From Apilactobacillus kunkeei (GTDB lineage: Bacteria > Bacillota > Bacilli > Lactobacillales > Lactobacillaceae): DNA of 64,000 nt. This document shows, in pieces, positions 1 through 64,000 of this stretch (positions are counted from its first letter, which is position 1; each line of letters opens with the position of its first letter). The stretch lies in the NCBI RefSeq assembly GCF_001308195.1, contig NZ_JXDF01000031.1, positions 1-64,000 on the forward strand, read 5' to 3'. The translations under genes were made by a program, and so were the position numbers. Under the pieces are notes generated by a model. The model was not told where the DNA came from, did no database searches, and saw only the letters and a list, made by a program, of their open reading frames with translations.

Positions 1-435
1 CCTTACTGCTTACAGCTGAGCTTTCTGCCTTACTGCTTACAGCTGAGCTTTCTGCCTTACTGCTTACAGCTGAGCTTTCTGCCTTACTGCTTTCGGCTGA
101 ACTTTCTGCACTGCTACTTACAGCTGAACTTTCTGCCTTACTGCTTACAGCTGAGCTTTCTGCCTCACTGCTTACAGCTGAGCTTTCCGCCTTACTGCTT
201 TCGGCGGAACTTTCTGCACTGCTACTTACAGCTGAACTTTCCGCACTGCTACTTACAGCGGAACTTTCCGCACTGCTACTTACAGCTGAGCTTTCTGCCT
301 CACTGCTTTGCGCTGAACTTGCAGCACTGCTACTTTCGGCGCTACTGCTTTGAGCGGAACTTGCGGCACTGCTACTTTCGGCGCTACTGCTTTGAGCTGA
401 ACTTGCGGCACTGCTACTTTGTGATGATTCACTTG
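1..435. repeat. Serine-rich tandem repeats in adhesin 1
   Basis: Short tandem units encode SSKAESSAVSS and SSSAASSAQ-like peptides on the minus strand. The array continues past the window start. Such repeats are prone to slippage and to assembly collapse, so the copy number should be treated with care. Confidence 0.85.
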
Positions 436-2743
436 ATGCAGGTTTTGGAACGTAAAGGAATGAGATTTCAGTATATGTTGGTTCGGTGTCACCAAGTGGA
501 GCGGAAACATCCTTAGTAACAGTTGGATTGCTAACTAATGTGTAATTAGGAATTTGGGCTGCATTAGCAGTAACCGCTTTTTTATCAGGTTCATAGCTTC
601 CCCAAGTAACTTCACCAGTTTTTTGATTCTTAATACCCGTCTTAGTGAATGTCACATAAATATGTTGGTCATATCCTGGAATGTTTACGTATGATCCGGA
701 TGGCCCACTAGTATTTGTTTTATCCTTAGCTAAAACATTAACATCTTTTACTCTTGTTTGTGTAACTGTTTCAAGTGGATCCATGTAAACAGTCTTAACA
801 ACGTCATCCCCTAGTGGTGTTAAAGTACCAGTCATTTCACTGGTATCTTCTGGAACATAACCATCAATAGTAGGAACTGTGAACTTGTATGAAGTTTCCC
901 CACTTGAAATCTTCCATGGGTCCCAAGTGATTGAGTTATCTCGGGTGTCCTTCAAACCGCTTGAAACAAATTCAACTGAACTGCTATCAGTTTTTATCAC
1001 TTTATTAGTAGTTGAATCTACATAGTTAACAGTTGCGGTTCTAGTAACTTTTTGATCAGAAATAGAAACATATGGGTTAACTAAAGTAAATGTTGCTTGA
1101 GCTTTGGCATTGCTTGAGTCAGTAGATGTGTAGGTTAGATTTAATTGTTGTGATGCTCCTGGAGCCACCTTTATGGTTTGTCCATCGCTAACGTTTCCAT
1201 CATTTGTAACATCAACTGTAGCATTATCTAACTTTTCGTATCCGCCTGGGTTACCATTAACAGTCTTGTATACATTAACGCCATCTTTTAAACTGTTTGC
1301 AGAATATACATAAGTTCCATCTGGTTGAGTGTATGCAGTTTGGTTAGGTGCAACAATCCATGAACTTCCTGTATCGCCTTTAGCAGGAATTATCTTATAA
1401 GTGTATTCACCTATTCTTTGAGAACCATTTTGATCTATATCGCTTCGATAGTAATCACCATATCCAACGACGTGATAACTACCTGATAAATCTGTATATG
1501 GTCTGTAAGCCACAAAATCAACGATGTCTTTTGTGTAAGCGGACTTAGAAAAATCTGAATAAACAGCTCCATTATTATCAATGCCAAATGAAACACCTGG
1601 CTTATCGGTGATGTCTTCAAAAGTCACACCTTCATCATGAGATGCATATAGTTTTAAATTATTTAAATCAAAGTTTTTACCATCACTAAATAAAATTCGA
1701 GTACCATAATATCCTGCTATATTCCCACGGTTGAACTCACCTGTAACTACAAAGTATGGTTTTCCATCTTTGTTAGTATATGATGGAGAATAATATGCAC
1801 TACCGCCATCAGTATTAACATAATTGCCATTTGTATTACTTTGACTGTAATCTTTAACGTCGTCAGGGTAATTCTTAATAAAGTGGCTTGATAGATATCC
1901 AGGAATTCCGATATCATCAGGATTCTTCTTTTGGTCTTCTTCTTTAGTGTTTGGCAATACTGAAATTTGATTGCCATCGACATTTATATTTTGTTCACTT
2001 TCACCTGGTAATTGTAGTGATGAAGTGATATTCACATTGACTGGATCTGGGTTAGTTTCGTGTTCTTCACTATCACCATCCCAGTCATACTTAGGTCCCT
2101 TTACAACTAGTGATAAATTAATGTTAACTGTTCCAGGATAAAAGTCCTTATTAGTAGTTAATGTGATTGTGTTTCCAGAAATACTGTCATCAAAATTATT
2201 TTGACTTGAGTAATTTGAATATACAGAATATGAGAATACATCATTAAAACTAGTTTTTTCTGGAGTATTGACATTAATTTTAATTTGAGTTCCCTTTGGA
2301 ATCACTCTTCCAAGGCTGTCATTGTTAGTCAATGTTAATGAATAGTTAATGGATGCATCTTTCTTAACATTAGTAGTTTGAGAGCCTAGATTACTGATGG
2401 TAGCATTTACAGAGCTTTGCGGAGCTGAGTAATCACCTGATTTACTTGCTTCGATGCTTGTAGATTGACTAGCATTACTTGGTTGTGCTGACTCACTACT
2501 TTGTTGAACAGCAGAACTGTCGTTGCTTTTATCTGAAGTTGAATTGGTTGTGCTTGATGATGATTGTTTATCACTTGTACTAGTGGTTTCATCCGCGTGC
2601 GCAACAACTCCAGTTGGTAATGCGCTTGATGTTTGAGATACCACAAATCCGGTACCCAATAAAGCTACTGAGCTCATACCAATTACGACCCAGTTCTTTT
2701 TGACTTTATGTAATATCTTTTTTGATTTTACTTCCTTATTCAT
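1..2743 (-). CDS. Serine-rich-repeat surface adhesin with Mub-like repeats (3' end outside window)
   Basis: The reading frame is open from the ATG at 2743 to the window edge, giving at least 914 residues. AGGAG lies 8 nt upstream of the start. The N-terminus is a KxYKxGKxW-type signal peptide variant (HKVKKNW, then a hydrophobic stretch) with likely cleavage after VVAHA near residue 50. Residues about 55-560 are a Ser/Thr/Asn-rich extracellular region. Residues about 565-760 hold two repeats resembling Mub B2/MucBP domains (openings TRTATVNYVD and TRVKDVNVL). From about residue 770 the chain becomes a Ser-rich stalk built from SSAxSSSAES and SSKAESSAVSS units. By family this is a secreted, probably glycosylated adhesin anchored to the wall; the anchor itself lies outside the window. 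The first 20 residues nearly match those of the next adhesin, so the two are paralogues. Confidence 0.85.
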   Translation of the reverse strand, partial: MNKEVKSKKILHKVKKNWVVIGMSSVALLGTGFVVSQTSSALPTGVVAHADETTSTSDKQSSSSTTNSTSDKSNDSSAVQQSSESAQPSNASQSTSIEASKSGDYSAPQSSVNATISNLGSQTTNVKKDASINYSLTLTNNDSLGRVIPKGTQIKINVNTPEKTSFNDVFSYSVYSNYSSQNNFDDSISGNTITLTTNKDFYPGTVNINLSLVVKGPKYDWDGDSEEHETNPDPVNVNITSSLQLPGESEQNINVDGNQISVLPNTKEEDQKKNPDDIGIPGYLSSHFIKNYPDDVKDYSQSNTNGNYVNTDGGSAYYSPSYTNKDGKPYFVVTGEFNRGNIAGYYGTRILFSDGKNFDLNNLKLYASHDEGVTFEDITDKPGVSFGIDNNGAVYSDFSKSAYTKDIVDFVAYRPYTDLSGSYHVVGYGDYYRSDIDQNGSQRIGEYTYKIIPAKGDTGSSWIVAPNQTAYTQPDGTYVYSANSLKDGVNVYKTVNGNPGGYEKLDNATVDVTNDGNVSDGQTIKVAPGASQQLNLTYTSTDSSNAKAQATFTLVNPYVSISDQKVTRTATVNYVDSTTNKVIKTDSSSVEFVSSGLKDTRDNSITWDPWKISSGETSYKFTVPTIDGYVPEDTSEMTGTLTPLGDDVVKTVYMDPLETVTQTRVKDVNVLAKDKTNTSGPSGSYVNIPGYDQHIYVTFTKTGIKNQKTGEVTWGSYEPDKKAVTANAAQIPNYTLVSNPTVTKDVSAPLGDTEPTYTEISFLYVPKPASSESSQSSSAASSAQSSSAESSSAASSAQSSSAESSSAASSAQSSEAESSAVSSSAESSAVSSSAESSAVSSSAESSAESSKAESSAVSSEAESSAVSSKAESSAVSSSAESSAESSKAESSAVSSKAESSAVSSKAESSAVSSK

Positions 2744-2903
2744 AACATCCGCTCCTTTTATCTAAATCTCATAGTGTATTTTAGGTTAAAAAGATTGTGA
2801 AAACAGCATTTATAAGTTTAAGTTTGCTATGATAAATTTAAAAATTTCATTGGAATATTTAAGTCATTTGAATATTTTTTCAAACTTTTTATAACGCATA
2901 TAT

Positions 2904-2938
2904 AAAAACACCTATCTCAATAAGAGATAGGTGTTTTT
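2904..2938. terminator. Rho-independent terminator between the two adhesins
   Basis: A 15-bp perfect stem (2904-2918 with 2924-2938) has a 5-nt AATAA loop, and its arms give T runs in both directions. It lies about 180 nt past the stop of the downstream-encoded adhesin and before the start region of the first one. The rest of the 373-nt gap is AT-rich and shows no convincing gene. Confidence 0.8.
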
Positions 2939-3116
2939 ATTTTTATACATCTTGGTTTTATATTAGAAACTATCTAACTATGTGACTAGTCTTAAACTTG
3001 CATCATTTACTAAAACTTTGTGATAAACCAAAGTAGATTTTTTGTCTAAAAAATTCAAAATTTAGCAGTTGTTTTTAGTTTTCCATAATTAGAAAAAAAT
3101 CCAATTATATAAATCC

Positions 3117-5321
3117 TTAATGCTTACGTCTTCTTCTTGATGCAACAAATGCTAAACCTAAAGCCAAAGCAATCAGACTTGTACCAACAGCAACTAACAC
3201 ATTTTCATGTGTTTGATCACCGGTTTGTGGTAAACGTTTTGCATCTTTGTTGTTTACTAATGAATTTGAAGCATTACTTTCGTGATGTCGAGTTTCATGA
3301 GTAGAGGCAGATGAGCTTTCTGCGCTACTGTTTTCTGCGGAACTTTGTGCTGAGCTTTCTGCTTTACTGCTTTCAGCAGAACTTTGTGCACTGCTGCTTT
3401 CTGCTTTACTGCTTTCAGCAGAACTTTGTGCACTGCTGCTTTCTGTAGAACTGTGTGCTGAGCTTGCTGCTTTACTGCTTTCAGCTGAACTTTGTGCGCT
3501 ACTGTTTTCTGTTGAGCTTTGCGCTGAACTTTCCGCCTTGCTGCTTTCAGTGGAACTTTGTGCGCTACTGTTTTCTGTTGAACTTTGTGCTGAACTTTCC
3601 GCCTTGCTGCTTTCAGCAGAACTTTGTGCGCTGCTGTTTTCTGTAGAACTTTGCGCTGAGCTTTCTGCTTTACTGCTTTCAGTGGAACTCTCTGCACTAC
3701 TACTTGCAGATGAGCTTTGTGTACTGCCGTTTTCTGTTGAACTTTGCGCTGAGCTTTGTGCACTATTACTTGCAGATGAACTTTGTGCACTGCTGTTTTC
3801 TGCAGAACTTTGTGCTGAACTTTCCGCCTTGCTGCTTTCAGCAGAACTTTGTGCGCTACTGTTTTCTGTTGAACTTTGTGCTGAACTTTCCGCCTTGCTG
3901 CTTTCAGCGGAACTTTGTGCGCTACTGTTTTCTGTTGAACTTTGCGCTGAACTTTCAGCTTTGCTGCTTTCAGCAGAACTTTGTGCGCTACTGTTTTCTG
4001 TTGAGCTTTGTGCTGAGCTTTCCGCCTTGCTGCTTTCAGCAGAACTCTCTGCACTGCTACTTGCAGATGAGCTTTGTGCGCTACTGTTTTCTGTTGAACT
4101 TTGCGCGGAACTTTCAGCCTTGCTGCTTTCAGCGGAACTTTGTGTTGAGCTTTGTGCACTGCTACTTGCAGATGAACTTTGTGCGCTACTACTTTCTGGG
4201 TTTAATTGTGAACCAGGAACATATTGATTCTCAATCGATTTTTTCCCATCTTCTTGAGCTTTAGTTACTCCATCAGAAGTAGTTTGTTGTTGAACATTAT
4301 CATATGCTTTTTGCAACTCATCAGAAACCTTTTGGTTTTGATCATTTTTTTGTTCGTTTGTTAATTTATCATCATTATTAATTTTATTTGTTGTGTCAGT
4401 TGCTGTGTTCTTAAGTTGATCCATTGCTGATTGTTGGGATAAATAAATTGGATCAGCTGAATAAGAAAAGCTATCTAATTGGACTTGTTGTAAGTTGTGA
4501 CTCAATCCGGTAGCAGCACTAATTACTAGCACCATATTTTGACTGTTACCATCATACGTTTTTGTCCATGTTTGGTTATCATAAGTGACAGTAAATTGCT
4601 TAGTTGATGCATTGTAAGAAAAGTCAAACGGTAATAGTTGAGCGTCCTTATTTAAAATACTGGATTTATCTTGAATGAATCGTACTGATGATTCGTTCTT
4701 TAGTTGTTCTGAGTTACCACTACCGTCGGTGTAGGTAAATGCTCCAAACGGTGCATCACCTTGACCATCAAGTTTTGCATTATCACCATTTGGCAATGGA
4801 TCGTCGCCATGATTATAAAAAGTATCAAGTTTAAATCCAACAGCATTCGGAATTCCCCACATACCAACAGATGCTCCTGAACTAATAGCGGTTTTAACAG
4901 AGTTTGGATGCAAGAAGATTGCTAGACCATCGGCTCCACCTTCTATATCAGTCTTATCCCCAAGATAAATTGAACCCTTAAGGTCAAAACTTCTATTCAT
5001 TGAAATTTTATTTTTTAGCGAAACACCACCACTTTGAGAAACATTATCAGTTGTAAGTGTAATAACACCATTTTCTTGATTGTATGAAGCATTATTTAAA
5101 GTGTCAAAATAGTTATTAAAATTATTCTTATCAATATTGATATTCACAGGACCTTGGTTGTCCAAGGTGTCAGCATGAACGACAACATTTGAAGATACGA
5201 TGTTGGTATCTTGTAATGTAGTATATCCTGCACCTAATAATGATACTGTCGCCATTCCAATAACGACCCAGTTCTTTTTAACTTTATGCAATATCTTTTT
5301 TTCTTTAGTTTCTTTGTTCAT
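3117..5321 (-). CDS. LPxTG serine-rich-repeat adhesin with L-type lectin-like domain
   Basis: The protein has 734 residues. I start it at the ATG at 5321, because GGAGGAG lies 6 nt upstream and MNKE matches the paralogous adhesin; an upstream in-frame ATG at 5336 is too close to that site. A KxYKxGKxW-like signal peptide has likely cleavage after VVVHA (residue 50). Residues about 55-285 resemble a legume/L-type lectin fold (GADGLAIFLH, GFKLDTFYN), which suggests carbohydrate binding. A short coiled segment (about 290-375) follows. The stalk (about 380-680) is built of AQSSAESSKAESS and AQSSTENSS units. The chain ends with LPQTG (about 697-701), a hydrophobic helix and RRRRKH, a sortase A wall anchor. 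Adhesins of this type often use the accessory Sec system, which is not in this window. Confidence 0.93.
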   Translation of the reverse strand: MNKETKEKKILHKVKKNWVVIGMATVSLLGAGYTTLQDTNIVSSNVVVHADTLDNQGPVNINIDKNNFNNYFDTLNNASYNQENGVITLTTDNVSQSGGVSLKNKISMNRSFDLKGSIYLGDKTDIEGGADGLAIFLHPNSVKTAISSGASVGMWGIPNAVGFKLDTFYNHGDDPLPNGDNAKLDGQGDAPFGAFTYTDGSGNSEQLKNESSVRFIQDKSSILNKDAQLLPFDFSYNASTKQFTVTYDNQTWTKTYDGNSQNMVLVISAATGLSHNLQQVQLDSFSYSADPIYLSQQSAMDQLKNTATDTTNKINNDDKLTNEQKNDQNQKVSDELQKAYDNVQQQTTSDGVTKAQEDGKKSIENQYVPGSQLNPESSSAQSSSASSSAQSSTQSSAESSKAESSAQSSTENSSAQSSSASSSAESSAESSKAESSAQSSTENSSAQSSAESSKAESSAQSSTENSSAQSSAESSKAESSAQSSTENSSAQSSAESSKAESSAQSSAENSSAQSSSASNSAQSSAQSSTENGSTQSSSASSSAESSTESSKAESSAQSSTENSSAQSSAESSKAESSAQSSTENSSAQSSTESSKAESSAQSSTENSSAQSSAESSKAASSAHSSTESSSAQSSAESSKAESSSAQSSAESSKAESSAQSSAENSSAESSSASTHETRHHESNASNSLVNNKDAKRLPQTGDQTHENVLVAVGTSLIALALGLAFVASRRRRKH
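3310..4195. repeat. Tandem repeats encoding the Ser-rich stalk of adhesin 2
   Basis: Units of roughly 63 nt encode SSAQSSAESSKAESSAQSS/TENSS with small variations. The regular codon pattern also opens long spurious frames on the opposite strand. Copy number probably varies between strains. Confidence 0.9.
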
Positions 5322-5430
5322 TATGGTCTCCTCCATCTTTTCTATTAATGTTAATTTTAGATGAAAAACGGCATCATTGCAGTATATATAACATTAAGAA
5401 TATCTAAAGATTTTTAAGAAAAAATATACA

Positions 5431-5462
5431 AAAAAGTCCTAAGATTAAACTTAGGACTTTTT
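5431..5462. terminator. Bidirectional-looking terminator after mleR
   Basis: The 13-bp stem AAAAAGTCCTAAG/CTTAGGACTTTTT has a 6-nt loop. It lies 5 nt downstream of the mleR stop on the minus strand. Confidence 0.85.
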
Positions 5463-5466
5463 ATAG

Positions 5467-6348
5467 TTATCTTTTAAGTGAATCTCTAATGACATCTAAA
5501 ACTTCCTTTTGGAAGTCATTGAAGTAATGTGATTTTAGGTAAACCAGGTTGGTAACAAACATTGGCATATCTTCATCTAAGAATTCCAATTTCACTACCC
5601 CATCTGGAACCTGAACTAGTGAGTTAAAGAATCCGACACCAACGTTGTTGGAAATCAGACTCATGATGTTGTTGGTTTCATTTGATCTGAAAATCACGTT
5701 TGGATGAAATGAATTGCGCTTAGCTAATTGGTTAAAGGATTCGTTTTGGGTAAAACCTTGTTTGAATAGTACAAAGTCTTCCTTGGCTAGGTCAGCAAAA
5801 TGAATCTTCCCTTCATTAGCTAATGGATGGTCCTTTGAAACGTATGCACAGAATGGAATTCTTTCGATTTCTTCTGTTTCGATATCTGGATCTTCCAATG
5901 GGTTGTTAGAACCTAGCAATGCTAAATCTAATTCCCCATTCTTCAAGGCCGACTTGGTCGTTTCAGATCCATATTCATAGGTAATAATACTATTTAATAA
6001 TTTTCTTTCCTTTAAATGTTGAGCAATTGTAGGAAAGTATCTCGTTTCAATAATTGGTGGTAGTCCGATTGAAACTTTTTTGGCCTTCAAGTTGGCGATA
6101 TTGCGCTTAGCAACGTCAAAATGACGAATGATTGCGCGAGCGTGGTTCAACAATTGTTTTCCACTATCGGTTACAATGAGTTCGCCATGGGTACGATGTC
6201 TAATAATCAACTTAGCGTCCATCTCTTTTTCCAATCGTTGCAGAGCAAAAGTAATGGTAGGTTGACTTACCTTAAATTCTTCAGCAACTTTCGAAAAAAC
6301 TTTTAATTCCGTTAAGCTTATAAAATATTCTAGGTCTCTGGTGTTCAT
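5467..6348 (-). CDS. mleR: LysR-family regulator of malolactic fermentation
   Basis: The protein has 293 residues, the usual LysR length. An N-terminal winged helix-turn-helix (about residues 1-60, MNTRDLEYFISLTE...SQPTITFALQRLE) is followed by a LysR substrate-binding domain (about 90-290). It is transcribed divergently from the malolactic enzyme gene, with 137 bp between the starts. That is the classical mleR/mleS arrangement, in which MleR with malate activates mleS. The assignment rests on LysR architecture plus context; the effector cannot be read from the sequence. Confidence 0.85.
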   Translation of the reverse strand: MNTRDLEYFISLTELKVFSKVAEEFKVSQPTITFALQRLEKEMDAKLIIRHRTHGELIVTDSGKQLLNHARAIIRHFDVAKRNIANLKAKKVSIGLPPIIETRYFPTIAQHLKERKLLNSIITYEYGSETTKSALKNGELDLALLGSNNPLEDPDIETEEIERIPFCAYVSKDHPLANEGKIHFADLAKEDFVLFKQGFTQNESFNQLAKRNSFHPNVIFRSNETNNIMSLISNNVGVGFFNSLVQVPDGVVKLEFLDEDMPMFVTNLVYLKSHYFNDFQKEVLDVIRDSLKR

Positions 6349-6392
6349 AAAAAACGCCTCCCAGCGTTGATATAAAAAGGTTTTATTTTTAG

Positions 6393-6468
6393 ATATAAAT
6401 TATATTTATTATAACACTAAGTTTTGACTATAAAAATACCCATGTATTATTATCTATATATAAATTAT
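6393..6468. promoter_or_regulatory. mleR/mleS divergent control region with 11-bp direct repeats
   Basis: ATATAAATTAT occurs at 6393-6403 and again at 6458-6468, flanking a likely mleS promoter (TTGACT at 6424, TATTAT at 6445; spacer only 15 nt). These are candidate MleR contact sites, but AT-rich DNA makes chance repeats possible. Confidence 0.35.
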
Positions 6469-6485
6469 GAAAAGAGGTAAGCACT

Positions 6486-8114
6486 ATGTCTTTTGGATAT
6501 GATATTTTAAACAATCCTTTCAAGAATAAGGGTACTGCATTTACTAAAGAAGAAAGAAAAGAACTTGGTTTAGAAGGAATGCTTCCACCATACGTTCAAA
6601 CTTTACAAGAACAAGTGGACCAAGCTTACGCTCAATTCCAAAGCAAACCATCAGATTTAGAAAAACGTGTTTTCTTAATGACTCTATTTAACGAAAACCG
6701 TGTTCTATTCTACAAGTTATTCTCACAACACGTTGTTGAATTTATGCCAATCGTATACGATCCAACAATCGCTGAAACTATTGAAAACTACAGTGAACTA
6801 TTCGTTCAACCACAAAACGCTACATTCTTATCAATCGATGATGATCTAGATTCAATTAAGACTTCATTAAAGAATGCTGCTGAAGGCAGAGACATTCGTC
6901 TAATCGTAGTTACTGATGCTGAAGGTATCTTAGGTATTGGTGACTGGGCTACTAACGGTGTTGATATCGCTGTTGGTAAACTAATGGTTTACACTGCCGC
7001 TGCTGGTATCGATCCTAGCCAAGTTCTACCTGTTGTGCTAGATGCTGGTACTAACAACGAAGAATTACTTAAGGACCCAATGTACTTAGGTAACAGACAC
7101 GAACGTGTTTACGGTGAAAAATACCACAAGTTCGTTGATACTTTCGTAGAAGACGCTGAAGAAATGTTCCCAGAAATGTACCTACATTTCGAAGACTTCG
7201 GTCGTAGCAACGCTGCTGAAATTCTAGACAGATACAAAGACAAGTACACTGTATTCAATGATGATATCCAAGGTACTGGTATCATCGTTCTAGCAGGTAT
7301 CTTAGGTGCATTAAACATTTCTGGTGAAGAAATGAAGGACCAAACTTACGTATCATTTGGTGCAGGTTCAGCCGGTACTGGTATCGTTTCTCGTGTATAC
7401 GATGAATTCGTACAACAAGGTATGGACCCAGAAGAAGCTAAGAAGCACTTCTACCTAGTTGACAAGCAAGGTCTATTGTTCGATGACGACGATACTTTGA
7501 CTCCTCAACAAAAACCATTTGCTAGAAGCCGTAGCGAATTTGATAACGCAGATTCACTAACCACTCTAGAAGCAGTTGTTAAAGAAGTTCACCCAACTAT
7601 CCTAGTTGGTACTTCAACTCAACCAAACACTTTCACTGAAGAAATCGTTAAGGACATGGCTGCTCACACTGAACGTCCAATTATCTTCCCTATCTCAAAC
7701 CCAACTAAGTTGGCTGAAGCTAAGGCTGAAGACTTACTAAAATGGACTGACGGTAAAGCTCTTATCGGTACTGGTATCCCAGTTAACGATATTGAATACA
7801 ACGGTACTACTTACCAAATCGGTCAAGCTAACAACGCCCTTGTATACCCAGGTCTAGGTCTAGGTGCAATTGCTGCTACAGCAACTGTTCTAGATGACGA
7901 AATGATTTCCGCAGCTGCCCACTCACTTGGTGGTATTGTCGACACTGACAAACCAGGTGCTGCTGTCTTACCTCCAGTTTCTAAGTTGGATCAATTCTCA
8001 ACTACTGTAGCTAAGGCTGTTGCCGATAGCGCTGTAAAACGTGGTCTTACACGTGAAGACATCAAAGATGTTGATAAAGCTATCGAAGATACTAAGTGGG
8101 AACCTAAGTATTAA
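6486..8114 (+). CDS. mleS: Malolactic enzyme
   Basis: The 542-residue protein has the length typical of malolactic enzymes. It converts L-malate directly to L-lactate and CO2 in the cytoplasm, using NAD and Mn2+. It belongs to the malic-enzyme fold: the N-terminal domain contains [16 protein letters not shown], and the metal/NAD segment reads [10 protein letters not shown] (about 256-265), followed by a Rossmann motif [17 protein letters not shown] lies 7 nt before the ATG. Codon use is strongly biased, as in highly expressed genes. No malate permease (mleP) follows; a terminator comes right after the gene, so malate uptake must be encoded elsewhere. Confidence 0.95.
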
Positions 8115-8140
8115 TCTCTCTTTTAGATGATGTGTGTATA

Positions 8141-8169
8141 AAAAAAGACGCCGAAGGGCGTCTTTTTTT
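8141..8169 (+). terminator. Terminator after mleS (shared with the convergent metF-like gene)
   Basis: The stem GACGCC-GAAG-GGCGTC is flanked by A6 and T7, so it can act in both directions. It is placed between two convergent genes. Confidence 0.9.
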
Positions 8170-8174
8170 GTGCG

Positions 8175-8942
8175 CTAAATTTTATTAATCATCTTTTCAG
8201 TGTTTTCCGCATTATTTAATGAATACAAATGAATGTGGCTAGCACCCGATTGTTTGATTTTATTAATCATCCCCGCGGTGTATTGCACACCATCATCACC
8301 GAACTCATCGCCATGATGATTCATCAAAGCATTCAGTTCATCTGGAGCAGTCGAATGAGTCATGTTTAGCATCTTTTCTGCTTGTGATATCGAAATTACC
8401 GGCATAATCCCAAACCAGATTGGCGTATCGATTTCAATTTGATTTAAATAATCAACGTAATCATTTGCGTCAAAGCTAAACTGTGAAATCAGATTCGTGC
8501 ATCCCTTTTCAATCTTTTGTCTCAACCATTTCATTTCTTCGTCACTACTATTTAAGTAGCAAGTGCCAGAGATATTCACATGTGGATATTGTTGTTTGAT
8601 AAATTCAATTAGTCGATCAGCATGTGGAAATGTCACCGCCGTATCTTTTTGCGATAACTTATCCCCACGCAGTGCCAGCACGCTGTGGATATCGTGTTGT
8701 TGCATCAAATCAATCATCTCTTGGACTCGTTTTTCATCCTTGTCGATTCCAGTCAGATGAATGACGACATCAACGGATGAATTGGCATGAATGTAGTCGG
8801 CAATTTGAATGCTTTGTAGCAGGTTATCCATGTCGTGATTTCTATCGGTAATCGAGATGAATTCTGGATTTAGTTTTAATAAACCATCCAGGTTAACTTG
8901 ATCAATGTTGGGTGTAATCTCAAAAGAATATTGTAAGGACAT
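8175..8942 (-). CDS. Methylenetetrahydrofolate reductase family protein
   Basis: The protein has 255 residues and a MetF-like TIM-barrel pattern: the N-terminal FEITPN strand, a mid-protein ALRGD motif (the FAD/folate-binding region of MetF) and ISQFSFDANDY after it. MetF reduces 5,10-methylene-THF to 5-methyl-THF for methionine synthesis. The protein is shorter than E. coli MetF (about 296 residues). No methionine synthase gene lies beside it, so its role is inferred from family only. The ATG at 8942 is preceded by AGGAG. Confidence 0.75.
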   Translation of the reverse strand: MSLQYSFEITPNIDQVNLDGLLKLNPEFISITDRNHDMDNLLQSIQIADYIHANSSVDVVIHLTGIDKDEKRVQEMIDLMQQHDIHSVLALRGDKLSQKDTAVTFPHADRLIEFIKQQYPHVNISGTCYLNSSDEEMKWLRQKIEKGCTNLISQFSFDANDYVDYLNQIEIDTPIWFGIMPVISISQAEKMLNMTHSTAPDELNALMNHHGDEFGDDGVQYTAGMINKIKQSGASHIHLYSLNNAENTEKMINKI

Positions 8943-8991
8943 GCGAATCTCCTTTTTGATTAATTATTGTTTTCATTATATACCATCCGTA

Positions 8992-9021
8992 TAAAAAAAG
9001 GCCTCCTTTTATAGAAAGCCT
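8992..9021 (-). terminator. Terminator after the small membrane-protein gene
   Basis: On the minus strand a 9-bp stem (AGGCTTTCT/AGGAGGCCT with G-T pairs, loop ATAAA) is followed by seven T residues. Confidence 0.65.
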
Positions 9022-9061
9022 CTTTTGTCTTTATTTCCACAAGTCAAATCGTCCGCATAAT

Positions 9062-9223
9062 TTATTTACGTCTTTTGCTGATATATGTCGAAGCAAGGCA
9101 GATTAAATTCAAGACAAATAGAATAATAAACGCAGTATTTTGATATTTATGTGGGCCAAATAAGTACATCCCTGTCAAAACAGAAACTATTATCAAATTA
9201 ATATATCTTAAAAGCTTAATCAT
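9062..9223 (-). CDS. Small two-helix membrane protein, unknown
   Basis: From the ATG at 9223 the product is 53 residues, with two hydrophobic helices separated by a GPHKYQN turn and a basic KRRK end. A longer frame from 9271 adds 16 polar residues but lacks a ribosome site; GGGAAA precedes the inner ATG. I do not recognise the family. A terminator follows, which supports a real transcript. Confidence 0.5.
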   Translation of the reverse strand: MIKLLRYINLIIVSVLTGMYLFGPHKYQNTAFIILFVLNLICLASTYISKRRK

Positions 9224-9361
9224 ACCGATTTCCCACTTTCGCTTTTGAATAGTTAAATATTTTGAAATCATAATAGCATACTATTAAAAGATTTCCATAT
9301 AAAAAATAATTTTGGTATATACTACTATATAAGTTCAAATGATTTCACACGGAGAAAATAA

Positions 9362-9733
9362 ATGATTAATATAATTAAGCAATTTTTCAAATTCGGTATC
9401 GTTGGATTTATTAACACTGTACTAACCTATTTAATTTATACGTGCCTATGGCGGATTACATCTCCTACCATTGCCATGGCAATTGGGTATGGAACCACTA
9501 CTTTGATTGGTTTAACCATCAATAAAAAGTGGGTATTCAAAACTAGTGGTAACGTTACTAGAACTGCAATTAAATATTATTCTACCTACGTATTCACATG
9601 GTGTTTAACAGTACTATTAACCTACCTATTATCTGTCTACACATCTATTAACGAACAAATTGTCCCGGTACTAACATTAATTGTGACCGTTCCAGTTAAC
9701 TTTGTACTAAGCAAACTATGGGTATTCAAATAA
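9362..9733 (+). CDS. GtrA-like membrane protein
   Basis: The protein has 123 residues and about four transmembrane helices. It opens IIKQFFKFGIVGFINTVLTYLIY and contains INKKWVFK and, at its end, LSKLWVFK, both typical of GtrA/DPMS-like proteins. Family members move or flip polyprenyl-linked sugars for glycosylation of teichoic acid or surface polysaccharide. It stands alone here, so the substrate is unknown. GGAG lies 9 nt before the ATG. Confidence 0.85.
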   Translation: MINIIKQFFKFGIVGFINTVLTYLIYTCLWRITSPTIAMAIGYGTTTLIGLTINKKWVFKTSGNVTRTAIKYYSTYVFTWCLTVLLTYLLSVYTSINEQIVPVLTLIVTVPVNFVLSKLWVFK

Positions 9734-9768
9734 AAAAGAGACCGTTCCTACCAAACGGTCTCTTTTTT
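9732..9768. terminator. Shared terminator, gtrA-like and clpL (convergent)
   Basis: A 15-bp stem AAAAAAGAGACCGTT/AACGGTCTCTTTTTT with a 7-nt loop lies between two convergent genes and has T runs in both directions. Confidence 0.9.
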
Positions 9769-9778
9769 ATTATTCAGA

Positions 9779-11875
9779 TTACTTGTTTTCACTAATTACG
9801 ACAGTACCATCTTCCATTTCAGCCTTTAAGTGCTTAATGTCTTCATGGTCTAGGTAGAAGTCAGTAATCTTGTCTCTGATTTCTTGTTCAACTACTCGAC
9901 GTAGTGGACGAGCTCCCATGGCTTCATCATATCCTTGTTCAATTAAGTGGTTCTTAACATCATCTGATACGACAACATCCATGTCTTTCTTAGCTAATGT
10001 AGCATTCACATCTGCTAACATTAAATCAACAATTTCTTTCAAGTCATCCTTTGTTAAGTGGGAGAATTCAACGATTGCATTGAATCTGTTTAAGAATTCT
10101 GGACGGAAGTATGGAGCTAGACGATCCATTAGCTTCTTGTCCTTGTCGTCGTCACCAGTAAGTGCTTCGTTACCGAAACCAGCGTTTGAAGTAGCAATTA
10201 CAACAGTGTTTTTAAAGTTAACCACATTTCCTTGACCGTCTGTTAAACGACCATCGTCTAATACTTGTAGAAGAAGTGTTAGCACTTGTGGGTTAGCCTT
10301 TTCGATTTCATCTAATAATACGATTGAGTATGGGTTTCTACGAACCTTTTCAGTCAAAGTATTGTTGTTGTCGTTGTATCCAACGTATCCAGCTGAAGCA
10401 CCGATTAACTTGGAAACGGCAGTTGGGTCGGAGTATTCTGACATATCTAGACGGATAATGTTGTTCTTGTTACCAAACATGTCCTTAGCTAATTGCTTAG
10501 CAAGTTCAGTCTTACCTACACCAGTAGGACCTACGAATAAGAATGAACCAATTGGACGGTTACCTTCGTCAAAGCCGGCACGGTTTCTACGGATAGCACG
10601 AGCGACCGCAGCAACAGCTTCGTCTTGGCCAATTACCTTGCCTTTTAGACGGTCGCCCATAGTCTTTAATCTTTCGATGTCAGTGCTGCTCATCTTAGCA
10701 ACAGGAACCCCAGTTAATCTTTCAACTGACTTAGCAACATCGTTGACAGTAGCAGTGACTTTCTTTTCGTCACTCTTGTTGTCGATTTGCTTTTGTAGTT
10801 CTTCAATCTTGTTCTTGTGGTTTAATGCTGATTCGTAATCTTCCTTAGCTGCAGCATCTTCTTGAGCCTTCTTTTCTGCTTCAATCTCATCTTCGATTTG
10901 CTTTTGATCTAAGACTGGATGTTGAGCAGATAAGTGTGCAGCAGTCATATCTACTAGGTCAATGGCCTTGTCAGGTAGACTTCTTTGTGGAATGTATTGA
11001 ACTGAGTAGTCTACAGCAGCTTTCAATACTTCGTCAGGCAAAATCACATTGTGGTGTTCTTCATATAATGGACGAATACCTTTCAAGATTGCTAAAGTAG
11101 TTTCTTCACTTGGCGCCTTAATTTGTACTTCGTTGAAACGACGTGACAAAGCAGCGTCCTTTAGGATTGTGTTTCTATATTCATCTTGGGTAGTAGCACC
11201 GATAACGGTAATTTCACCACGAGATAATGCAGGCTTGATAATATCTGCCAATCCCTTGGATCCACTTTCGTCGCCGGCATTACCAGCACCTAGGATTTGG
11301 TGGATTTCGTCGAAGAATAGAATAACGTTACCCTTTTCTTGGACTTCCTTAATTAAGTTTTGAATGTTTTCTTCAAAACTACCACGGTATTGAGTTCCGG
11401 CTTCTAGACCAGAGATATCAATACTAATAACTTCCTTATTCTTAATTGATGCAGGTACGTCGCCCTTAACAATTGCTTGAGCTAAACCTTCAACAACGGC
11501 AGTCTTACCGACACCGGCGTCACCAACTAATACAGGGTTGTTCTTGATTCTTCTGGATAATACTTCTGCAGTTTCTTGGATTTCCTTGTCTCTTCCAATT
11601 ACTGGGTCTAACTTATTATCTCTAGCTTCTTGAGTTAAGTTTCGACCTAACTTTTCAAGAATTCCTCCTTTATTAGATGCAGCTTTTTGTTGGGTATTAG
11701 GTTGGCCACCTTGTAGTTGGCCACTTCTTCTTAATTCTTCTAATTGTTCTGGGGTAACTTCTTGACCATTAATCATGTATCGACGTTGGGTATTTGAGTT
11801 ACCTGTATCGCCTAAAAATTGGTTAAAAATTTTGTCAAAATCATCGTTAAATGGATCAAATGGACTTCTTGCCAT
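9779..11875 (-). CDS. clpL: ClpL chaperone ATPase
   Basis: The protein has 698 residues, the size of ClpL. The start is the ATG at 11875 (MARSPFDPF), preceded by GAGGG; an in-frame extension to 11995 is leader RNA. It has two AAA+ modules. The first Walker A is GDAGVGKT, with [12 protein letters not shown]; the second is GPTGVGKT, with [11 protein letters not shown]. There is a short coiled middle region and the ClpL N-terminal motif [19 protein letters not shown]. There is no ClpP-binding tripeptide that I can identify and no zinc finger, unlike ClpE. ClpL is a heat- and acid-stress disaggregase in lactobacilli. A perfect CtsR operator upstream explains its regulation. Confidence 0.95.
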
Positions 11876-11979
11876 AGTACATCCCTCACATTTCATATAA
11901 TATTTTATTTTCAAATACATTAGCCAAACACGGCATGTATTAGATAAGGCTTTTAGTTGTTCTCTTATTTCCTTATCCA

Positions 11980-12038
11980 AAGAATATAATACCACCTAAA
12001 TTACATAATTCAATACTAAATTTGACCTTTTTTGACCT
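11980..12038 (-). promoter_or_regulatory. CtsR operator and promoter of clpL
   Basis: On the minus strand the 18-nt direct repeat AGGTCAAAAAAGGTCAAA (12021-12038) matches the CtsR consensus (RGTCAAAnAnRGTCAAA) exactly. It is followed by a TTGAAT -35 and a TATTAT -10 with a 16-nt spacer. CtsR is the class III heat-shock repressor. The transcript would carry a leader of roughly 100 nt. The remainder of the 412-nt gap to glnP holds no gene that I can see. Confidence 0.9.
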
Positions 12039-12287
12039 TTTTCTTACATATACGCTTAAAACCCTTGATATATAAGGATTTCTGTAAAAGTAAAATTTTC
12101 CTAAAGTTTTGTTTTTAGTTTTATACAAGTAATTACATGTTATATTTTGTGACATAAAAGCTTAATTTTTTAAAAAATATTTCGAATTCAGATATACAAT
12201 CTTTGTTAGTTCTGATATTATAAAAACAAGCAATGTTATGAAATATAACGTGGAAAAGAAATACTACTTTGAAAAGGGGTTTTACTA

Positions 12288-13733
12288 ATGAAGCGACATT
12301 TTCCAGTAATCCGATGGTTAATGGTATTAAGCATCGGATTGGTCGTTGCTCTTGGTTTATTCTCAGCACCTATTAAATCAAATGCTGCAGAAAAGACTTA
12401 TCAAATTGGTACGGATGTGACGTTCCCACCATTTGAATACGCTAACGACAACAATAAATACGTCGGAATTGATATTGACTTAATGAATGCAATCGCCAAG
12501 GATCAAGGTTTTAAAGTAAACTTTAAACCAACCAGTTTTAATGGAGCTATTCAAGCTGTTCAATCTGGTCAATTAAATGGTATGGTCGCTGGTATGTCAG
12601 TCACTCCAGAACGTAAAGGGACATTTGATTTCTCTACAGCATATTACAATTCTGGTGTTGTAATGGCTGTGTCTCAAAACAATAATGACATTAAGAGTTT
12701 AAAAGACCTAAAAGGTAAAACAATTGCAGTTAAGACAGGAACCACAGGTGCTCAATATGCACAATCCATTCAAAAGAAATATGGGTTTAAAATAAGCACT
12801 TTTGATGATTCAAGTAACGTATATGAAGATGTCTTGACTGGTAACTCAGTTGCTTGTTTCGATGATGAACCCGTTCTAAGATATGGTATCAATCAAGGAA
12901 CTAAACTAAAAATTGTTACTAAACCTGCAGCAGGTACTCCTATCGCACTTGGTGTAAAAAAAGGAACTAATAAAGATCTTGTAGAAAAGTTCAATGCTGG
13001 TCTTGCTCACTTAAAGAAAAATGGTGAGTATAAAAAAATCATGGACAAGTACTTAAATGCTAAGAAAAACACTGAAGATAATCATTCATTCTTTGGTATT
13101 CTAAAGCAAAACAAAACTTTCCTATGGCAAGGTTTCCTACAAACATTGTGGCTAACAATTGTTTCTATTATTTTTGCTACCATTTTCGGTGTAATCTTTG
13201 GACTATTTGGTGTTCTACCAATCAAGTTCTTCCGTGGACTTTCATCAACAGTTATCTACTTATTTAGAGGTATGCCTCTACTAGTTCTAGCACTATTTAT
13301 TTACACTGGTATTCCAACATTAACCGGTACTAGAATTCCTGCATTCATCGCTGGTGTTATTACATTAATGCTAGATGAAGGTGCATACATCGCCGCTTTT
13401 GTTAAGGGTGGTATTGAATCAGTTGATAAAGGTCAAATGGAAGCTGCCAGATCACTTGGTTTACCATTCGGTAAGTCAATGAGAAAGGTTATCCTACCTC
13501 AAGGTGTTAAGTTAATGGTTCCATCATTCATTAACCAATTCATCATTACCTTGAAGGATACTTCAATCCTATCAATCATTGGTATTCTAGAACTTACTCA
13601 AACTGGTAAGATTATCATCGCTAGAAACCTTGAAGGATTCAAAGTTTGGGCAATGGTTGCAATTATTTACTTAGTTGTAATCACCCTATTAACTTGGCTA
13701 TCAAACTGGGTAAAAAGGAGAGCTAAGATATGA
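12288..13733 (+). CDS. glnP: Glutamine-type ABC transporter, fused binding protein and permease
   Basis: The protein has 481 residues. Residues 1-34 are a signal/anchor segment ending SNAAEK. Residues about 36-265 are a type 3 solute-binding domain ([33 protein letters not shown]). Residues about 280-478 are a His/Glu/Gln permease domain with the EAA loop [21 protein letters not shown]. Fusion of substrate-binding domain and permease is characteristic of GlnP in lactic acid bacteria; it pairs with GlnQ, whose gene overlaps this one by 4 nt (ATGA). It imports glutamine and perhaps glutamate or asparagine. AAAGGGG lies upstream of the ATG. Only one binding domain is present, whereas Lactococcus GlnP has two. 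Confidence 0.92.
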
Positions 13734-14467
13734 GCAAAATTAAAGTAACTGATTTACACAAGCAATACGCAGACAACCATGTCTTACGTGGTGTAGATTT
13801 AGAAGTTAAAGATAACGAAGTAGTTGTTATTATCGGCCCTTCCGGTTCAGGTAAGTCAACTCTATTAAGAACTTTAAACAAATTAGAAGAACCAACTTCA
13901 GGTTCAGTGGTTGTTCATGGTACTGACATCGCCCAAAAAGGTGTTAACATTGATCAAGTTCGTGAACAAATCGGTATGGTATTCCAACACTTTAACCTAT
14001 TTAATAACCTATCAGTTGGTAAAAACATTATGTTAGCCCCTGTTGAATTAGGTAAGCTATCAAAAGAAGATGCTGTAAAACAAGCAAAGAAGTTACTAGG
14101 GGTTGTTGGTCTGGAAAATAAATTTGACGCCCCTGTAAATTCACTATCTGGTGGTCAAAAACAACGTGTTGCTATTGCACGTGCTTTAGCAATGAACCCA
14201 GACATCATGCTATTTGATGAACCTACTTCTGCTCTTGATCCAGAAATGGTCGGTGACGTTTTAAACGTTATGAAGAAGTTAGCTAAAGAAAAAGGTATGA
14301 CAATGGTAGTTGTTACCCATGAAATGGGCTTCGCTAAAGAAGTTGCTGACCGTGTTGTATTCGTAGATGACGGTATCATTCAAGAAGAAGGTACCCCTGA
14401 TGAAATCTTCAATCACCCTAAAAATGATCGTCTAAAATCATTCCTATCAAAGATTTTGGAAGTATAG
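13730..14467 (+). CDS. glnQ: Amino-acid ABC transporter ATPase
   Basis: The protein has 245 residues. Walker A is GPSGSGKST (36-44), the Q-loop sits in VFQHFNLF, the signature is LSGGQKQR and Walker B is [12 protein letters not shown], followed by the switch histidine in VVVTHEMGF. It matches the polar amino-acid importer ATPase family. Its start overlaps the glnP stop by 4 nt, so the two are translationally coupled and form one transporter. Confidence 0.95.
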
Positions 14468-14474
14468 TATTGAA

Positions 14475-14503
14475 GGACCTCGCTTATGCGGGGTTCTTTT
14501 TTT
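14475..14503 (+). terminator. Terminator after glnPQ
   Basis: A 9-bp stem (GGACCTCGC/GCGGGGTTC) has a TTAT loop and is followed by T7. Confidence 0.88.
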
Positions 14504-14514
14504 GTGCATTTTGC

Positions 14515-14560
14515 TTGCATTTTTGTTTTGTCCCCTTTATAATTGTTAGCATGCTAACAA
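14515..14560 (+). promoter_or_regulatory. marR-MFS promoter with overlapping MarR operator
   Basis: TTGCAT (14515-14520) and TATAAT (14538-14543) are 17 nt apart. A perfect 18-bp palindrome, TTGTTAGCATGCTAACAA (14543-14560), begins at the end of the -10 and covers the likely start of transcription. That is the expected position for an autorepressing MarR protein, and the regulator gene follows directly. Confidence 0.88.
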
Positions 14561-14579
14561 AATCTAGGAAGTGATATTC

Positions 14580-15002
14580 ATGACAGAAAATATTGGTAGA
14601 CAGTTAAAAATTGCATCAACCCAACTTACAAAACAATTTGATAAGTTTGCGATTCAATACGATTTAACAAGTATGCAGATGTCTGTAATAGACTTCTTGA
14701 CCCTGTTTAAAGATCAAGAAATGTTTCAAAAGGACATCGAACACGAATTTAATATCCGTCGTTCCACCGCTTCAACGTTATTGAAGCGAATGGAAGATAA
14801 GGGATTAATACGCCGTGTTGAATCGAACAAGGATGCTCGTCAAAAACAAGTCATCCTAACCGATTTATCCGTTCAATACGAAGACGACATTCAAAAGTTC
14901 ATGGTTGAAACACAACAACAAATCCATAGTTTCTTGTCTGATGAAGAATACGCTTCCCTAGAGAGTAGCTTAGCAAAAATCATTAAACATATGGGGGATT
15001 AA
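14580..15002 (+). CDS. MarR-family transcriptional regulator
   Basis: The protein has 140 residues from the ATG at 14580; AGGAAGTG lies upstream, and an in-frame GTG at 14571 falls within that ribosome site. The winged helix is visible in FNIRRSTASTLLKRMEDKGLIRRVESNKDARQKQVILT (about 55-95). It is separated by 2 nt from an MFS efflux gene and sits behind a palindromic operator. It is most likely a repressor of its own operon, released by a toxic or phenolic ligand. The ligand is unknown. Confidence 0.9.
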   Translation: MTENIGRQLKIASTQLTKQFDKFAIQYDLTSMQMSVIDFLTLFKDQEMFQKDIEHEFNIRRSTASTLLKRMEDKGLIRRVESNKDARQKQVILTDLSVQYEDDIQKFMVETQQQIHSFLSDEEYASLESSLAKIIKHMGD

Positions 15003-15004
15003 TA

Positions 15005-16381
15005 ATGGATAACAAAATTTCATTAAAGACATTACTGTCAGTTATTGCAGCTGGAATTATGTCATTTAGTGGTGTTGTTATTGAAACTTCAATGAACATC
15101 ACCTTCCCAACTTTGATGCGCGACTTCAACGTGGGAACCAGTACTGTCCAATGGATGACTACAATTTATTTGCTTATTGTATCAATCGTTGTTCCGCTTT
15201 CAGCAATATTAAATCGTAACTTTAAAACCAAGCAATTATTTATCGTATCAAACTTACTATTTATTATAGGAGTTGTTTGTGACTTAACCGCACCATCATT
15301 TACATTCCTATTAATCGGTCGTGTAATTCAAGGATTCGGAACTGGAATTGCACTACCATTGATGTTTAACATCATCTTGGATCAAGTACCTGCTGAAAAA
15401 ATCGGTGTCATGATGGGGGTCGGTAACTTGATTACCGCCATCGCCCCTGCCGTTGGTCCAACTTTCGGTGGAATTGTGGTATCTTCAATCGGTTGGCGTT
15501 ACATCTTCGCCATCCTATTACCAATACTCGTGATTTCATTAATCTTAGGTGTCTTAAACATCGAACAAAAACGCGAAATTAAAAAGACTAGCCTAGACTT
15601 TGTTGGCCTAATCCTAATCGTGATTACATTCACTGGTTTAGTATATGGTTTCTCCAACATGGGTGCCGGTAACATCCTAAGTGCTGTTGTCATTCTTCCA
15701 ATCATCATTGGTGTGATTGCTTTGATTACTCTTTACATGCACTGCATTAGAAGCAAGAATGCTATCTTGGACCTATCTGTTCTTAAAAACCAAAAGTTTG
15801 CTGGTCACATTGTTGGATTCTTCATCCTACAATTCATCACATTAGGTTTATCATTCATCTTGCCTAACTACGTGCAAATCGTAAACCACTCATCCGCGTT
15901 CATTGCTGGTCTATTGGTATTACCCGGTGCCGCAATTGGTGCCATCTTAGCCCCACTATCTGGTAATTTGTACGACCGTTTCGGTGCTTACAAGCCACTA
16001 GCACTAGGAATGTTATTTGGACTAATTGGTTTGGTATTATTCGCCATCTTTGGAACTCATTTGAGTAACACCATGATTTTAATCTTCTACGTAATTTACA
16101 TGCTATGCATAGGACTATCATTTGGTAATATTATGACAAGTGGATTAAGCCAATTAGATGGTGAACAAAGAACAGACGGCAACGCCGTATTCAACACCCT
16201 TCAACAAATCTCAGGTGCCATTGCCACTTCCATCGTTTCTGCTATTATTACTATCAGTCAATTGAGTAATAATAACGAAGCTACTGGAACTGCGGTTGGA
16301 TCACTTCACGCGTTGATTTTATTACTAGTATTAATCGTGATTGCTAGTCTAATCTTAAACGCCGTTGTAAAACGAAAATAG
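15005..16381 (+). CDS. DHA2-type multidrug MFS transporter
   Basis: The protein has 458 residues and about 14 hydrophobic helices. The antiporter motif C region reads AIAPAVGPTFGG, and the cytoplasmic loop motif is LIGRVIQGFGTG. This fits the EmrB/QacA drug:H+ antiporter family. It forms an operon with the upstream MarR regulator, 2 nt apart, so expression is probably induced by its substrates. Substrates cannot be predicted. Confidence 0.9.
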   Translation: MDNKISLKTLLSVIAAGIMSFSGVVIETSMNITFPTLMRDFNVGTSTVQWMTTIYLLIVSIVVPLSAILNRNFKTKQLFIVSNLLFIIGVVCDLTAPSFTFLLIGRVIQGFGTGIALPLMFNIILDQVPAEKIGVMMGVGNLITAIAPAVGPTFGGIVVSSIGWRYIFAILLPILVISLILGVLNIEQKREIKKTSLDFVGLILIVITFTGLVYGFSNMGAGNILSAVVILPIIIGVIALITLYMHCIRSKNAILDLSVLKNQKFAGHIVGFFILQFITLGLSFILPNYVQIVNHSSAFIAGLLVLPGAAIGAILAPLSGNLYDRFGAYKPLALGMLFGLIGLVLFAIFGTHLSNTMILIFYVIYMLCIGLSFGNIMTSGLSQLDGEQRTDGNAVFNTLQQISGAIATSIVSAIITISQLSNNNEATGTAVGSLHALILLLVLIVIASLILNAVVKRK

Positions 16382-16385
16382 CAAT

Positions 16386-16418
16386 AAAAAAGCCTAACGT
16401 TTAAAACGTTAGGCTTTT
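16386..16418. terminator. Shared terminator, MFS and small convergent gene
   Basis: The stem AAAAGCCTAACGT/ACGTTAGGCTTTT is symmetrical and lies between convergent genes. Confidence 0.88.
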
Positions 16419-16421
16419 GTT

Positions 16422-16664
16422 TTACTTCATTTTTCTGACGCTAATAAAAATTTTAGTTGCAGGATAAAAACTAACATTGAATTCATCCTTGATAGCTTTA
16501 ACAACCTCGCTATCTTCATCATGTTCTTCAATCATGGCACGTACTTTCACAACGTTGTCATAATTGTTCAATGTGTCTCTAATGACACGGTTGTTTCTAA
16601 TGTTTCTAACCACATTATAAATTTCAAGGATAAGTAAAATAAGAATCGAAATTATGGTCCACAT
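16422..16664 (-). CDS. Single-pass membrane protein, unknown
   Basis: The protein has 80 residues: an N-terminal helix (about 3-18) and then a charged cytoplasmic tail (NNYDNVVKVRAMIEEHDEDSEVVKAIKDEF). I do not recognise it. GGAG is 13 nt before the ATG, rather far. A TATAAT -10 (16693-16698, minus strand) and a shared terminator support expression. It is divergent from the YeiH-type gene. Confidence 0.65.
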   Translation of the reverse strand: MWTIISILILLILEIYNVVRNIRNNRVIRDTLNNYDNVVKVRAMIEEHDEDSEVVKAIKDEFNVSFYPATKIFISVRKMK

Positions 16665-16812
16665 ATATAAGTTATCACTCCTATTACTTATAATTATACG
16701 TGATATGGCGATATTATCAAAATCATATTAACTAAAGCTTAACAATTCAACGGTTTAGAAGGGTTGTCATACGTGATATAATTTAAATATTATAAATAAA
16801 GGAGAAATTCAT

Positions 16813-17835
16813 ATGATTGATACGATTAAAAAACGTACCATTGGATTTCTAGCTGCAGCTATTATTGCAATTATTAGTCAATTTCTTACAGCTATTATTC
16901 CAAACATCGGTGGAGCCACCATCGCAATCCTAATCGGAATCGTGTTGGGTAACACCGTTTTAAAACAACCAGTTCTAAGTGCTGGTACCAAGTTTGCTGA
17001 AAAACGATTACTGGAATACTCAGTAATGCTACTTGGCCTTACCATCACTTTCCAAACCATTCTTCAATTACACTGGTCCGGATTACTATTCATCATCATC
17101 CAAATGACCATCACCATTATCGCTGCCATCATGATTGGTAAGTGGCTTCACTTCGGTGAAGGAATTTACCTTTGCATGGCCGGTGGTAACGCGGTTTGTG
17201 GATCATCAGCGATTGCTTCCATCAAACCAGTCATTAATGCTTCCGACGAAGATGCCGGAATGAGTATCACATTGGTAAACCTAATGGGAACCGTAATGAT
17301 GCTAGCTCTTCCAGTCATCGGTACCATGGTATTTGGTCACGTTGACATGCTACGTGGTGCCTTGATTGGTGGTACCGTTCAATCAGTTGGACAAGTTATC
17401 GCCAGTGCAACGATGGTTAACCAAACTACCGTCCAATTCGCAACTCTATTCAAGATTATGCGAATCATCATGCTAGTGGTTGTGGTTACTGTGTTTGCAC
17501 GCATTCATGCTAAAAACGAAGCATTAGCTAACGCCGAAAAAGAAGTTGAAGCAGAAGTAAAGAAAGGTAAGATTGATTTTCTACCATGGTACGTTCTATG
17601 GTTCTTAATCTTCTGTATCCTAAATAGTTTCTTCCACCTTCCAGCTTTCATCGGTAACACTGCTCACCTATTGAGCTCATGGTGTGAAATCATCGCACTA
17701 GCCGCTATTGGTTTACGTCTAAACTTAAAGGCGTTCCTAAAGGCTGGAAAGCGTTTTGCCATTTACAGTGTTTCAGTTGGTCTAATTCAAACCATTGTGG
17801 CACTAATCTTAATCAAGCTGTTAATTCACGCATAA
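16813..17835 (+). CDS. YeiH/UPF0324 family membrane transporter
   Basis: The protein has 340 residues and about ten helices, with the conserved family segments LLEYSVMLLGLTITF, GGNAVCGSSAIASIKPV and GTVQSVGQVIAS. The YeiH family is annotated as putative sulfate exporters; direct evidence for a substrate is thin. GGAG lies 8 nt before the ATG and TATAAT is at 16776. It forms a single-gene unit with its own terminator. Confidence 0.88.
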   Translation: MIDTIKKRTIGFLAAAIIAIISQFLTAIIPNIGGATIAILIGIVLGNTVLKQPVLSAGTKFAEKRLLEYSVMLLGLTITFQTILQLHWSGLLFIIIQMTITIIAAIMIGKWLHFGEGIYLCMAGGNAVCGSSAIASIKPVINASDEDAGMSITLVNLMGTVMMLALPVIGTMVFGHVDMLRGALIGGTVQSVGQVIASATMVNQTTVQFATLFKIMRIIMLVVVVTVFARIHAKNEALANAEKEVEAEVKKGKIDFLPWYVLWFLIFCILNSFFHLPAFIGNTAHLLSSWCEIIALAAIGLRLNLKAFLKAGKRFAIYSVSVGLIQTIVALILIKLLIHA

Positions 17836-17836
17836 T

Positions 17837-17867
17837 AAAAAGACTAGGCAAATGCCTAGTCTTTTTT
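17837..17867. terminator. Shared terminator, YeiH-type gene and adhE-like gene
   Basis: The stem AAAAAGACTAGGCA/TGCCTAGTCTTTTT with a short loop lies between convergent genes. Confidence 0.9.
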
Positions 17868-17869
17868 AA

Positions 17870-19246
17870 TTACATATACTTTTTAATAAGTTCTTCAAAG
17901 TTACTATTCTTACGTGGGTAAGCAATTTTCTTAAGGTTGAGTAAATCAAAGTCAGTAACGTTATGTGAAATGGAGTTAAAGCCCCATGAACCAGTTCCTA
18001 GAGTTAGTGAAGGTTCCAATCCGTTAACGATGCTACCAACACCACCTAGACAGCAAGGAGTATTGACTAGGATACGGCAGGCCTTCATCTTAATACCGAA
18101 TTGGGTAATCACGTCAGAATCAGTTGATCTAATTCCGGCAGTGTGACCTAATCCACCATAGTTTAGGATTGATTCTAGAGTTTCGTATGCATGGTCTGAA
18201 TCAGCTACCTTGTATACTGATACAACTGGTGAAAGCTTTTCACCTGAAAGTAAGTGGTCAAGACCAACTTCAGTTAGTTCTGCGGCCAATACCTTGGTAC
18301 CTTCTGGCACTTCAATTCCGGCCATGTCAGCAATTTGCTTAGCTGAACGACCAGCGATTGGTCCGTTAACACCACCAGTTTCAGGGTTAAACATAGTTTG
18401 TGCTAACTTATCTTGATCTGATTCAGCGATGAAGTATACACCAGCGTCACTTAGGCGTTTCTTCATGTCATCATAGATGGCTGAATCGATTACCAGACTG
18501 TTTTCAGTGGCACAAATCATACCATTATCAAAGGTCTTTGATAATACGATGTCTTTAACTGCTGCATCTAAATCTGCGGACTTTTCAACATATAATGGTG
18601 CGTTACCAGGACCCACACCTAATGCGGGTTTACCACTTGAGTAAGCGGCTTTGACCATGGCAGGTCCACCAGTCGCTAAAATCGTTGCAACACCAGGGTG
18701 ATGAATCAAAGCATTGGTTGCATCAATGCTTGGTTCACTAATCCATTGAATTGAATTCATTGGTGCCCCTGCTTTAACGGCTGCATCTAATACAATTTCA
18801 GCTGCTTTTATTGAGGACTTCAAAGCTTGTGGATGGAAACTAAATACGATTGGGTTTCTAGTCTTCATCGCAATGATTGCCTTAAATAAAGTAGTTGAAG
18901 TTGGGTTGGTAACTGGAGTAACACCAGCTAACACCCCTAATGGTTCTGCAATTGTAACTGTTTTAGCTTCATCGTCTTCATCGATAATTCCAACAGTCTT
19001 ATGATTCTTAATGAAGTTACCAATTTGACCACTGGCAAAAATGTTCTTCATTGTCTTGTCGTGAGTATTTCCACGACCAGTTTCTTCATGAGCCAACTTT
19101 GCCAATTCCGCACTGTTATCTAAACCAGCTTGGACCATTGCATCTACAATTGAGTCTACCTGTGATTGATCTAAACCTTCTAATTCAGTTAATGCAGTAT
19201 GTGCATTGCTTACTAAATTGTTAATCATTTCATCAACTTGAACCAT
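17870..19246 (-). CDS. Acetaldehyde dehydrogenase (ALDH half of AdhE only)
   Basis: The protein has 458 residues from the ATG at 19246, with AAAGGAGG 9 nt upstream. It aligns in pattern with the N-terminal CoA-acylating aldehyde dehydrogenase domain of AdhE: the catalytic cysteine lies in FDNGMICATENS, with GVGPGNAP and SLTLGTGSWGFNSISHNV. Where AdhE continues through a linker into its iron-dependent alcohol dehydrogenase, this protein stops (ELIKKYM) and a terminator follows. The enzyme would reduce acetyl-CoA to acetaldehyde but could not make ethanol by itself. Loss of AdhE function is a known trait of fructophilic lactobacilli. The clean end argues against a sequencing error. Confidence 0.88.
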   Translation of the reverse strand: MVQVDEMINNLVSNAHTALTELEGLDQSQVDSIVDAMVQAGLDNSAELAKLAHEETGRGNTHDKTMKNIFASGQIGNFIKNHKTVGIIDEDDEAKTVTIAEPLGVLAGVTPVTNPTSTTLFKAIIAMKTRNPIVFSFHPQALKSSIKAAEIVLDAAVKAGAPMNSIQWISEPSIDATNALIHHPGVATILATGGPAMVKAAYSSGKPALGVGPGNAPLYVEKSADLDAAVKDIVLSKTFDNGMICATENSLVIDSAIYDDMKKRLSDAGVYFIAESDQDKLAQTMFNPETGGVNGPIAGRSAKQIADMAGIEVPEGTKVLAAELTEVGLDHLLSGEKLSPVVSVYKVADSDHAYETLESILNYGGLGHTAGIRSTDSDVITQFGIKMKACRILVNTPCCLGGVGSIVNGLEPSLTLGTGSWGFNSISHNVTDFDLLNLKKIAYPRKNSNFEELIKKYM

Positions 19247-19293
19247 CAAAAACGCCCTCCTTTAATTTAGATACTCCTAACGTTTTCAATTTG

Positions 19294-19322
19294 ATTGTAT
19301 CAGTGTCAATAAAGGGTTTCAA
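19294..19322 (-). promoter_or_regulatory. Promoter of the adhE-like gene
   Basis: On the minus strand TTGAAA (19317-19322) and TACAAT (19294-19299) are 17 nt apart. They lie 48 nt upstream of the ATG. Confidence 0.65.
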
Positions 19323-19405
19323 CCCATTGATCACCAGAAAATAATTAATTTTCACTATGTTTTTTTGAAGAAAATATCCATTTTTAATTAAAAAATAGGT
19401 CAACT

Positions 19406-19423
19406 TTGTTCACCTAATCACAA
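19406..19423. promoter_or_regulatory. Possible Rex (NADH-sensing) operator
   Basis: TTGTTCACCTAATCACAA matches 10 of 12 fixed positions of TTGTGA-N6-TCACAA. Rex commonly controls adhE. The site lies about 100 nt upstream of the proposed -10, further than usual, so this is weak. Confidence 0.25.
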
Positions 19424-19573
19424 GTCAAAAGTGCTATATTTAGGCCTTTTGATTTCCGCAAATTCAGTAATGATAAACATACTCGATGTCTAGTTTTCAC
19501 CGGCGAAAATTAAATTTTAATTTGAATATCATTATGATATTATTAGGCTTATCAAAACAGAGGAGATGAGCTT

Positions 19574-20470
19574 ATCTTAAAGATTGAAAATATTTCCAAA
19601 TCATTTTCAAAAGTCCAAGCTTTAAACAACGTTTCATTCGAAGCTAAAGACGGCCAAATTCTTGGCCTAATCGGACAAAACGGTGCTGGTAAATCAACAA
19701 CCTTTCACAGCATTCTTCGTTTTATCGAATTTGATGGAAAAATTACATTAAACAATCACGAAATCACCGTTAAGGACTTCAACGAAGTGGGATATCTTCC
19801 AGAAGAACGTAGTCTATTCGAAGACCTAACAATTGAAAGTCAAATTACATACTTTGCGGAACTAAAGGGCCGCGACAAAAAATGGGTCAAGGAACGCATT
19901 GACTCATGGTTAAAACGCTTCGAAGTTAAGGGAGAAGCAAAGGACAAAATTAAATCATTATCTAAGGGTAACCAACAAAAGGTCCAACTAATCTGTACCC
20001 TAATTCATGAACCAAAGTTGGTAATTCTAGATGAACCATTTAGTGGTTTGGACCCTGTTAACGCCGATCTTTTAAAGAAAGAAATCATCAGAACTAAGGA
20101 AAATGGTGCTGCCATCATCTTCTCAAGTCATGACATGAACAACGTTGAAGAACTTTGTGATCACGTCGTCATGCTTAGAAACGGTAATGTTGTTTTAAAC
20201 GGTGGCGTTGATGAAATCAGAAACCAATTCGGCAAGAAATACATCTTTGTGACAACTGACATGTCCGTAAACGAACTAGCTGCACTTGATGGTGTCAGCG
20301 AAGTGGTTGCACGTGGTCATAACCGTTACAAGATTACCCTTACTGATGAAGAATACGGTAAGGCCCTCTTCAACGCCGTGAGTCGTGGCGAATACATCGA
20401 AGAATTCAGCCAACAACCACCTACATTAGATGAAATCTTTAGAGAGAAGGCGGTGGCAAAACATGCATAA
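19574..20470 (+). CDS. ABC exporter ATPase with apparent ATC start codon
   Basis: Reading from 19574 gives 298 residues. Walker A is GQNGAGKS (34-41), signature LSKGNQQK, Walker B LVILDEPFSGLDP and H-loop IIFSSHDM. It belongs to the NatA/YhaQ-type ATPases, paired with the ABC-2 permease gene that overlaps its end. There is no in-frame ATG, GTG or TTG between the upstream stop (19544) and 19787, which already lies past Walker A. The codon where Met is expected, just before LKIENISKSF, is ATC at 19574, 8 nt after GGAG. Either ATC initiates translation, or an ATG has mutated or been misread. The export substrate is unknown. Confidence 0.8.
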   Translation: MLKIENISKSFSKVQALNNVSFEAKDGQILGLIGQNGAGKSTTFHSILRFIEFDGKITLNNHEITVKDFNEVGYLPEERSLFEDLTIESQITYFAELKGRDKKWVKERIDSWLKRFEVKGEAKDKIKSLSKGNQQKVQLICTLIHEPKLVILDEPFSGLDPVNADLLKKEIIRTKENGAAIIFSSHDMNNVEELCDHVVMLRNGNVVLNGGVDEIRNQFGKKYIFVTTDMSVNELAALDGVSEVVARGHNRYKITLTDEEYGKALFNAVSRGEYIEEFSQQPPTLDEIFREKAVAKHA

Positions 20471-21707
20471 GTTCAATATTGTCTTCATGAGAAACTACCT
20501 ACTACACTTAAAATCAAAGAGTTTCATCGCTTTGCTAGTCACACCAATCGTTTCAGTCTTAATTAGTGCTGGAATTGGTGGACTAGTTGCCAGTTCAACC
20601 AACAACTTTGACGACTACCAAGTCGCCGTTGTCGGGGATTCAAGCGTTAAAAGTGAACTAGTATCCAAGGATAAAGATTCCATTGATACCAGCATCAAGT
20701 CCGAAAGTAACGCCAAAAAGGAACTTAAGAAGGACAATATTGATGGTTACATCAAGGTTTCCAAGGAAAACAACCAATACAAAATTAACTTTTTTGGAAG
20801 TAGCTCCTTAGATAGCGACGTTAAGGCCGATTTATTAGCAATTGTGAACCAAAAACAATCTGCCATTAACGTTAAAACCAGTAATGTCACTAGCGAACAA
20901 TACAAACAATTGTCTGTAAAACCAGCGTTTAAGTCATCAATCACTGATAAGGAAAAGAAACAAAAATCTGATCAAACATCCAATGCTAATACAGCATCAA
21001 TCTATGTATTAATCTTTATTTCCTACTTCTTTACCTTAATTTATGCTTCCATCATGTCCACCACTATCGCCAAGGAAAAAGGCACCAAGATTTCAGAAGT
21101 TATCTTCAGTAGTGTCTCACCTAGCACATACTTTAGTGGTAAGGTTGGTGCCGTGATTGCTTTGATGGCAACACAAATGGTAATTTACAGCGGTGCCGGA
21201 GTGATTGCATACTTCGTATTGAATATGTATCCATTCTTTAACTCACTATTTACATCCCAACACATATTGATTAGTACGTTTATCGGTAATATCTTTAGTA
21301 TTAACCTACTATTCATCTTAGTTGGTTTCGTAATCTCAATCGTGCTTGCAGCGATTTGTGGTTCTCTTTCAGCCAACGTTGAAGGAGCCGCCAAGTCATC
21401 TCAACCACTTGTATTCTTGATTTTATTTATCTTCGTGCTTTCATTTAATTTTGTTAATGATGGTTTTTCTGATTCAATCTTTTCACAAGTTGGATCATAC
21501 ATCCCACTATTCTCATCATTCTTGATGCCAATTAGATTGATTAATCATGCTGCAAACTTATTTGAAGGAATCATTTCACTATTGATTGCGATTGCCTTCA
21601 TCGCTTTTGTTACTTACAAGTTCTCAAATGTTTACAAGTTATTCATGCTAAACAGTGAAGAAGGTAGCTTCTTCAAACGTATTAGATCAGCTTTAAACAA
21701 TAAATAA
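20463..21707 (+). CDS. ABC-2 type exporter permease (NatB/YhaP-like)
   Basis: The protein has 414 residues from the ATG at 20463, overlapping the ATPase gene by 8 nt. Helix 1 (about 20-40) is followed by a large extracellular domain (about 45-185, rich in Lys, Asp and Ser). A cluster of about five helices (about 190-390) then begins with SIYVLIFISYFFTLIYASIMS. The phrase TTIAKEKGTKISEVIFSSVSP is typical of YhaP/NatB permeases. With the upstream ATPase it forms one exporter; family members extrude Na+ or peptides, but the substrate here is not determinable. Confidence 0.87.
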   Translation: MHKFNIVFMRNYLLHLKSKSFIALLVTPIVSVLISAGIGGLVASSTNNFDDYQVAVVGDSSVKSELVSKDKDSIDTSIKSESNAKKELKKDNIDGYIKVSKENNQYKINFFGSSSLDSDVKADLLAIVNQKQSAINVKTSNVTSEQYKQLSVKPAFKSSITDKEKKQKSDQTSNANTASIYVLIFISYFFTLIYASIMSTTIAKEKGTKISEVIFSSVSPSTYFSGKVGAVIALMATQMVIYSGAGVIAYFVLNMYPFFNSLFTSQHILISTFIGNIFSINLLFILVGFVISIVLAAICGSLSANVEGAAKSSQPLVFLILFIFVLSFNFVNDGFSDSIFSQVGSYIPLFSSFLMPIRLINHAANLFEGIISLLIAIAFIAFVTYKFSNVYKLFMLNSEEGSFFKRIRSALNNK

Positions 21708-21713
21708 GAAAAT

Positions 21714-21752
21714 AAAAATAACCCTGAACTTTTATGTTCAGGGTTATTTTTT
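21714..21752. terminator. Shared terminator, ABC exporter and addA
   Basis: The stem AAAATAACCCTGAAC/GTTCAGGGTTATTTT lies between convergent genes. Confidence 0.9.
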
Positions 21753-24700
21753 ACTTAATTTTGACTGGTTTATTAATTGATAGTAGATAAATAAATTTAT
21801 CAGTAACCGGTTTATGCAAGATGTTTTCCAACGCCTTAGCATATAGGTTAATTTGACCCTTGTACTTCTTAACGGCCTTATCAATACTTCTATCACTATC
21901 ATTTGGAACGTAGTCGGTCTTGTAATCAAACAAGATGACTTCATCGTCTAACTCGATATAACCATCAATAATCCCGTGAATTAGGATTTTTTCTGGTGAA
22001 TCGGCGTCAAAACCAGGGAATACAAGATTGGCATCCATTAGCATCGAGAATGGTGCTTCACGATGAATTCTTTCTGGATGAGCCAGCATTTGTAGTCCTA
22101 ATTCACTGTCAAACACATTAATAACTTCTTGGGTTTGAATTAAGTCAGCGATTTCTGGGGTAACGATTTTATCGGCAACTAAACGTTGTAGCATCCCTAC
22201 CACGTCTCCTACTTCTGGCTTGTGGTCCAATGGCACCTCTTGTAGCAACAAGTGGGTGGCAGTACCGACTTCAGCAGGACTTGGTTTGACAACCGATTGC
22301 ATGAACTTAGGAACCGTGAAGTTTGAACTGACGTACATGTTCTTTTGCTTATTGTTTTCTTGCCAATGTTCATCATAGTTACCCAATTGAATGCTATCCG
22401 GATCTTCAAATAGTCGTTTAATTTCGGAAACTGATTGATAAGCAGTGGTATGGGTCGCAACTTGATTTTGATAAGTGAAGTCCAAGACCTGGTCAACATC
22501 ATCAACATTGATATCCTTTGGCACCATCTTCTTGGCACTTTCAACAATGTGATTTAACCACTTGGCACTAACCGCACTGTCGCCTGATGGGCTGTGTTGA
22601 GCTAGGTCGTTTGCATTCACGAATTCAACATCAAAGTTAGTCTGATCATCATCTAAACCTTTATAGGTAACGTCGTCACCGAACTTGTTTCTAAAGTTAG
22701 GATGACGGACCAATGCAGGTCCAATCCAGTCTAGGTAACTCTTGGCACCACTTCTTAAAGCGGCATCGACTAGTAAGGTGTCACCACTGGCAGCCTTGTT
22801 CCAGGCATCGATGACCTTAGTTCTGTCGTTTTCATTCTTGCTGGCACCAACGATGAATAATTGTTGCTCAGCACGGGTTAACGCAACGTATAGTTTACGC
22901 ATTTCTTCGGCCAATAAGCCTTGGTTTTCGATTGCACCAACCACTTGGCGTTGCAATGAATCTTGTTTGATTCTAGTTTCAGGGTCGGTGTAGGTAATTC
23001 CTAGTCCTAGATGATCATTTAGGATGTAGGCCTTATTGCTGTCTTGTCTATTGAAACCATGTGAGGCATCCATTAGGAAGACGACAGGGAATTCTAGTCC
23101 CTTACTACCATGAATGGTCATTACTGATACTGCGTCTTGGTTGTCATCAGCATTGGCCTCATCCAAGTCTTCGTTTCTTTCTTGCATGCGACGCACAAAT
23201 CGAACGAATTGGAATAATCCCTTAAAACTAGTTTGTTCGTAGTCATATGCACGTTCGTATAGGGCATGTAAGTTAGCTTGGCGTTGTCTTCCAGCAGGCA
23301 TCCCTCCAACGTAATCCAGGAATCCGGTGGTTTCATAGATGTCCCAGATTAAATCAACAATCGCATGTTGTTGGGCAACATCTCTGAAGTGTTTTAATTG
23401 TTCGACAAATGTCTTCACGCGTGAGAATACTTGGTCACCAAATTCGGAGTGATCCATGTTTTCGTAATTGTCGTAGAAATTAATTACGGCATTGAAGTAA
23501 TCACCGGTCTTTTGGTTAATTCTCAAGTATGCCAATTGGTTTTCATTTAAACCAACCATTGGCGAACGCAATACCGCCACCAACGGAATGTCTTGGTATG
23601 GATTATCGATGATTGATAACATCGACATCATAATTTGAATTTCGGTGGTCTTGAAGTAACTTTGCGCCCCGTTGATTAGGACTGGAATGTTGTATGAACC
23701 AAAGATATCGGAAATGATGAGGTTGTTATTTCTCGTCGAAGAAATAATTGAGATATCAGAGTATTGAATTGGACGCATCACTTGTTTGTCACGGTCAAAC
23801 ACTGGTAGCTGCTTTTCAACCATTTCGTTAATCTTTTGGGCGACCATTTCGACTTGGCCATGCGCACTGTCTTGGACTTGGAATTGGTCGTCGATTGGTT
23901 CTTCTTCGTCGTCCTTACTTTCGTAAATCATCACATCAACATTGGATTGTAATTCGTCTGGATAGTATTTCGCACCGGCCTTTAGTTTGGCATCCCCGGT
24001 GTAGTCAATTTCACCAACTCGTTTGTCCATTGTTTGGGTGAAAACTAAGTTGATGAAGTCATCGATGTTTTCTGCGGAACGGAAGTTATCGGGTAAGACA
24101 ATGGTGTGGCCATCTTCGCTATCCATGCGTTCAATAAACATTGATGGATCGGCTAGACGGAAACGGTAGATGGATTGCTTAACGTCTCCCACCATGAACA
24201 TATTGCTGTGTTCTGGGTTCGCCAATGTTGATAAAATCGCGTCTTGTAGACGATTATTATCTTGGTATTCATCGACCATGATTTCATTATATTGATTTTG
24301 GAGGTTCACTCTGACAGCCTTAGATTCGCCGTCTGAGCCAGATAGGATATCGTAGGCATAATGTTCCACATCAATGAATTCTAGACAATGACGCTTCAAT
24401 TTAGCCTTTTGATAGCTATCTGTGAATGCTAGGACAACTTGTATCAATTTCTCGATTAATTGCTTGGAAGCCTTCATTACTGAAAGGTTTTCTTCTTCGT
24501 TTAATGCAAAGTATTTATCAGGTAGTTTTTGAACCGCCTTCTTGGCGTTGTCACGAATGTCTTTGATACGGTCATGAAGTCCCTTGGCGATGTCGTCATA
24601 GTCCTTGGTAACACGTGGGAAAGCCTTGAACTTGATATCTTCAAAGGCTTGCTTAATGTCGTTCCAATCGGAATCAGGCAACATGTCATATAGACCATTG

Positions 24701-25476
24701 ATATTATCGATATCGACTTGAACGGCATCCGCTTCCTTTTCCATCAAATTTTCGTCAGCAATGCGTTTAGCAGATTCAAAAGATAGACGTTGTTGTGTTA
24801 AATCATTTTGAATGAATGGTAGTAGATTGTTTTGGTAAAAGTCGGAATGAATCAAATCATCCCCATCGATATCGTAAATCTTAGTGGTATTTTTCAACCA
24901 TTCAATTGGGTCACGGTTTACGTTGGCATAGTCGTAAATTCTAAATACTAAGTCGGTTAGCCCATCATCGGAACGGTCATTGGAGAAGTTTTCGGTCAAT
25001 TGAGCAAATAGCCCATCACTATCGTTGGCGTATAGATCTTCACGAACTGAATCCCAGACCTGTTCTTTTAGCATTTGGCTTTCTGTTTGATCCGCCAACA
25101 GTCTAAAGTTAGGGTCCAAATCAATAATGTAGTAGTAACTTTGGACGATTTTTTGACAGAATGAGTCCATTGTTGAAATATCAGCGACTGGCAAACGACG
25201 TAACTGACGCACTAAAAATGCCTTAACGTCGGAGTCAGTGGCTTTTTTCAATTCTTGTTGAAGTGCCTTTTGAATACGGTCACGCATTTCCTTGGCAGCG
25301 GCCTTGGTAAAGGTAACGATTAGCATTTCATCAATGTTGACGCGGTCGTGTAACAACTTGTTGATAACACGATCAACTAAGACACGGGTCTTACCAGAAC
25401 CGGCTGAGGCTGAAACGAGGACGTTTTCATCAAAATGTCCGGTAACGGCTTCTTTTTGTGGCTTTGTGTATTCCAT
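21751..25476 (-). CDS. addA: ATP-dependent helicase/nuclease subunit A (RexA)
   Basis: The protein has 1241 residues, full length for AddA. It has a UvrD/SF1 helicase core: Walker A SASAGSGKT (near 22-30), DEYQDNNRLQ, GDVKQSIYRFR and VMTIHGSKGLEFPVV. A C-terminal PD-(D/E)XK nuclease follows, with HGIIDGYIELDDEVILFDYKTDY. AddA and AddB together resect double-strand breaks to load RecA, doing the job of RecBCD. Its ATG overlaps the addB stop in a TAATG junction, so the two are translationally coupled. Confidence 0.97.
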   Translation of the reverse strand: MEYTKPQKEAVTGHFDENVLVSASAGSGKTRVLVDRVINKLLHDRVNIDEMLIVTFTKAAAKEMRDRIQKALQQELKKATDSDVKAFLVRQLRRLPVADISTMDSFCQKIVQSYYYIIDLDPNFRLLADQTESQMLKEQVWDSVREDLYANDSDGLFAQLTENFSNDRSDDGLTDLVFRIYDYANVNRDPIEWLKNTTKIYDIDGDDLIHSDFYQNNLLPFIQNDLTQQRLSFESAKRIADENLMEKEADAVQVDIDNINGLYDMLPDSDWNDIKQAFEDIKFKAFPRVTKDYDDIAKGLHDRIKDIRDNAKKAVQKLPDKYFALNEEENLSVMKASKQLIEKLIQVVLAFTDSYQKAKLKRHCLEFIDVEHYAYDILSGSDGESKAVRVNLQNQYNEIMVDEYQDNNRLQDAILSTLANPEHSNMFMVGDVKQSIYRFRLADPSMFIERMDSEDGHTIVLPDNFRSAENIDDFINLVFTQTMDKRVGEIDYTGDAKLKAGAKYYPDELQSNVDVMIYESKDDEEEPIDDQFQVQDSAHGQVEMVAQKINEMVEKQLPVFDRDKQVMRPIQYSDISIISSTRNNNLIISDIFGSYNIPVLINGAQSYFKTTEIQIMMSMLSIIDNPYQDIPLVAVLRSPMVGLNENQLAYLRINQKTGDYFNAVINFYDNYENMDHSEFGDQVFSRVKTFVEQLKHFRDVAQQHAIVDLIWDIYETTGFLDYVGGMPAGRQRQANLHALYERAYDYEQTSFKGLFQFVRFVRRMQERNEDLDEANADDNQDAVSVMTIHGSKGLEFPVVFLMDASHGFNRQDSNKAYILNDHLGLGITYTDPETRIKQDSLQRQVVGAIENQGLLAEEMRKLYVALTRAEQQLFIVGASKNENDRTKVIDAWNKAASGDTLLVDAALRSGAKSYLDWIGPALVRHPNFRNKFGDDVTYKGLDDDQTNFDVEFVNANDLAQHSPSGDSAVSAKWLNHIVESAKKMVPKDINVDDVDQVLDFTYQNQVATHTTAYQSVSEIKRLFEDPDSIQLGNYDEHWQENNKQKNMYVSSNFTVPKFMQSVVKPSPAEVGTATHLLLQEVPLDHKPEVGDVVGMLQRLVADKIVTPEIADLIQTQEVINVFDSELGLQMLAHPERIHREAPFSMLMDANLVFPGFDADSPEKILIHGIIDGYIELDDEVILFDYKTDYVPNDSDRSIDKAVKKYKGQINLYAKALENILHKPVTDKFIYLLSINKPVKIK

Positions 25477-28400
25477 TATTGATTGTCCCCCCTTAGCATT
25501 TTCAAGACGTCTTCTAACGAGTAGTTAGGCACATCTCTGTAGTTATTTTCATTCAATAGCGGATCGAACTGCATGATTGAACGATAAGGTGTAAATTGCA
25601 TTGCGTCTTGGTTTTGACCAAAGCGCGCTGGTTTCAAATCGATGTTTCCAGTAAAGATTTCTAATCCGGCCTTCTTGATTAGGTCCTCGTTGTGAGATAG
25701 CAATAGGTCTAAGTCTTCGGGTTGCACGATTGGACTGGACTTGTAGAAACTACCATCTTTTTTCTTTCTCAGTGGATAAACGTTGGATGAACCGTACTTG
25801 TCATCTTCGATGGTCTTATCAATCTTATCCAATAGTTCACCGTCGTTTACTAGAATTCCTTGGTATTTTTGTTTGCTTAATACCGCTTCTTCAAATGACT
25901 TCTTCAAGTCATCCTTGGTGTACTTAGGATTGTAGATGTGCATGTAAACGGCACCGGCCAAGGCGGCCTTTTCTTCTTCATCAATGATGCCTAGGTTGTG
26001 CGCTAACACATCGATGTAGGTCATCATTTGCATGGAAGTTCCGTCGTATACACGGGAGAAGTCCAACTTACGTTCACTGGACTTGTAGTCGACAATTCCT
26101 AGGTAATTCTTGCCGTCGACGTTCATTGAATCGATTCTATCGATTCGACCACGGACGTTAACTAACTTCGCGGTCGTTAATTCGTTGCTCTTAGGCAATT
26201 CAAAACTAAGTGGTTTTAAGTCATCCTTGTGACCAACTTGACCGAATGATATTTCGGTCTTTTTCGCACGCATTGGTGTGTACTTGCTTTGTTTTTGAAT
26301 GGTTTCGATTGTGTGTTTAACGGTCTTAATCAATTGATTCTTGATGTAATTCATTCGACTAGAACTACTCAAAATGGTGTATTGGAAGTCATTTGGATCT
26401 TCTAACATCTTGGCCACAACGGTATCAACCAATTCGTTGATTGCTTGTTTATCCAAGTTTTCCAAGTCGATATGTTCTGAGTTCACAATGCGCATCAAGT
26501 GGTCCATTGATTCGTGGTAGAACTGACCGGTACTTGCTGGTGATAGGTCAAAGACATCACGTTCTTTTAGTTTCAAACCATAGCGCAAGAAGTATTCGTA
26601 TGGGTTGCTGTAGAATTGTTCCAACTTAGAGATGGAAGTATTGATTTTATCCCCGTATAAACCGGTAACGATTTCTGGCAACAATTGTGTTGGTGTGTTG
26701 TTGTAGTCTAAACCACCCAATAGTTTGTTGGTTAAGTCACGGTAGTTTAGGTTTTGATCTAGTTTGTTATATACATATTGCCATGCTGGGGCCAAATTAG
26801 AATTGTTTAGTTTGGCGTCTTGGCTGGCTTGAACCAGGTGACGAAGCGTTGAACGATAAGTTCCGACATATTCGTAGATATCCTTGGCATCAGCGGTTGG
26901 ATGACTGGGAATGTGTTGGATATCAATGCCGAAGTGTTCCGCAATTCTGGAAACGTATGGTGAGATGGCAACTGAAGATTCGTCACTATCGCCTAGACTG
27001 TAGGAAAAGATTAGCTTTTCACTACCTGATAGGAATGCTAGATAGTTTAGGAATGGATCGTTGGCCATTTGGTTTTCAGATGTTTCACGCAAGTATTGGT
27101 CATCGTCAAAGAAGTCACGCAAATCATCACGGTCCGCGTCACTAAATAGTGCTTCGTTGGTAATCTTATCGGGCATTACTTCGTCAGTGGCACCCATCAT
27201 GAAGACCACTTTACGGTTGTTCATTTGAACGATTCCACTTTCAGAAATGGCAACTTGGTCCAATGTGGAAGGAATTTGTGAGTAGTTGGCACCTGAGAAT
27301 CCACTTTGAAGAAGACTCAAAAAGTCGTCGGCAACAAATTCACGGTTCCCTAGAATTGAAACGTAGTCGTCCAATAAATTACAGAATGTTTGCCATACCT
27401 GTTCTGGTTGCGCCGCATCCAATAGATTGTCCTTTAAGATGGAGTCGTTACGCCATTGCTTTAGTCTTCTAACTACTCCCATGTCAACTAGGAATTGGAA
27501 TAATGTGGCAGCAGCTTCTTGACCCGTCTTGGCGTTTCGCATCTTCTTGAAGAATGGTGGGAAATTATCACCAATAAAGTGTCTAATCACGTTAATCTTC
27601 CCAGAAATATTGCGCATTCTGTCAGCTTGAACACCAAAATCACTGTCTGACAGCCATGCGTATTGCCAGTCTTCCTTTTGAGTCCAGCGAGAGCCTTCAT
27701 AACCATTCTTTAGTACCAAGTTTTCGGTTAAGGCAACGTATTGACGGTAATCGTCACCTTCAATAAAGTTACCGTTGCCATCACCTGGGACCATTAATTC
27801 GGTCTTTAATAAACGCATGACGTCTTGGTATTGGTACTTACGAGAGCCGTTTTCTAGACTGAAAAGAGCATCGATTAATTCGACCAATGGATGGTCTTCC
27901 ATTGATTTGGTAACGTCGTTAAACGCGGGAATGTCGAGTAGTTTAAATACTGGTTTGATTACGTTTTGGTACTTGTCCAAGTGACGAGTCAAGATTAAGA
28001 AATCGGAGTATTTGTAGCCACCATGAGCGACCATTTGGCGAATCTTCACCGCGATATTTTCCACTTCAGCAAACGGACTGTCGGCACGGTAGACCTGAAT
28101 GCTGTCAGGATTGCTTAGTGAACTCTTGTCGATATCGCCTAGTCCGGTGGATTGTGCCCAGTATGTATCTAGCTTGTGTAAATCATCAGACACGCGAAGA
28201 TTCTTGGCCATCTTATCGACTAATACGGGAACGTTATTGGCACGGGCAATATTGTAAAAACGGTTGTACCACTTGGCTGATTGGAAAAATAAGTTAGGAC
28301 CTTGTGGTAGTTCGTCGGGGTACTTGCGATCCAAGTTCAAACCAATGGTAACCCCAGCAGAACGCTTGATTAGTAGTTCGACTAGCTTGGCTTCTTGGGC

Positions 28401-29045
28401 GGTAAATTGGTTAAAGCCATTGAAGTAGAAATGACTGCGGGATAAGTCTAGTTCATCATTTTCGATAAAACGACAGAAAAGGTTTAAAACGTCTGATTTA
28501 TATAGGTAGATTCCTTGAGTTTGTTCCTCAAAAGCGCGGTAAATGATGATAAAATCATGCATTTTATCGCGTAATCCAGCGTTTAGTTTGTCATTGTTTT
28601 CAACGATTTTTTCAAGGTTGTCGGCAGAAATTTGGCCGGCTTGCATTTCACTGATTTGTTGAGCTAATTTTTGAATAAACCCAGGTTGGCCGGTTTCACC
28701 CCTAAAGACGGTCAATTCATCCTGGTGGTCGATTAAAATTTGGTAGATCAGCATGCTAATACCGGAGTCGCTTAGTCTTGTCTTTTGGTATTCTTGGTTA
28801 TTCTTCATGTAATACCAGACAAGTCGGGTAATGGAGAAAGTCTGGAACTTACTTTCGGCATAGATTGGTTCGTTGTTGGTGTTTAAGTCCTTTAAAGCTT
28901 GCACTTCGGATTCGAACTTAATGTGGTTAGGCACTAGATAGAAAAATTCATCATCAGGGTGATTGTTGATTGATTCTTTTAGTGAATCAACGATGACTTC
29001 TTCATGATCATAGCTGGCGGTTCCCAAAATAAATTGTAAAGACAT
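25476..29045 (-). CDS. addB: ATP-dependent nuclease subunit B (RexB)
   Basis: The protein has 1189 residues. At the N-terminus the Walker A loop of Bacillus AddB is replaced by FILGTASYDHEE, which has no GKT/S; this is the RexB form known from lactic acid bacteria. The C-terminal nuclease motif is GIVDYKSSERKLDF. The cysteines that hold the Fe-S cluster in Bacillus AddB are absent (for example, FYSNPYEYFLRYG where CPF is usual). It acts with AddA in break repair. AAGGGG precedes the ATG. Confidence 0.95.
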   Translation of the reverse strand: MSLQFILGTASYDHEEVIVDSLKESINNHPDDEFFYLVPNHIKFESEVQALKDLNTNNEPIYAESKFQTFSITRLVWYYMKNNQEYQKTRLSDSGISMLIYQILIDHQDELTVFRGETGQPGFIQKLAQQISEMQAGQISADNLEKIVENNDKLNAGLRDKMHDFIIIYRAFEEQTQGIYLYKSDVLNLFCRFIENDELDLSRSHFYFNGFNQFTAQEAKLVELLIKRSAGVTIGLNLDRKYPDELPQGPNLFFQSAKWYNRFYNIARANNVPVLVDKMAKNLRVSDDLHKLDTYWAQSTGLGDIDKSSLSNPDSIQVYRADSPFAEVENIAVKIRQMVAHGGYKYSDFLILTRHLDKYQNVIKPVFKLLDIPAFNDVTKSMEDHPLVELIDALFSLENGSRKYQYQDVMRLLKTELMVPGDGNGNFIEGDDYRQYVALTENLVLKNGYEGSRWTQKEDWQYAWLSDSDFGVQADRMRNISGKINVIRHFIGDNFPPFFKKMRNAKTGQEAAATLFQFLVDMGVVRRLKQWRNDSILKDNLLDAAQPEQVWQTFCNLLDDYVSILGNREFVADDFLSLLQSGFSGANYSQIPSTLDQVAISESGIVQMNNRKVVFMMGATDEVMPDKITNEALFSDADRDDLRDFFDDDQYLRETSENQMANDPFLNYLAFLSGSEKLIFSYSLGDSDESSVAISPYVSRIAEHFGIDIQHIPSHPTADAKDIYEYVGTYRSTLRHLVQASQDAKLNNSNLAPAWQYVYNKLDQNLNYRDLTNKLLGGLDYNNTPTQLLPEIVTGLYGDKINTSISKLEQFYSNPYEYFLRYGLKLKERDVFDLSPASTGQFYHESMDHLMRIVNSEHIDLENLDKQAINELVDTVVAKMLEDPNDFQYTILSSSSRMNYIKNQLIKTVKHTIETIQKQSKYTPMRAKKTEISFGQVGHKDDLKPLSFELPKSNELTTAKLVNVRGRIDRIDSMNVDGKNYLGIVDYKSSERKLDFSRVYDGTSMQMMTYIDVLAHNLGIIDEEEKAALAGAVYMHIYNPKYTKDDLKKSFEEAVLSKQKYQGILVNDGELLDKIDKTIEDDKYGSSNVYPLRKKKDGSFYKSSPIVQPEDLDLLLSHNEDLIKKAGLEIFTGNIDLKPARFGQNQDAMQFTPYRSIMQFDPLLNENNYRDVPNYSLEDVLKMLRGDNQ

Positions 29046-29211
29046 TTCATTACCCCTTTTTCATGAATTAATAGTCTAATTATATAATACGTGAAAACAT
29101 GTGTCAGACTTTTCAAACATTTAATTATTCTCCAAAAGATGATTAAGTCGGCGTTTATGCAAACGATAATTTTTTAATTGAAAAAAGTTTGGATTTTTCG
29201 AGTCATAATCT

Positions 29212-29240
29212 TTGGTGCAGTTATTCGGTTGTGGTATATT
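29212..29240 (+). promoter_or_regulatory. Promoter of the Mn-catalase gene
   Basis: TTGGTG (29212-29217) and TATATT (29235-29240) are 17 nt apart, leaving a leader of about 155 nt before the ATG. I tested that leader for a yybP-ykoY manganese riboswitch by eye and did not find its conserved segments. The rest of the 358-nt gap after addB holds nothing recognisable. Confidence 0.6.
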
Positions 29241-29403
29241 AAATCGTACACAAAATATTAATACAAAACGTATGGATATTTTGGGCAATAAAAAACAATT
29301 AAGATGTAATATAGGATCGATTTTTTATTTATTGGGATAAAGCTCTGACTTGGGTTTTAAAAATCGTCTACCGCCTTGAACATCTAAGGAAAGAGGTACT
29401 GTT

Positions 29404-30210
29404 ATGTTCAGACATACTCGTAAACTACAATACAACGCTAAGCCAGATCGTCCAGATCCAATTATGGCTCGTCGTCTACAAGAAGCCCTAGGTGGTCAAT
29501 GGGGTGAAACTACTGGTATGATGTCATACCTATCACAAGGTTGGTCATCAACTGGTGACGAAAAGTACAAAGACTTACTATTAGACACTGGTACTGAAGA
29601 AATTGGTCACGTTGAAATGATCTCAACTATGATTGGTTACCTATTAGAAGGTGCACCAACTACTATGACTACTGAAGAAATGAAGAATGACCCAGCTAAG
29701 GCTGCCCTACTTTCAGGTATGGACCCAGAACATGCATTAGTTCATGGTTTAAACGCTGGTCTAAATAACCCTAACGGTGCTGCATGGAACGCTGGTTACG
29801 TTACTTCATCAGGTAACCTAGTTGCTGACATGCGTTTCAACGTTGTTCGTGAATCACAAGCTCGTCTACAAGTTAGTCGTCTATACGACATGACTGATGA
29901 CGAAGGTGTTCGTGACATGTTGAAATTCCTATTAGCTCGTGAAACTCAACATCAACTACAATTCATGAAGGCTCAAGAAGAACTAGAAGAAAAATATGGT
30001 GTTATCGTTCCTGGTAACATGCACGATATTGAACACAGCGAATACGCTCACGTTCTAATGAACTTCTCTGATGGTGAAGGTTCACGCGAATTTGAAGGCC
30101 AAGTTGCTAAAGACGGTCAAAAGTTCACTTACCAAGAAAACCCAGAAGCTATGGGTGGTATCCCAGAAGTTAAACCAGCTGATCCTCGTTTACACAACGA
30201 CCAAGGTTAA
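29404..30210 (+). CDS. Manganese catalase (pseudocatalase)
   Basis: The 268-residue protein is a di-manganese, non-haem catalase that breaks down H2O2 without haem. The ligand pattern of the L. plantarum enzyme is visible: E35, E66 and H69 (GTEEIGHVEM), E150 (VVRESQARLQ) and H183 (ARETQHQLQF), the last two shifted by 2. Codon use is strongly biased, so expression is probably high. AAAGAGG precedes the ATG. It stands alone with its own promoter and terminator. It would help an aerobically growing, haem-lacking lactic acid bacterium survive peroxide. Confidence 0.95.
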   Translation: MFRHTRKLQYNAKPDRPDPIMARRLQEALGGQWGETTGMMSYLSQGWSSTGDEKYKDLLLDTGTEEIGHVEMISTMIGYLLEGAPTTMTTEEMKNDPAKAALLSGMDPEHALVHGLNAGLNNPNGAAWNAGYVTSSGNLVADMRFNVVRESQARLQVSRLYDMTDDEGVRDMLKFLLARETQHQLQFMKAQEELEEKYGVIVPGNMHDIEHSEYAHVLMNFSDGEGSREFEGQVAKDGQKFTYQENPEAMGGIPEVKPADPRLHNDQG

Positions 30211-30270
30211 TTTCTGCCCGCTACTCCTACAATTTTCGAAATACGACAATTAAAATTATTAATCCAAATG

Positions 30271-30300
30271 AAAAACTTCAACTTCGGTTGGAGTTTTTTT
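30271..30300 (+). terminator. Terminator after Mn-catalase
   Basis: The stem ACTTCAAC/GTTGGAGT has a TTCG tetraloop and is followed by T7. Confidence 0.88.
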
Positions 30301-30374
30301 TATATTTTCTTAACTTGTTATTTTTTCATAATAGAATTAGAATTAAATTAATAAAATTTATAGGAGTGTTTGTC

Positions 30375-30524
30375 GTGCAATTTATTTTTGCTTTACTTCA
30401 TGGAATCGCCGAAATGATTTCTAATTCAATTGCTTTTCACTTAACCCTATTACATATCGAACCTTCAAACATCTTTTTGAAGCTTCCCCACATTATTCAA
30501 TCAATTGTTAACTTTATTAGATAG
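30375..30524 (+). CDS. 49-residue hydrophobic peptide, unknown
   Basis: It starts at GTG 30375 with AGGAG 8 nt upstream. A likely promoter (TTGTTA, 17 nt, TAGAAT) lies just before it, and a strong terminator comes 4 nt after the stop. The peptide (QFIFALLHGIAEMISNSIAF...) is hydrophobic, histidine-containing and predicted helical, ending in SIVNFIR. I do not recognise it. Its size and free-standing unit would fit a small membrane-active peptide, a leaderless bacteriocin or a toxin-like peptide, but nothing proves that. Confidence 0.55.
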   Translation: MQFIFALLHGIAEMISNSIAFHLTLLHIEPSNIFLKLPHIIQSIVNFIR

Positions 30525-30527
30525 ATC

Positions 30528-30558
30528 AAAAAGACACTCCTGTTTAGGAGTGTCTTTT
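30528..30558. terminator. Shared terminator after the small peptide gene
   Basis: The stem AAAAGACACTCC/GGAGTGTCTTTT has a 6-nt loop and lies between convergent genes. Confidence 0.9.
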
Positions 30559-30560
30559 GT

Positions 30561-30911
30561 TTATTTGCTTAAATCATTATCATTAAAAATTTTGGTGATC
30601 TTAGTTCCGCTACTGTCGACTCTTCCGTCAACACCAATGGTTAAAGATTTGTTTCTATATGTAACAACGTAGTATAAAAGTTTTCCCGACCCTTGGTTAT
30701 CAGTAAATTCCGGATGTTCTTTACGATGTTTTTGAATGAACTTAATAACTTCTGGTTCTTTACAAACCTTCTTCAAACTTTTATCGTTTTGAACGATACC
30801 GTAATATTCATTTTTCACACTGAAATCAGATTGCTTGTAAATGTTAAAGGCAAGAACTGCCACTACCAAGATACCAATCGATGCCACAATTACGAGAACA
30901 ACTTTTTTCAT
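30561..30911 (-). CDS. Membrane-anchored or secreted protein, unknown
   Basis: The protein has 116 residues: an N-terminal helix (about 4-25, VVLVIVASIGILVVAVLAF) followed by a soluble domain of about 90 residues with one cysteine. The domain resembles small extracytoplasmic DUF proteins but I cannot name the family. GAGAGG lies upstream of the ATG. It is a single-gene unit. Confidence 0.7.
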   Translation of the reverse strand: MKKVVLVIVASIGILVVAVLAFNIYKQSDFSVKNEYYGIVQNDKSLKKVCKEPEVIKFIQKHRKEHPEFTDNQGSGKLLYYVVTYRNKSLTIGVDGRVDSSGTKITKIFNDNDLSK

Positions 30912-31071
30912 CTTACATAACCTCTCTCTAATCCAAAATTAATGTTAGCCTTAAGCATATCACTTTAGAACATCAACGTAAATAACACAAGCATGGAGTG
31001 TCTTCTGTTTAATATCTAATTTATTATGGTAATATTAGTCACAATAAAAACATAAATTAGGAGGAATGCCC

Positions 31072-32265
31072 ATGCCATCAAATAGTGAAGCTGAACAGTT
31101 AAAGAAAATCATGAATGATACTTTAGACATATCAAAATACATATTAGCCAGCAAAGACGATGACGAAATCCTTACCCATATTGCAAATTTAATAAATTGT
31201 GACGCATATATTATGGATGTTTTCGGTCGCCTTCGTTCGTATAGTGACAACGCAAAGATGGATGCATTCCTCTTCGAATCTGTAATTCATGATTTAAAAC
31301 TCATCGAACTAACCGAACCGGTAACCTTTTTAGACAAATACAGTATCTATCCACTAAAGACGATGGATAAGTTTACCCGCAGATTTGTGGTATTTTCCAT
31401 GAAAATGCCTAAAGATTTAAGTACTCAATTATTGATTGAAAACATGGTCAACCTACTAAGTCTAGAAAACATGCAGGTCAGCATTAATTTAAATCAAGTG
31501 AGACAACGTCGCAACGAATTATTCAACAGTATTCTGACACAAAATTTACCTGAAAATGCTTTCGAAGATACTTTGAAACTAAACGGCCTAGACTCCAATT
31601 CAATGTATAAGGCGTTTGAAATCGACGAAATCAATTCTGTTGATACCGGACACCATCAGGAAGATATGCACCGAGTTAATGACTATATCTACTGGTACTT
31701 CGAAAAACTACAAATCCCAATCATATTGATTTCATGGCATTTCAAACCATTCATTTTGGTCAAAACTAAGAAAAATTTGTTGCCGCTATTAAACGAACTA
31801 AGTAAGTTCATCCACGAAAACTTTGTGGAATCAAAGGCGCAAATCGGATACACCGACGATGCCAAGCCACTGATTCAATTCAAGAAGTTACTCCGCGAAG
31901 CTGATGAAGCATTAGACGTCGCTAAACGTGAAAACATATTGAAACCAAATAAATTCATCCCTCAACAGGTTGAAGATATCTTGAGCCTAGTACCAAAGAA
32001 AGAAGCCGACATGTTTGTCGATGCCATCCTCGGTCCTGTTTTAAACTTAAAGGAAGACGAAAAAGATGAACTAATCGAATTGCTTTCCTATTATTATGCA
32101 GACAATCAATCGATTTCAATGGCTGCCAACGATCTATTCATTCACAGAAACACCGCCGTTTACCGATTAAAGAAGCTAGAAAAACTACTTAACATGAGCC
32201 TAAACGATGTTTCAGATAGTGAACAACTCAGAATGGCTACCAAATTATACTTAATTCACCATTAA
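31072..32265 (+). CDS. PucR/CdaR-type transcriptional regulator
   Basis: The protein has 397 residues from the ATG at 31072, 7 nt after AGGAGG; another ATG at 31066 is too close to it. The N-terminal half (about 10-130) looks like a GAF/PAS-like sensor region. The C-terminus is a PucR-type helix-turn-helix: DNQSISMAANDLFIHRNTAVYRLKKLEKLL. Such proteins often activate amino-acid, purine or sugar-acid utilisation genes. The nearest candidates are the two downstream permeases, which share an operator-like repeat; that link is inference only. Confidence 0.8.
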   Translation: MPSNSEAEQLKKIMNDTLDISKYILASKDDDEILTHIANLINCDAYIMDVFGRLRSYSDNAKMDAFLFESVIHDLKLIELTEPVTFLDKYSIYPLKTMDKFTRRFVVFSMKMPKDLSTQLLIENMVNLLSLENMQVSINLNQVRQRRNELFNSILTQNLPENAFEDTLKLNGLDSNSMYKAFEIDEINSVDTGHHQEDMHRVNDYIYWYFEKLQIPIILISWHFKPFILVKTKKNLLPLLNELSKFIHENFVESKAQIGYTDDAKPLIQFKKLLREADEALDVAKRENILKPNKFIPQQVEDILSLVPKKEADMFVDAILGPVLNLKEDEKDELIELLSYYYADNQSISMAANDLFIHRNTAVYRLKKLEKLLNMSLNDVSDSEQLRMATKLYLIHH

Positions 32266-32282
32266 TAAAGGAGCTAATTTAT

Positions 32283-32864
32283 TTGATTGATAGCAATATA
32301 AAGAAACATATTGATAATAATGATCTTTTGGAAATATACTCAAAATCTAGAGATAACTTCGAGTTTGAAGATTTTATTCTGGGAATTATTGTGTCAGAAA
32401 AAGATAATTATCTATTGGTTGAAACTATAGATGATTCCGGACTTTTAGATTCATATACATTATTACTAAAAAGCGATATTTCTAAAATATCTTCAGACAC
32501 CAACTATACAAACGTATTTACCCATTACGTCAATAGTAATAAAAAGAATAATATATACGATCCTTTTAAGCTGAAAAAGGAAATGAGTAGTATGTGTAAT
32601 AAAAAACTGGATGATATTATCCAAGCTTTCTTGAGTAACAGAAAAGTTATATCACTTTGTACAAGTGTTGATGAAAACTTCCATAAAGGAAACATAATCG
32701 CATATGACAACAATCACATCGTTTTAGATGAAGAAAGGTATCAACAAACTTTTGAAAGTGAAATAACAGAGAAAAATAATTTAATAAAATTAGATACTAT
32801 AACTGCTTTTGACTTAGTCAGTAAGGAAAATAAACTATACGAAGAATATTTAAATAACCACTAA
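32283..32864 (+). CDS. Uncharacterised protein with two Lsm/SH3-like repeats
   Basis: The protein has 193 residues from a TTG at 32283 (AAAGGAG 9 nt upstream), 17 nt after the PucR-like gene and probably co-transcribed. It contains two similar beta-rich segments: FILGIIVSEKDNYLLVETIDD...ISKIS (about 32-70) and FHKGNIIAYDNNHIVLDEE...DTITAFDL (about 133-180). Each has the rhythm of a small Sm-like barrel. There is no signal peptide, so it is probably cytoplasmic. It is AT-richer than its neighbours. Function unknown. Confidence 0.75.
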   Translation: MIDSNIKKHIDNNDLLEIYSKSRDNFEFEDFILGIIVSEKDNYLLVETIDDSGLLDSYTLLLKSDISKISSDTNYTNVFTHYVNSNKKNNIYDPFKLKKEMSSMCNKKLDDIIQAFLSNRKVISLCTSVDENFHKGNIIAYDNNHIVLDEERYQQTFESEITEKNNLIKLDTITAFDLVSKENKLYEEYLNNH

Positions 32865-32897
32865 AAAAGAGCTAACCAAAATGGTTAACTCTTTTTT
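32863..32897. terminator. Shared terminator before the permease pair
   Basis: The stem GAG-C-TAACC/GGTTA-A-CTC is flanked by A6 and T6 and lies between convergent genes. Confidence 0.85.
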
Positions 32898-32899
32898 AT

Positions 32900-34285
32900 T
32901 TAGGCGTATGCTTTTGAGCTTCTTTCCTTTAGATATAGAGCTCCGCAGAAAACGATTGACCAGATAATTGCACCAATTGCTCCAACGACGTCACCTGGGA
33001 TAAAGAATAGACTCGCGAAGATGACGAAGAAGAATAGGATTGTTAAAGGACTGGTAATTGCGTATCCAGGCATCTTGAAACCATCGCTTAAAAAGTCGTT
33101 TGATGCGCGGTACTTTCTGTGAGCAACCATTGTTAGTAGGTAAACAATGATGTACATGTCACTTGATGATCCAGCCACGATTGTAAATACAGAACTCACG
33201 CTGTTACTTACACTCATGATTGGAGTAATGAAGATTAGAGCAGCCGAGATTAGAATTGCAGCACTTGGGATTCCGTTTTTAGAAACCTTACCGAAGTGTC
33301 TGTTCATGAACCCTTCCTTACGTCCTTCAGTAGCTAGTTGGTAAAAATGACGTCCAGCAGAAAAAATAATACTGTTTAGCGAAGATGAAGCTGATGTTAA
33401 TACAACGAAGTTAATAATAGCAGCGGCTGCAGGTAGTCCAGCAAGTGAAAATACTTGAACGAAGGGACTCTTATCTGGAGTAATTGAGGTCCATGGAATA
33501 ACGGCCATGATAACGGCTAGCGCTCCAATGTAGAAGATCATAATTCTCCATAGAGTTTCGTTAACAGCCTTCTTCACAACTTTGTGTGGGTTCTTTGATT
33601 CACCTAGGGTGATACTTACGAATTCAATCCCTTGGAATGCGAAGAATACCATTGGGAAAGCAGAAATGAAGTTAAATGATCCATGTGGGAATAAAGTAAA
33701 ATGATTAGTAATATTGCTAATTGATGCATGTCCCAAAGGTGTTGATGTGTGTGAAAATACCATGATAATTCCAGTTACAATCAATGCGACAATTGCCACA
33801 ATTTTGATCATTGCAAACCAGAATTCAGCTTCACCAAATAGTTTTGCAGCAATTAAGTTAATTGCTGTTAGGACAACCAAGAAGGCAACTTCGACAATCC
33901 ACGATGGAACATTTGGGAACCAGAAGGCAAAGTATGTAGCAATGGCAGTTAGTTCAGCCATGCTGGCAAACAAAAGTCCTAACCAGTAACTCCAACCAGT
34001 GAAGTATCCAGCAGTTGTTCCAAGGTATTTAGAGATAAATGATACGAAAGTGTGTTGGGAAGGATCGGCGTAAAACATTTCTCCAATTGCTCTCATCATT
34101 AGAAAGAAGAAACATCCTAATACTAGGTACACTATCATTACTGACGGTCCCGTCTTTGAAATGGTACTGCCAGATCCAAGGAATAACCCGGTTCCGATGG
34201 TTCCACCAATCGCAATCATCTGAACGTGACGGTTGCTTAGTGAACGAAGTGTACCATCCGCATTTTTTGTGATTTTTTCTTGCAT
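32900..34285 (-). CDS. Amino-acid permease (APC family), copy 1
   Basis: The protein has 461 residues and 12 hydrophobic helices. The APC/AAT signature is clear: SLSNRHVQMIAIGGTIGTGLFLGSG near the N-terminus and EFVSITLGESKNP in the middle. It is close to its neighbour (copy 2) over the whole length and of identical length, so the two arose by tandem duplication. Family members import amino acids (GABA/lysine/aromatic-type) by H+ symport; the substrate is not readable. AAAAGGGGG precedes the ATG. Confidence 0.92.
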   Translation of the reverse strand: MQEKITKNADGTLRSLSNRHVQMIAIGGTIGTGLFLGSGSTISKTGPSVMIVYLVLGCFFFLMMRAIGEMFYADPSQHTFVSFISKYLGTTAGYFTGWSYWLGLLFASMAELTAIATYFAFWFPNVPSWIVEVAFLVVLTAINLIAAKLFGEAEFWFAMIKIVAIVALIVTGIIMVFSHTSTPLGHASISNITNHFTLFPHGSFNFISAFPMVFFAFQGIEFVSITLGESKNPHKVVKKAVNETLWRIMIFYIGALAVIMAVIPWTSITPDKSPFVQVFSLAGLPAAAAIINFVVLTSASSSLNSIIFSAGRHFYQLATEGRKEGFMNRHFGKVSKNGIPSAAILISAALIFITPIMSVSNSVSSVFTIVAGSSSDMYIIVYLLTMVAHRKYRASNDFLSDGFKMPGYAITSPLTILFFFVIFASLFFIPGDVVGAIGAIIWSIVFCGALYLKERSSKAYA

Positions 34286-34413
34286 AAAGATTCCCCCTTT
34301 TAAGCTTATTGATTTATTCGTTGATCAACTTAACTTTGATTGTTGAAAATATTATCATCATTTTTCTAGATGACAATAGCTCTAAAGGAGTTTTGGCAAA
34401 TGTCACAATGCGG

Positions 34414-34429
34414 TTGTAATATCATACAA
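34414..34429. promoter_or_regulatory. Inverted repeat TTGTA-N6-TACAA upstream of permease copy 1
   Basis: TTGTAATATCATACAA lies 144 nt before the start of permease copy 1. The same repeat occurs at practically the same distance before copy 2. A possible promoter (TTGTCA, 16 nt, TAATAT on the minus strand) lies between it and the gene. It is a candidate operator for a shared regulator. Confidence 0.55.
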
Positions 34430-34439
34430 AAGCGCTCAA

Positions 34440-35825
34440 TTATGCATTAGAACGGGAAATAAGGCGTTTTATACCGATACCTGCATAGAATGCAACTGTC
34501 CAAATTACTGCACTAATTGCTCCGACTTCATCCCCTGGAATGAAGAACAAACTAACGAAAATGAATACAAAAAATAAAATTGTTAGTGGGCTTGTAAATT
34601 GGTAAGCAGGCATCTTAAATCCATGATCCAAGAAGTCGGCTGACTTTCTGTATTTACGATGCGCAAACATGGTAAATAGATAAACGATAATACACATATC
34701 ACTGGTTGCACCGGCAACTAAAGTGAACATGAATGAAACACTATGAGTAACCGTTAGGATTGGGTTAATCAAGATTAAAGCTGCGGTCAAACCAATACTG
34801 GCGATTGGAATCCCGTTTTTAGAAACGTGAGTTAGGTTTTTATGAATGAATCCATCGGTATGAGTATCCTTAGCTAGTTGGTACAAATGACGACCTGCTG
34901 AGAAGATGATACTGTTCAATGAAGAAGCAGCTGATGTTAATACCACGAAGTTAATTACAGCCGCTGCTGCTGGCAATCCTGCAATTGAGAAAACTTGAAC
35001 GAATGGACTGTTAGTAGGAGATAGTTTTGTCCATGGAATTACCACCATGATTACTGATAATGCCCCAATGTAGAAAATCAAAATTCTCCATAGGGTTTCA
35101 TTAACAGCCTTCTTAACGACTGTCTTTGGATCTTTGGATTCACCAAGCGTGATGCTGACGAATTCGATTCCTTGGAAGGCGAAAAATACCATTGGGAATG
35201 CGGCAAAGAAATTAAAGAACCCATGAGGAAACATTGTAAAATGATCAAAAATATTCCCAAATGAAGCGTGTCCTACCGGTGTCGAGGCGTGGAAGAACGC
35301 CATGAAAATACCGGTAACAATCAATGCAACAATGGCAATCACCTTAATCATCGCAAACCAGAATTCTGCTTCACCAAAGACCTTAACGGCAATGATATTC
35401 AATGTCGCTAAGACGGCTAAAAAGACGACTTCGATTAGCCATGCCGGAATGTGTGGAAACCAAAAGTTCACATATGTAGCGATTGCTGATAATTCGGCCA
35501 TGCTGGCAAATAGCAAACCAATCCAGTAACTCCATCCGGTGAAGTACCCAGCAGTATGACCTAAATACTTAGTAATAAATGCAACGAAAGTATGCTGACT
35601 TGGATCAGAGTAAAACATTTCTCCGATTCCTCTCATCATCAAAAAGAATAAACAGCCAGTTACTAAATAGACCAATAATACTGATGGTCCAGTCTTTGAA
35701 ATAGTACTACCTGAACCTAAAAACAACCCTGTCCCGATGGTCCCGCCAATCGCAATCATTTGGACATGGCGATTACTTAGCGAACGAATTGTTCCATCAG
35801 CGTTTTTCTTGTTTTTATCATGCAT
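34440..35825 (-). CDS. Amino-acid permease (APC family), copy 2
   Basis: The protein has 461 residues from the ATG at 35825, with GGAGG 7 nt upstream; an in-frame extension to 35858 would carry that ribosome site inside it. It is a paralogue of the downstream permease: same length, same SLSNRHVQMIAIGGTIGTG opening and the same FVSITLGESKDP segment. Differences cluster in loops and around helices 8-12, which suggests altered substrate preference rather than simple dosage. No terminator separates the two copies, yet copy 1 has its own promoter-like signals. Confidence 0.92.
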   Translation of the reverse strand: MHDKNKKNADGTIRSLSNRHVQMIAIGGTIGTGLFLGSGSTISKTGPSVLLVYLVTGCLFFLMMRGIGEMFYSDPSQHTFVAFITKYLGHTAGYFTGWSYWIGLLFASMAELSAIATYVNFWFPHIPAWLIEVVFLAVLATLNIIAVKVFGEAEFWFAMIKVIAIVALIVTGIFMAFFHASTPVGHASFGNIFDHFTMFPHGFFNFFAAFPMVFFAFQGIEFVSITLGESKDPKTVVKKAVNETLWRILIFYIGALSVIMVVIPWTKLSPTNSPFVQVFSIAGLPAAAAVINFVVLTSAASSLNSIIFSAGRHLYQLAKDTHTDGFIHKNLTHVSKNGIPIASIGLTAALILINPILTVTHSVSFMFTLVAGATSDMCIIVYLFTMFAHRKYRKSADFLDHGFKMPAYQFTSPLTILFFVFIFVSLFFIPGDEVGAISAVIWTVAFYAGIGIKRLISRSNA

Positions 35826-35954
35826 AGAAATGCCTCCATTCGGCTTTCCCATTTTCATAATTTATACTTATCCCACTTAATTGTTGATAATACTAGCATT
35901 TATCGCCCTTTTAATAAGCAAATCTGGATGAATTTGTAACATTATACATACGAC

Positions 35955-35970
35955 TTGTAGAATCATACAA
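35955..35970. promoter_or_regulatory. Inverted repeat TTGTA-N6-TACAA upstream of permease copy 2
   Basis: TTGTAGAATCATACAA lies 145 nt before the permease copy 2 start and matches the site before copy 1. Conservation of both motif and spacing makes chance unlikely. Confidence 0.55.
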
Positions 35971-35997
35971 AAAAGCCACACCATTTATTGGTGTGGC
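35969..35997 (-). terminator. Terminator after the small gene at 36019
   Basis: On the minus strand the stem GCCACACC/GGTGTGGC with a 7-nt loop is followed by T6. Confidence 0.85.
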
Positions 35998-36018
35998 TTC
36001 GTTTCATGTGAAACATTT

Positions 36019-36375
36019 TTATTTATTTTGTGGCAACTTGTTATCTGCTAACACATCGTTAGTGTATTGTTCCACTTGTAATGCAACCTCAGCAGCGTTT
36101 GGATCGTTTGGTTGTAAATGACTAGCAGTGTCTTGTGCAACCGCCCAGTAAGCCAAACTATCGGTAACTGGAACGATATCTCTAACAATTTCCATCTTTA
36201 ATTCTGGACGTTGTTTTTGGAGAGTTTCAAAAGTTCCGTAGTTGGTAATCATGTGAATTTCACCGCCAGACTTTGGTGAAACACTCTTGAAGATTACCAA
36301 GTGTGATTCCTTTTGAGTGTCAGTTAATTGTTGTTTGATTTGTTTCAATTGTTCTTTGTTTAATTGTAATGCCAT
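36019..36375 (-). CDS. Uncharacterised cytoplasmic protein in an oxidoreductase operon
   Basis: The protein has 118 residues from the ATG at 36375, with GAGGTG upstream; a GTG at 36384 lies within that site. It is soluble and mixed alpha/beta, containing VIFKSVSPKSGGEIHMITNYGTF, with an amphipathic N-terminal helix. I do not recognise it. It lies 14 nt after the NAD(P)-binding protein gene and shares its transcript. Confidence 0.7.
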   Translation of the reverse strand: MALQLNKEQLKQIKQQLTDTQKESHLVIFKSVSPKSGGEIHMITNYGTFETLQKQRPELKMEIVRDIVPVTDSLAYWAVAQDTASHLQPNDPNAAEVALQVEQYTNDVLADNKLPQNK

Positions 36376-36389
36376 TTTAAGCACCTCAC

Positions 36390-36944
36390 TTATCTTTCGA
36401 TTAATCCAATGGATTGATTGATAAATTGTTGATATTCTACTACTTTCACGGCAGTGTTTGCAACATTATCCGCAGAAACACGACCGTATTGCATTGAGAT
36501 TCCTTCATCAATTACGTCCAATTCACCTGTTTGTTCATCAACGATTTCGACCGGTCTTAGGATGGTGTATGGAATTTCATATTCGTCAACCAACTTAACG
36601 GCGTATCTTTGTTGATTCAAATATTCCTTATTATTATCCACATCCGGATAAGTCACTTCTTCGGTTAATTCATTATCGATACCGGCCGTTGATAACATAA
36701 TAAACTGGTCAAGTGGTGGGTTAACGCGGTCCAATGCTTGGATGACCGCTCCGATTTGTAGATCGACATCAAGTGGCCCCAAGAATGTGTAGATAACGTT
36801 TACGCCTGTCAAATTGTCGGCATATGCACTAACATCCTCGAAATCGATGCCATCTAGTAAGTTTACTTCATATTGATTTGATAATTTATCGTAGACCTTT
36901 TTGCCCAATTGATGAAAATTACCAATAATCAAAACCTTTTTCAT
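36390..36944 (-). CDS. NAD(P)-binding NmrA/SDR-like oxidoreductase
   Basis: The protein has 184 residues from the ATG at 36944, with GGAGGG 6 nt upstream. The N-terminus KKVLIIGNFHQLGKKVYDKL is a degenerate Rossmann glycine loop (GxxxxLG). MLSTAGID and YTILRPVEI follow, as in NmrA-type atypical SDRs. It is short for a catalytic SDR and the Tyr-x3-Lys pair is not obvious, so it may be a nucleotide sensor rather than an enzyme. It is divergent from the aldo/keto reductase. Confidence 0.75.
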   Translation of the reverse strand: MKKVLIIGNFHQLGKKVYDKLSNQYEVNLLDGIDFEDVSAYADNLTGVNVIYTFLGPLDVDLQIGAVIQALDRVNPPLDQFIMLSTAGIDNELTEEVTYPDVDNNKEYLNQQRYAVKLVDEYEIPYTILRPVEIVDEQTGELDVIDEGISMQYGRVSADNVANTAVKVVEYQQFINQSIGLIER

Positions 36945-37079
36945 GGTTAACCCTCCTTCATTCATTAAATTTATTTTATCAAAAATTAATGCTTAAGTTA
37001 ACGCCAAATGGTTTAAAAATCGGCGTTTAGGGTTCATAATTGTATTGAACGTATAAAAAATTTGAGGAGGCCTTTTTAC

Positions 37080-38012
37080 ATGGTAAAAATTGGTAAATCA
37101 AACGTAGAATCAACCCCACTTGGTTTAGGAACCAATGCGATTGGTGGTAACAACTTATTCCCAAACTTAAAAGATGAAACTGGTATTCAAATCGTAAAGA
37201 CCGGTCTAGATTCCGGAATCACCCTATTAGATACTGCATTTGCATACGGTATGGGTCATTCAGAAGAACTAATTGGTCAAGCCATTAAGGGCTACGACAG
37301 AAGCAAGTTCGTTATTGCTACAAAGGCCGCTCAAGACACATCAGACGGCGATGTAAAAATTAACAATAACCCACAATTCTTAAAGCAATCTGTAGACGAT
37401 GCATTGAAGCGTCTACAAACTGACTACATCGATATCTTCTACATTCACTTCCCAGACGACCAAACTCCAAAGGATGAAGCGGTTGCTGCATTAAACGAAA
37501 TGAAGCAAGAAGGTAAGATTAAGGCAATCGGTGTTTCAAACTTCTCACTAGATCAAATCAAGGAAGCTAACAAAGACGGCTTAGTTGATGTTGTTGAAGA
37601 TCAATACAGTCTATTACACCGTGATGCTGAAACTGAAATGTTCGATTACTTACGTGAAAACAACATTTCATTCGTACCATTCTTCCCATTAGCATCTGGT
37701 TTATTAACTGGTAAGTACTCAGAAGTTGTCGACTTCCCTGAAAATGATATCAGACACGGTAACCCTGACTTCACCGGTGAACGTTTCGAAAAGATCGTTG
37801 AAAAGGTTAACAACCTAAAGCCACTTGCTGACAATCATGGTATTACCACTGCTCAATTAGTATTAGCATGGTACATCAAGAACCCAGACGTTACTGTTGT
37901 TATCCCAGGTGCAAAGCGTCCAGAACAAGTACAAAGCAATGCCAAAGCATTGAACGTTTCACTAAGTGACGATGAATATGCACAAATTGATAATGACTTT
38001 AGAAACATCTAA
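37080..38012 (+). CDS. Aldo/keto reductase
   Basis: The protein has 310 residues from the ATG at 37080, with GAGGAGG upstream. It has a TIM-barrel AKR pattern: LLDTAFAYGMGHSEELIG carries catalytic Asp and Tyr, FVIATKAA the Lys, and YIDIFYIHFPD the His region. The NADPH-binding end is VVIPGAKRPEQVQSN. It reduces small aldehydes or ketones; the exact substrate is unknown. It is divergent from the NmrA-like gene with 135 bp between, suggesting shared redox-related control. Confidence 0.9.
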   Translation: MVKIGKSNVESTPLGLGTNAIGGNNLFPNLKDETGIQIVKTGLDSGITLLDTAFAYGMGHSEELIGQAIKGYDRSKFVIATKAAQDTSDGDVKINNNPQFLKQSVDDALKRLQTDYIDIFYIHFPDDQTPKDEAVAALNEMKQEGKIKAIGVSNFSLDQIKEANKDGLVDVVEDQYSLLHRDAETEMFDYLRENNISFVPFFPLASGLLTGKYSEVVDFPENDIRHGNPDFTGERFEKIVEKVNNLKPLADNHGITTAQLVLAWYIKNPDVTVVIPGAKRPEQVQSNAKALNVSLSDDEYAQIDNDFRNI

Positions 38013-38020
38013 TCGATTTT

Positions 38021-38062
38021 AACTCCAATGTTCGGATTTTACTCCAACATTGGAGTTTTTTT
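38021..38062 (+). terminator. Terminator after the aldo/keto reductase
   Basis: The stem AACTCCAATGTT/AACATTGGAGTT has a 13-nt loop and is followed by a T run. Confidence 0.85.
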
Positions 38063-38097
38063 ATCATAAAACGTCAATTTTTGTTTAAATTTATCTA

Positions 38098-38173
38098 AAA
38101 TAGTTCGCTTTTTAGTGGACTTATGTTCTAAATATGGTAATATATACGTATAATATTAATAAATACGAACATT
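38098..38173. promoter_or_regulatory. Possible PurR (PurBox) sites before the purine permease
   Basis: AAAAGCGAACTAT (minus strand, about 38099-38111) and AAATACGAACATT (38161-38173) each differ by one base from the core of the Gram-positive PurBox (CCGAAC flanked by A/T). TATAAT is at 38149. No purine riboswitch is recognisable in this leader. Tentative. Confidence 0.3.
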
Positions 38174-38188
38174 AAAGGAGAATGTTTC

Positions 38189-39499
38189 ATGTTAAAGGGA
38201 ATTGCTAATTTCTTTCATTTTGATGAACTAGGTACTAACTACCGTACTGAATTCATCGCTGGTTTAACTACCTTCGTTTCAATGGTTTACATTCTATTCG
38301 TAAACCCAAACGTTATGAGTGCTTCAGGTATCGATAAGGGTGCCATGTTCACTGCAACAGCACTTGCAACCGCTCTTGGATGTTTCTTAATGGGAATCAT
38401 CGCTAACTACCCAATCGCTTTATCTACCAGTTTGGGTACTAACGCTTTCTTCGCCTACTCAGTCTGTGTGGGTATGAAGGTTCCTTGGCAAACAGCGCTA
38501 GCCGGTACATTTATCGCAGCTATTATTTTCATGATTTTAACAGCGTTCAAGCTAAGAGAAACAATCATCGACGCTATTCCAGCTGATTTAAAGAGTGCCA
38601 TTGCCGGTGGTATTGGTCTATTCATTGCCTTTCTTGGTTTAAACCAAGGTGGCCTAGTTGTTGCTGACAAGGCAACTCTAGTAACGCTTGGATCACTTCA
38701 CGTTGGTAGTACTTGGTTAACTATCTTTGGTTTAATCCTAACCGTTGTATTAATGAGTGCCCGCGTTCCTGCAGCTATCTTCATTAGTATGGTTGCTACT
38801 ACTATCTTAGGTATGGTTACTGGATTAATCGCTTTACCAACTCACGTAGTTTCAAGCGTTCCAAGTATCAAACCAATCTTCTTAACTGCAATTTCACACG
38901 TTACTGATATCAACACATTACAACTATGGATTGTTGTATTTACCTTCTTATTAGTTACCTTCTTCGATACCACTGGTACTCTAGTTGGTTTAGCTAAACA
39001 AGCTGGTTTCATTAAGGACAACAAAATCCCACGTATCGGCCGTGCCCTAGGTTCTGACTCACTAGCCATGGTTGGTGGTTCTCTACTAGGTTCATCTCCA
39101 ATGGGTGCCTTTGTTGAATCATCAGCAGGTATCGCCGTTGGTGGTCGTTCTGGTTTCACAGTAATCGTTACTGGTATCTTCTTCTTACTAGGAACATTCT
39201 TCTCACCACTACTTGGTGTAATTACCGATCAAGTTACTGCTCCTGCATTAATCGTTATCGGTATTCTAATGGCTAACGCCCTACGTGATATTCACTGGGA
39301 CAAGTTCGAATTAGCTGCTCCATCATTCTTGATTGTATTAGGTATGCCACTTACTTACAGTATCTCAGATGGTATTGCTTTAGGTTTCATCGTATACCCA
39401 ATCTCAATGTTGGCTGCTAAACGAGGAAAAGAAGTTCACCCACTAATGTACGTGCTAGGTGTAATCTTCATCATCTTCTTCTGGCTATTAAACGAATAA
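38189..39499 (+). CDS. NCS2 purine permease (AzgA/PbuG-like)
   Basis: The protein has 436 residues and about 12-14 helices. AzgA-type motifs are present: FIAGLTTFVSMVYILFVNP at the start, SLGTNAFFAYSV, and FFDTTGTLVGLAKQAGF with GSSPMGAFVESSAGI in the second half. It imports hypoxanthine, guanine or adenine with protons. AAAGGAG lies 8 nt before the ATG. A nucleobase importer fits an auxotrophic lactic acid bacterium; its exact specificity is not readable. Confidence 0.92.
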   Translation: MLKGIANFFHFDELGTNYRTEFIAGLTTFVSMVYILFVNPNVMSASGIDKGAMFTATALATALGCFLMGIIANYPIALSTSLGTNAFFAYSVCVGMKVPWQTALAGTFIAAIIFMILTAFKLRETIIDAIPADLKSAIAGGIGLFIAFLGLNQGGLVVADKATLVTLGSLHVGSTWLTIFGLILTVVLMSARVPAAIFISMVATTILGMVTGLIALPTHVVSSVPSIKPIFLTAISHVTDINTLQLWIVVFTFLLVTFFDTTGTLVGLAKQAGFIKDNKIPRIGRALGSDSLAMVGGSLLGSSPMGAFVESSAGIAVGGRSGFTVIVTGIFFLLGTFFSPLLGVITDQVTAPALIVIGILMANALRDIHWDKFELAAPSFLIVLGMPLTYSISDGIALGFIVYPISMLAAKRGKEVHPLMYVLGVIFIIFFWLLNE

Positions 39500-39509
39500 T
39501 AAGACAAAT

Positions 39510-39539
39510 AAAAAGAGACCTCTGCGGAGGTCTCTTTTT
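39510..39539. terminator. Shared terminator, purine permease and retron RT
   Basis: The stem AAAAAGAGACCTC/GAGGTCTCTTTTT has a TGCG loop. It ends the retron transcript on the minus strand and the permease transcript on the plus strand. Confidence 0.9.
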
Positions 39540-39541
39540 AG

Positions 39542-41374
39542 TTATTTACAAAATTCCTTTAATTGGTCTAATAGAGGAATAAATCCACTCAAACCAACAG
39601 TATTGTAGTGTTTATAAACATATTTGGACAATGTTTGCTTTCCAAATTCTTTATCCGAGTCTTTATTTGCGTTTCTATTAAAAGTTTTTTGATTAATTGT
39701 TATAGTTGACAAATCTATTAAATTCTCAATGTCTATTGATAAATCATTATTACCTTTAAAATTTTTATCATTGATATGATCATCAATATAGTTTTCTAAC
39801 TCTTTTTTATAGTTTTTATCTTTAATTAAAGTTATCAAATAAAGATTATCAGCTATCACTAATTTCCCTTCAGAAATAAGTTTTCTATATTGACTTGTTG
39901 CTTTATTACCATAAACATGATTTAAAAAGGAACGTAGTGGTTTATTTTTCTTATCGAGATATTCATTATCAAACAATAAAATGACTTTCTTACTTTTGTT
40001 ACCTAGTTTATTTACAAAATAATCATAATAATTTTTATTTTCCTTTGTCTTCTTATCTAATGCAATACCCCAATATTCAACTATTTTACTCATTACACTT
40101 GCGCCATCGTCAGACAGTCCCAAATAATAGTCTTTAATGCTATAGTCTATCTCATTACGTTTATAGTTTTCTTTTAATAAATCTTCGTTTCCTCTCTTAA
40201 AAAAATCAATATTAAACTCAAAAGTTCCATTATTATTTCTAATAAGCTCTGGATATCTATTATAATACATCATCATTGCAGCCTTTATATATCTAATGTC
40301 TGTCTTACCCTCAACAAAAATTAATGGTTTAGAACCGTGAATAAAATATTTATAAAATAGAAATTTTCGATATTGCTCATCAAATCCGCCCAAATAAGGT
40401 TCATATCTATACTTAGTCGTTGATTTTATGAAATTGCTGTATTCCTTACTTTTTCTTGCATATTTTCTTGATTCAATTAAAAAATTATAACGTTTCACTT
40501 GATTTACAAAAGCAAATCTACCTTCAAGTTTATTTAATTTATCAAACTTTTTACCGTCTATAAAATATTTCCCGTCACTGTACAGATTAAAGGCTTGAGC
40601 TCTGAGATCTCTGTAGTACTTTCTGGAAACATTAATTTTTTTGTTAACTACCAAACCGGTAACTTCTTGCTTAGAAGAAGAAAATTGAAGTCTTGTCTTC
40701 TTTTTGTTAATTTTAAATCCTTGTCGATAAAGTAAAAATTTTAATTCTTCTACAAAGTTAATATACCTATATTTGAAGTTGGAATCGTTGGTAGAGAATG
40801 TCATATCATCAGCATATCTCGTATAGTCTAGCTTGTATTTTTTTGAAAGTTTCAAAATCTTAAAATCAACTATTCTAAAAATAAAATTAGTTAATACAGG
40901 GGAAGAAGGGGATCCCTGAGGTAATTTATTTTTGTATGTAAATATTTTGCTCAAAATTACCGAAAGTTGCTTATTCATTTTAAAATCATTGCTTTTCTGA
41001 AGATACCCATACACTCTACCAAAATTAAATTCATCGAAAAAGTCCTCTATATCTAAGTTTAGGATAAACTTCTTATTTCTGTGTACTTTAGCATTAGACA
41101 TTATATTTCTTTTCTTGATAAATGCTTGAGATACATTAAATGAGCCATATTTATTATCATATTCCTCAGAAAGCTTTTTTTGTAATTTCTTTTGTAATTT
41201 CTTCAACGGACCCTTCGGGCATGATATAAACCTACTACCTCCACTTTTCTTAGGTAAAGAGAATTCCTCATAAAAAGAATCTACGCCCTTAAAATAAACC
41301 ACAAAATTTATTAGTTTAACACTAACACCTATATATCTAGATAAAGATTCTACGCTTTTTACATCTTTAAACAA
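39542..41374 (-). CDS. Retron reverse transcriptase fused to a TOPRIM-like domain
   Basis: The protein has 610 residues from a TTG at 41374 (GGGGGG 6 nt upstream). An in-frame ATG at 41416 would put the a2 repeat of the RNA inside the gene. RT motifs run in order: KKSGGSRFISCP, retron-specific NAKVH (NAxxH, residues 94-98), ILNLDIEDFFDEF, LPQGSPSSPVLTN, catalytic YADD (187-190) and retron VTG (238-240, in VTGLVVN). The C-terminal third (about 345-610) has TOPRIM-like acidic motifs: LIFVEGKTD (Glu 355) and ILLFDNE (469-471; DxE rather than the usual DxD). This matches RT-TOPRIM retrons such as Ec67/Eco2, which act in phage defence. AT-rich codons suggest transfer. Confidence 0.92.
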   Translation of the reverse strand: MFKDVKSVESLSRYIGVSVKLINFVVYFKGVDSFYEEFSLPKKSGGSRFISCPKGPLKKLQKKLQKKLSEEYDNKYGSFNVSQAFIKKRNIMSNAKVHRNKKFILNLDIEDFFDEFNFGRVYGYLQKSNDFKMNKQLSVILSKIFTYKNKLPQGSPSSPVLTNFIFRIVDFKILKLSKKYKLDYTRYADDMTFSTNDSNFKYRYINFVEELKFLLYRQGFKINKKKTRLQFSSSKQEVTGLVVNKKINVSRKYYRDLRAQAFNLYSDGKYFIDGKKFDKLNKLEGRFAFVNQVKRYNFLIESRKYARKSKEYSNFIKSTTKYRYEPYLGGFDEQYRKFLFYKYFIHGSKPLIFVEGKTDIRYIKAAMMMYYNRYPELIRNNNGTFEFNIDFFKRGNEDLLKENYKRNEIDYSIKDYYLGLSDDGASVMSKIVEYWGIALDKKTKENKNYYDYFVNKLGNKSKKVILLFDNEYLDKKNKPLRSFLNHVYGNKATSQYRKLISEGKLVIADNLYLITLIKDKNYKKELENYIDDHINDKNFKGNNDLSIDIENLIDLSTITINQKTFNRNANKDSDKEFGKQTLSKYVYKHYNTVGLSGFIPLLDQLKEFCK

Positions 41375-41400
41375 AAAAATCCCCCCAGAGTACAAAAAAA

Positions 41401-41549
41401 GTATAAGATCACTCATTTCGACAGCGCCCCTCAGTTTACAGGTACACCTGCTTACAAGTAAATTTGGAAGCTAAAGTTAGTAGAAGGGGACACCCCCCAC
41501 CAATTTGGTCAAAACTCGCGAATCACGAGCACATAATCTGATCTTATAC
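41401..41549 (-). ncRNA. Retron msr-msd RNA
   Basis: On the minus strand GTATAAGATCA (a1, 41539-41549) and TGATCTTATAC (a2, 41401-41411) form a perfect 11-bp inverted repeat bounding 149 nt directly upstream of the RT. Inside are msr hairpins CTCG/CGAG (41515-41529) and ACCA/TGGT (41499-41509). An msd-like nested stem follows: CCCCT/AGGGG (41427-41431 with 41485-41489) around TTTAC/GTAAA and CAGG-TACA-CCTG (coordinates and bases as on the plus strand). RT would copy the msd part into DNA primed from a guanosine just after a1; the exact branch G and msd ends cannot be fixed by eye. Confidence 0.85.
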
Positions 41550-41557
41550 CATCATTA

Positions 41558-41586
41558 ATTTTATTGTAGTCCGTGTAATCTTTCAA
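41558..41586 (-). promoter_or_regulatory. Retron promoter
   Basis: On the minus strand TTGAAA (41581-41586) and TAAAAT (41558-41563) have a 17-nt spacer. Transcription would start at about 41550, right at the first base of a1, which is where retron RNAs begin. Confidence 0.8.
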
Positions 41587-41668
41587 ATTAAATTTCTATT
41601 AGTTTTAAATGTCATAATTATACGATTTATACATTTATTAATACATAATACGGAAATTTAATAAAATA

Positions 41669-42019
41669 TTATATTAAATATCCAAGTAATGCTGCCAGAA
41701 TCCCTAGTAATGCACTTAATAGGTAGTATGCAAATGCCATGACCTTTTTCTTGGTACCCAATTGTACTGTTTCATTCATATAGGTAGAAAAGGTGGTGTA
41801 TCCACCAAGAATTGCAATAGAAAAAGCAAGGATAAAAGTATTTTTAGATAGCTGTCCATTAACCAATCCTAACAGAAACGATCCAGTGATGTTAATGAAG
41901 AAAGTCGCCACTGGAAAGGCGTTTTTCGAAAACATCTTCTTTAGTCCATTGGTAACTCCAAAACGGATTAGAGAACCAACTGCGGCACCCAAACCAACGA
42001 TTAAAACACTCTCAATCAT
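41669..42019 (-). CDS. crcB: CrcB/Fluc fluoride channel subunit, second gene
   Basis: The protein has 116 residues and four helices, with the Fluc motif GGYTTFSTY and an early GAAVGSLIRFG. Fluc proteins are dual-topology dimers exporting fluoride. Two adjacent genes overlapping by 4 nt suggest an obligate heterodimer. No clear terminator follows, so transcripts might run into the retron. Confidence 0.92.
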   Translation of the reverse strand: MIESVLIVGLGAAVGSLIRFGVTNGLKKMFSKNAFPVATFFINITGSFLLGLVNGQLSKNTFILAFSIAILGGYTTFSTYMNETVQLGTKKKVMAFAYYLLSALLGILAALLGYLI

Positions 42020-42399
42020 AGTTGATCCTCCTTATTTTCAAAGCTTTGGCCTAATTTATTTCCAATCTGAGCTAATATTAAACCTCCGATTAGACTCACT
42101 AATACGTATAAAAGACCTATACCAATTTTGTGGTTTAAAAACAAATTGACACTGTCGAATGAAAATGTTGAAAAAGTGGTAAACCCACCAACTAAGCCAA
42201 CACTTAGCCCCGTCATTAAATCATTAGATATCTCAATTAAATAAGGAAGTGCACCAGTGATAAACGCTAAGACAAACGCACCAATTAAGTTAATTATGAT
42301 GGTTGCGATAAAGTGATCATCGCCAGCTAAAATCGTGAAGTATCCACGCAAAATACCGCCAATAAAGGCTAGAAGAAATATGTATAGTACTCTTCTCAT
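42016..42399 (-). CDS. crcB: CrcB/Fluc fluoride channel subunit, first gene
   Basis: The protein has 127 residues and four helices, with GGFTTFSTFSFD and an N-terminal GGILRGYF segment. It overlaps the next crcB gene by 4 nt. I looked for a fluoride riboswitch (crcB motif) upstream and saw none. AAAGGG precedes the ATG. It protects cytoplasmic enzymes such as enolase from fluoride. Confidence 0.92.
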   Translation of the reverse strand: MRRVLYIFLLAFIGGILRGYFTILAGDDHFIATIIINLIGAFVLAFITGALPYLIEISNDLMTGLSVGLVGGFTTFSTFSFDSVNLFLNHKIGIGLLYVLVSLIGGLILAQIGNKLGQSFENKEDQL

Positions 42400-42637
42400 C
42401 TAAAATTACCCTTTCTATTTATAAACATTCATAATAATAAATCTTATCATACGTCGTATATTTACTATACCAATTAGCATTTTTACTTTGACATTTAGTC
42501 TGTTAAAACTTATCATAATTAGAGAGTGATAACTAAAATTAAAAAACATTAAAAACAAAACTTAAAATCTTAGATAAAAATTTTTAAAACCGATTTATAG
42601 ATAAGATAAGAAGATATAAATAAGGAGCAATAACTTT

Positions 42638-43522
42638 ATGTTACTGGGAAGCATAGAGGCTGGAGGCACAAAGTTCGTTTGTGCCGTGGGTAACACTGAC
42701 TACCAAGTTTTAGATAGTTTGGTAATTCCTACCACTACCCCTGTTGAAACCTTTAGTAAGGCTATCGACTTCTTCAAACAATTTGAAGATTTAGCAGCAC
42801 TAAGTATTTCATCATTCGGCCCAATTGAAATTAGAAAAGATTCCACCAAGTACGGTTACATTACCGAAACTCCCAAGCCTGGTTGGTCAAATGAAAACTT
42901 TTTGGGAGTATTTAAAGAGGAATTTGATATTCCAATGTATTGGACAACTGACGTTAACGGATCAGTGTTCGGAGAATACGTTAATCTAAAAAATAGCGGC
43001 CAAAGGTTAGATTCTTTGGTTTATTACACTATCGGTACAGGTGTCGGTGCTGGAATCATCATTAACGGACAATTTGTAGGAGACATGGGCCATCCAGAAA
43101 TGGGTCACGTGAAGTTAAAACGTCACGAAGACGACCTGGATTTCGATGGAATATGTCCATACCACAAGGACTGTCTTGAAGGACTAGTCTGTGGACCTAC
43201 ATTCGAAGCCCGTCTAGGTATGAAGGGGCAAGAAGTTGCGCAAACTAACCACGTTTGGGACATCATGGCCTACTACGTAGCACAAGCTGCATTGCAAACA
43301 ACACTAACCTTCAGACCTGCCAAGATTATTTTTGGTGGTGGCGTAGTTAGTGAAAAATTTCTCAAAAAGGTTAGATCGGAATTTTCTAAGCTATTAAATG
43401 GCTATATTGACATTAAGAACCTAGAAGAATACATTTCAACTCCAACCCTTGATGGAAACGGCTCTGCAACCTACGGAAACTTCGCTTTGGCTGATGCTTT
43501 GATTAAGCACGAAGTTAAATAA
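42638..43522 (+). CDS. scrK: Fructokinase (ROK family)
   Basis: The protein has 294 residues. The ROK opening is GSIEAGGTKFVCAVG (ATP-binding), followed by the sugar-site Asp in DVNGSVFGEY, and GTGVGAGIIINGQF. The zinc-binding ROK signature is GHVKLKRHEDDLDFDGICPYHKDCLEGLVCGP (His and three Cys/His partners, written here across residues about 157-188 in abbreviated form GHVK...CPYHKDC...CGP). It phosphorylates fructose to fructose-6-phosphate. It lies directly upstream of a mannitol dehydrogenase-like gene, so fructose handling is grouped here. GGAG is upstream of the ATG. The motif text should be read as key residues, not as a search string. Confidence 0.92.
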   Translation: MLLGSIEAGGTKFVCAVGNTDYQVLDSLVIPTTTPVETFSKAIDFFKQFEDLAALSISSFGPIEIRKDSTKYGYITETPKPGWSNENFLGVFKEEFDIPMYWTTDVNGSVFGEYVNLKNSGQRLDSLVYYTIGTGVGAGIIINGQFVGDMGHPEMGHVKLKRHEDDLDFDGICPYHKDCLEGLVCGPTFEARLGMKGQEVAQTNHVWDIMAYYVAQAALQTTLTFRPAKIIFGGGVVSEKFLKKVRSEFSKLLNGYIDIKNLEEYISTPTLDGNGSATYGNFALADALIKHEVK

Positions 43523-43580
43523 GTTCAGTTTTACACAATCTAAAATTGAATTGATTGAATATTTTTATAAAAAAATTTAC

Positions 43581-43624
43581 ACGGCGTAAAACGTTATTAT
43601 ATCAACGTTATACGCCGTTTTTTC
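43581..43624 (+). terminator. Terminator after fructokinase
   Basis: The stem ACGGCGTAAAACGTT/AACGTTATACGCCGT (one mismatch) has an 8-nt loop and is followed by T6. The remaining 261-nt gap to the dehydrogenase has no gene that I can support. Confidence 0.9.
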
Positions 43625-43783
43625 GTGCCTTTTATATAAACTTAAGAATTAAATTTCATCAAAACACTTTCATTTTTTTAAAAATGAGTTATTATAATAC
43701 TTGTAAGTTTGTGAAAGTCTTAATTAATTCACAACTTCATAAAAAATAATACTTAAAATTCAATTTGGAAAGGATCTTGAATT

Positions 43784-44785
43784 ATGAAAGCATTAGTTTT
43801 AACAGGCAAGAAACAATTAGAAATCCAAAACACTGAAATGCCAGAACCAAAGGCAAATGAAGTTGTTATCAACGCAAAATACGCTGGTATCTGTGGTACT
43901 GACTACGCACTATACAATGGTCTACCAGGTTCAGCTGACGCTGTTCCTCCAATCGTATTAGGTCATGAAAACTCAGGTGTTATCTCAGCTGTAGGTTCAG
44001 ATGTTACTGATCTTAAAGTTGGTGACCGTGTTACTGTTGACCCTAACATCTACTGTGGTAAGTGTGACTACTGTCGTACAGCTCGTCCAGAACTATGTGA
44101 CAACCTATCAGCCGTTGGTGTTACTAGAAATGGTGGTCTAGAAGAATACTTCACTGCCCCAACCCAAGTTGTTTACAAGTTACCAGACAACGTTGACTTG
44201 AAGTCAGCTGCTACTTGTGAACCTATCTCATGTGCCGTTCACGGTATGGACTTATTAAACATCAAACCTTACCAAAAAGCTCTAGTTATTGGTGATGGTT
44301 ACATGGGTCTAATCTTTGCACAATTACTACGTTCATACGGTGTTAAAGAAGTTGACTTAACTGGTCGTCATGATGACAAATTAGCTGCTGAAAAAGAAAA
44401 GCTAAACATCGACCGTGTTATCAACACTACTAAGGAAGAAATTCCAGCCGAATATGACGTTGTTATTGAAGCCGTTGGTCAACCAGCTACTCAAGAACAA
44501 GCAATCGAAGCAACTGTTAAGGGTGCTCAAGTATTAATGTTCGGTGTTGGTGCTCCAGATCAAAAATTCAGCATGAACACATACGAAGTATTCAAGAAAC
44601 AATTAACTATCCAAGGTGCATTCATCAACCCTAACTCATTCGAAGATGCTATTGCCCTACTACAAAGTGGTAAAGTTAATGTTGAAAAGATTATTGATAA
44701 CATCATCTCACTAGAAGACGTTGAAAGTGTCCTAAATGGTACTTCAAACCTAACTGGTAAATGTGTTGTTAAAGTTTCTGACTAA
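43784..44785 (+). CDS. Mannitol 2-dehydrogenase-like zinc alcohol dehydrogenase
   Basis: The protein has 333 residues of the medium-chain dehydrogenase family. Catalytic zinc ligands are C37 in GICGTD and His-Glu in LGHENSG; the structural zinc cysteines lie in CGKCDYCRTARPELC. The Rossmann loop is VIGDGYMG. Segments NGLPGSADAVPPIVLGHENSG and VTVDPNIYCG match my memory of lactobacillar mannitol 2-dehydrogenases, which reduce fructose to mannitol and regenerate NAD+. With no alcohol dehydrogenase half on AdhE, such an electron sink would matter. Codon bias suggests high expression. Confidence 0.82.
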   Translation: MKALVLTGKKQLEIQNTEMPEPKANEVVINAKYAGICGTDYALYNGLPGSADAVPPIVLGHENSGVISAVGSDVTDLKVGDRVTVDPNIYCGKCDYCRTARPELCDNLSAVGVTRNGGLEEYFTAPTQVVYKLPDNVDLKSAATCEPISCAVHGMDLLNIKPYQKALVIGDGYMGLIFAQLLRSYGVKEVDLTGRHDDKLAAEKEKLNIDRVINTTKEEIPAEYDVVIEAVGQPATQEQAIEATVKGAQVLMFGVGAPDQKFSMNTYEVFKKQLTIQGAFINPNSFEDAIALLQSGKVNVEKIIDNIISLEDVESVLNGTSNLTGKCVVKVSD

Positions 44786-44804
44786 TTTTTTGGAGGCTTA
44801 AATT

Positions 44805-45197
44805 ATGGCTTTAAACGATTACTTTGATGGACTACAACACGTAGGTATCCCATCAAAAGACTTAGACAAAACAATCGAATTTTACAAATCACTTGGTTTT
44901 GATCAAGCTGGTTTATTCCACAATGGTGAAAACCGTTGTGCCTTCATGAGATATGGTAACCTAACCGTTGAAACATGGGAAGGCGATCCAGTTGCAATGG
45001 AAAATGGTTCTATCAACCATATTTCAATGAACTGTACTGATGTTGATAAAGCATTCGCAGCCGCTAAAGAACAAGGCTTCGATGTTTTAGACGATGAAAT
45101 CCAATCAATCCCTACTTTCTGGGATAACGGAATCCGTTTCTTCAACATTCAAGGTCCTAATCACGAAAAGATCGAATTTTGCCAAATTGTAAAATAA
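44805..45197 (+). CDS. VOC (glyoxalase/bleomycin-resistance fold) protein
   Basis: The protein has 130 residues and two beta-alpha-beta-beta-beta halves: LQHVGIPSKDLDKTIEFYKSLGF and INHISMNCTDVDKAFAAAKEQGF. Putative metal ligands are His 12 and the late Glu in HEKIEFCQ. It follows mannitol dehydrogenase by 19 nt with GGAGG before the ATG, so the two form an operon. It could be a lactoylglutathione-lyase-like or isomerase enzyme; the reaction is unknown. Confidence 0.85.
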   Translation: MALNDYFDGLQHVGIPSKDLDKTIEFYKSLGFDQAGLFHNGENRCAFMRYGNLTVETWEGDPVAMENGSINHISMNCTDVDKAFAAAKEQGFDVLDDEIQSIPTFWDNGIRFFNIQGPNHEKIEFCQIVK

Positions 45198-45211
45198 TAT
45201 CTTTCGATCAT

Positions 45212-45248
45212 AAAAAGCACCCAAGCATTATGCTTGGGTGCTTTTTTT
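45212..45248. terminator. Shared terminator, VOC gene and lepA-like gene
   Basis: The stem AAAAAGCACCCAAGCA/TGCTTGGGTGCTTTTT lies between convergent genes. Confidence 0.92.
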
Positions 45249-47043
45249 ATTCAATATTCAAAATCGCATCAAATACTGATTGTGGTAGTTGAATTGATTC
45301 ACTAGCACTCTTGCGTTTATTCAAACTCTGACGACGCAATAGAGCTTGCTTTTTAGATACACTCTTTTTATCACCACTAACAGCGGCATTTTTGCGCAAT
45401 GGTGGCACATCTACTCTGGCAACCACCCTTCCCTCAATATATCCTTGTACTGGCATTGGATATAATTTTCGAGGAATTACATACTTAAGTTTATGAACTA
45501 TTTCTTGTGCTAATTTTTCGGCATTTAAGCGGTGAACAATAAACGTTAGTTCATCCACTGGGGCGTAGTTTACATCGATTGTAATTTTAACGATATCCGA
45601 TTCAACATACTCCATAAATTGACTATCGTATGTCGCAAATCCATGCGTAATTGACTTCAACTGATTAAAGAAATTAAACGCAATTTCAGCTAGAGGAACA
45701 CTGTAAGTCATCTTAACTAATTGAGCTGTGTTATCCATATCTAACAAAATCCCTCTACTCTTGCTTACTAATGTCATCACGTCATTAACAGTCTCACTTG
45801 GCGTTTCAATAATGACCTTATTGAAAGGTTCTTCAATGGTATTTAATAAGGAAAAGTCTGGTAAATCAGACGGATTATTAATCGTCTTCAACGTATCATC
45901 ATTTTTAAGAGTATAACGGTAATTAACATTAGGTGAAGTGATTATTACGGGTATTGAAAATTCATTAATTAATCTTTCTCGCACAATTTTAAGGTGGAAC
46001 ATCCCCAAAAATCCACAACGATAACCTGGTCCCAATGAATTAGAGACGTGTTCAACAAATTCAATTGATGAATCATTTAACTTTAACTTTTCCATTGCCA
46101 CTTTTAAGTCGTCAAAGTCAGCATCCTTAGGGTAAATTCCCGCAAAAACCACACTACGCGCTGGTTTATAACCTGCAACAGCTCTATCAGTTTGACGAGA
46201 TTGACCAGTGATCGTATCACCGACACGAACATCCGATGGATCTTTAATCCCAGTGATAATATAACCGATGTCACCAGCTTTTAATTCTTTTAATGGTAAT
46301 AGTTGCGGGCTAAAAATGCCCACTTCTGGTGTCTCAAACTTCATCTTCTGATTAATTGACATCAACTTATCGTTAGCCTTGATTACCCCGTCAATAACCT
46401 TCACATATGCGACAACTCCTTGATAAGAATCATAATGTGAATCAAAAATCATCGCCTTTAATGGCTTTTTTTCATCACCTTTAGGACTTGGAATTCGATT
46501 GACAATTGCCTCCAAAACTTCATTCACATTCAATCCCGTTTTAGCTGAAATATGAATAATATCAGTTTCTAAAAATGATTCATCTAACTCATAAAGTTGT
46601 TGTTCACACATATCAACTTGAGCACTTTGATTATCAACTTTATTAATGACTGGAATAATCACTAAATTATTATTTTTAGCAATCCGATAATTGGCGACAG
46701 TCTGTGCCTGTACTCCCTTGGTGGCATCCACTAGTAAGATAACGCCATCGCTGGCCGACACGCTTTTTTCGACCTCGTAATTAAAATCGACATGCCCAGG
46801 GGTATCGATTAAGTTCAATTCATATTCTTGGCCATCAGTAGCACGATAATTATTACGTACTGTTCTAGATCTGACAGTAACTCCATGGTCTTGTTCGACC
46901 TTCATATCATCTAAGACTTGTTCTTCATTGCCACGAAAACTAAAAGTATCAGTCATCTTCATAATTTGATCGGATAATGTCGATTTTCCATGATCAATGT
47001 GGGCAACAATCGAGAAATTACGGATATTTTCTTGTTTCATCAT
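45247..47043 (-). CDS. LepA/EF4-like translational GTPase (divergent copy)
   Basis: The protein has 598 residues from the ATG at 47043 (AAGGAG 5 nt upstream; a second ATG follows at once). G1 is AHIDHGKST, G3 DTPGH and G4 NKVD, with the LepA C-terminal region HRLNAEKLAQEIVHKLKYVIPR. LepA back-translocates or remodels ribosomes. Several spots differ from my memory of housekeeping LepA: GVTVRSRTV in switch I where GITIK is usual, and a C-terminal extension QLPQSVFDAILNIE. Its place directly behind a TetR gene suggests a regulated paralogue; a standard lepA should exist elsewhere. Confidence 0.85.
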   Translation of the reverse strand: MMKQENIRNFSIVAHIDHGKSTLSDQIMKMTDTFSFRGNEEQVLDDMKVEQDHGVTVRSRTVRNNYRATDGQEYELNLIDTPGHVDFNYEVEKSVSASDGVILLVDATKGVQAQTVANYRIAKNNNLVIIPVINKVDNQSAQVDMCEQQLYELDESFLETDIIHISAKTGLNVNEVLEAIVNRIPSPKGDEKKPLKAMIFDSHYDSYQGVVAYVKVIDGVIKANDKLMSINQKMKFETPEVGIFSPQLLPLKELKAGDIGYIITGIKDPSDVRVGDTITGQSRQTDRAVAGYKPARSVVFAGIYPKDADFDDLKVAMEKLKLNDSSIEFVEHVSNSLGPGYRCGFLGMFHLKIVRERLINEFSIPVIITSPNVNYRYTLKNDDTLKTINNPSDLPDFSLLNTIEEPFNKVIIETPSETVNDVMTLVSKSRGILLDMDNTAQLVKMTYSVPLAEIAFNFFNQLKSITHGFATYDSQFMEYVESDIVKITIDVNYAPVDELTFIVHRLNAEKLAQEIVHKLKYVIPRKLYPMPVQGYIEGRVVARVDVPPLRKNAAVSGDKKSVSKKQALLRRQSLNKRKSASESIQLPQSVFDAILNIE

Positions 47044-47053
47044 AGTTACTCCT

Positions 47054-47698
47054 TTATTTACCAAGTAACCCCGTTAAATAAAAATCAAACGTTTCAATTG
47101 AATCATTTAGAATACTAACTTTAAAATCATTCATATCAACTCGAATTGGTTCTTGGTTAAACGAATCTAAATTCGATAGGTTAATTAACCCACTGGCAAT
47201 ACTACTTTGAATAATGAAGATTTTATTGGCAGTCTTTACACCAATTGAAGGAAATGAATCATGAATGAATTTAGCTAACCTTTCATGGACTTCATATAAT
47301 CTTTGGCGCCCTTCAATTGTCTCTTCTTTAGATGCCTTACCTTCTAGAATTGGTCCTCTCAATGCGTTCAATTTAATTAATGTTAAATGGTTTTCAATTA
47401 GGTTCTTAGTGTTTGCTAGTAAAAACGATTTTAATTCATCTTCGGTTGTTAACTTGGTCTTTTGTAATTGATTTAGTGTTTCTAAAAAGAATTTTTGATA
47501 TCCCACCAATAAAAGGTGCATAAATATATTTTCCTTAGTCTTGAAATAATTAAAGACTGTTCCCTTCGCAATGTGGCTCTTTTGCGCAATTGAATTAATG
47601 GAAATATCATAAAAGTCATTTTCTTCAAACATCTTAAGCGCTGTTTCTGCTATCAACGCCTGTTTACGTTGTTTTTCGTCGGCAGTTTTTATATTCAT
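47054..47698 (-). CDS. TetR-family regulator
   Basis: The protein has 214 residues. The N-terminal helix-turn-helix is clear (ISINSIAQKSHIAKGTVFNYFKTKENIFMHLL, about 33-64), followed by an all-helical ligand domain. It sits 10 nt before the LepA-like gene and behind its own TGACCA-T-TGGTCA palindrome, so it probably represses this two-gene operon. Most TetR proteins control efflux pumps; pairing with a translational GTPase is unusual. Ligand unknown. Confidence 0.9.
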   Translation of the reverse strand: MNIKTADEKQRKQALIAETALKMFEENDFYDISINSIAQKSHIAKGTVFNYFKTKENIFMHLLLVGYQKFFLETLNQLQKTKLTTEDELKSFLLANTKNLIENHLTLIKLNALRGPILEGKASKEETIEGRQRLYEVHERLAKFIHDSFPSIGVKTANKIFIIQSSIASGLINLSNLDSFNQEPIRVDMNDFKVSILNDSIETFDFYLTGLLGK

Positions 47699-47719
47699 GA
47701 TTGACTCCTTTTTCTAAAA

Positions 47720-47732
47720 TGACCATTGGTCA
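47720..47732. promoter_or_regulatory. TetR operator
   Basis: TGACCATTGGTCA is a perfect inverted repeat around one base. It is placed immediately after a TACAAT -10 on the minus strand and ahead of the TetR gene, as expected for autoregulation. Confidence 0.8.
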
Positions 47733-47764
47733 CTATTGTATATGAAGTTAAAAATTAATACAAC

Positions 47765-47799
47765 AAAAAAACGTCCAATCATTTAGATCGGACGTTTTT
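47765..47799 (-). terminator. Terminator after the GH25 muramidase
   Basis: The stem AACGTCC-ATC/GAT-GGACGTT (with an internal mismatch) is followed by a T run on the minus strand. Confidence 0.85.
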
Positions 47800-47802
47800 A
47801 TT

Positions 47803-49137
47803 TTAAGCCACGCGGTATTGATATTTCTTAGCATGCTTGTGATGAATCCTCTTCACACTGTATTTATAGTATTTTTTAGACTTGTTATGCTTCTTATTCC
47901 TATAAGAACGATGTAACTTCTTATGCTTCAATTTATTCTTAACGTGGTAACTAAGCTTCTTGGCATAATTATACTTGGCATGCTTACGAGTCCTCTTCTT
48001 AGCTAACTTGTAAGTATATTTTTTCTTACTGTGCTTCTTGTACTTCTTAGCATGTTTTTTTGCGATACGTTTCTTTGTAGTATGGTTTAGCTTGTAAGTG
48101 TACTTACTATGCTTTTTGGCGTGCTTCTTGTAAGCCTTCTTGTGGCTCACCTTTTTGGTAGTAGCACTAGCATATTGATAAGTATTGTTAGTAGTTGCAA
48201 TCTTCTTTGTAGCTTGTTTTTTTATGCGATATGCACGTTTTACATGCTTTTTGGTGTGATGACTTACTTTATTAACAAGTGGTGTGTATTGGACCTTTTT
48301 AGCCTTTGCAGAGGTAGTCTTAGTAATAACTTGTGTCTTAGTGGCCTTATGTAAAACATTGGCTGTAGCATGTTTTTTGATGTGTCTAGCGGTTCCTGTC
48401 TTAGCAACAGTACGATTGTGACCGTTAGCAGTCTTTTCGGTTGTCCAGAATGCTAACTTACGACCACCAACCGGAATGGTGTCGGCATCTAGAGATTCAC
48501 CTAATGCCTTACTTTGGTACTTGTCTGTGTATTGCCACAAATCATAGTTGTACTTTGGATTTGGTGTGTAGTTGGTGTAGTTAGCCAACCATACCGCACT
48601 GTATGCATTCAAAGTACTTTGTTGGAATTGATCCAAGATTGATTGTGAACTGTACAAGATAACCGGTTGTTTGGTTAGTTGTTTCATCGCGTTTGCCCAA
48701 CTGACCGCATTTTGATCGGATGTGTTGGTAAAACCAGTTTCAAAATCATTTACATAGAATCTAGCATTTGGGGCTAGTGAATATAGACGTTGTGCTTCTT
48801 CTTGAGCTTGAGCGGAATTGGTGTATCTACTGTAGCTGTATACACCGTATGGAATTCCATACTTGTCCATCAAGCTGATATTATTATTTACCTGTTGATC
48901 ATGATATTGACCATCTTGAATTCTTAAAACAACGAATTTAACTTCATTCTTTAAATTCATTACTTGTTGATCATTTAATTGCCCCTGAAATTCAGAAATA
49001 TCATAGGCCACTGGTGTGTATGGTTTAAATGATTGATTTGTATCAGCGTGAGACTTGATACCATTCAAAGATAAGGCCATTGTTGATCCTAACGCCGCGG
49101 AAAATAATAAATGTTTTATTTTTTTAGAATCATACAT
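47803..49137 (-). CDS. Secreted GH25 muramidase with hyperbasic C-terminal tail
   Basis: The protein has 444 residues. A signal peptide ends near SHADT (residue 32). Residues about 40-235 are a glycoside hydrolase 25 lysozyme domain with catalytic acids in YDISEFQG and FYVNDFET, ending LWQYTDKYQ. The last 204 residues contain no Asp or Glu and are largely Lys, His, Arg and Tyr in loose repeats (KKHAKKHSKYTYKL, KKRIAKKHAKKYKKHSKKK). GH25 enzymes cut the MurNAc-GlcNAc bond of peptidoglycan. The tail likely binds anionic wall polymers and may replace LysM or SH3 modules. It could serve cell separation or attack on competitors. Confidence 0.9.
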   Translation of the reverse strand: MYDSKKIKHLLFSAALGSTMALSLNGIKSHADTNQSFKPYTPVAYDISEFQGQLNDQQVMNLKNEVKFVVLRIQDGQYHDQQVNNNISLMDKYGIPYGVYSYSRYTNSAQAQEEAQRLYSLAPNARFYVNDFETGFTNTSDQNAVSWANAMKQLTKQPVILYSSQSILDQFQQSTLNAYSAVWLANYTNYTPNPKYNYDLWQYTDKYQSKALGESLDADTIPVGGRKLAFWTTEKTANGHNRTVAKTGTARHIKKHATANVLHKATKTQVITKTTSAKAKKVQYTPLVNKVSHHTKKHVKRAYRIKKQATKKIATTNNTYQYASATTKKVSHKKAYKKHAKKHSKYTYKLNHTTKKRIAKKHAKKYKKHSKKKYTYKLAKKRTRKHAKYNYAKKLSYHVKNKLKHKKLHRSYRNKKHNKSKKYYKYSVKRIHHKHAKKYQYRVA

Positions 49138-49176
49138 TTTCCAATACCTTCATTTCGAATATTTTTTGTCACAATA

Positions 49177-49204
49177 AAACCAGGTCAAAATAACCTGGTT
49201 TTTT
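49177..49204 (-). terminator. Terminator after the lipoprotein gene
   Basis: The stem AACCAGGT/ACCTGGTT has a 7-nt loop and a T run on the minus strand. Confidence 0.85.
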
Positions 49205-49211
49205 AATGCAT

Positions 49212-49913
49212 TTACTTAAGTGAAGTTACCATTTCTAATGCTGTGTTTAGAGAGTTAGCTTTAATTGAGTAAACGTCATTACCCATTTGCCAAGTAATAG
49301 TTGCTGAACCGTCGATTTCGGCGGTAATACTACCCTTGCTTTCTGGAACTGGTAGGTTGTGGTTTTGGATGTAACTTACTACGGTCTTACCCTTAGTAGT
49401 TGCGGCACCATTGTTCTTACCGAAGTTACTACCGTGTGTTAGTAGTGACCAGTTACCAAAGTTTGCTTGGATGTATTCTTGTCCGGCACCCTTATCTGAG
49501 TGACCAACAACGTTGTAACCTAAGTTAACTGATGGTAGACCAGCAACGTTTGCAGCAGCTTGGTATCCAACTTGTTGCATTGCAGCTGAATCACTTTCAT
49601 AAGTGTGCTTAGTGTAGGTAGCGTATGTTGAACCATTGTTTAAGTAGCTAATTGTAAAGTTGGTCTTGTTTCCATCCAACTTAGCATTTACGCTTTGGCT
49701 TGAATCTAAACCATTGCTTTGTGGTAACTTTTCATTTCCTAATTTATTTGAAATCTTGTCATTGCTTGATGATGCTGATGAGCTCATCTTACTAGTTTGA
49801 GTAGTTGAAGTTGAACTTGATGCATCACTATTGTCGCTTTTCTTTTGTCCACAAGCAGTTAAAACTAATCCTAAAACTGCAACTGCAGGTAAAATCTTCT
49901 TCCATGCTTTCAT
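49212..49913 (-). CDS. Lipoprotein of unknown function
   Basis: The protein has 233 residues from the ATG at 49913 (GGAG 12 nt upstream; an in-frame ATG at 49925 abuts the GGAG and is unlikely). The signal peptide ends in lipobox LTAC-G (Cys about 21). A Ser/Thr/Asn-rich linker (about 25-60) precedes a globular domain (about 75-233) with TWQMGNDVYSIKANSLNTALEMVTSLK. It does not look like a metal-binding protein of the adjacent ABC transporter. AAGGAG-driven single gene with its own terminator. Confidence 0.8.
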   Translation of the reverse strand: MKAWKKILPAVAVLGLVLTACGQKKSDNSDASSSTSTTQTSKMSSSASSSNDKISNKLGNEKLPQSNGLDSSQSVNAKLDGNKTNFTISYLNNGSTYATYTKHTYESDSAAMQQVGYQAAANVAGLPSVNLGYNVVGHSDKGAGQEYIQANFGNWSLLTHGSNFGKNNGAATTKGKTVVSYIQNHNLPVPESKGSITAEIDGSATITWQMGNDVYSIKANSLNTALEMVTSLK

Positions 49914-49989
49914 AATGTAGGACATCTCCTTAAAAAACTATTTGAGAACAGTATAACAAAACATCAGTGTTACGTTAATAAAGTTTGTA

Positions 49990-50793
49990 TTAAATTCTTG
50001 TTACTTTATCATAGATTACCGCAATAATATAAATGATTGTTTCGATTGTTGCGATAAAGAAACTTACTGGTAAGTTTGTTACAAAGCTTAAGTATAGACC
50101 AAACCAAGTCCCAATTAAAGAAAAGACAAATGTCAAAATGGTCATTGACCAGATACTGTGCACAAAGTAGCGTGCTGATGAGGCTGGAATAGTCAATAGC
50201 GCAAAGATTAGAAGTGATCCTACAATTTGTGCTGTCACACTGACAGTACATGCAAGTAGAATCAAGAAAATCACTGATACTAAGGTGTTGGCACGGGAGT
50301 TAAAACTAGCACCAACATTATCAAATGAGTTATATTTTAGTTTTCTGTAAATCAAAGTGGTAATTACGATGATGGCGATACTTAAGCCAACCAATGTTTG
50401 TACATTGCTGTAACTAATTCCGACGATACTACCAAATAAGATGTTGGTAGCGTAACTTGATTGGGTATCAGCCAATGATAGAAATAAAATTCCTAACCCA
50501 ATGAAGAATACCGAGAAGACACTGATTGATGATTCACGACGGCTCACCCTTGAACCAACGGTACCAATCATCAATGAACTTAATACGGTGAATAATAGCA
50601 TCCCTAAGATTGGGTTGGTTCCCAAGAAGACACCAAATGATGCCCCGGAGAAACTAATTTCTGAAAGTGTGTGGGTGAAGAAAGCAGTCTTTCTAGCAAC
50701 CACGAATACCCCCATCAATCCACATAGAATGGAGATGAAGAAACTAGCGACGAAGGCGTATTGCATGAATGGATAACTTAACATTTCTAACAT
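49990..50793 (-). CDS. Metal ABC transporter permease (ABC-3 family)
   Basis: The protein has 267 residues and about 7-8 helices. It matches the ZnuB/MntB type: GLMGVFVVARKTAFFTHTLSEISFSGASFGVFLG, and LLIFALLTIPASSARY in the second half. It imports Zn2+ or Mn2+ with the ATPase encoded upstream, to which it is joined by a TAATG overlap. The usual substrate-binding lipoprotein gene is not in this operon. Confidence 0.9.
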   Translation of the reverse strand: MLEMLSYPFMQYAFVASFFISILCGLMGVFVVARKTAFFTHTLSEISFSGASFGVFLGTNPILGMLLFTVLSSLMIGTVGSRVSRRESSISVFSVFFIGLGILFLSLADTQSSYATNILFGSIVGISYSNVQTLVGLSIAIIVITTLIYRKLKYNSFDNVGASFNSRANTLVSVIFLILLACTVSVTAQIVGSLLIFALLTIPASSARYFVHSIWSMTILTFVFSLIGTWFGLYLSFVTNLPVSFFIATIETIIYIIAVIYDKVTRI

Positions 50794-51458
50794 TATTGAG
50801 CCTCCTTCACTGGTTTAATGGTGCCGGCTTGATTGGCAATGTTTAAATCATAGTCACCATATTGTTGTACTAAAACCGGATCGTGAGTGATGAATAATAC
50901 GGATGCTCCAGTTTCAGCAATGACGCTTTTAACTACGTCTAATAGCATGAATTTAGCTTCCTTATCCAAGCTGGCGGTACTTTCATCCAAGATTAGTAAC
51001 TTAGGTTGAGATACCAATGCTTGAGCCAAGTAGACACGTTGTTGTTCCCCACCGGAACAGCTACCCAAAGGTGTGTTGGCCAAATCTTGTAACTTGGTCA
51101 TTTCGATAACTTTTTGGACACTTTGTTTTTCTTTTTTGCTCAACCATGGCAATATTGAATGTTGTAAACCTAATCCGATAAAATCAAAGACGGTCAATGG
51201 ATAGTCATCATCAATATTTCTCAATTGAGGAATGTATTGCATATCTGATCGTTTGATTTTGGATTGGACGTGTTCATTTTTATTAAATTGTTTTAAAATA
51301 GTCTTTATTAATGTTGTCTTCCCAACACCATTTTCACCTGTAACGCAGGTTAAGGTCTTGGCAAAGATATCAAAAGACAAATCGTTAATTAATTTACGGT
51401 TCTTAACAGATACGTCTAAATCGCGTACTGATAAGATTAAATTGGATTCTGTACTCAT
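50793..51458 (-). CDS. Metal ABC transporter ATPase
   Basis: The protein has 221 residues from the second of two adjacent ATGs (51458; AGG 7 nt upstream). Walker A is GENGVGKTT, signature SCSGGEQQRV, Walker B LLILDESTASLD and H-loop LFITHDP. It resembles ZnuC/MntA ATPases and ends in a TAATG junction with its permease. It is shorter than typical ZnuC (about 240-250). The missing binding protein may be encoded elsewhere. Confidence 0.9.
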   Translation of the reverse strand: MSTESNLILSVRDLDVSVKNRKLINDLSFDIFAKTLTCVTGENGVGKTTLIKTILKQFNKNEHVQSKIKRSDMQYIPQLRNIDDDYPLTVFDFIGLGLQHSILPWLSKKEKQSVQKVIEMTKLQDLANTPLGSCSGGEQQRVYLAQALVSQPKLLILDESTASLDKEAKFMLLDVVKSVIAETGASVLFITHDPVLVQQYGDYDLNIANQAGTIKPVKEAQ

Positions 51459-51589
51459 CATTAATCCTCACTGTTTCAATTATTTATATATCATTGTAGT
51501 CTGATTATGAAAACAATCAAACATCTGATATATATTAATTTTTGTTATATAATTGATTTTAACATACATAATACAATCGGGGTGATAAT

Positions 51590-52453
51590 TTGGTTAATCG
51601 TTTTATAACTAGATTCAGGGAAACACCAAACAACAAGCTGATTTACCGCGGTGTCGTAACTCTTATCCTCTTAGTAATTTTAATAATCGAATTAGCCAGA
51701 TTTTTATCATTACCTAAGGTTGATGCCACTACTTTATATCTACGTGAACAACCCAATGACGAATCAAAAATAATTAAAACAATTCCACATGGTCGTCATT
51801 TAAGTATCATCAAATCAAAAAACAATTGGTGGTACACAAAATATAATGGTCTAAAAGGTTGGGTGCCTTCATGGCTAGTTAATGTCGACGACTACGACGT
51901 CAGAACCAGCGACAAGTTAGCCCAAAAGACAATCATTATTGATCCTGGCCACGGGGGTGGCGATTCTGGTACCCTTTCAGCCAACCAAAAGTACATGGAA
52001 AAGACATATACCTTACAAACTGCTAAAAAAGTGGCCGCAGAATTAAGAAAAAAACACGTGAATGTCGTTATGACTCGTACTGATGATACTTACGTGACAT
52101 TGAAAAAACGAACAGATATGGCCAGTGATTATCATGCCGACCTCTTCGTTAGCTTCCACTTCAATTCCGATAACGGATACGGCAGAGCCAACGGTTATGG
52201 TATCTACAACTACCACAAGAATGCGGTCAAGGTGGCCGACCAAGTCGCAGATGGTTTAGACAACCTCCCCGTTTCAAATCGCGGGGTCTCATTTGGTGAC
52301 TACTACGTCTTACGTGAAAACAAACGTCCGGCAATCTTATGCGAAATGGGGTTCATGGATAGCTCACACGATCTTCCATATATTCAAAGTTCCACTTACC
52401 AAGAACACGTCGCTAAGGATGTCGCAAAATCACTTGATAAATATTTCAATTAA
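51590..52453 (+). CDS. N-acetylmuramoyl-L-alanine amidase with SH3b domain
   Basis: The protein has 287 residues from a TTG start (GGGGTG upstream). An N-terminal membrane helix (about 20-40) is followed by a bacterial SH3 domain (about 45-97, ATTLYLREQPNDES...GWVPSWLVN). An Amidase_3 zinc domain follows (about 112-285), with His in IIDPGHGGGDSG, Glu in MEKTYTL, His in VSFHFNSD and catalytic Glu in AILCEMGFMD. It removes stem peptides from peptidoglycan at the cell surface, probably in daughter-cell separation or turnover. Confidence 0.93.
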   Translation: MVNRFITRFRETPNNKLIYRGVVTLILLVILIIELARFLSLPKVDATTLYLREQPNDESKIIKTIPHGRHLSIIKSKNNWWYTKYNGLKGWVPSWLVNVDDYDVRTSDKLAQKTIIIDPGHGGGDSGTLSANQKYMEKTYTLQTAKKVAAELRKKHVNVVMTRTDDTYVTLKKRTDMASDYHADLFVSFHFNSDNGYGRANGYGIYNYHKNAVKVADQVADGLDNLPVSNRGVSFGDYYVLRENKRPAILCEMGFMDSSHDLPYIQSSTYQEHVAKDVAKSLDKYFN

Positions 52454-52459
52454 TTATAC

Positions 52460-52487
52460 AAAGCGTCCATTGAGGGACGCTTTTTTT
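52460..52487 (+). terminator. Terminator after the amidase
   Basis: The stem AAGCGTCC/GGGACGCTT is followed by T7. Confidence 0.88.
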
Positions 52488-52599
52488 AATGTTTAAAACG
52501 TATATAAGACAACATTTATAACATTTTTTCTTTTTTTCGTTATAATACACTTAGTTAATTCAACGAATATTACATAACAAACATGGAGGAAATACACTC

Positions 52600-52917
52600 A
52601 TGAAAAAATCAACTAAGATACGACTTAGTCTCCTTATTATAGTCGGTATTTTGTTAGGATTTTTAGCAGAGGTGTTTTTAACCATTCTTGATAACTGGGC
52701 ATCCACCGTAATTATCTCGTCTTCAATAGATGTGTTAATTTCAATTTGCGGAATTTCTATTTGTGGTGTCGTTTTTATTTTTTCTTATTTGGGCATAGTT
52801 AAGCACGACGACAAGTGGTCAATTAGAGGCTATTTTTACTCATTTATTTTTTATGATGTCATGGTTATTTTAGGTGGCGTAACTGGAAAATTCTTACTAC
52901 AACTGTTTATCAATTAA
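52600..52917 (+). CDS. Small three-helix membrane protein, paralogue A
   Basis: The protein has 105 residues and three hydrophobic helices. The opening IRLSLLIIVGILLGFLAEVFLTILDNW and the end FYDVMVILGGVTGKFLLQLFIN match paralogue B downstream. GGAGG lies upstream of the ATG and TATAAT at about 52540. I do not know the family. Position facing an ABC operon with an HTH-fused ATPase suggests a role in peptide export, sensing or immunity, but this is a guess. Confidence 0.75.
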   Translation: MKKSTKIRLSLLIIVGILLGFLAEVFLTILDNWASTVIISSSIDVLISICGISICGVVFIFSYLGIVKHDDKWSIRGYFYSFIFYDVMVILGGVTGKFLLQLFIN

Positions 52918-53040
52918 TGATTAAAAATAAATCTGATTTTTTAAAATGTCTTGTTTTATTAATTTATCTTTATGTTTTTAAAGTTTTATATAATTTTAAA
53001 CCATTTCCATATAAATATTTTTCTCTTAAATTATAATGAT

Positions 53041-53058
53041 AACCGTTGTATAACGGTT
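53041..53058. promoter_or_regulatory. Inverted repeat AACCGTT-N4-AACGGTT before paralogue B
   Basis: A perfect 7-bp inverted repeat lies just after TATAAT (53032-53037) and ahead of the ribosome site of paralogue B. It could be an operator at the transcription start or a leader hairpin. Confidence 0.5.
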
Positions 53059-53082
53059 CTAAATTTAAGGGAGGAAAATATA

Positions 53083-53409
53083 GTGGATAATAAGACAAGA
53101 AATCGAATAATCAAGCTATGTATTACTGGTATTATTCTTGGCTTCTCTTCAGAATTAGCCTTAACAATCCTATATTCATGGCAAATTGATTTTATAAAAT
53201 CTTCATATATATATTTTGCACTATCCATTGTATTAATGATCTCAATCGGTCTTTTGATTATATATTTGTTCCTTAGAATCATTATGGTCTATCCTTTAGG
53301 ATCTAGTTTTCACTATCTAATACACTTCGCAGTATACGATGTATCAATACTAATTGGCGGATCTTTGGGTAAGGTTATACTAACTGAAATAATTAATAAC
53401 CTAAAATAA
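53083..53409 (+). CDS. Small three-helix membrane protein, paralogue B
   Basis: The protein has 108 residues from a GTG at 53083 with GGGAGG upstream. A longer frame from 52972 would translate the promoter and inverted repeat and is rejected. It shares with paralogue A the start (RIIKLCITGIILGFSSELALTILYSW) and end (VYDVSILIGGSLGKVILTEIIN). AT-rich codons differ from the housekeeping neighbours. Function unknown. Confidence 0.75.
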   Translation: MDNKTRNRIIKLCITGIILGFSSELALTILYSWQIDFIKSSYIYFALSIVLMISIGLLIIYLFLRIIMVYPLGSSFHYLIHFAVYDVSILIGGSLGKVILTEIINNLK

Positions 53410-53434
53410 TAATTTATAGGAGTCCTATATTTAA

Positions 53435-53737
53435 ATGAAAAAGCAACGTTTGTCTCAGTTGGGTAATATGGCTTTAATCGGCTTAGAGACTGGTATCACT
53501 TTCTTAGTGCTGGGTAATTTAACCCAGTACGTGTTAATAGATCCCGAAGGGGCAAATCTATTTGAAATCATATTTGGCGTAATTGCCGTCATCTTATCAC
53601 TAATAATTTTCTACGAGTCGAATAAAAAATTTTACCCAATCACTGATTGGCAATATCAGGGGAATTTAATTGCATTTGAAAGTTCATTCTTTTTCGGGGT
53701 ATTTATCGCAAAAGTTATTATGGATTTATTTATATAG
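53435..53737 (+). CDS. Small membrane protein, probable paralogue C
   Basis: The protein has 100 residues, 25 nt after paralogue B with GGAG upstream. It has the same layout: a basic start, GLETGITFLVLGN, a polar middle (YESNKKFYPITDWQYQG) and an end SSFFFGVFIAKVIMDLFI. Similarity to A and B is weaker and rests mainly on topology and the first and last helices. Function unknown. Confidence 0.72.
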   Translation: MKKQRLSQLGNMALIGLETGITFLVLGNLTQYVLIDPEGANLFEIIFGVIAVILSLIIFYESNKKFYPITDWQYQGNLIAFESSFFFGVFIAKVIMDLFI

Positions 53738-53739
53738 TA

Positions 53740-53768
53740 AAAAAAAGACCTCCACCGAGGTCTTTTTT
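53740..53768. terminator. Shared terminator, paralogue C and ABC permease
   Basis: The stem AAAAAAGACCTC/GAGGTCTTTTTT has a CACC loop and lies between convergent units. Confidence 0.9.
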
Positions 53769-54487
53769 TATTGGATACCTTTTTTTATTGCTCTGAAAAA
53801 TAAGAATAAAATGATTGCTAAATGGACAACAAAGGTAATTACAAATAGCCAAATTAATTTGTCATAACTACCGCCATTTTGAATAGCGTTGGCTAGTTTA
53901 ATGACATAATATCCCGGGAACAATTTTTGAATGTCAGTAACTACATCAAAAAATTTATTTTGGACGAAAGTGTAAAAGGGAGTTATAAAAAGTGCAACCA
54001 CACACATAAGTGGGAATCCTGCTATATCAAGCAAATCCGCTTTGCAAATTACTCCAATCAAAAAACCTATAAAGCTAAGATACATCCCCAATGATAATAA
54101 AATAATTATTAACGACAGTATAGATAGATTAAGGGAAATTGAGCCCAAGATTATTGCTTCCAATGTCAATATACATAAGATTAATAAATTTAATAGCACT
54201 TGTTGAAGCATATCATCCATTATCCATTTAAATGGACTATATGGAGTGGTCTTAATCGAGATTAGATAATATTCCTTTGAACTACCCACTCTTTTACCAA
54301 ATGTAACAATTGAATTACCAATTATTCCCATAAGTGCACTAATAATGAACCATACCGTGACTAAATTTTTTGCGAAACTTCCAATACCTATGTCCATAAA
54401 AATGAACCAAACCGCTGGAAAAATAATGGTAAAAACCAAAAATCTTTTGTTGCGTAAAACCGTTTTTAAGTTAATTAAATTAATCAT
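53768..54487 (-). CDS. ABC-2 type permease
   Basis: The protein has 239 residues and six helices, with no large extracellular domain. It opens INLKTVLRNKRFLVFTIIFPAVWFIFMD, like ABC-2 permeases of lantibiotic-immunity or drug exporters. Its ATG overlaps the stop of the HTH-ABC fusion gene by 8 nt, so the two are coupled. Likely role: export of, or immunity to, a peptide or drug. Confidence 0.82.
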   Translation of the reverse strand: MINLINLKTVLRNKRFLVFTIIFPAVWFIFMDIGIGSFAKNLVTVWFIISALMGIIGNSIVTFGKRVGSSKEYYLISIKTTPYSPFKWIMDDMLQQVLLNLLILCILTLEAIILGSISLNLSILSLIIILLSLGMYLSFIGFLIGVICKADLLDIAGFPLMCVVALFITPFYTFVQNKFFDVVTDIQKLFPGYYVIKLANAIQNGGSYDKLIWLFVITFVVHLAIILFLFFRAIKKGIQ

Positions 54488-55388
54488 GATTCAACCCTCC
54501 GTTATTAGCACGATACCACTGTTCAACAGTTTGATTGTGGCTGTGAATCTTATCAACGTTCATGTCACTTTCAATTTTGCCGTCCTTCAACAATAAGACT
54601 CTAGAAAAGAACTTATCGATTTGATTGAAATCATGAGTAACCATTAATATTGATCCAGTAACATGTTCAAGGTGATGCCATAAGATATCAATAGTTTCCA
54701 AATCCATTCCTACTGTTGGTTCATCTAAGACTAATAGTTTTGATGGTGCCATTAAACTTAATAGAAGAGACAATCTACGTTTTTGTCCACCTGATAAAGA
54801 TCCAACATAATGGTCCATTAATTCAGAGAAATTGAATTCTTTTACTAGAGATTCGACATGATTATTGTTCTTTACTTTATTTAACAATTGAGTTAATTTG
54901 ATTAGTTCAATAACCTTCATATCATTAATAAGAACATCATTTTGCGGCATTAGTTTTAATCCCTTTTTCTTATTAAAACTAAATTTTACATTACCACTAT
55001 CAGCTTTTTTAAGTCCCGTCATAATGCTAATCATTGTGGTCTTACCTGATCCGTTTAAACCTAATAAAGCAATTCTTTCGTTATCATAAATATCTAGACT
55101 CAAGTCGTTTAAAACTTGGTTATCATATGATTTGTTTAGATGTTTGATGGAAACCAATTTATCTTTATCGGACTTGTTACCCATGATTAAATTATCCAGG
55201 CTGGTGTTAAAAATTTCAGAAATACTAATCAACTTATCAATACTAGGTTCAGATTCACCATTTTCCCATTTCGAAATTGATTGTCTAGTAACAAATAATT
55301 TATTTGCTAAAGCAGCTTGCGATAATTGATTTTTTCGACGTAAACCAATTAACTTACTACTAAATATGTTCTTTTCCATGTAATTCAT
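54480..55388 (-). CDS. Fused XRE helix-turn-helix / ABC ATPase
   Basis: The protein has 302 residues. Residues about 10-66 are a Cro/CI-type helix-turn-helix (LRRKNQLSQAALANKLFVTRQSISKWENGESEPS). Residues about 76-285 are a full ABC ATPase: Walker A GLNGSGKTT (110-118), signature SLSGGQKRR, Walker B LLVLDEPTVGMD and H-loop MVTHDF. The frame runs through without a stop between the domains. The ATPase could sense export activity and report it to its own promoter, where a concentric 35-bp dyad lies. The start at 55388 has GGAG 4 nt upstream; an ATG at 55379 is an alternative. Confidence 0.88.
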   Translation of the reverse strand: MNYMEKNIFSSKLIGLRRKNQLSQAALANKLFVTRQSISKWENGESEPSIDKLISISEIFNTSLDNLIMGNKSDKDKLVSIKHLNKSYDNQVLNDLSLDIYDNERIALLGLNGSGKTTMISIMTGLKKADSGNVKFSFNKKKGLKLMPQNDVLINDMKVIELIKLTQLLNKVKNNNHVESLVKEFNFSELMDHYVGSLSGGQKRRLSLLLSLMAPSKLLVLDEPTVGMDLETIDILWHHLEHVTGSILMVTHDFNQIDKFFSRVLLLKDGKIESDMNVDKIHSHNQTVEQWYRANNGGLNHD

Positions 55389-55475
55389 TTCACTCCTTTT
55401 TTCGAATTACTTTTTATTATCACTAAAAAATTTTTTATGTATATAACATCCCGGCTAAAAGCGGATAATCTTCTT

Positions 55476-55510
55476 TGACAACCTCGCAACCTAGGGTTGC
55501 AACGTTGTCA
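55476..55510. promoter_or_regulatory. Concentric 35-bp dyad in the HTH-ABC promoter
   Basis: TGACAAC (55476-55482) pairs with GTTGTCA (55504-55510), and GCAACC (55486-55491) with GGTTGC (55495-55500). Both share the centre 55493, with symmetric 3-nt gaps. On the minus strand it begins about 12 nt after TATAAT (55522-55527), so it covers the transcription start. Probable operator for the HTH domain; no T run follows, so it is not a terminator. Confidence 0.65.
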
Positions 55511-55561
55511 TATCAATACCTATTATACATTTAATCTAAACCAAAATTATTTTATTAAAAT

Positions 55562-55588
55562 AAAAAAGACCTCCATCGAGGTCTTTTT
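55562..55588 (-). terminator. Terminator after the DMT transporter
   Basis: The stem AAAAGACCTC/GAGGTCTTTT has a CATC loop and T runs in both directions. Confidence 0.88.
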
Positions 55589-55589
55589 G

Positions 55590-56507
55590 TTAATATAATT
55601 TTATGATTGCAACGGCGATTAACATCACTACTAAACCAATGTATTTCATAATACCAACCGGTTTTTTCGGTGAATTCAATAGTCCATATTTATCGACCAT
55701 TACACTACCGAATAAGTTACCCAATAGGACTAAAACGACAGTGGTTCCGGCACCGATTTGTGGACTTAGGAATGCGTTTGATAAAACGAAGATAGCCCCC
55801 AAGATACCACCGAGCCAAATCCACCAAGGATTGCCCTTTCCAATCGCATCTTTAGCGTAAACGTATGAACGATCAACTAGTCCGGTAATCACAAATAAGA
55901 TGATGGTACCAACTAAAAATGAGATAAAGGCTGCATGAATTGGTGAATGAAGCACTACACCCAGATGGCCATTAACCGGTGCTTGAGAGGCCTGGAACAT
56001 CCCTGCGACGATTCCTAGAATCTGCCAAGGTAATTGTTTGGCCTTATCGGCACCATCACTGCTCTTTTTATCTAGGACAACCATCAAAATACCAACAACT
56101 AGTAGGATGACTCCGACTAATCTGATGATTGTGAATGCATGGTGGTCAGCGTCAAATAAGGAAAAGTTATCAATAATCATTCCCATGATAATTTGACCTG
56201 TAATTGGCATAATCACCGTTTGCACCGCTCCTAGGTAAGGAAAAATTAAAACGTTAGTGGTTAAACCAATCACACCAAATAATCCGCCCAACCAAATCCA
56301 TTCTGGTTGACTTGTAAACAAGTGACTAGAAAAGAATAGTGATTGACCACTCAATAAAGTGGCGAAAAGTAACGCGATGGTTCCAATCGTAAACGATAGC
56401 ATTGAAGCTAGAAATGGTGATCCACCAGCTCGATTCTTCAAGTTTGTATTGACCGAGGTCTGAATAGGTAAAACCAATCCGGCTAAAATACCGAGTCCGT
56501 ATAACAT
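55590..56507 (-). CDS. DMT-superfamily transporter (DUF606/YdcZ type, fused repeat)
   Basis: The protein has 305 residues and about ten helices in two homologous halves of about 150 residues. Both halves repeat the pattern PIQTSVNTNLKN...SPFLASMLSFTIGT / APVNGHLGVVLHSPIHAAFISFLVGT and WIWLGGLFGVIG / WIWLGGILGAIF. This is the DUF606 family, where single-length members work as pairs; here two copies are fused. Substrate unknown. AGGGGGG precedes the ATG. Confidence 0.88.
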   Translation of the reverse strand: MLYGLGILAGLVLPIQTSVNTNLKNRAGGSPFLASMLSFTIGTIALLFATLLSGQSLFFSSHLFTSQPEWIWLGGLFGVIGLTTNVLIFPYLGAVQTVIMPITGQIIMGMIIDNFSLFDADHHAFTIIRLVGVILLVVGILMVVLDKKSSDGADKAKQLPWQILGIVAGMFQASQAPVNGHLGVVLHSPIHAAFISFLVGTIILFVITGLVDRSYVYAKDAIGKGNPWWIWLGGILGAIFVLSNAFLSPQIGAGTTVVLVLLGNLFGSVMVDKYGLLNSPKKPVGIMKYIGLVVMLIAVAIIKLY

Positions 56508-56535
56508 TAAAATGCCCCCCTCAATTATGTAAAAT

Positions 56536-56562
56536 AAAACCTCCCGGTACGGGAGGTTTTTA
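56536..56562 (-). terminator. Terminator after the MFS transporter at 56612
   Basis: The stem AAAACCTCCC/GGGAGGTTTT has a GGTAC-type loop and T runs on both sides. Confidence 0.85.
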
Positions 56563-56611
56563 GTTTATATATTATTATTACATGTAAAAACTAATTCGTC
56601 AGAATAAAAGC

Positions 56612-57832
56612 TTATTCTTGCGTTGCTAGACCCTTCAAAGCAGGAATAGACATCATAGTGATGAAACTAATTAGGTATAGTACTGATAGCATTGCCATAA
56701 TTACTAGTAATGAATGGTTTTCCATCAATAAACCGATAATGGCTGGTGAGAATCCACCGATTGCACGTCCGAATCCCATGATGAAGTTGTTCGCAGTGGA
56801 ACGAACTTCAGTTGGGTATAAACGACTAATGATAGCACCATATCCACCATACATCCCGTTTGAGAAGAAACCTAATACTGTTGAAGCTAGTAATAATGTG
56901 AAACCATTGAATGAGAAGGTAATTCCATATACCGCCACAGAAGCAACTAGTAAGAATAAACCAAAGGCCTTTCTGGGACCAATTTTATCTAAGATGGTAC
57001 CAAAGGTTAACATTCCCGCACTCATACCAATGATGGTAACAATCGTCCATAGTGATGAACCAGCAACACTTAAACCAAGTTTCTTTTGCATGATTGAAGG
57101 TAACCAGTTAATTAGACCATAGTATCCGGCGATTTGCACAATTACCATCACGATTAATGCGATAGTTTGGTATGCCAATCTTGGTGTTGCAAATAATTTC
57201 TTTACAGAAACCTTAGGACGCTTGCCTGTTTCCATTGTATCAATGAAATCTTGGCTTTCAGTTAGGTTCTTTCTGATGATGAAGGCAAAGAAGATTGGAA
57301 TGATTCCGATTAGGAAAAGTGAACGCCAACCAAATGCTGGAATCATAATCGCTGCTAACACAGCTGCCATCATTGATCCAACTTGACCACCTATTGTGGT
57401 GATTGACACTGACTTTCCTAATTGCTTTTTCTTAAATGATTCAGCCACCATGGCAACACCTGAACCATATTCACCCCCGGCACCTAGGCCGACACAAAAA
57501 CGTAAAATAGCAAAAGTAATAAAATTCTGGGCAAACATAATCCCGGCAGTTGAGATGGCGAAAATGAAGATGGTGTAAGTCAAGATACGTACTCGACCAA
57601 ATCGGTCAGCTAAAAGACCAAATAAAATACCACCCAACAACGATCCAAAAGTAGTAACTGTTGAAAGCATTCCAGCAGCTGCAGTACTAATGTGTAAACC
57701 GATAATGATTGAAGACATTGCAAAAGAGATAAATGATATATCCATGCTCTCTAGCATTTGTCCAATCGATGTCGATGCTAAAACCCATTTTTGGGTCTTA
57801 GTCGTTGAAGTGTGGTCTTGCGCGTTTTCCAT
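56612..57832 (-). CDS. MFS transporter (sugar/aromatic-acid symporter type)
   Basis: The protein has 406 residues and 12 helices. MFS motif A is GLLADRFGRVRIL, followed by GLGAGGEYGSGVAMVAES, typical of metabolite:H+ symporters (sialic acid, aromatic acid or sugar type). The second-half repeat is GTILDKIGPRKAFG. GGAGG lies 8 nt before the ATG. A single-gene unit; substrate not identifiable. Confidence 0.88.
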   Translation of the reverse strand: MENAQDHTSTTKTQKWVLASTSIGQMLESMDISFISFAMSSIIIGLHISTAAAGMLSTVTTFGSLLGGILFGLLADRFGRVRILTYTIFIFAISTAGIMFAQNFITFAILRFCVGLGAGGEYGSGVAMVAESFKKKQLGKSVSITTIGGQVGSMMAAVLAAIMIPAFGWRSLFLIGIIPIFFAFIIRKNLTESQDFIDTMETGKRPKVSVKKLFATPRLAYQTIALIVMVIVQIAGYYGLINWLPSIMQKKLGLSVAGSSLWTIVTIIGMSAGMLTFGTILDKIGPRKAFGLFLLVASVAVYGITFSFNGFTLLLASTVLGFFSNGMYGGYGAIISRLYPTEVRSTANNFIMGFGRAIGGFSPAIIGLLMENHSLLVIMAMLSVLYLISFITMMSIPALKGLATQE

Positions 57833-57951
57833 TATTCAATTCCTCCAAAATGAACGCTCGCTGTCGTTCCTTATTTTTTTGAAATACCTGTTCCAAGTAT
57901 TTTATAAAACTATACTCTTTAATTTTTTCTAATGCAAGTTTCATTTTTTGG

Positions 57952-57979
57952 TTGCTTTATTCTGGGAAAAGCGTATATT
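57952..57979 (+). promoter_or_regulatory. Promoter of pyrFE
   Basis: TTGCTT (57952-57957) and TATATT (57974-57979) are separated by 16 nt, just upstream of the PyrR attenuator. Confidence 0.6.
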
Positions 57980-58003
57980 GTAATCAACATATGATTTTAA
58001 ATT

Positions 58004-58086
58004 AGTCCAGAGAGGCTAGTAAATCGACGAACGGAATAAATGGACCCTAATTTGTCGTATAGTCTCTAAGGCTATGCGACTTTTTT
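58004..58086 (+). promoter_or_regulatory. PyrR-dependent attenuator
   Basis: AGTCCAGAGAGGCT (58004-58017) is the conserved PyrR-binding loop. It is followed by a GGACC partner (58042-58046) and the terminator GTCGTATAG/CTATGCGAC with T6 (58054-58086). With UMP, PyrR holds the anti-antiterminator and transcription of pyrFE stops; without it, readthrough occurs. The mechanism is inferred from the well-known family. Confidence 0.92.
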
Positions 58087-58101
58087 GTTGGAGGGAAACG
58101 T

Positions 58102-58821
58102 ATGAAACCAGTATTCATTGCACTAGATTTTATCGATGCACCCACTGCTTTAAAATTTTTAGAGCCATTTAAGGACGTCAAACCATTAGCGGTAAAGGTC
58201 GGAATGGAGCTATTCTACCGCGAGGGATCAAGTATTATCAAACAGCTTAGAGAGCAAAATATCGATGTATTTTTAGACCTAAAACTACATGATATTCCAC
58301 ATACCGTACAACAAGCTGCCAAACAAATCGGCCAATTGGATGTTCAATTCACCACGGTTCATTCATTAGGTGGAAGCGAAATGATTAATGCTGCTAGACA
58401 TGGCTTAGATGAAGGCGCCAAAAAAGCAGGAGTCAATGCACCACAACTACTTGCAGTGACTCAACTAACATCGACATCGGAAGAACAACTCCACGATGAA
58501 GAATTAGTTCCCGTTTCAATGGTCGAATCAGTATCCCATTTAGCTAAAATTGCCAGTCAAAATGGCGCCGATGGTGTCATCTCATCTGCACTGGAAAATG
58601 AGCTAATCCATCAAGCAGTCTCCAATGATTTTAAGTGTATCAATCCTGGCATTCGCCTTCCTAGTAATAATGTCGATGATCAAAAAAGAGTCGTAACTCC
58701 ACAAAAAGCTTCAGAGTTACGGACTAGCGGTATCGTCGTTGGGAGAAGTATCACACAATCTAATGACCCGGTTCAAACATATAAGAACATCTACAACGCC
58801 GTTAATGGAGGAATCAAATAA
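58102..58821 (+). CDS. pyrF: Orotidine-5'-phosphate decarboxylase
   Basis: The protein has 239 residues with the catalytic motif LDLKLHDIPHTV (Asp-x-Lys-x2-Asp) at about 57-68, and VGRSIT for phosphate binding near the end. It converts OMP to UMP, the last pyrimidine step. It overlaps pyrE by one base in a TAATG junction and is controlled by the upstream PyrR attenuator. GGAGGG precedes the ATG. The other pyr genes are not beside it. Confidence 0.97.
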   Translation: MKPVFIALDFIDAPTALKFLEPFKDVKPLAVKVGMELFYREGSSIIKQLREQNIDVFLDLKLHDIPHTVQQAAKQIGQLDVQFTTVHSLGGSEMINAARHGLDEGAKKAGVNAPQLLAVTQLTSTSEEQLHDEELVPVSMVESVSHLAKIASQNGADGVISSALENELIHQAVSNDFKCINPGIRLPSNNVDDQKRVVTPQKASELRTSGIVVGRSITQSNDPVQTYKNIYNAVNGGIK

Positions 58822-59447
58822 TGAATACTAACCAACTAATCGCTTCAGACCTTTTAAAAATTAATGCAGTTACCTTATCACCAAATGAACCTTTCACTTG
58901 GGCATCTGGTATCAAAGCACCAATTTACACTGACAATAGAATTACCATCAGTTTCCCAGAAGTCCGCACTCACATCGCAGATGGTCTATCAGAATTAATT
59001 CGCAACAAATTTCCAGAAGTAAAAGTAATCGGTGGCGTCGCTACTGCCGGAATTCCCCATGCTGCAATCGTTGCCGATAAGATGGACTTACCAATGATTT
59101 ATGTGCGTTCCAAACCCAAGGATCACGGTCGAGGAAAACAAATGGAGGGAAGAATTAACCAACAAGATCCAATTGTTTTAATTGACGACTTACTTTCGAC
59201 AGGAAAGAGCGTTTTAAACGCTGCGCAAGCACTTAAGAACGAAGGCTACAACGTGATTGGTGTCGTTGCCATCTTCTCATACGAACTTCCAGATAGTACT
59301 AAGAATTTCAAGGAAGCTGGTATCGAATTCGATACATTAACCAACTACTCCACAATCATCGAACAAGCTAAAGCAGAAAACAGCATTTCAGACGATGAAT
59401 TAGTAGTGCTACGTAAGTGGCGTGACGATCCATGGAACTGGATGTAA
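58821..59447 (+). CDS. pyrE: Orotate phosphoribosyltransferase
   Basis: The protein has 208 residues. The PRPP-binding motif is IVLIDDLLSTGKS (about 113-125), with VRSKPKDHGRGKQMEG as the catalytic flexible loop. It joins orotate to PRPP to form OMP for PyrF. It is translationally coupled to pyrF. Confidence 0.97.
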   Translation: MNTNQLIASDLLKINAVTLSPNEPFTWASGIKAPIYTDNRITISFPEVRTHIADGLSELIRNKFPEVKVIGGVATAGIPHAAIVADKMDLPMIYVRSKPKDHGRGKQMEGRINQQDPIVLIDDLLSTGKSVLNAAQALKNEGYNVIGVVAIFSYELPDSTKNFKEAGIEFDTLTNYSTIIEQAKAENSISDDELVVLRKWRDDPWNWM

Positions 59448-59448
59448 A

Positions 59449-59479
59449 CAAAAAATCCCACGAAATGTGGGATTTTTTT
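59449..59479. terminator. Shared terminator, pyrE and cardiolipin synthase
   Basis: The stem AAAAATCCCAC/GTGGGATTTTT lies between convergent genes. Confidence 0.92.
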
Positions 59480-59482
59480 ATT

Positions 59483-60934
59483 TTATAGAATTGGTGAGAA
59501 TAAACGACTGAATACTTGTTTGAATTTTAACCAACGTGATTGTTTTTCAAAGTCCGCATAGGTCATTAATTTACTGCTTCTAATGTCGTTAACATAGATT
59601 GAATGTAATTGTTCAGCCAAACCTTCATCGTAGATAAACGCGTTAATTTCGAAGTTTAATTTGAAACTTCTAAAGTCCATGTTGGCGGAACCAACTGACG
59701 CGATTTTACCATCGACCAAGACTGTCTTGGCGTGAATAAATCCATCTTCGTAGAAGTAAATTTTAACACCATATTTTGATAATTGTTTTGCATAGTATTG
59801 CGTTGCACGATATACGAATGGGTGATCAGGCATACATGGGACCATGATTCTAATATCAACACCTGACATAGCAGCTGTTCTGATAGCATCCAATGCACTA
59901 TCGTCAGGAATCAAATATGGTGATTGAATCCAACAATAGTTCTTAGCATTTTGAATCATCTTGATGTAACCTAATTTAATTTGTTGTAAATCGGAGTTAG
60001 GACCACTTGATACCACTTGGATATTAGTAGAACCTTCTTGGTATACCTTGGGAAAATAGAATCCCTTAGTTTGTTCAACATCAATTTTGTGTTCCATATC
60101 TGTAACATTCCAGTCCAAAATAAATTGGGCTTGTAAGTGGTGAACCGCTGATCCAGCAATTCTCAAATGAGTATCTCTCCAGTTACCAAACTTCTTCTTA
60201 CGACCAAGGTATTGATCACCAATGTTAAATCCACCAATATATCCGTACTTACCATCAATAACTACAATCTTTCTGTGATCTCTAAAGTTCAAACGAAAAT
60301 CCATTACGGCTGAGTGTGTGTGTAAGAAAGGTTCTACGAATCCTCCAACTTCACGTAATGGATCAAAGAAATGGTGCTTATTTCCCATTGAACCCCAGCT
60401 ATCATAAATAACGTGAATTTTAACGCCTTCTTTAGCCTTTTTTACCAATTCATTCAAAACACGATGCCCAATCTGATCATCATAGAAAGTGTAAAATTCG
60501 ATATTAATTGAACTCTTAGCGTGTTGGATGTCTGAAATGATGCAATCAAATAAGTGATTACCATCGGTGAAAACTTTTACGTGATTTCTTCTTGATAAAT
60601 CAGTAACATCTGATGTCTTAAATAACTTTACCAGTGTTCTGTAGGAATAGGATACCTCATCTGCCCTAATCTTTTCGGGATTGTTATGTATTTTACTTTG
60701 TTCTTTTAAGATGTCATACATCAATTTATTGTCTTTATATTGAAAACGGAATAAACGCTTTTTGGGTAGTTTTCTGCCGACGAATGCATAAATCATAAAC
60801 CCTATCACAGGTAGGAATGAAAGAACTAATAACCATGCCCATGTTGCAGCAATATCACGTTCTTCTCTAAATACTGTAATCAATGCCAAAATTTCGTTAA
60901 CTAAAACAATGAAATATAGGATGTTTAGAAGCAT
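59483..60934 (-). CDS. cls: Cardiolipin synthase
   Basis: The protein has 483 residues. Two N-terminal helices (about 3-55) precede two phospholipase D HKD motifs, FRDHRKIVVIDGKYGYIGGFN (key residues His, Lys, Asp; about 215-235) and FIHAKTVLVDGKIASVGSAN (about 395-415). It condenses two phosphatidylglycerols into cardiolipin at the membrane. Length is normal for the family. GGGGG lies upstream of the ATG. Lactobacilli often have more than one cls; I cannot tell which this is. Confidence 0.93.
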   Translation of the reverse strand: MLLNILYFIVLVNEILALITVFREERDIAATWAWLLVLSFLPVIGFMIYAFVGRKLPKKRLFRFQYKDNKLMYDILKEQSKIHNNPEKIRADEVSYSYRTLVKLFKTSDVTDLSRRNHVKVFTDGNHLFDCIISDIQHAKSSINIEFYTFYDDQIGHRVLNELVKKAKEGVKIHVIYDSWGSMGNKHHFFDPLREVGGFVEPFLHTHSAVMDFRLNFRDHRKIVVIDGKYGYIGGFNIGDQYLGRKKKFGNWRDTHLRIAGSAVHHLQAQFILDWNVTDMEHKIDVEQTKGFYFPKVYQEGSTNIQVVSSGPNSDLQQIKLGYIKMIQNAKNYCWIQSPYLIPDDSALDAIRTAAMSGVDIRIMVPCMPDHPFVYRATQYYAKQLSKYGVKIYFYEDGFIHAKTVLVDGKIASVGSANMDFRSFKLNFEINAFIYDEGLAEQLHSIYVNDIRSSKLMTYADFEKQSRWLKFKQVFSRLFSPIL

Positions 60935-61044
60935 AATTATTCCCCCTTCTTTTCAGCTTAATATAGCATAATTATAGCACAATATATTTCGCTTTTAGCT
61001 CATCATGATATACTATAAACATATAAATCTAAGGAGGTTAGACT

Positions 61045-62007
61045 ATGACGTCGACAATCGAGCTTAGAAATACCCTAACTTTGGATTACGAAGTAGGGCC
61101 ATTCATCTCACTAATTGTTTCATTTAACGAAATTAGTAACAAAAATGATTATTTAAATTTAATCGAAACTGTTAAAGAAGAATTCATCCAAAAACACGAC
61201 GAAAATATCTGGCCAAGATACGAAAGAAAATTAAGAAGATTCAACTTTGATCGCGCAAAACACATCGGAAACGGTTCTGGTGTTGCACTATACGTTAGTT
61301 TTAAAGCCATCCATTCATTTAACTTAACTCAACCTGTTAAGACCCAAATCTCAATCGATGACACCATGAACGTGGCACAACTAATCAAGGAAATCGAAAG
61401 CCAACTTCACTACCGCGTTTTAATCCTATGCGATAACGACTTTAAGCTACTAAGAGTTGATAATGGTCACTTTAGCATCTTAAACCTTGTGAACAAGCCA
61501 ATTCCAGTCCTTGTAAACAACGACAAAAACAAGTACTTCATGTTAGTTAAAGAATACCTAAGCGATTTATTCGATGACGATGACTACCTACAAACTGTGG
61601 TGGTTGCCAACGAAGAAAACCGTAAGTTATTCAACGAATTAGCTGACCAAAAGACATTTGCGAAAGACATCGTAAGCAAAGTTGATATGGACGATCTTGG
61701 TCCTGATAAGATTTCTGAAATGATTGATGAATTGAACCAACAATTCTTCGATAAGTTAGCAAACGACAACAAAATTAAATACGAAAAAGCTAGTGATCAC
61801 CGTTTAGTCGCAACTGATTTACGCGATATTATTTCAAACGCACTATCCGGTAAGATTGATACTCTATACATTAGCGAAGAAAGCTACAACAAGACTTTAA
61901 ATGATTTAGCAATCACTACCATTGGTTTCGCAGGAAACGTTCTACTACTTCCAAAGAACCAAATGCCAATGAACTTGGACTACGCTGCAATCACATTGAA
62001 GTTTTAA
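61045..62007 (+). CDS. Possible baeRF-family (release-factor-like) protein
   Basis: The protein has 320 residues, soluble, with no signal peptide. The layout resembles bacterial eRF1-like (baeRF) proteins: an N-terminal region with GNGSGVALYVSFKAIHSF, a central domain with HYRVLILCDNDFKLLRVDNGHF, and a C-terminal L7Ae-like part with IDTLYISEESYNK and AGNVLLLPKNQMP. Such proteins are proposed to act on stalled or hibernating ribosomes. The assignment is by pattern only. AAGGAGG precedes the ATG; monocistronic with its own terminator. Confidence 0.5.
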   Translation: MTSTIELRNTLTLDYEVGPFISLIVSFNEISNKNDYLNLIETVKEEFIQKHDENIWPRYERKLRRFNFDRAKHIGNGSGVALYVSFKAIHSFNLTQPVKTQISIDDTMNVAQLIKEIESQLHYRVLILCDNDFKLLRVDNGHFSILNLVNKPIPVLVNNDKNKYFMLVKEYLSDLFDDDDYLQTVVVANEENRKLFNELADQKTFAKDIVSKVDMDDLGPDKISEMIDELNQQFFDKLANDNKIKYEKASDHRLVATDLRDIISNALSGKIDTLYISEESYNKTLNDLAITTIGFAGNVLLLPKNQMPMNLDYAAITLKF

Positions 62008-62012
62008 TGCAA

Positions 62013-62043
62013 TAAAAAAGGCCTAGATTCTAGGTCTTTTTTA
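62013..62043 (+). terminator. Terminator after the gene at 61045
   Basis: The stem AAGGCCTAG/CTAGGTCTT (one G-T pair) is followed by a T run. The next 190 nt before the following gene show no feature that I can name. Confidence 0.8.
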
Positions 62044-62234
62044 TTTTTTCTTAAATGTTTATATATTTTTGCAATTAGTATCCCTTATGTGAGATACTAT
62101 CATAGGTGTTACATGATTTTTTTCTGTAACCCCCATTTAATGACATTATAAATGAAAAAACTACACACGTTTTTAGATGTTTGTACTAGAATAATCTAAA
62201 CGCATTATCTGAATTAGGAGAGGATTTTTTAACA

Positions 62235-62624
62235 ATGTCAGACATACAACTAAGACCTATTATTAACCAATGGGCACAAGACTTTAGCGATGAAATCGTT
62301 GATTTACACTACGTTAAAGGACAATTATCAGATGCACAATTTGATAACTTTATGAAACAAGTTAAGGCATTAGACCTATTAACTAATACCGAAGCTTACA
62401 AGATTATTTACGATGCAGCTAAAAACGACTTGGAACTAAACCATATCGATGATTTAGCAAACCGTACCAATCAACTACAACGTTTGATTGAAATCACTGG
62501 TGAATACAGCGATCAACCAAAATATGTTTTATTCGCAAACATGTTCGAAAATGCTGGTGTATCAACTGATGATACTTTCGCCCGTCTAACATATGCAGAA
62601 CTTGCATTACAAGATTTTGAATAA
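62235..62624 (+). CDS. Uncharacterised soluble helical protein
   Basis: The protein has 129 residues, nearly all helical by appearance, acidic, with no signal peptide or membrane segment (NQWAQDFSDEIVDLHYVKGQLSDAQFDNFMKQV). AGGAGAGG lies upstream of the ATG. I do not recognise the family. Codon usage is like its neighbours and a strong shared terminator follows, so the gene is real. Confidence 0.78.
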   Translation: MSDIQLRPIINQWAQDFSDEIVDLHYVKGQLSDAQFDNFMKQVKALDLLTNTEAYKIIYDAAKNDLELNHIDDLANRTNQLQRLIEITGEYSDQPKYVLFANMFENAGVSTDDTFARLTYAELALQDFE

Positions 62625-62635
62625 GAAAACAAATA

Positions 62636-62663
62636 AGAGCGCCTAATATAGGCGCTCTTTTTA
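62636..62663. terminator. Shared terminator, gene at 62235 and hom
   Basis: The stem GAGCGCCTA/TAGGCGCTC with an ATA loop and flanking A/T runs lies between convergent genes. Confidence 0.9.
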
Positions 62664-63854
62664 TTTTTCAATCCATGGATTGTATGCTCCACCACTGACA
62701 CAGGCAAAGAAAATTCCCTTATCATCACTGGATAATTCGTTAACAACATCATGAATTTTTTGGGTGTCAATTTCGGCAATATGGTAGTAATTACCGTCTT
62801 TTTGAATGTCATAATCTGGTAGTTTTGATTCTAAATCCGCACTGGTTCTAACGACGTAATTCTTTTTCTTAGTGGTATTATCCAACGAAAATTCTTCGTT
62901 AAAATCACGTTTTAAGTGCACATTGTTGGCCTTTAAATCTAAGATATCTTGCACTAACGCGTGGGCAGTTGGAAATTCACCCGCACCTTGACCATTAAAG
63001 GTTAGTTTACCGATGGTTGTTCCACGTAAACCAACGAAATTGTAGTTATCATGAATTCCGGTTTCAATTTGTCCGGGAGTATATAAAGTTGGTTCCACCA
63101 CAAAATTAAAACTGTTGTTTTTCTTGAAACTACGACCTAGTAATTTCACGATTAAATTGTGTTTTTTGAAGTACTTAATATCCTCATCAGTAATGTTTCT
63201 AATCCCAAATTTTAATAGGTGGTCCCCTGGTTTAACAAAAGTGTTATATGCAATGTCCACACTAATACATAATTTATTTTCGATGTCGTATCCATCGATA
63301 TCTGAACTCGGATCGGCTTCTGCGTATCCTAAGTCTTGAGCATCTTTTAGGACTTTGTCGAAACTTTGCCCAGTCCTAGTCATAGTATCCAAAATGTAGT
63401 TACTAGTTCCGTTTAGGATTCCGTGAATTGAATCAATTTGGTCGATACGAAGTGCTCTCTCCAAATTAATAATCCAAGGAATTCCACCACCAACGGCTGA
63501 TTCAAAGTAGAACTTTACACCATTTTCTTCAGCGATTTCATCAAATTCCTTCAAGTTTCTCGCCACGACCGCTTTGTTAGCTGTCACAACGTTCTTGCCA
63601 TGTTTTAATGCATCGATGATCATTGTCTTAGCGGGTTCTAGTCCACCTATCACTTCCACGACTACATCGACTTCTTCATCATTTAAAATAGTTGCATAAT
63701 CATCCACAAATAATTCGTTTTGATCAACTTTTTCTGGACGAACAAATACATATTTAACTGATAAATCCTTTTCAAATGGATGCAAAGCGCTGTCTTGAAT
63801 AATCTTCAAAACTCCACTTCCGACGGTACCGTGACCTAAGATTGCAATTTTCAT
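62661..63854 (-). CDS. hom: Homoserine dehydrogenase
   Basis: The protein has 397 residues. The NAD(P)-binding loop is LGHGTVGSGV (about 6-15), followed by VVTANKAVVA, ESAVGGGIPWI and catalytic-domain LNGTSNYILDTM and YAEADPSSDIDGYDIENKL. It reduces aspartate semialdehyde to homoserine. It is shorter than Bacillus Hom (about 430), and I see no clear ACT regulatory domain at the C-terminus. It lies downstream of a cystathionine-type enzyme gene on the same strand, suggesting a methionine/cysteine unit. GGAGG precedes the ATG. Confidence 0.94.
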   Translation of the reverse strand: MKIAILGHGTVGSGVLKIIQDSALHPFEKDLSVKYVFVRPEKVDQNELFVDDYATILNDEEVDVVVEVIGGLEPAKTMIIDALKHGKNVVTANKAVVARNLKEFDEIAEENGVKFYFESAVGGGIPWIINLERALRIDQIDSIHGILNGTSNYILDTMTRTGQSFDKVLKDAQDLGYAEADPSSDIDGYDIENKLCISVDIAYNTFVKPGDHLLKFGIRNITDEDIKYFKKHNLIVKLLGRSFKKNNSFNFVVEPTLYTPGQIETGIHDNYNFVGLRGTTIGKLTFNGQGAGEFPTAHALVQDILDLKANNVHLKRDFNEEFSLDNTTKKKNYVVRTSADLESKLPDYDIQKDGNYYHIAEIDTQKIHDVVNELSSDDKGIFFACVSGGAYNPWIEK

Positions 63855-63916
63855 AGTGCAAGCCTCCTTTTTATACTTTGGCTTTATTATATCTTATTTC
63901 GCGGATTGTACCGTAT

Positions 63917-64000
63917 TTAATTTTTTGCCTTAGCAAATGCTTGCTCTAAATCTGCAATTAGGTCCTCTGGATCTTCTAATCCGACTGATAAACGAACTAG
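63917..64000 (-). CDS. Cystathionine gamma-synthase/lyase family, C-terminal end only
   Basis: The last 27 residues of a gene running off the window are visible: LVRLSVGLEDPEDLIADLEQ and then AFAKAKN, stop. This is the C-terminal signature of PLP-dependent Cys/Met metabolism enzymes (MetB, MetC, cystathionine gamma-lyase). It lies 62 nt upstream of hom on the same strand, fitting a methionine/cysteine pathway. Which member it is cannot be told from this piece. Confidence 0.85.
   Translation of the reverse strand, partial: LVRLSVGLEDPEDLIADLEQAFAKAKN

Follow-up and report, generated by a model that had tools for sequence, protein, structure and literature searches.

A reverse transcriptase gene of Apilactobacillus kunkeei raised the question of whether it forms, together with the sequence upstream of it, a complete retron, and if so of which type and in what state. 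The window analysed here is the whole stretch of 64,000 nucleotides at positions 1 to 64,000 of contig NZ_JXDF01000031.1 (assembly GCF_001308195.1). The locus at 39,542-41,586 on the minus strand contains a promoter-like pair of hexamers, a 151-nt retron RNA and an intact RT-TOPRIM gene. An earlier note, made from the sequence alone, had described retron parts lying in the right order; the repeat, the motifs and their spacing were all re-found directly, and evidence from homology was decisive. Judged by its sequence, the locus is a complete single-gene RT-TOPRIM retron of type I-C (Ec67/Retron-Eco2-like) from the Bacillota branch, as profiles, catalytic residues and a conserved RNA agree with the Ec67/Eco2-type assignment made earlier. 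The gene, its intact catalytic residues and an RNA of retron architecture with covarying pairs are present at the locus itself, which is a good fresh example of an already known anti-phage retron class and apparently intact. Retrons of this class produce a small hybrid of DNA and RNA and bring with them a toxin that cuts RNA.

The RT-TOPRIM protein and its place in type I-C

The RT-TOPRIM open reading frame (39,542-41,416, minus strand) corresponds to 624 amino acids when read from the ATG at 41,416, and this numbering is used throughout. The reverse transcriptase domain (40,442-41,371, approximately residues 16-325) contains NAxxH, YADD (residues 201-204) and VTG, the three motifs reported for it before, and is fused to a TOPRIM domain (39,545-40,327, approximately residues 364-623); the limits of both domains are approximate. 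The TOPRIM residues are E369, D373, D483-N-E485, D562, E564 and K593; acidic Glu and DxE positions had also been described in the earlier note.

The four best PADLOC matches of the protein were all RT-Toprim_I-C models, the top one covering residues 16-623 with 620.8 bits (E=5.8e-187), and the NCBIfam family retron_Ec67_fus was matched with 466.7 bits (cut-off 450). A search with retron RT and TOPRIM profiles, which had been proposed as a check, thus returned RT-Toprim_I-C and, above its cut-off, the Ec67 fusion family. The NCBIfam model group_II_RT_mat gave 54.7 bits, below its cut-off of 300, and DGR families were absent among the NCBIfam matches and the best 25 of 40 PADLOC matches listed. 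In Pfam the protein matched RVT_1 only, and Toprim was not matched by Pfam alone.

Sequence, tree and predicted fold all place the protein in type I-C. Its best sequence matches in the PDB were Ec67/Eco2 chains (E 3.1e-78), with 30-34% identity to the Retron-Eco2 protein of Escherichia coli; these were the only I-C chains among the PDB matches listed, and no structure from the Bacillota I-C branch was seen there. An AlphaFold model built with 32 sequences had a mean pLDDT of 88.4, and the first five Foldseek matches of this model were all Eco2 structures (TM 0.71-0.77), the predicted fold thus matching the Eco2 cryo-EM structures.

In a 32-row alignment, the window protein keeps (Eco2 numbering) F46, YADD, E374, D378, D460 and E515 and has the same catalytic set as Eco2, with an invariant lysine at window residue 593. 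It has DxE where Eco2 has DxD, D462 being replaced by E (E in 27 of the 32 rows, D in 5). At the position of Eco2 S513 it has D, and 27 of the 32 rows have either D or E there. The Eco2-type trimer contact loop with R332 was not found in the window protein in this alignment: D331/R332/Y333 are not conserved, and R332 aligns to S in a variable-length, poorly aligned stretch, with R in one row and a gap in 19. Some of the other Eco2 contacts are also altered, with F for H281, M for H387 and I for K418. The absence of R332 bears on assembly as in Eco2, not on membership of type I-C.

Relatives were found with alignment A1, a single-protein search of genome and viral contigs having returned none, and of the relatives met in the scan of named genomes, which numbered at least 499, the 80 best were kept. 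In a reverse transcriptase tree of 122 rows, the window was nested inside a set of 61 Bacillota I-C rows (support 98/96). The earlier note had named a placement within group II introns or DGRs as one that would speak against a retron. Within the set it pairs with two L. plantarum plasmid copies, with support (86/83) below the tool's mark, and the letter make-up of the window row was flagged as unusual. The Bacillota I-C retrons, which include copies in Lactiplantibacillus plantarum plasmids, Enterococcus, Listeria and Staphylococcus, belong to the same clade and the same RNA family as that of the window, and their proteins are 36-46% identical to it over the matched parts. They differ in msd sequence and length, and in many of them, by inspection and without a count, a2 is followed by a GGAG-like site and an ATG.

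The retron RNA and its expression signals

The retron RNA (msr-msd) was located on the minus strand at 41,400-41,550, the limits being those of a covariance model. Its a1 arm, GTATAAGATCA (41,539-41,549), pairs over 11 nt with the a2 arm, TGATCTTATAC (41,401-41,411), which directly follows a conserved AATGAG. The two arms form a perfect 11-bp inverted repeat of 149 nt end to end, as had been noted earlier. The G at 41,538, directly after a1, is the predicted branching nucleotide for 2',5' priming and is homologous in position to rG15 of Eco2. An msr hairpin, GCTCGTG-ATT-CGCGAGT, lies at 41,514-41,530; six of its seven pairs show changes on both sides among relatives and one is invariant.

When the local 240 nt were dinucleotide-shuffled 2000 times, arms of at least 11 bp at a spacing of 110-220 nt arose in three cases. 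In the whole window there were four such pairs vs a mean of 3.4 in 20 shuffles; because this count is at chance, the repeat is weak evidence by itself and was set aside as stand-alone evidence. The fold of the RNA was more stable than all of 200 shuffles (z -3.42). Rfam 15, at E up to 1, placed no family on the retron RNA, and its four weak matches all lay at the terminator.

Conservation was assessed in the sequences upstream of 123 of 212 loci, comprising 34 loci from L001-L052, the whole of L053-L132 and, from the 80 viral loci, L133-L141. A motif-anchored search, from which eight loci of other or unclear types (L006, L007, L008, L009, L010, L041, L042 and L043) had been excluded beforehand and which also dropped rows below 150 bits and identical RNAs and required at least 7 weighted pairs of 11, gave 99 distinct RNA examples including the window. 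Five loci failed (L045, L078, L100, L129 and L133); the record of L045 starts at the gene and that of L133 nine bases before the match. The relatives share a plan 5' of their RT-Toprim genes, consisting of a1, G, ATT, a short hairpin and TTGAC..AAA.TGG or a variant of it, followed by a variable stretch, (A)ATGAG or A.GAG, and a2. A lack of a1/a2 conservation in relatives, which would have spoken against the assignment, was not seen, the arms flanking a core that is common to them.

Pairing counts from this search are selected, because both the motif anchor and at least 7/11 pairing were demanded, and arm-swap, covariation and covariance-model tests are fairer. Pairing of a1 with a2 averaged 10.5/11 within a locus vs 6.2/11 when arms were swapped between loci. 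The window a1 formed at most 7/11 pairs with any of the 98 other a2 arms and 11/11 with its own. For the covariation and model tests, 30 rows (A2) and 27 rows (A4) were hand-picked from the 99 for taxon spread. In the 30-sequence alignment, 98.0% of the cells were paired and 17 of the 18 pairs had changes on both sides. None of five measures reached as high a value in any of 500 shuffles, and pairing was 25-50% in slid versions.

A covariance model from 27 relatives, with the window excluded, found 41,400-41,550 with 73.3 bits (E=1.7e-14), the next match in the window having an E of 2.5. Covariance folding with relatives, suggested as a check at the outset, thus yielded covariation in nearly every pair and a model that recovered the RNA without having seen it. 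On 36 further loci the model matched all 30 RT-Toprim loci, of which L130 is not independent because its sequence repeats one in the model, and none of the six controls, namely L008, L042 (another RT type) and four permease loci (L216-L219). The reverse transcriptase of L008, as read from the sequence, ends in a trypsin-like GNSGGP motif. The model also found the Ec67 RNA (L139, E 6.8e-10) and so ties the Bacillota I-C ncRNAs to that of Ec67, although the a1/a2 sequences of the window and of Eco2 are unlike. In 60 related genomes, under stricter filters, it matched three (G000, G033 and G410), all with RT-Toprim. The window's own genome has a second, weak match on contig C18 (E 0.24).

The msd template was predicted at 41,413-41,501 (minus strand) by a boundary rule which takes as its two ends the first G beyond the AAA.T motif and the A that precedes GT-a2. 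Applied to Ec67 (L139), this rule gives 67 nt, the length reported for Eco2 (PMC12405507), and for the window it predicts an msDNA of 89 nt with the 5' end TCATTTCG and the 3' end CCCCCACC. In 30 members including Ec67 the predicted lengths are 59-120 nt, with a 5' TCATT in 26 and a 3' ACC in 17. The fold of the predicted msDNA was not unusually stable (z -0.84; with another type of shuffle -0.48 in the window and -0.03 in Ec67). A long stable msDNA hairpin was accordingly dropped as a hallmark of the window retron, Ec67 being likewise unremarkable.

Upstream of the RNA, a -35-like TTGAAA (41,581-41,586) and a -10-like TAAAAT (41,558-41,563), the latter 8 nt before a1, lie on the minus strand. 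The pair TTGAAA-17-TAAAAT, called a promoter in the earlier note, is therefore present at 41,586-41,558, but that stretch contains about as many promoter-like sites overall as chance predicts (16 found vs 15.0 expected). In the 99 loci including the window, TATAAT-like boxes (5 of 6 or better, one locus possibly counting twice, summed by hand) gave 58 counts at 6-9 nt before a1, or 14.5 per position, vs 69 counts over the 39 positions at 20-58 nt, or 1.8 per position.

Translation probably starts at the TTG at 41,374, giving a coding sequence of 610 amino acids (39,542-41,374, minus strand). The start is placed there because the ATG at 41,416, the start implied earlier, sits in the AATGAGT of the relatives, and because GGGGGG-N6-TTG is found at 41,386-41,372, with the GGGGGG (41,381-41,386) as candidate ribosome-binding site 6 nt before the TTG. 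The ATG was rejected as a start, being part of the conserved RNA motif before a2, and a2 lies upstream of the likely TTG start. Alignment to the best family profiles starts at residue 16 in the 624-amino-acid frame, and in relatives with a convincing RNA the residue matching it falls approximately 20-65 nt after a2. Some relatives align further upstream because ATGAG followed by a2 also reads M-S in that frame. A terminator-like hairpin, on both strands, is found at 39,509-39,540 between the stop codons of the permease and RT genes.

Genomic site and distribution

The retron is the sole occupant of the gap between crcB and a permease gene, which are the window ORFs of at least 50 amino acids adjoining it, and no mobility gene was seen between the two among such ORFs. 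Permease and crcB are 44-59 bp apart in three of 15 sister genomes (L214 in G011, L215 in G007, L220 in G010), representing the empty site. In one, crcB is approximately 1.25 kb beyond the permease, and in 11 it was not found within 1.5 kb of the permease, with ORFs listed in seven of these 11.

In G006 (L229, G006:C3:231500-239000), the gap contains at 1084-2971 a SLATT_5 2TM match, which covers profile positions 65-186 of 192 and is perhaps incomplete, and a UG17-type reverse transcriptase, both filed by PADLOC under DRT defence. From a reading of the ORFs, an isochorismatase-like gene and two crcB genes follow. Two different RT-based systems, the retron and the DRT-like pair of G006, are thus seen at one site in one genus. 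A protein family of approximately 140-164 amino acids is found downstream of the permease in three sister species (L216, L218 and L219); the L216 protein was matched neither in Pfam above cut-off nor in PADLOC at E<=0.001. Elsewhere in the window, at 21,751-29,045, two adjacent large ORFs (1241 and 1189 amino acids) give UvrD-helicase-type matches, of which that of the first is strong and that of the second weak; presumably they encode an AddAB/RexAB exonuclease.

The window's genome has a single RT-TOPRIM copy, and no match was found in the other 15 genomes of the genus. Among 397 Lactobacillaceae genomes, 19 had any RT match at E<=1e-3, and those of I-C-like type were in the window's genome, G151, G098, G033, G245 and, broken, G347. 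At E<=1e-80, RT-Toprim_I-C was matched in 18 of 395 genomes of the order; in three of the 18 the match covered approximately half of the profile only. The RT-Toprim retron of G347 (L005/L130, recorded as Leuconostoc inhae) has internal stops, and G098 (L037) has a near-identical reverse transcriptase with an open reading frame. Plasmid records with I-C copies include those of Lactiplantibacillus, Enterococcus and Staphylococcus.

The novelty implied by the earlier note is not supported. Approximately 32.8% of 3395 retron or retron-like reverse transcriptases carry a fused effector, most often Toprim (37%; PMC12405507), and type I-C occurs in many Bacillota. The statement that no retron had been characterised from this group of bacteria is outdated: PMC12262390 describes retron Lna1, from the lactic acid bacterium Lactobacillus nantensis, as an editing tool used in L. 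reuteri at about 0.1% and, as cited there, also in E. coli. A search of the open-access literature listed no work in which a lactic acid bacterium's retron was challenged with phage, a weak negative. Being compact and intact-looking, the window's I-C retron is a candidate tool for lactobacilli, and it would allow the Eco2 model to be examined in a lactic acid bacterium, where the system is only distantly related.

Proposed mode of action in comparison with Retron-Eco2

By analogy with Retron-Eco2, which is likewise a single-gene RT-TOPRIM with the same RNA plan (a1, branching G, ATT, one msr hairpin, msd, GAG, a2), the window copy may be expected to make msDNA, to be inhibited, to have RNase activity, to respond to a trigger and to provide defence. 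The active defence system with a nuclease held by its own msDNA, as proposed in the earlier note, is an extrapolation from Eco2. The RNA would be transcribed from approximately 41,551 and a1 would pair with a2. Priming at the 2'-OH of the G that follows a1, the reverse transcriptase would copy the msd (41,413-41,501) into an msDNA of approximately 89 nt that stays attached to the msr RNA. As a complex, RT, RNA and msDNA would silence the fused TOPRIM nuclease, a restraint to which the RT domain probably contributes in its own right, and a phage activity attacking the msDNA would free TOPRIM, leading to RNA cutting and to infection being stopped.

In Eco2, a Toprim truncation has RNase activity, an autoinhibited trimer was observed by cryo-EM, Toprim mutants lose defence, R332 of the trimer loop is needed for defence and denB mutations were found in four escapers (PMC12405507). 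Full-length RT-Toprim is not toxic and Toprim truncations are, so that in Eco2 something besides the msDNA may hold the nuclease. DenB toxicity prevented direct assays, so that the trigger rests on escaper mutants (PMC12405507). Since the full-length fusion is not toxic and DenB was not directly assayed, brake and trigger are models in Eco2 too.

Taken as a whole, type I-C identity combined with Eco2-type msDNA synthesis, TOPRIM restraint and phage-triggered release is very likely the correct explanation. It is hardly credible that the gene is instead a group II intron or other reverse transcriptase beside a chance inverted repeat: RVT_1 is common to all these enzymes and 11-bp repeats at such spacing do arise by chance in the window, but the group II score is below its cut-off, the tree position is inside the I-C clade and the RNA is backed by covariation and by the covariance-model search. 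More weight, while still unlikely, is due to a copy that is correctly identified and yet inactive, being silent or without a trigger in its host and kept only recently after transfer. Such a copy could well be confined to one of 16 genomes of the genus, as this one is, and the G+C content of the gene (27% vs 37% for the window) is low and therefore points to acquisition; the Lactobacillaceae also include a copy, that of Leuconostoc inhae, which is interrupted by internal stops. At the window locus, however, the mapped RT and TOPRIM catalytic residues, the stem, the msr hairpin, the -10-like box and the terminator-like hairpin are all intact, and the stem pairs completely with its own sequence and far less well with the 98 other a2 arms, which argues for constraint at least until recently.

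Maintenance of the retron for a host role other than phage defence, such as stress or plasmid control, is quite improbable. The open-access literature yielded no phage data for the Bacillota I-C branch and several relatives are on plasmids, but effector and architecture are as in Eco2, whose defence needs TOPRIM residues (PMC12405507) that are conserved or conservatively replaced in the window, and the same genomic gap in a sister species carries another defence-type RT pair.

With phage defence as the preferred reading, a further suggestion may be offered, possible but on balance doubtful. The Bacillota I-C retrons might share an old RNA family with Ec67 and yet assemble and sense differently from Eco2, as the trimer arginine is gone, DxE and mostly D or E for S513 are found, and predicted msDNA length varies widely while the ends are nearly fixed. 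These fixed ends might then be recognised by the nuclease or by the phage trigger, and the permease-crcB gap might be a landing spot for RT-based defence in the genus.

An activated Eco2 structure is listed by title in the PDB (9s1f), and a gene of a T5-like phage is described as evading Eco2 and Eco7 (PMC11555353). The catalytic lysine of Eco2 has been named as K562 (PMC12405507). In the Ec67 row of the alignment (L139) position 562 is D, and the invariant lysine falls, by hand count, at Ec67 position 546.
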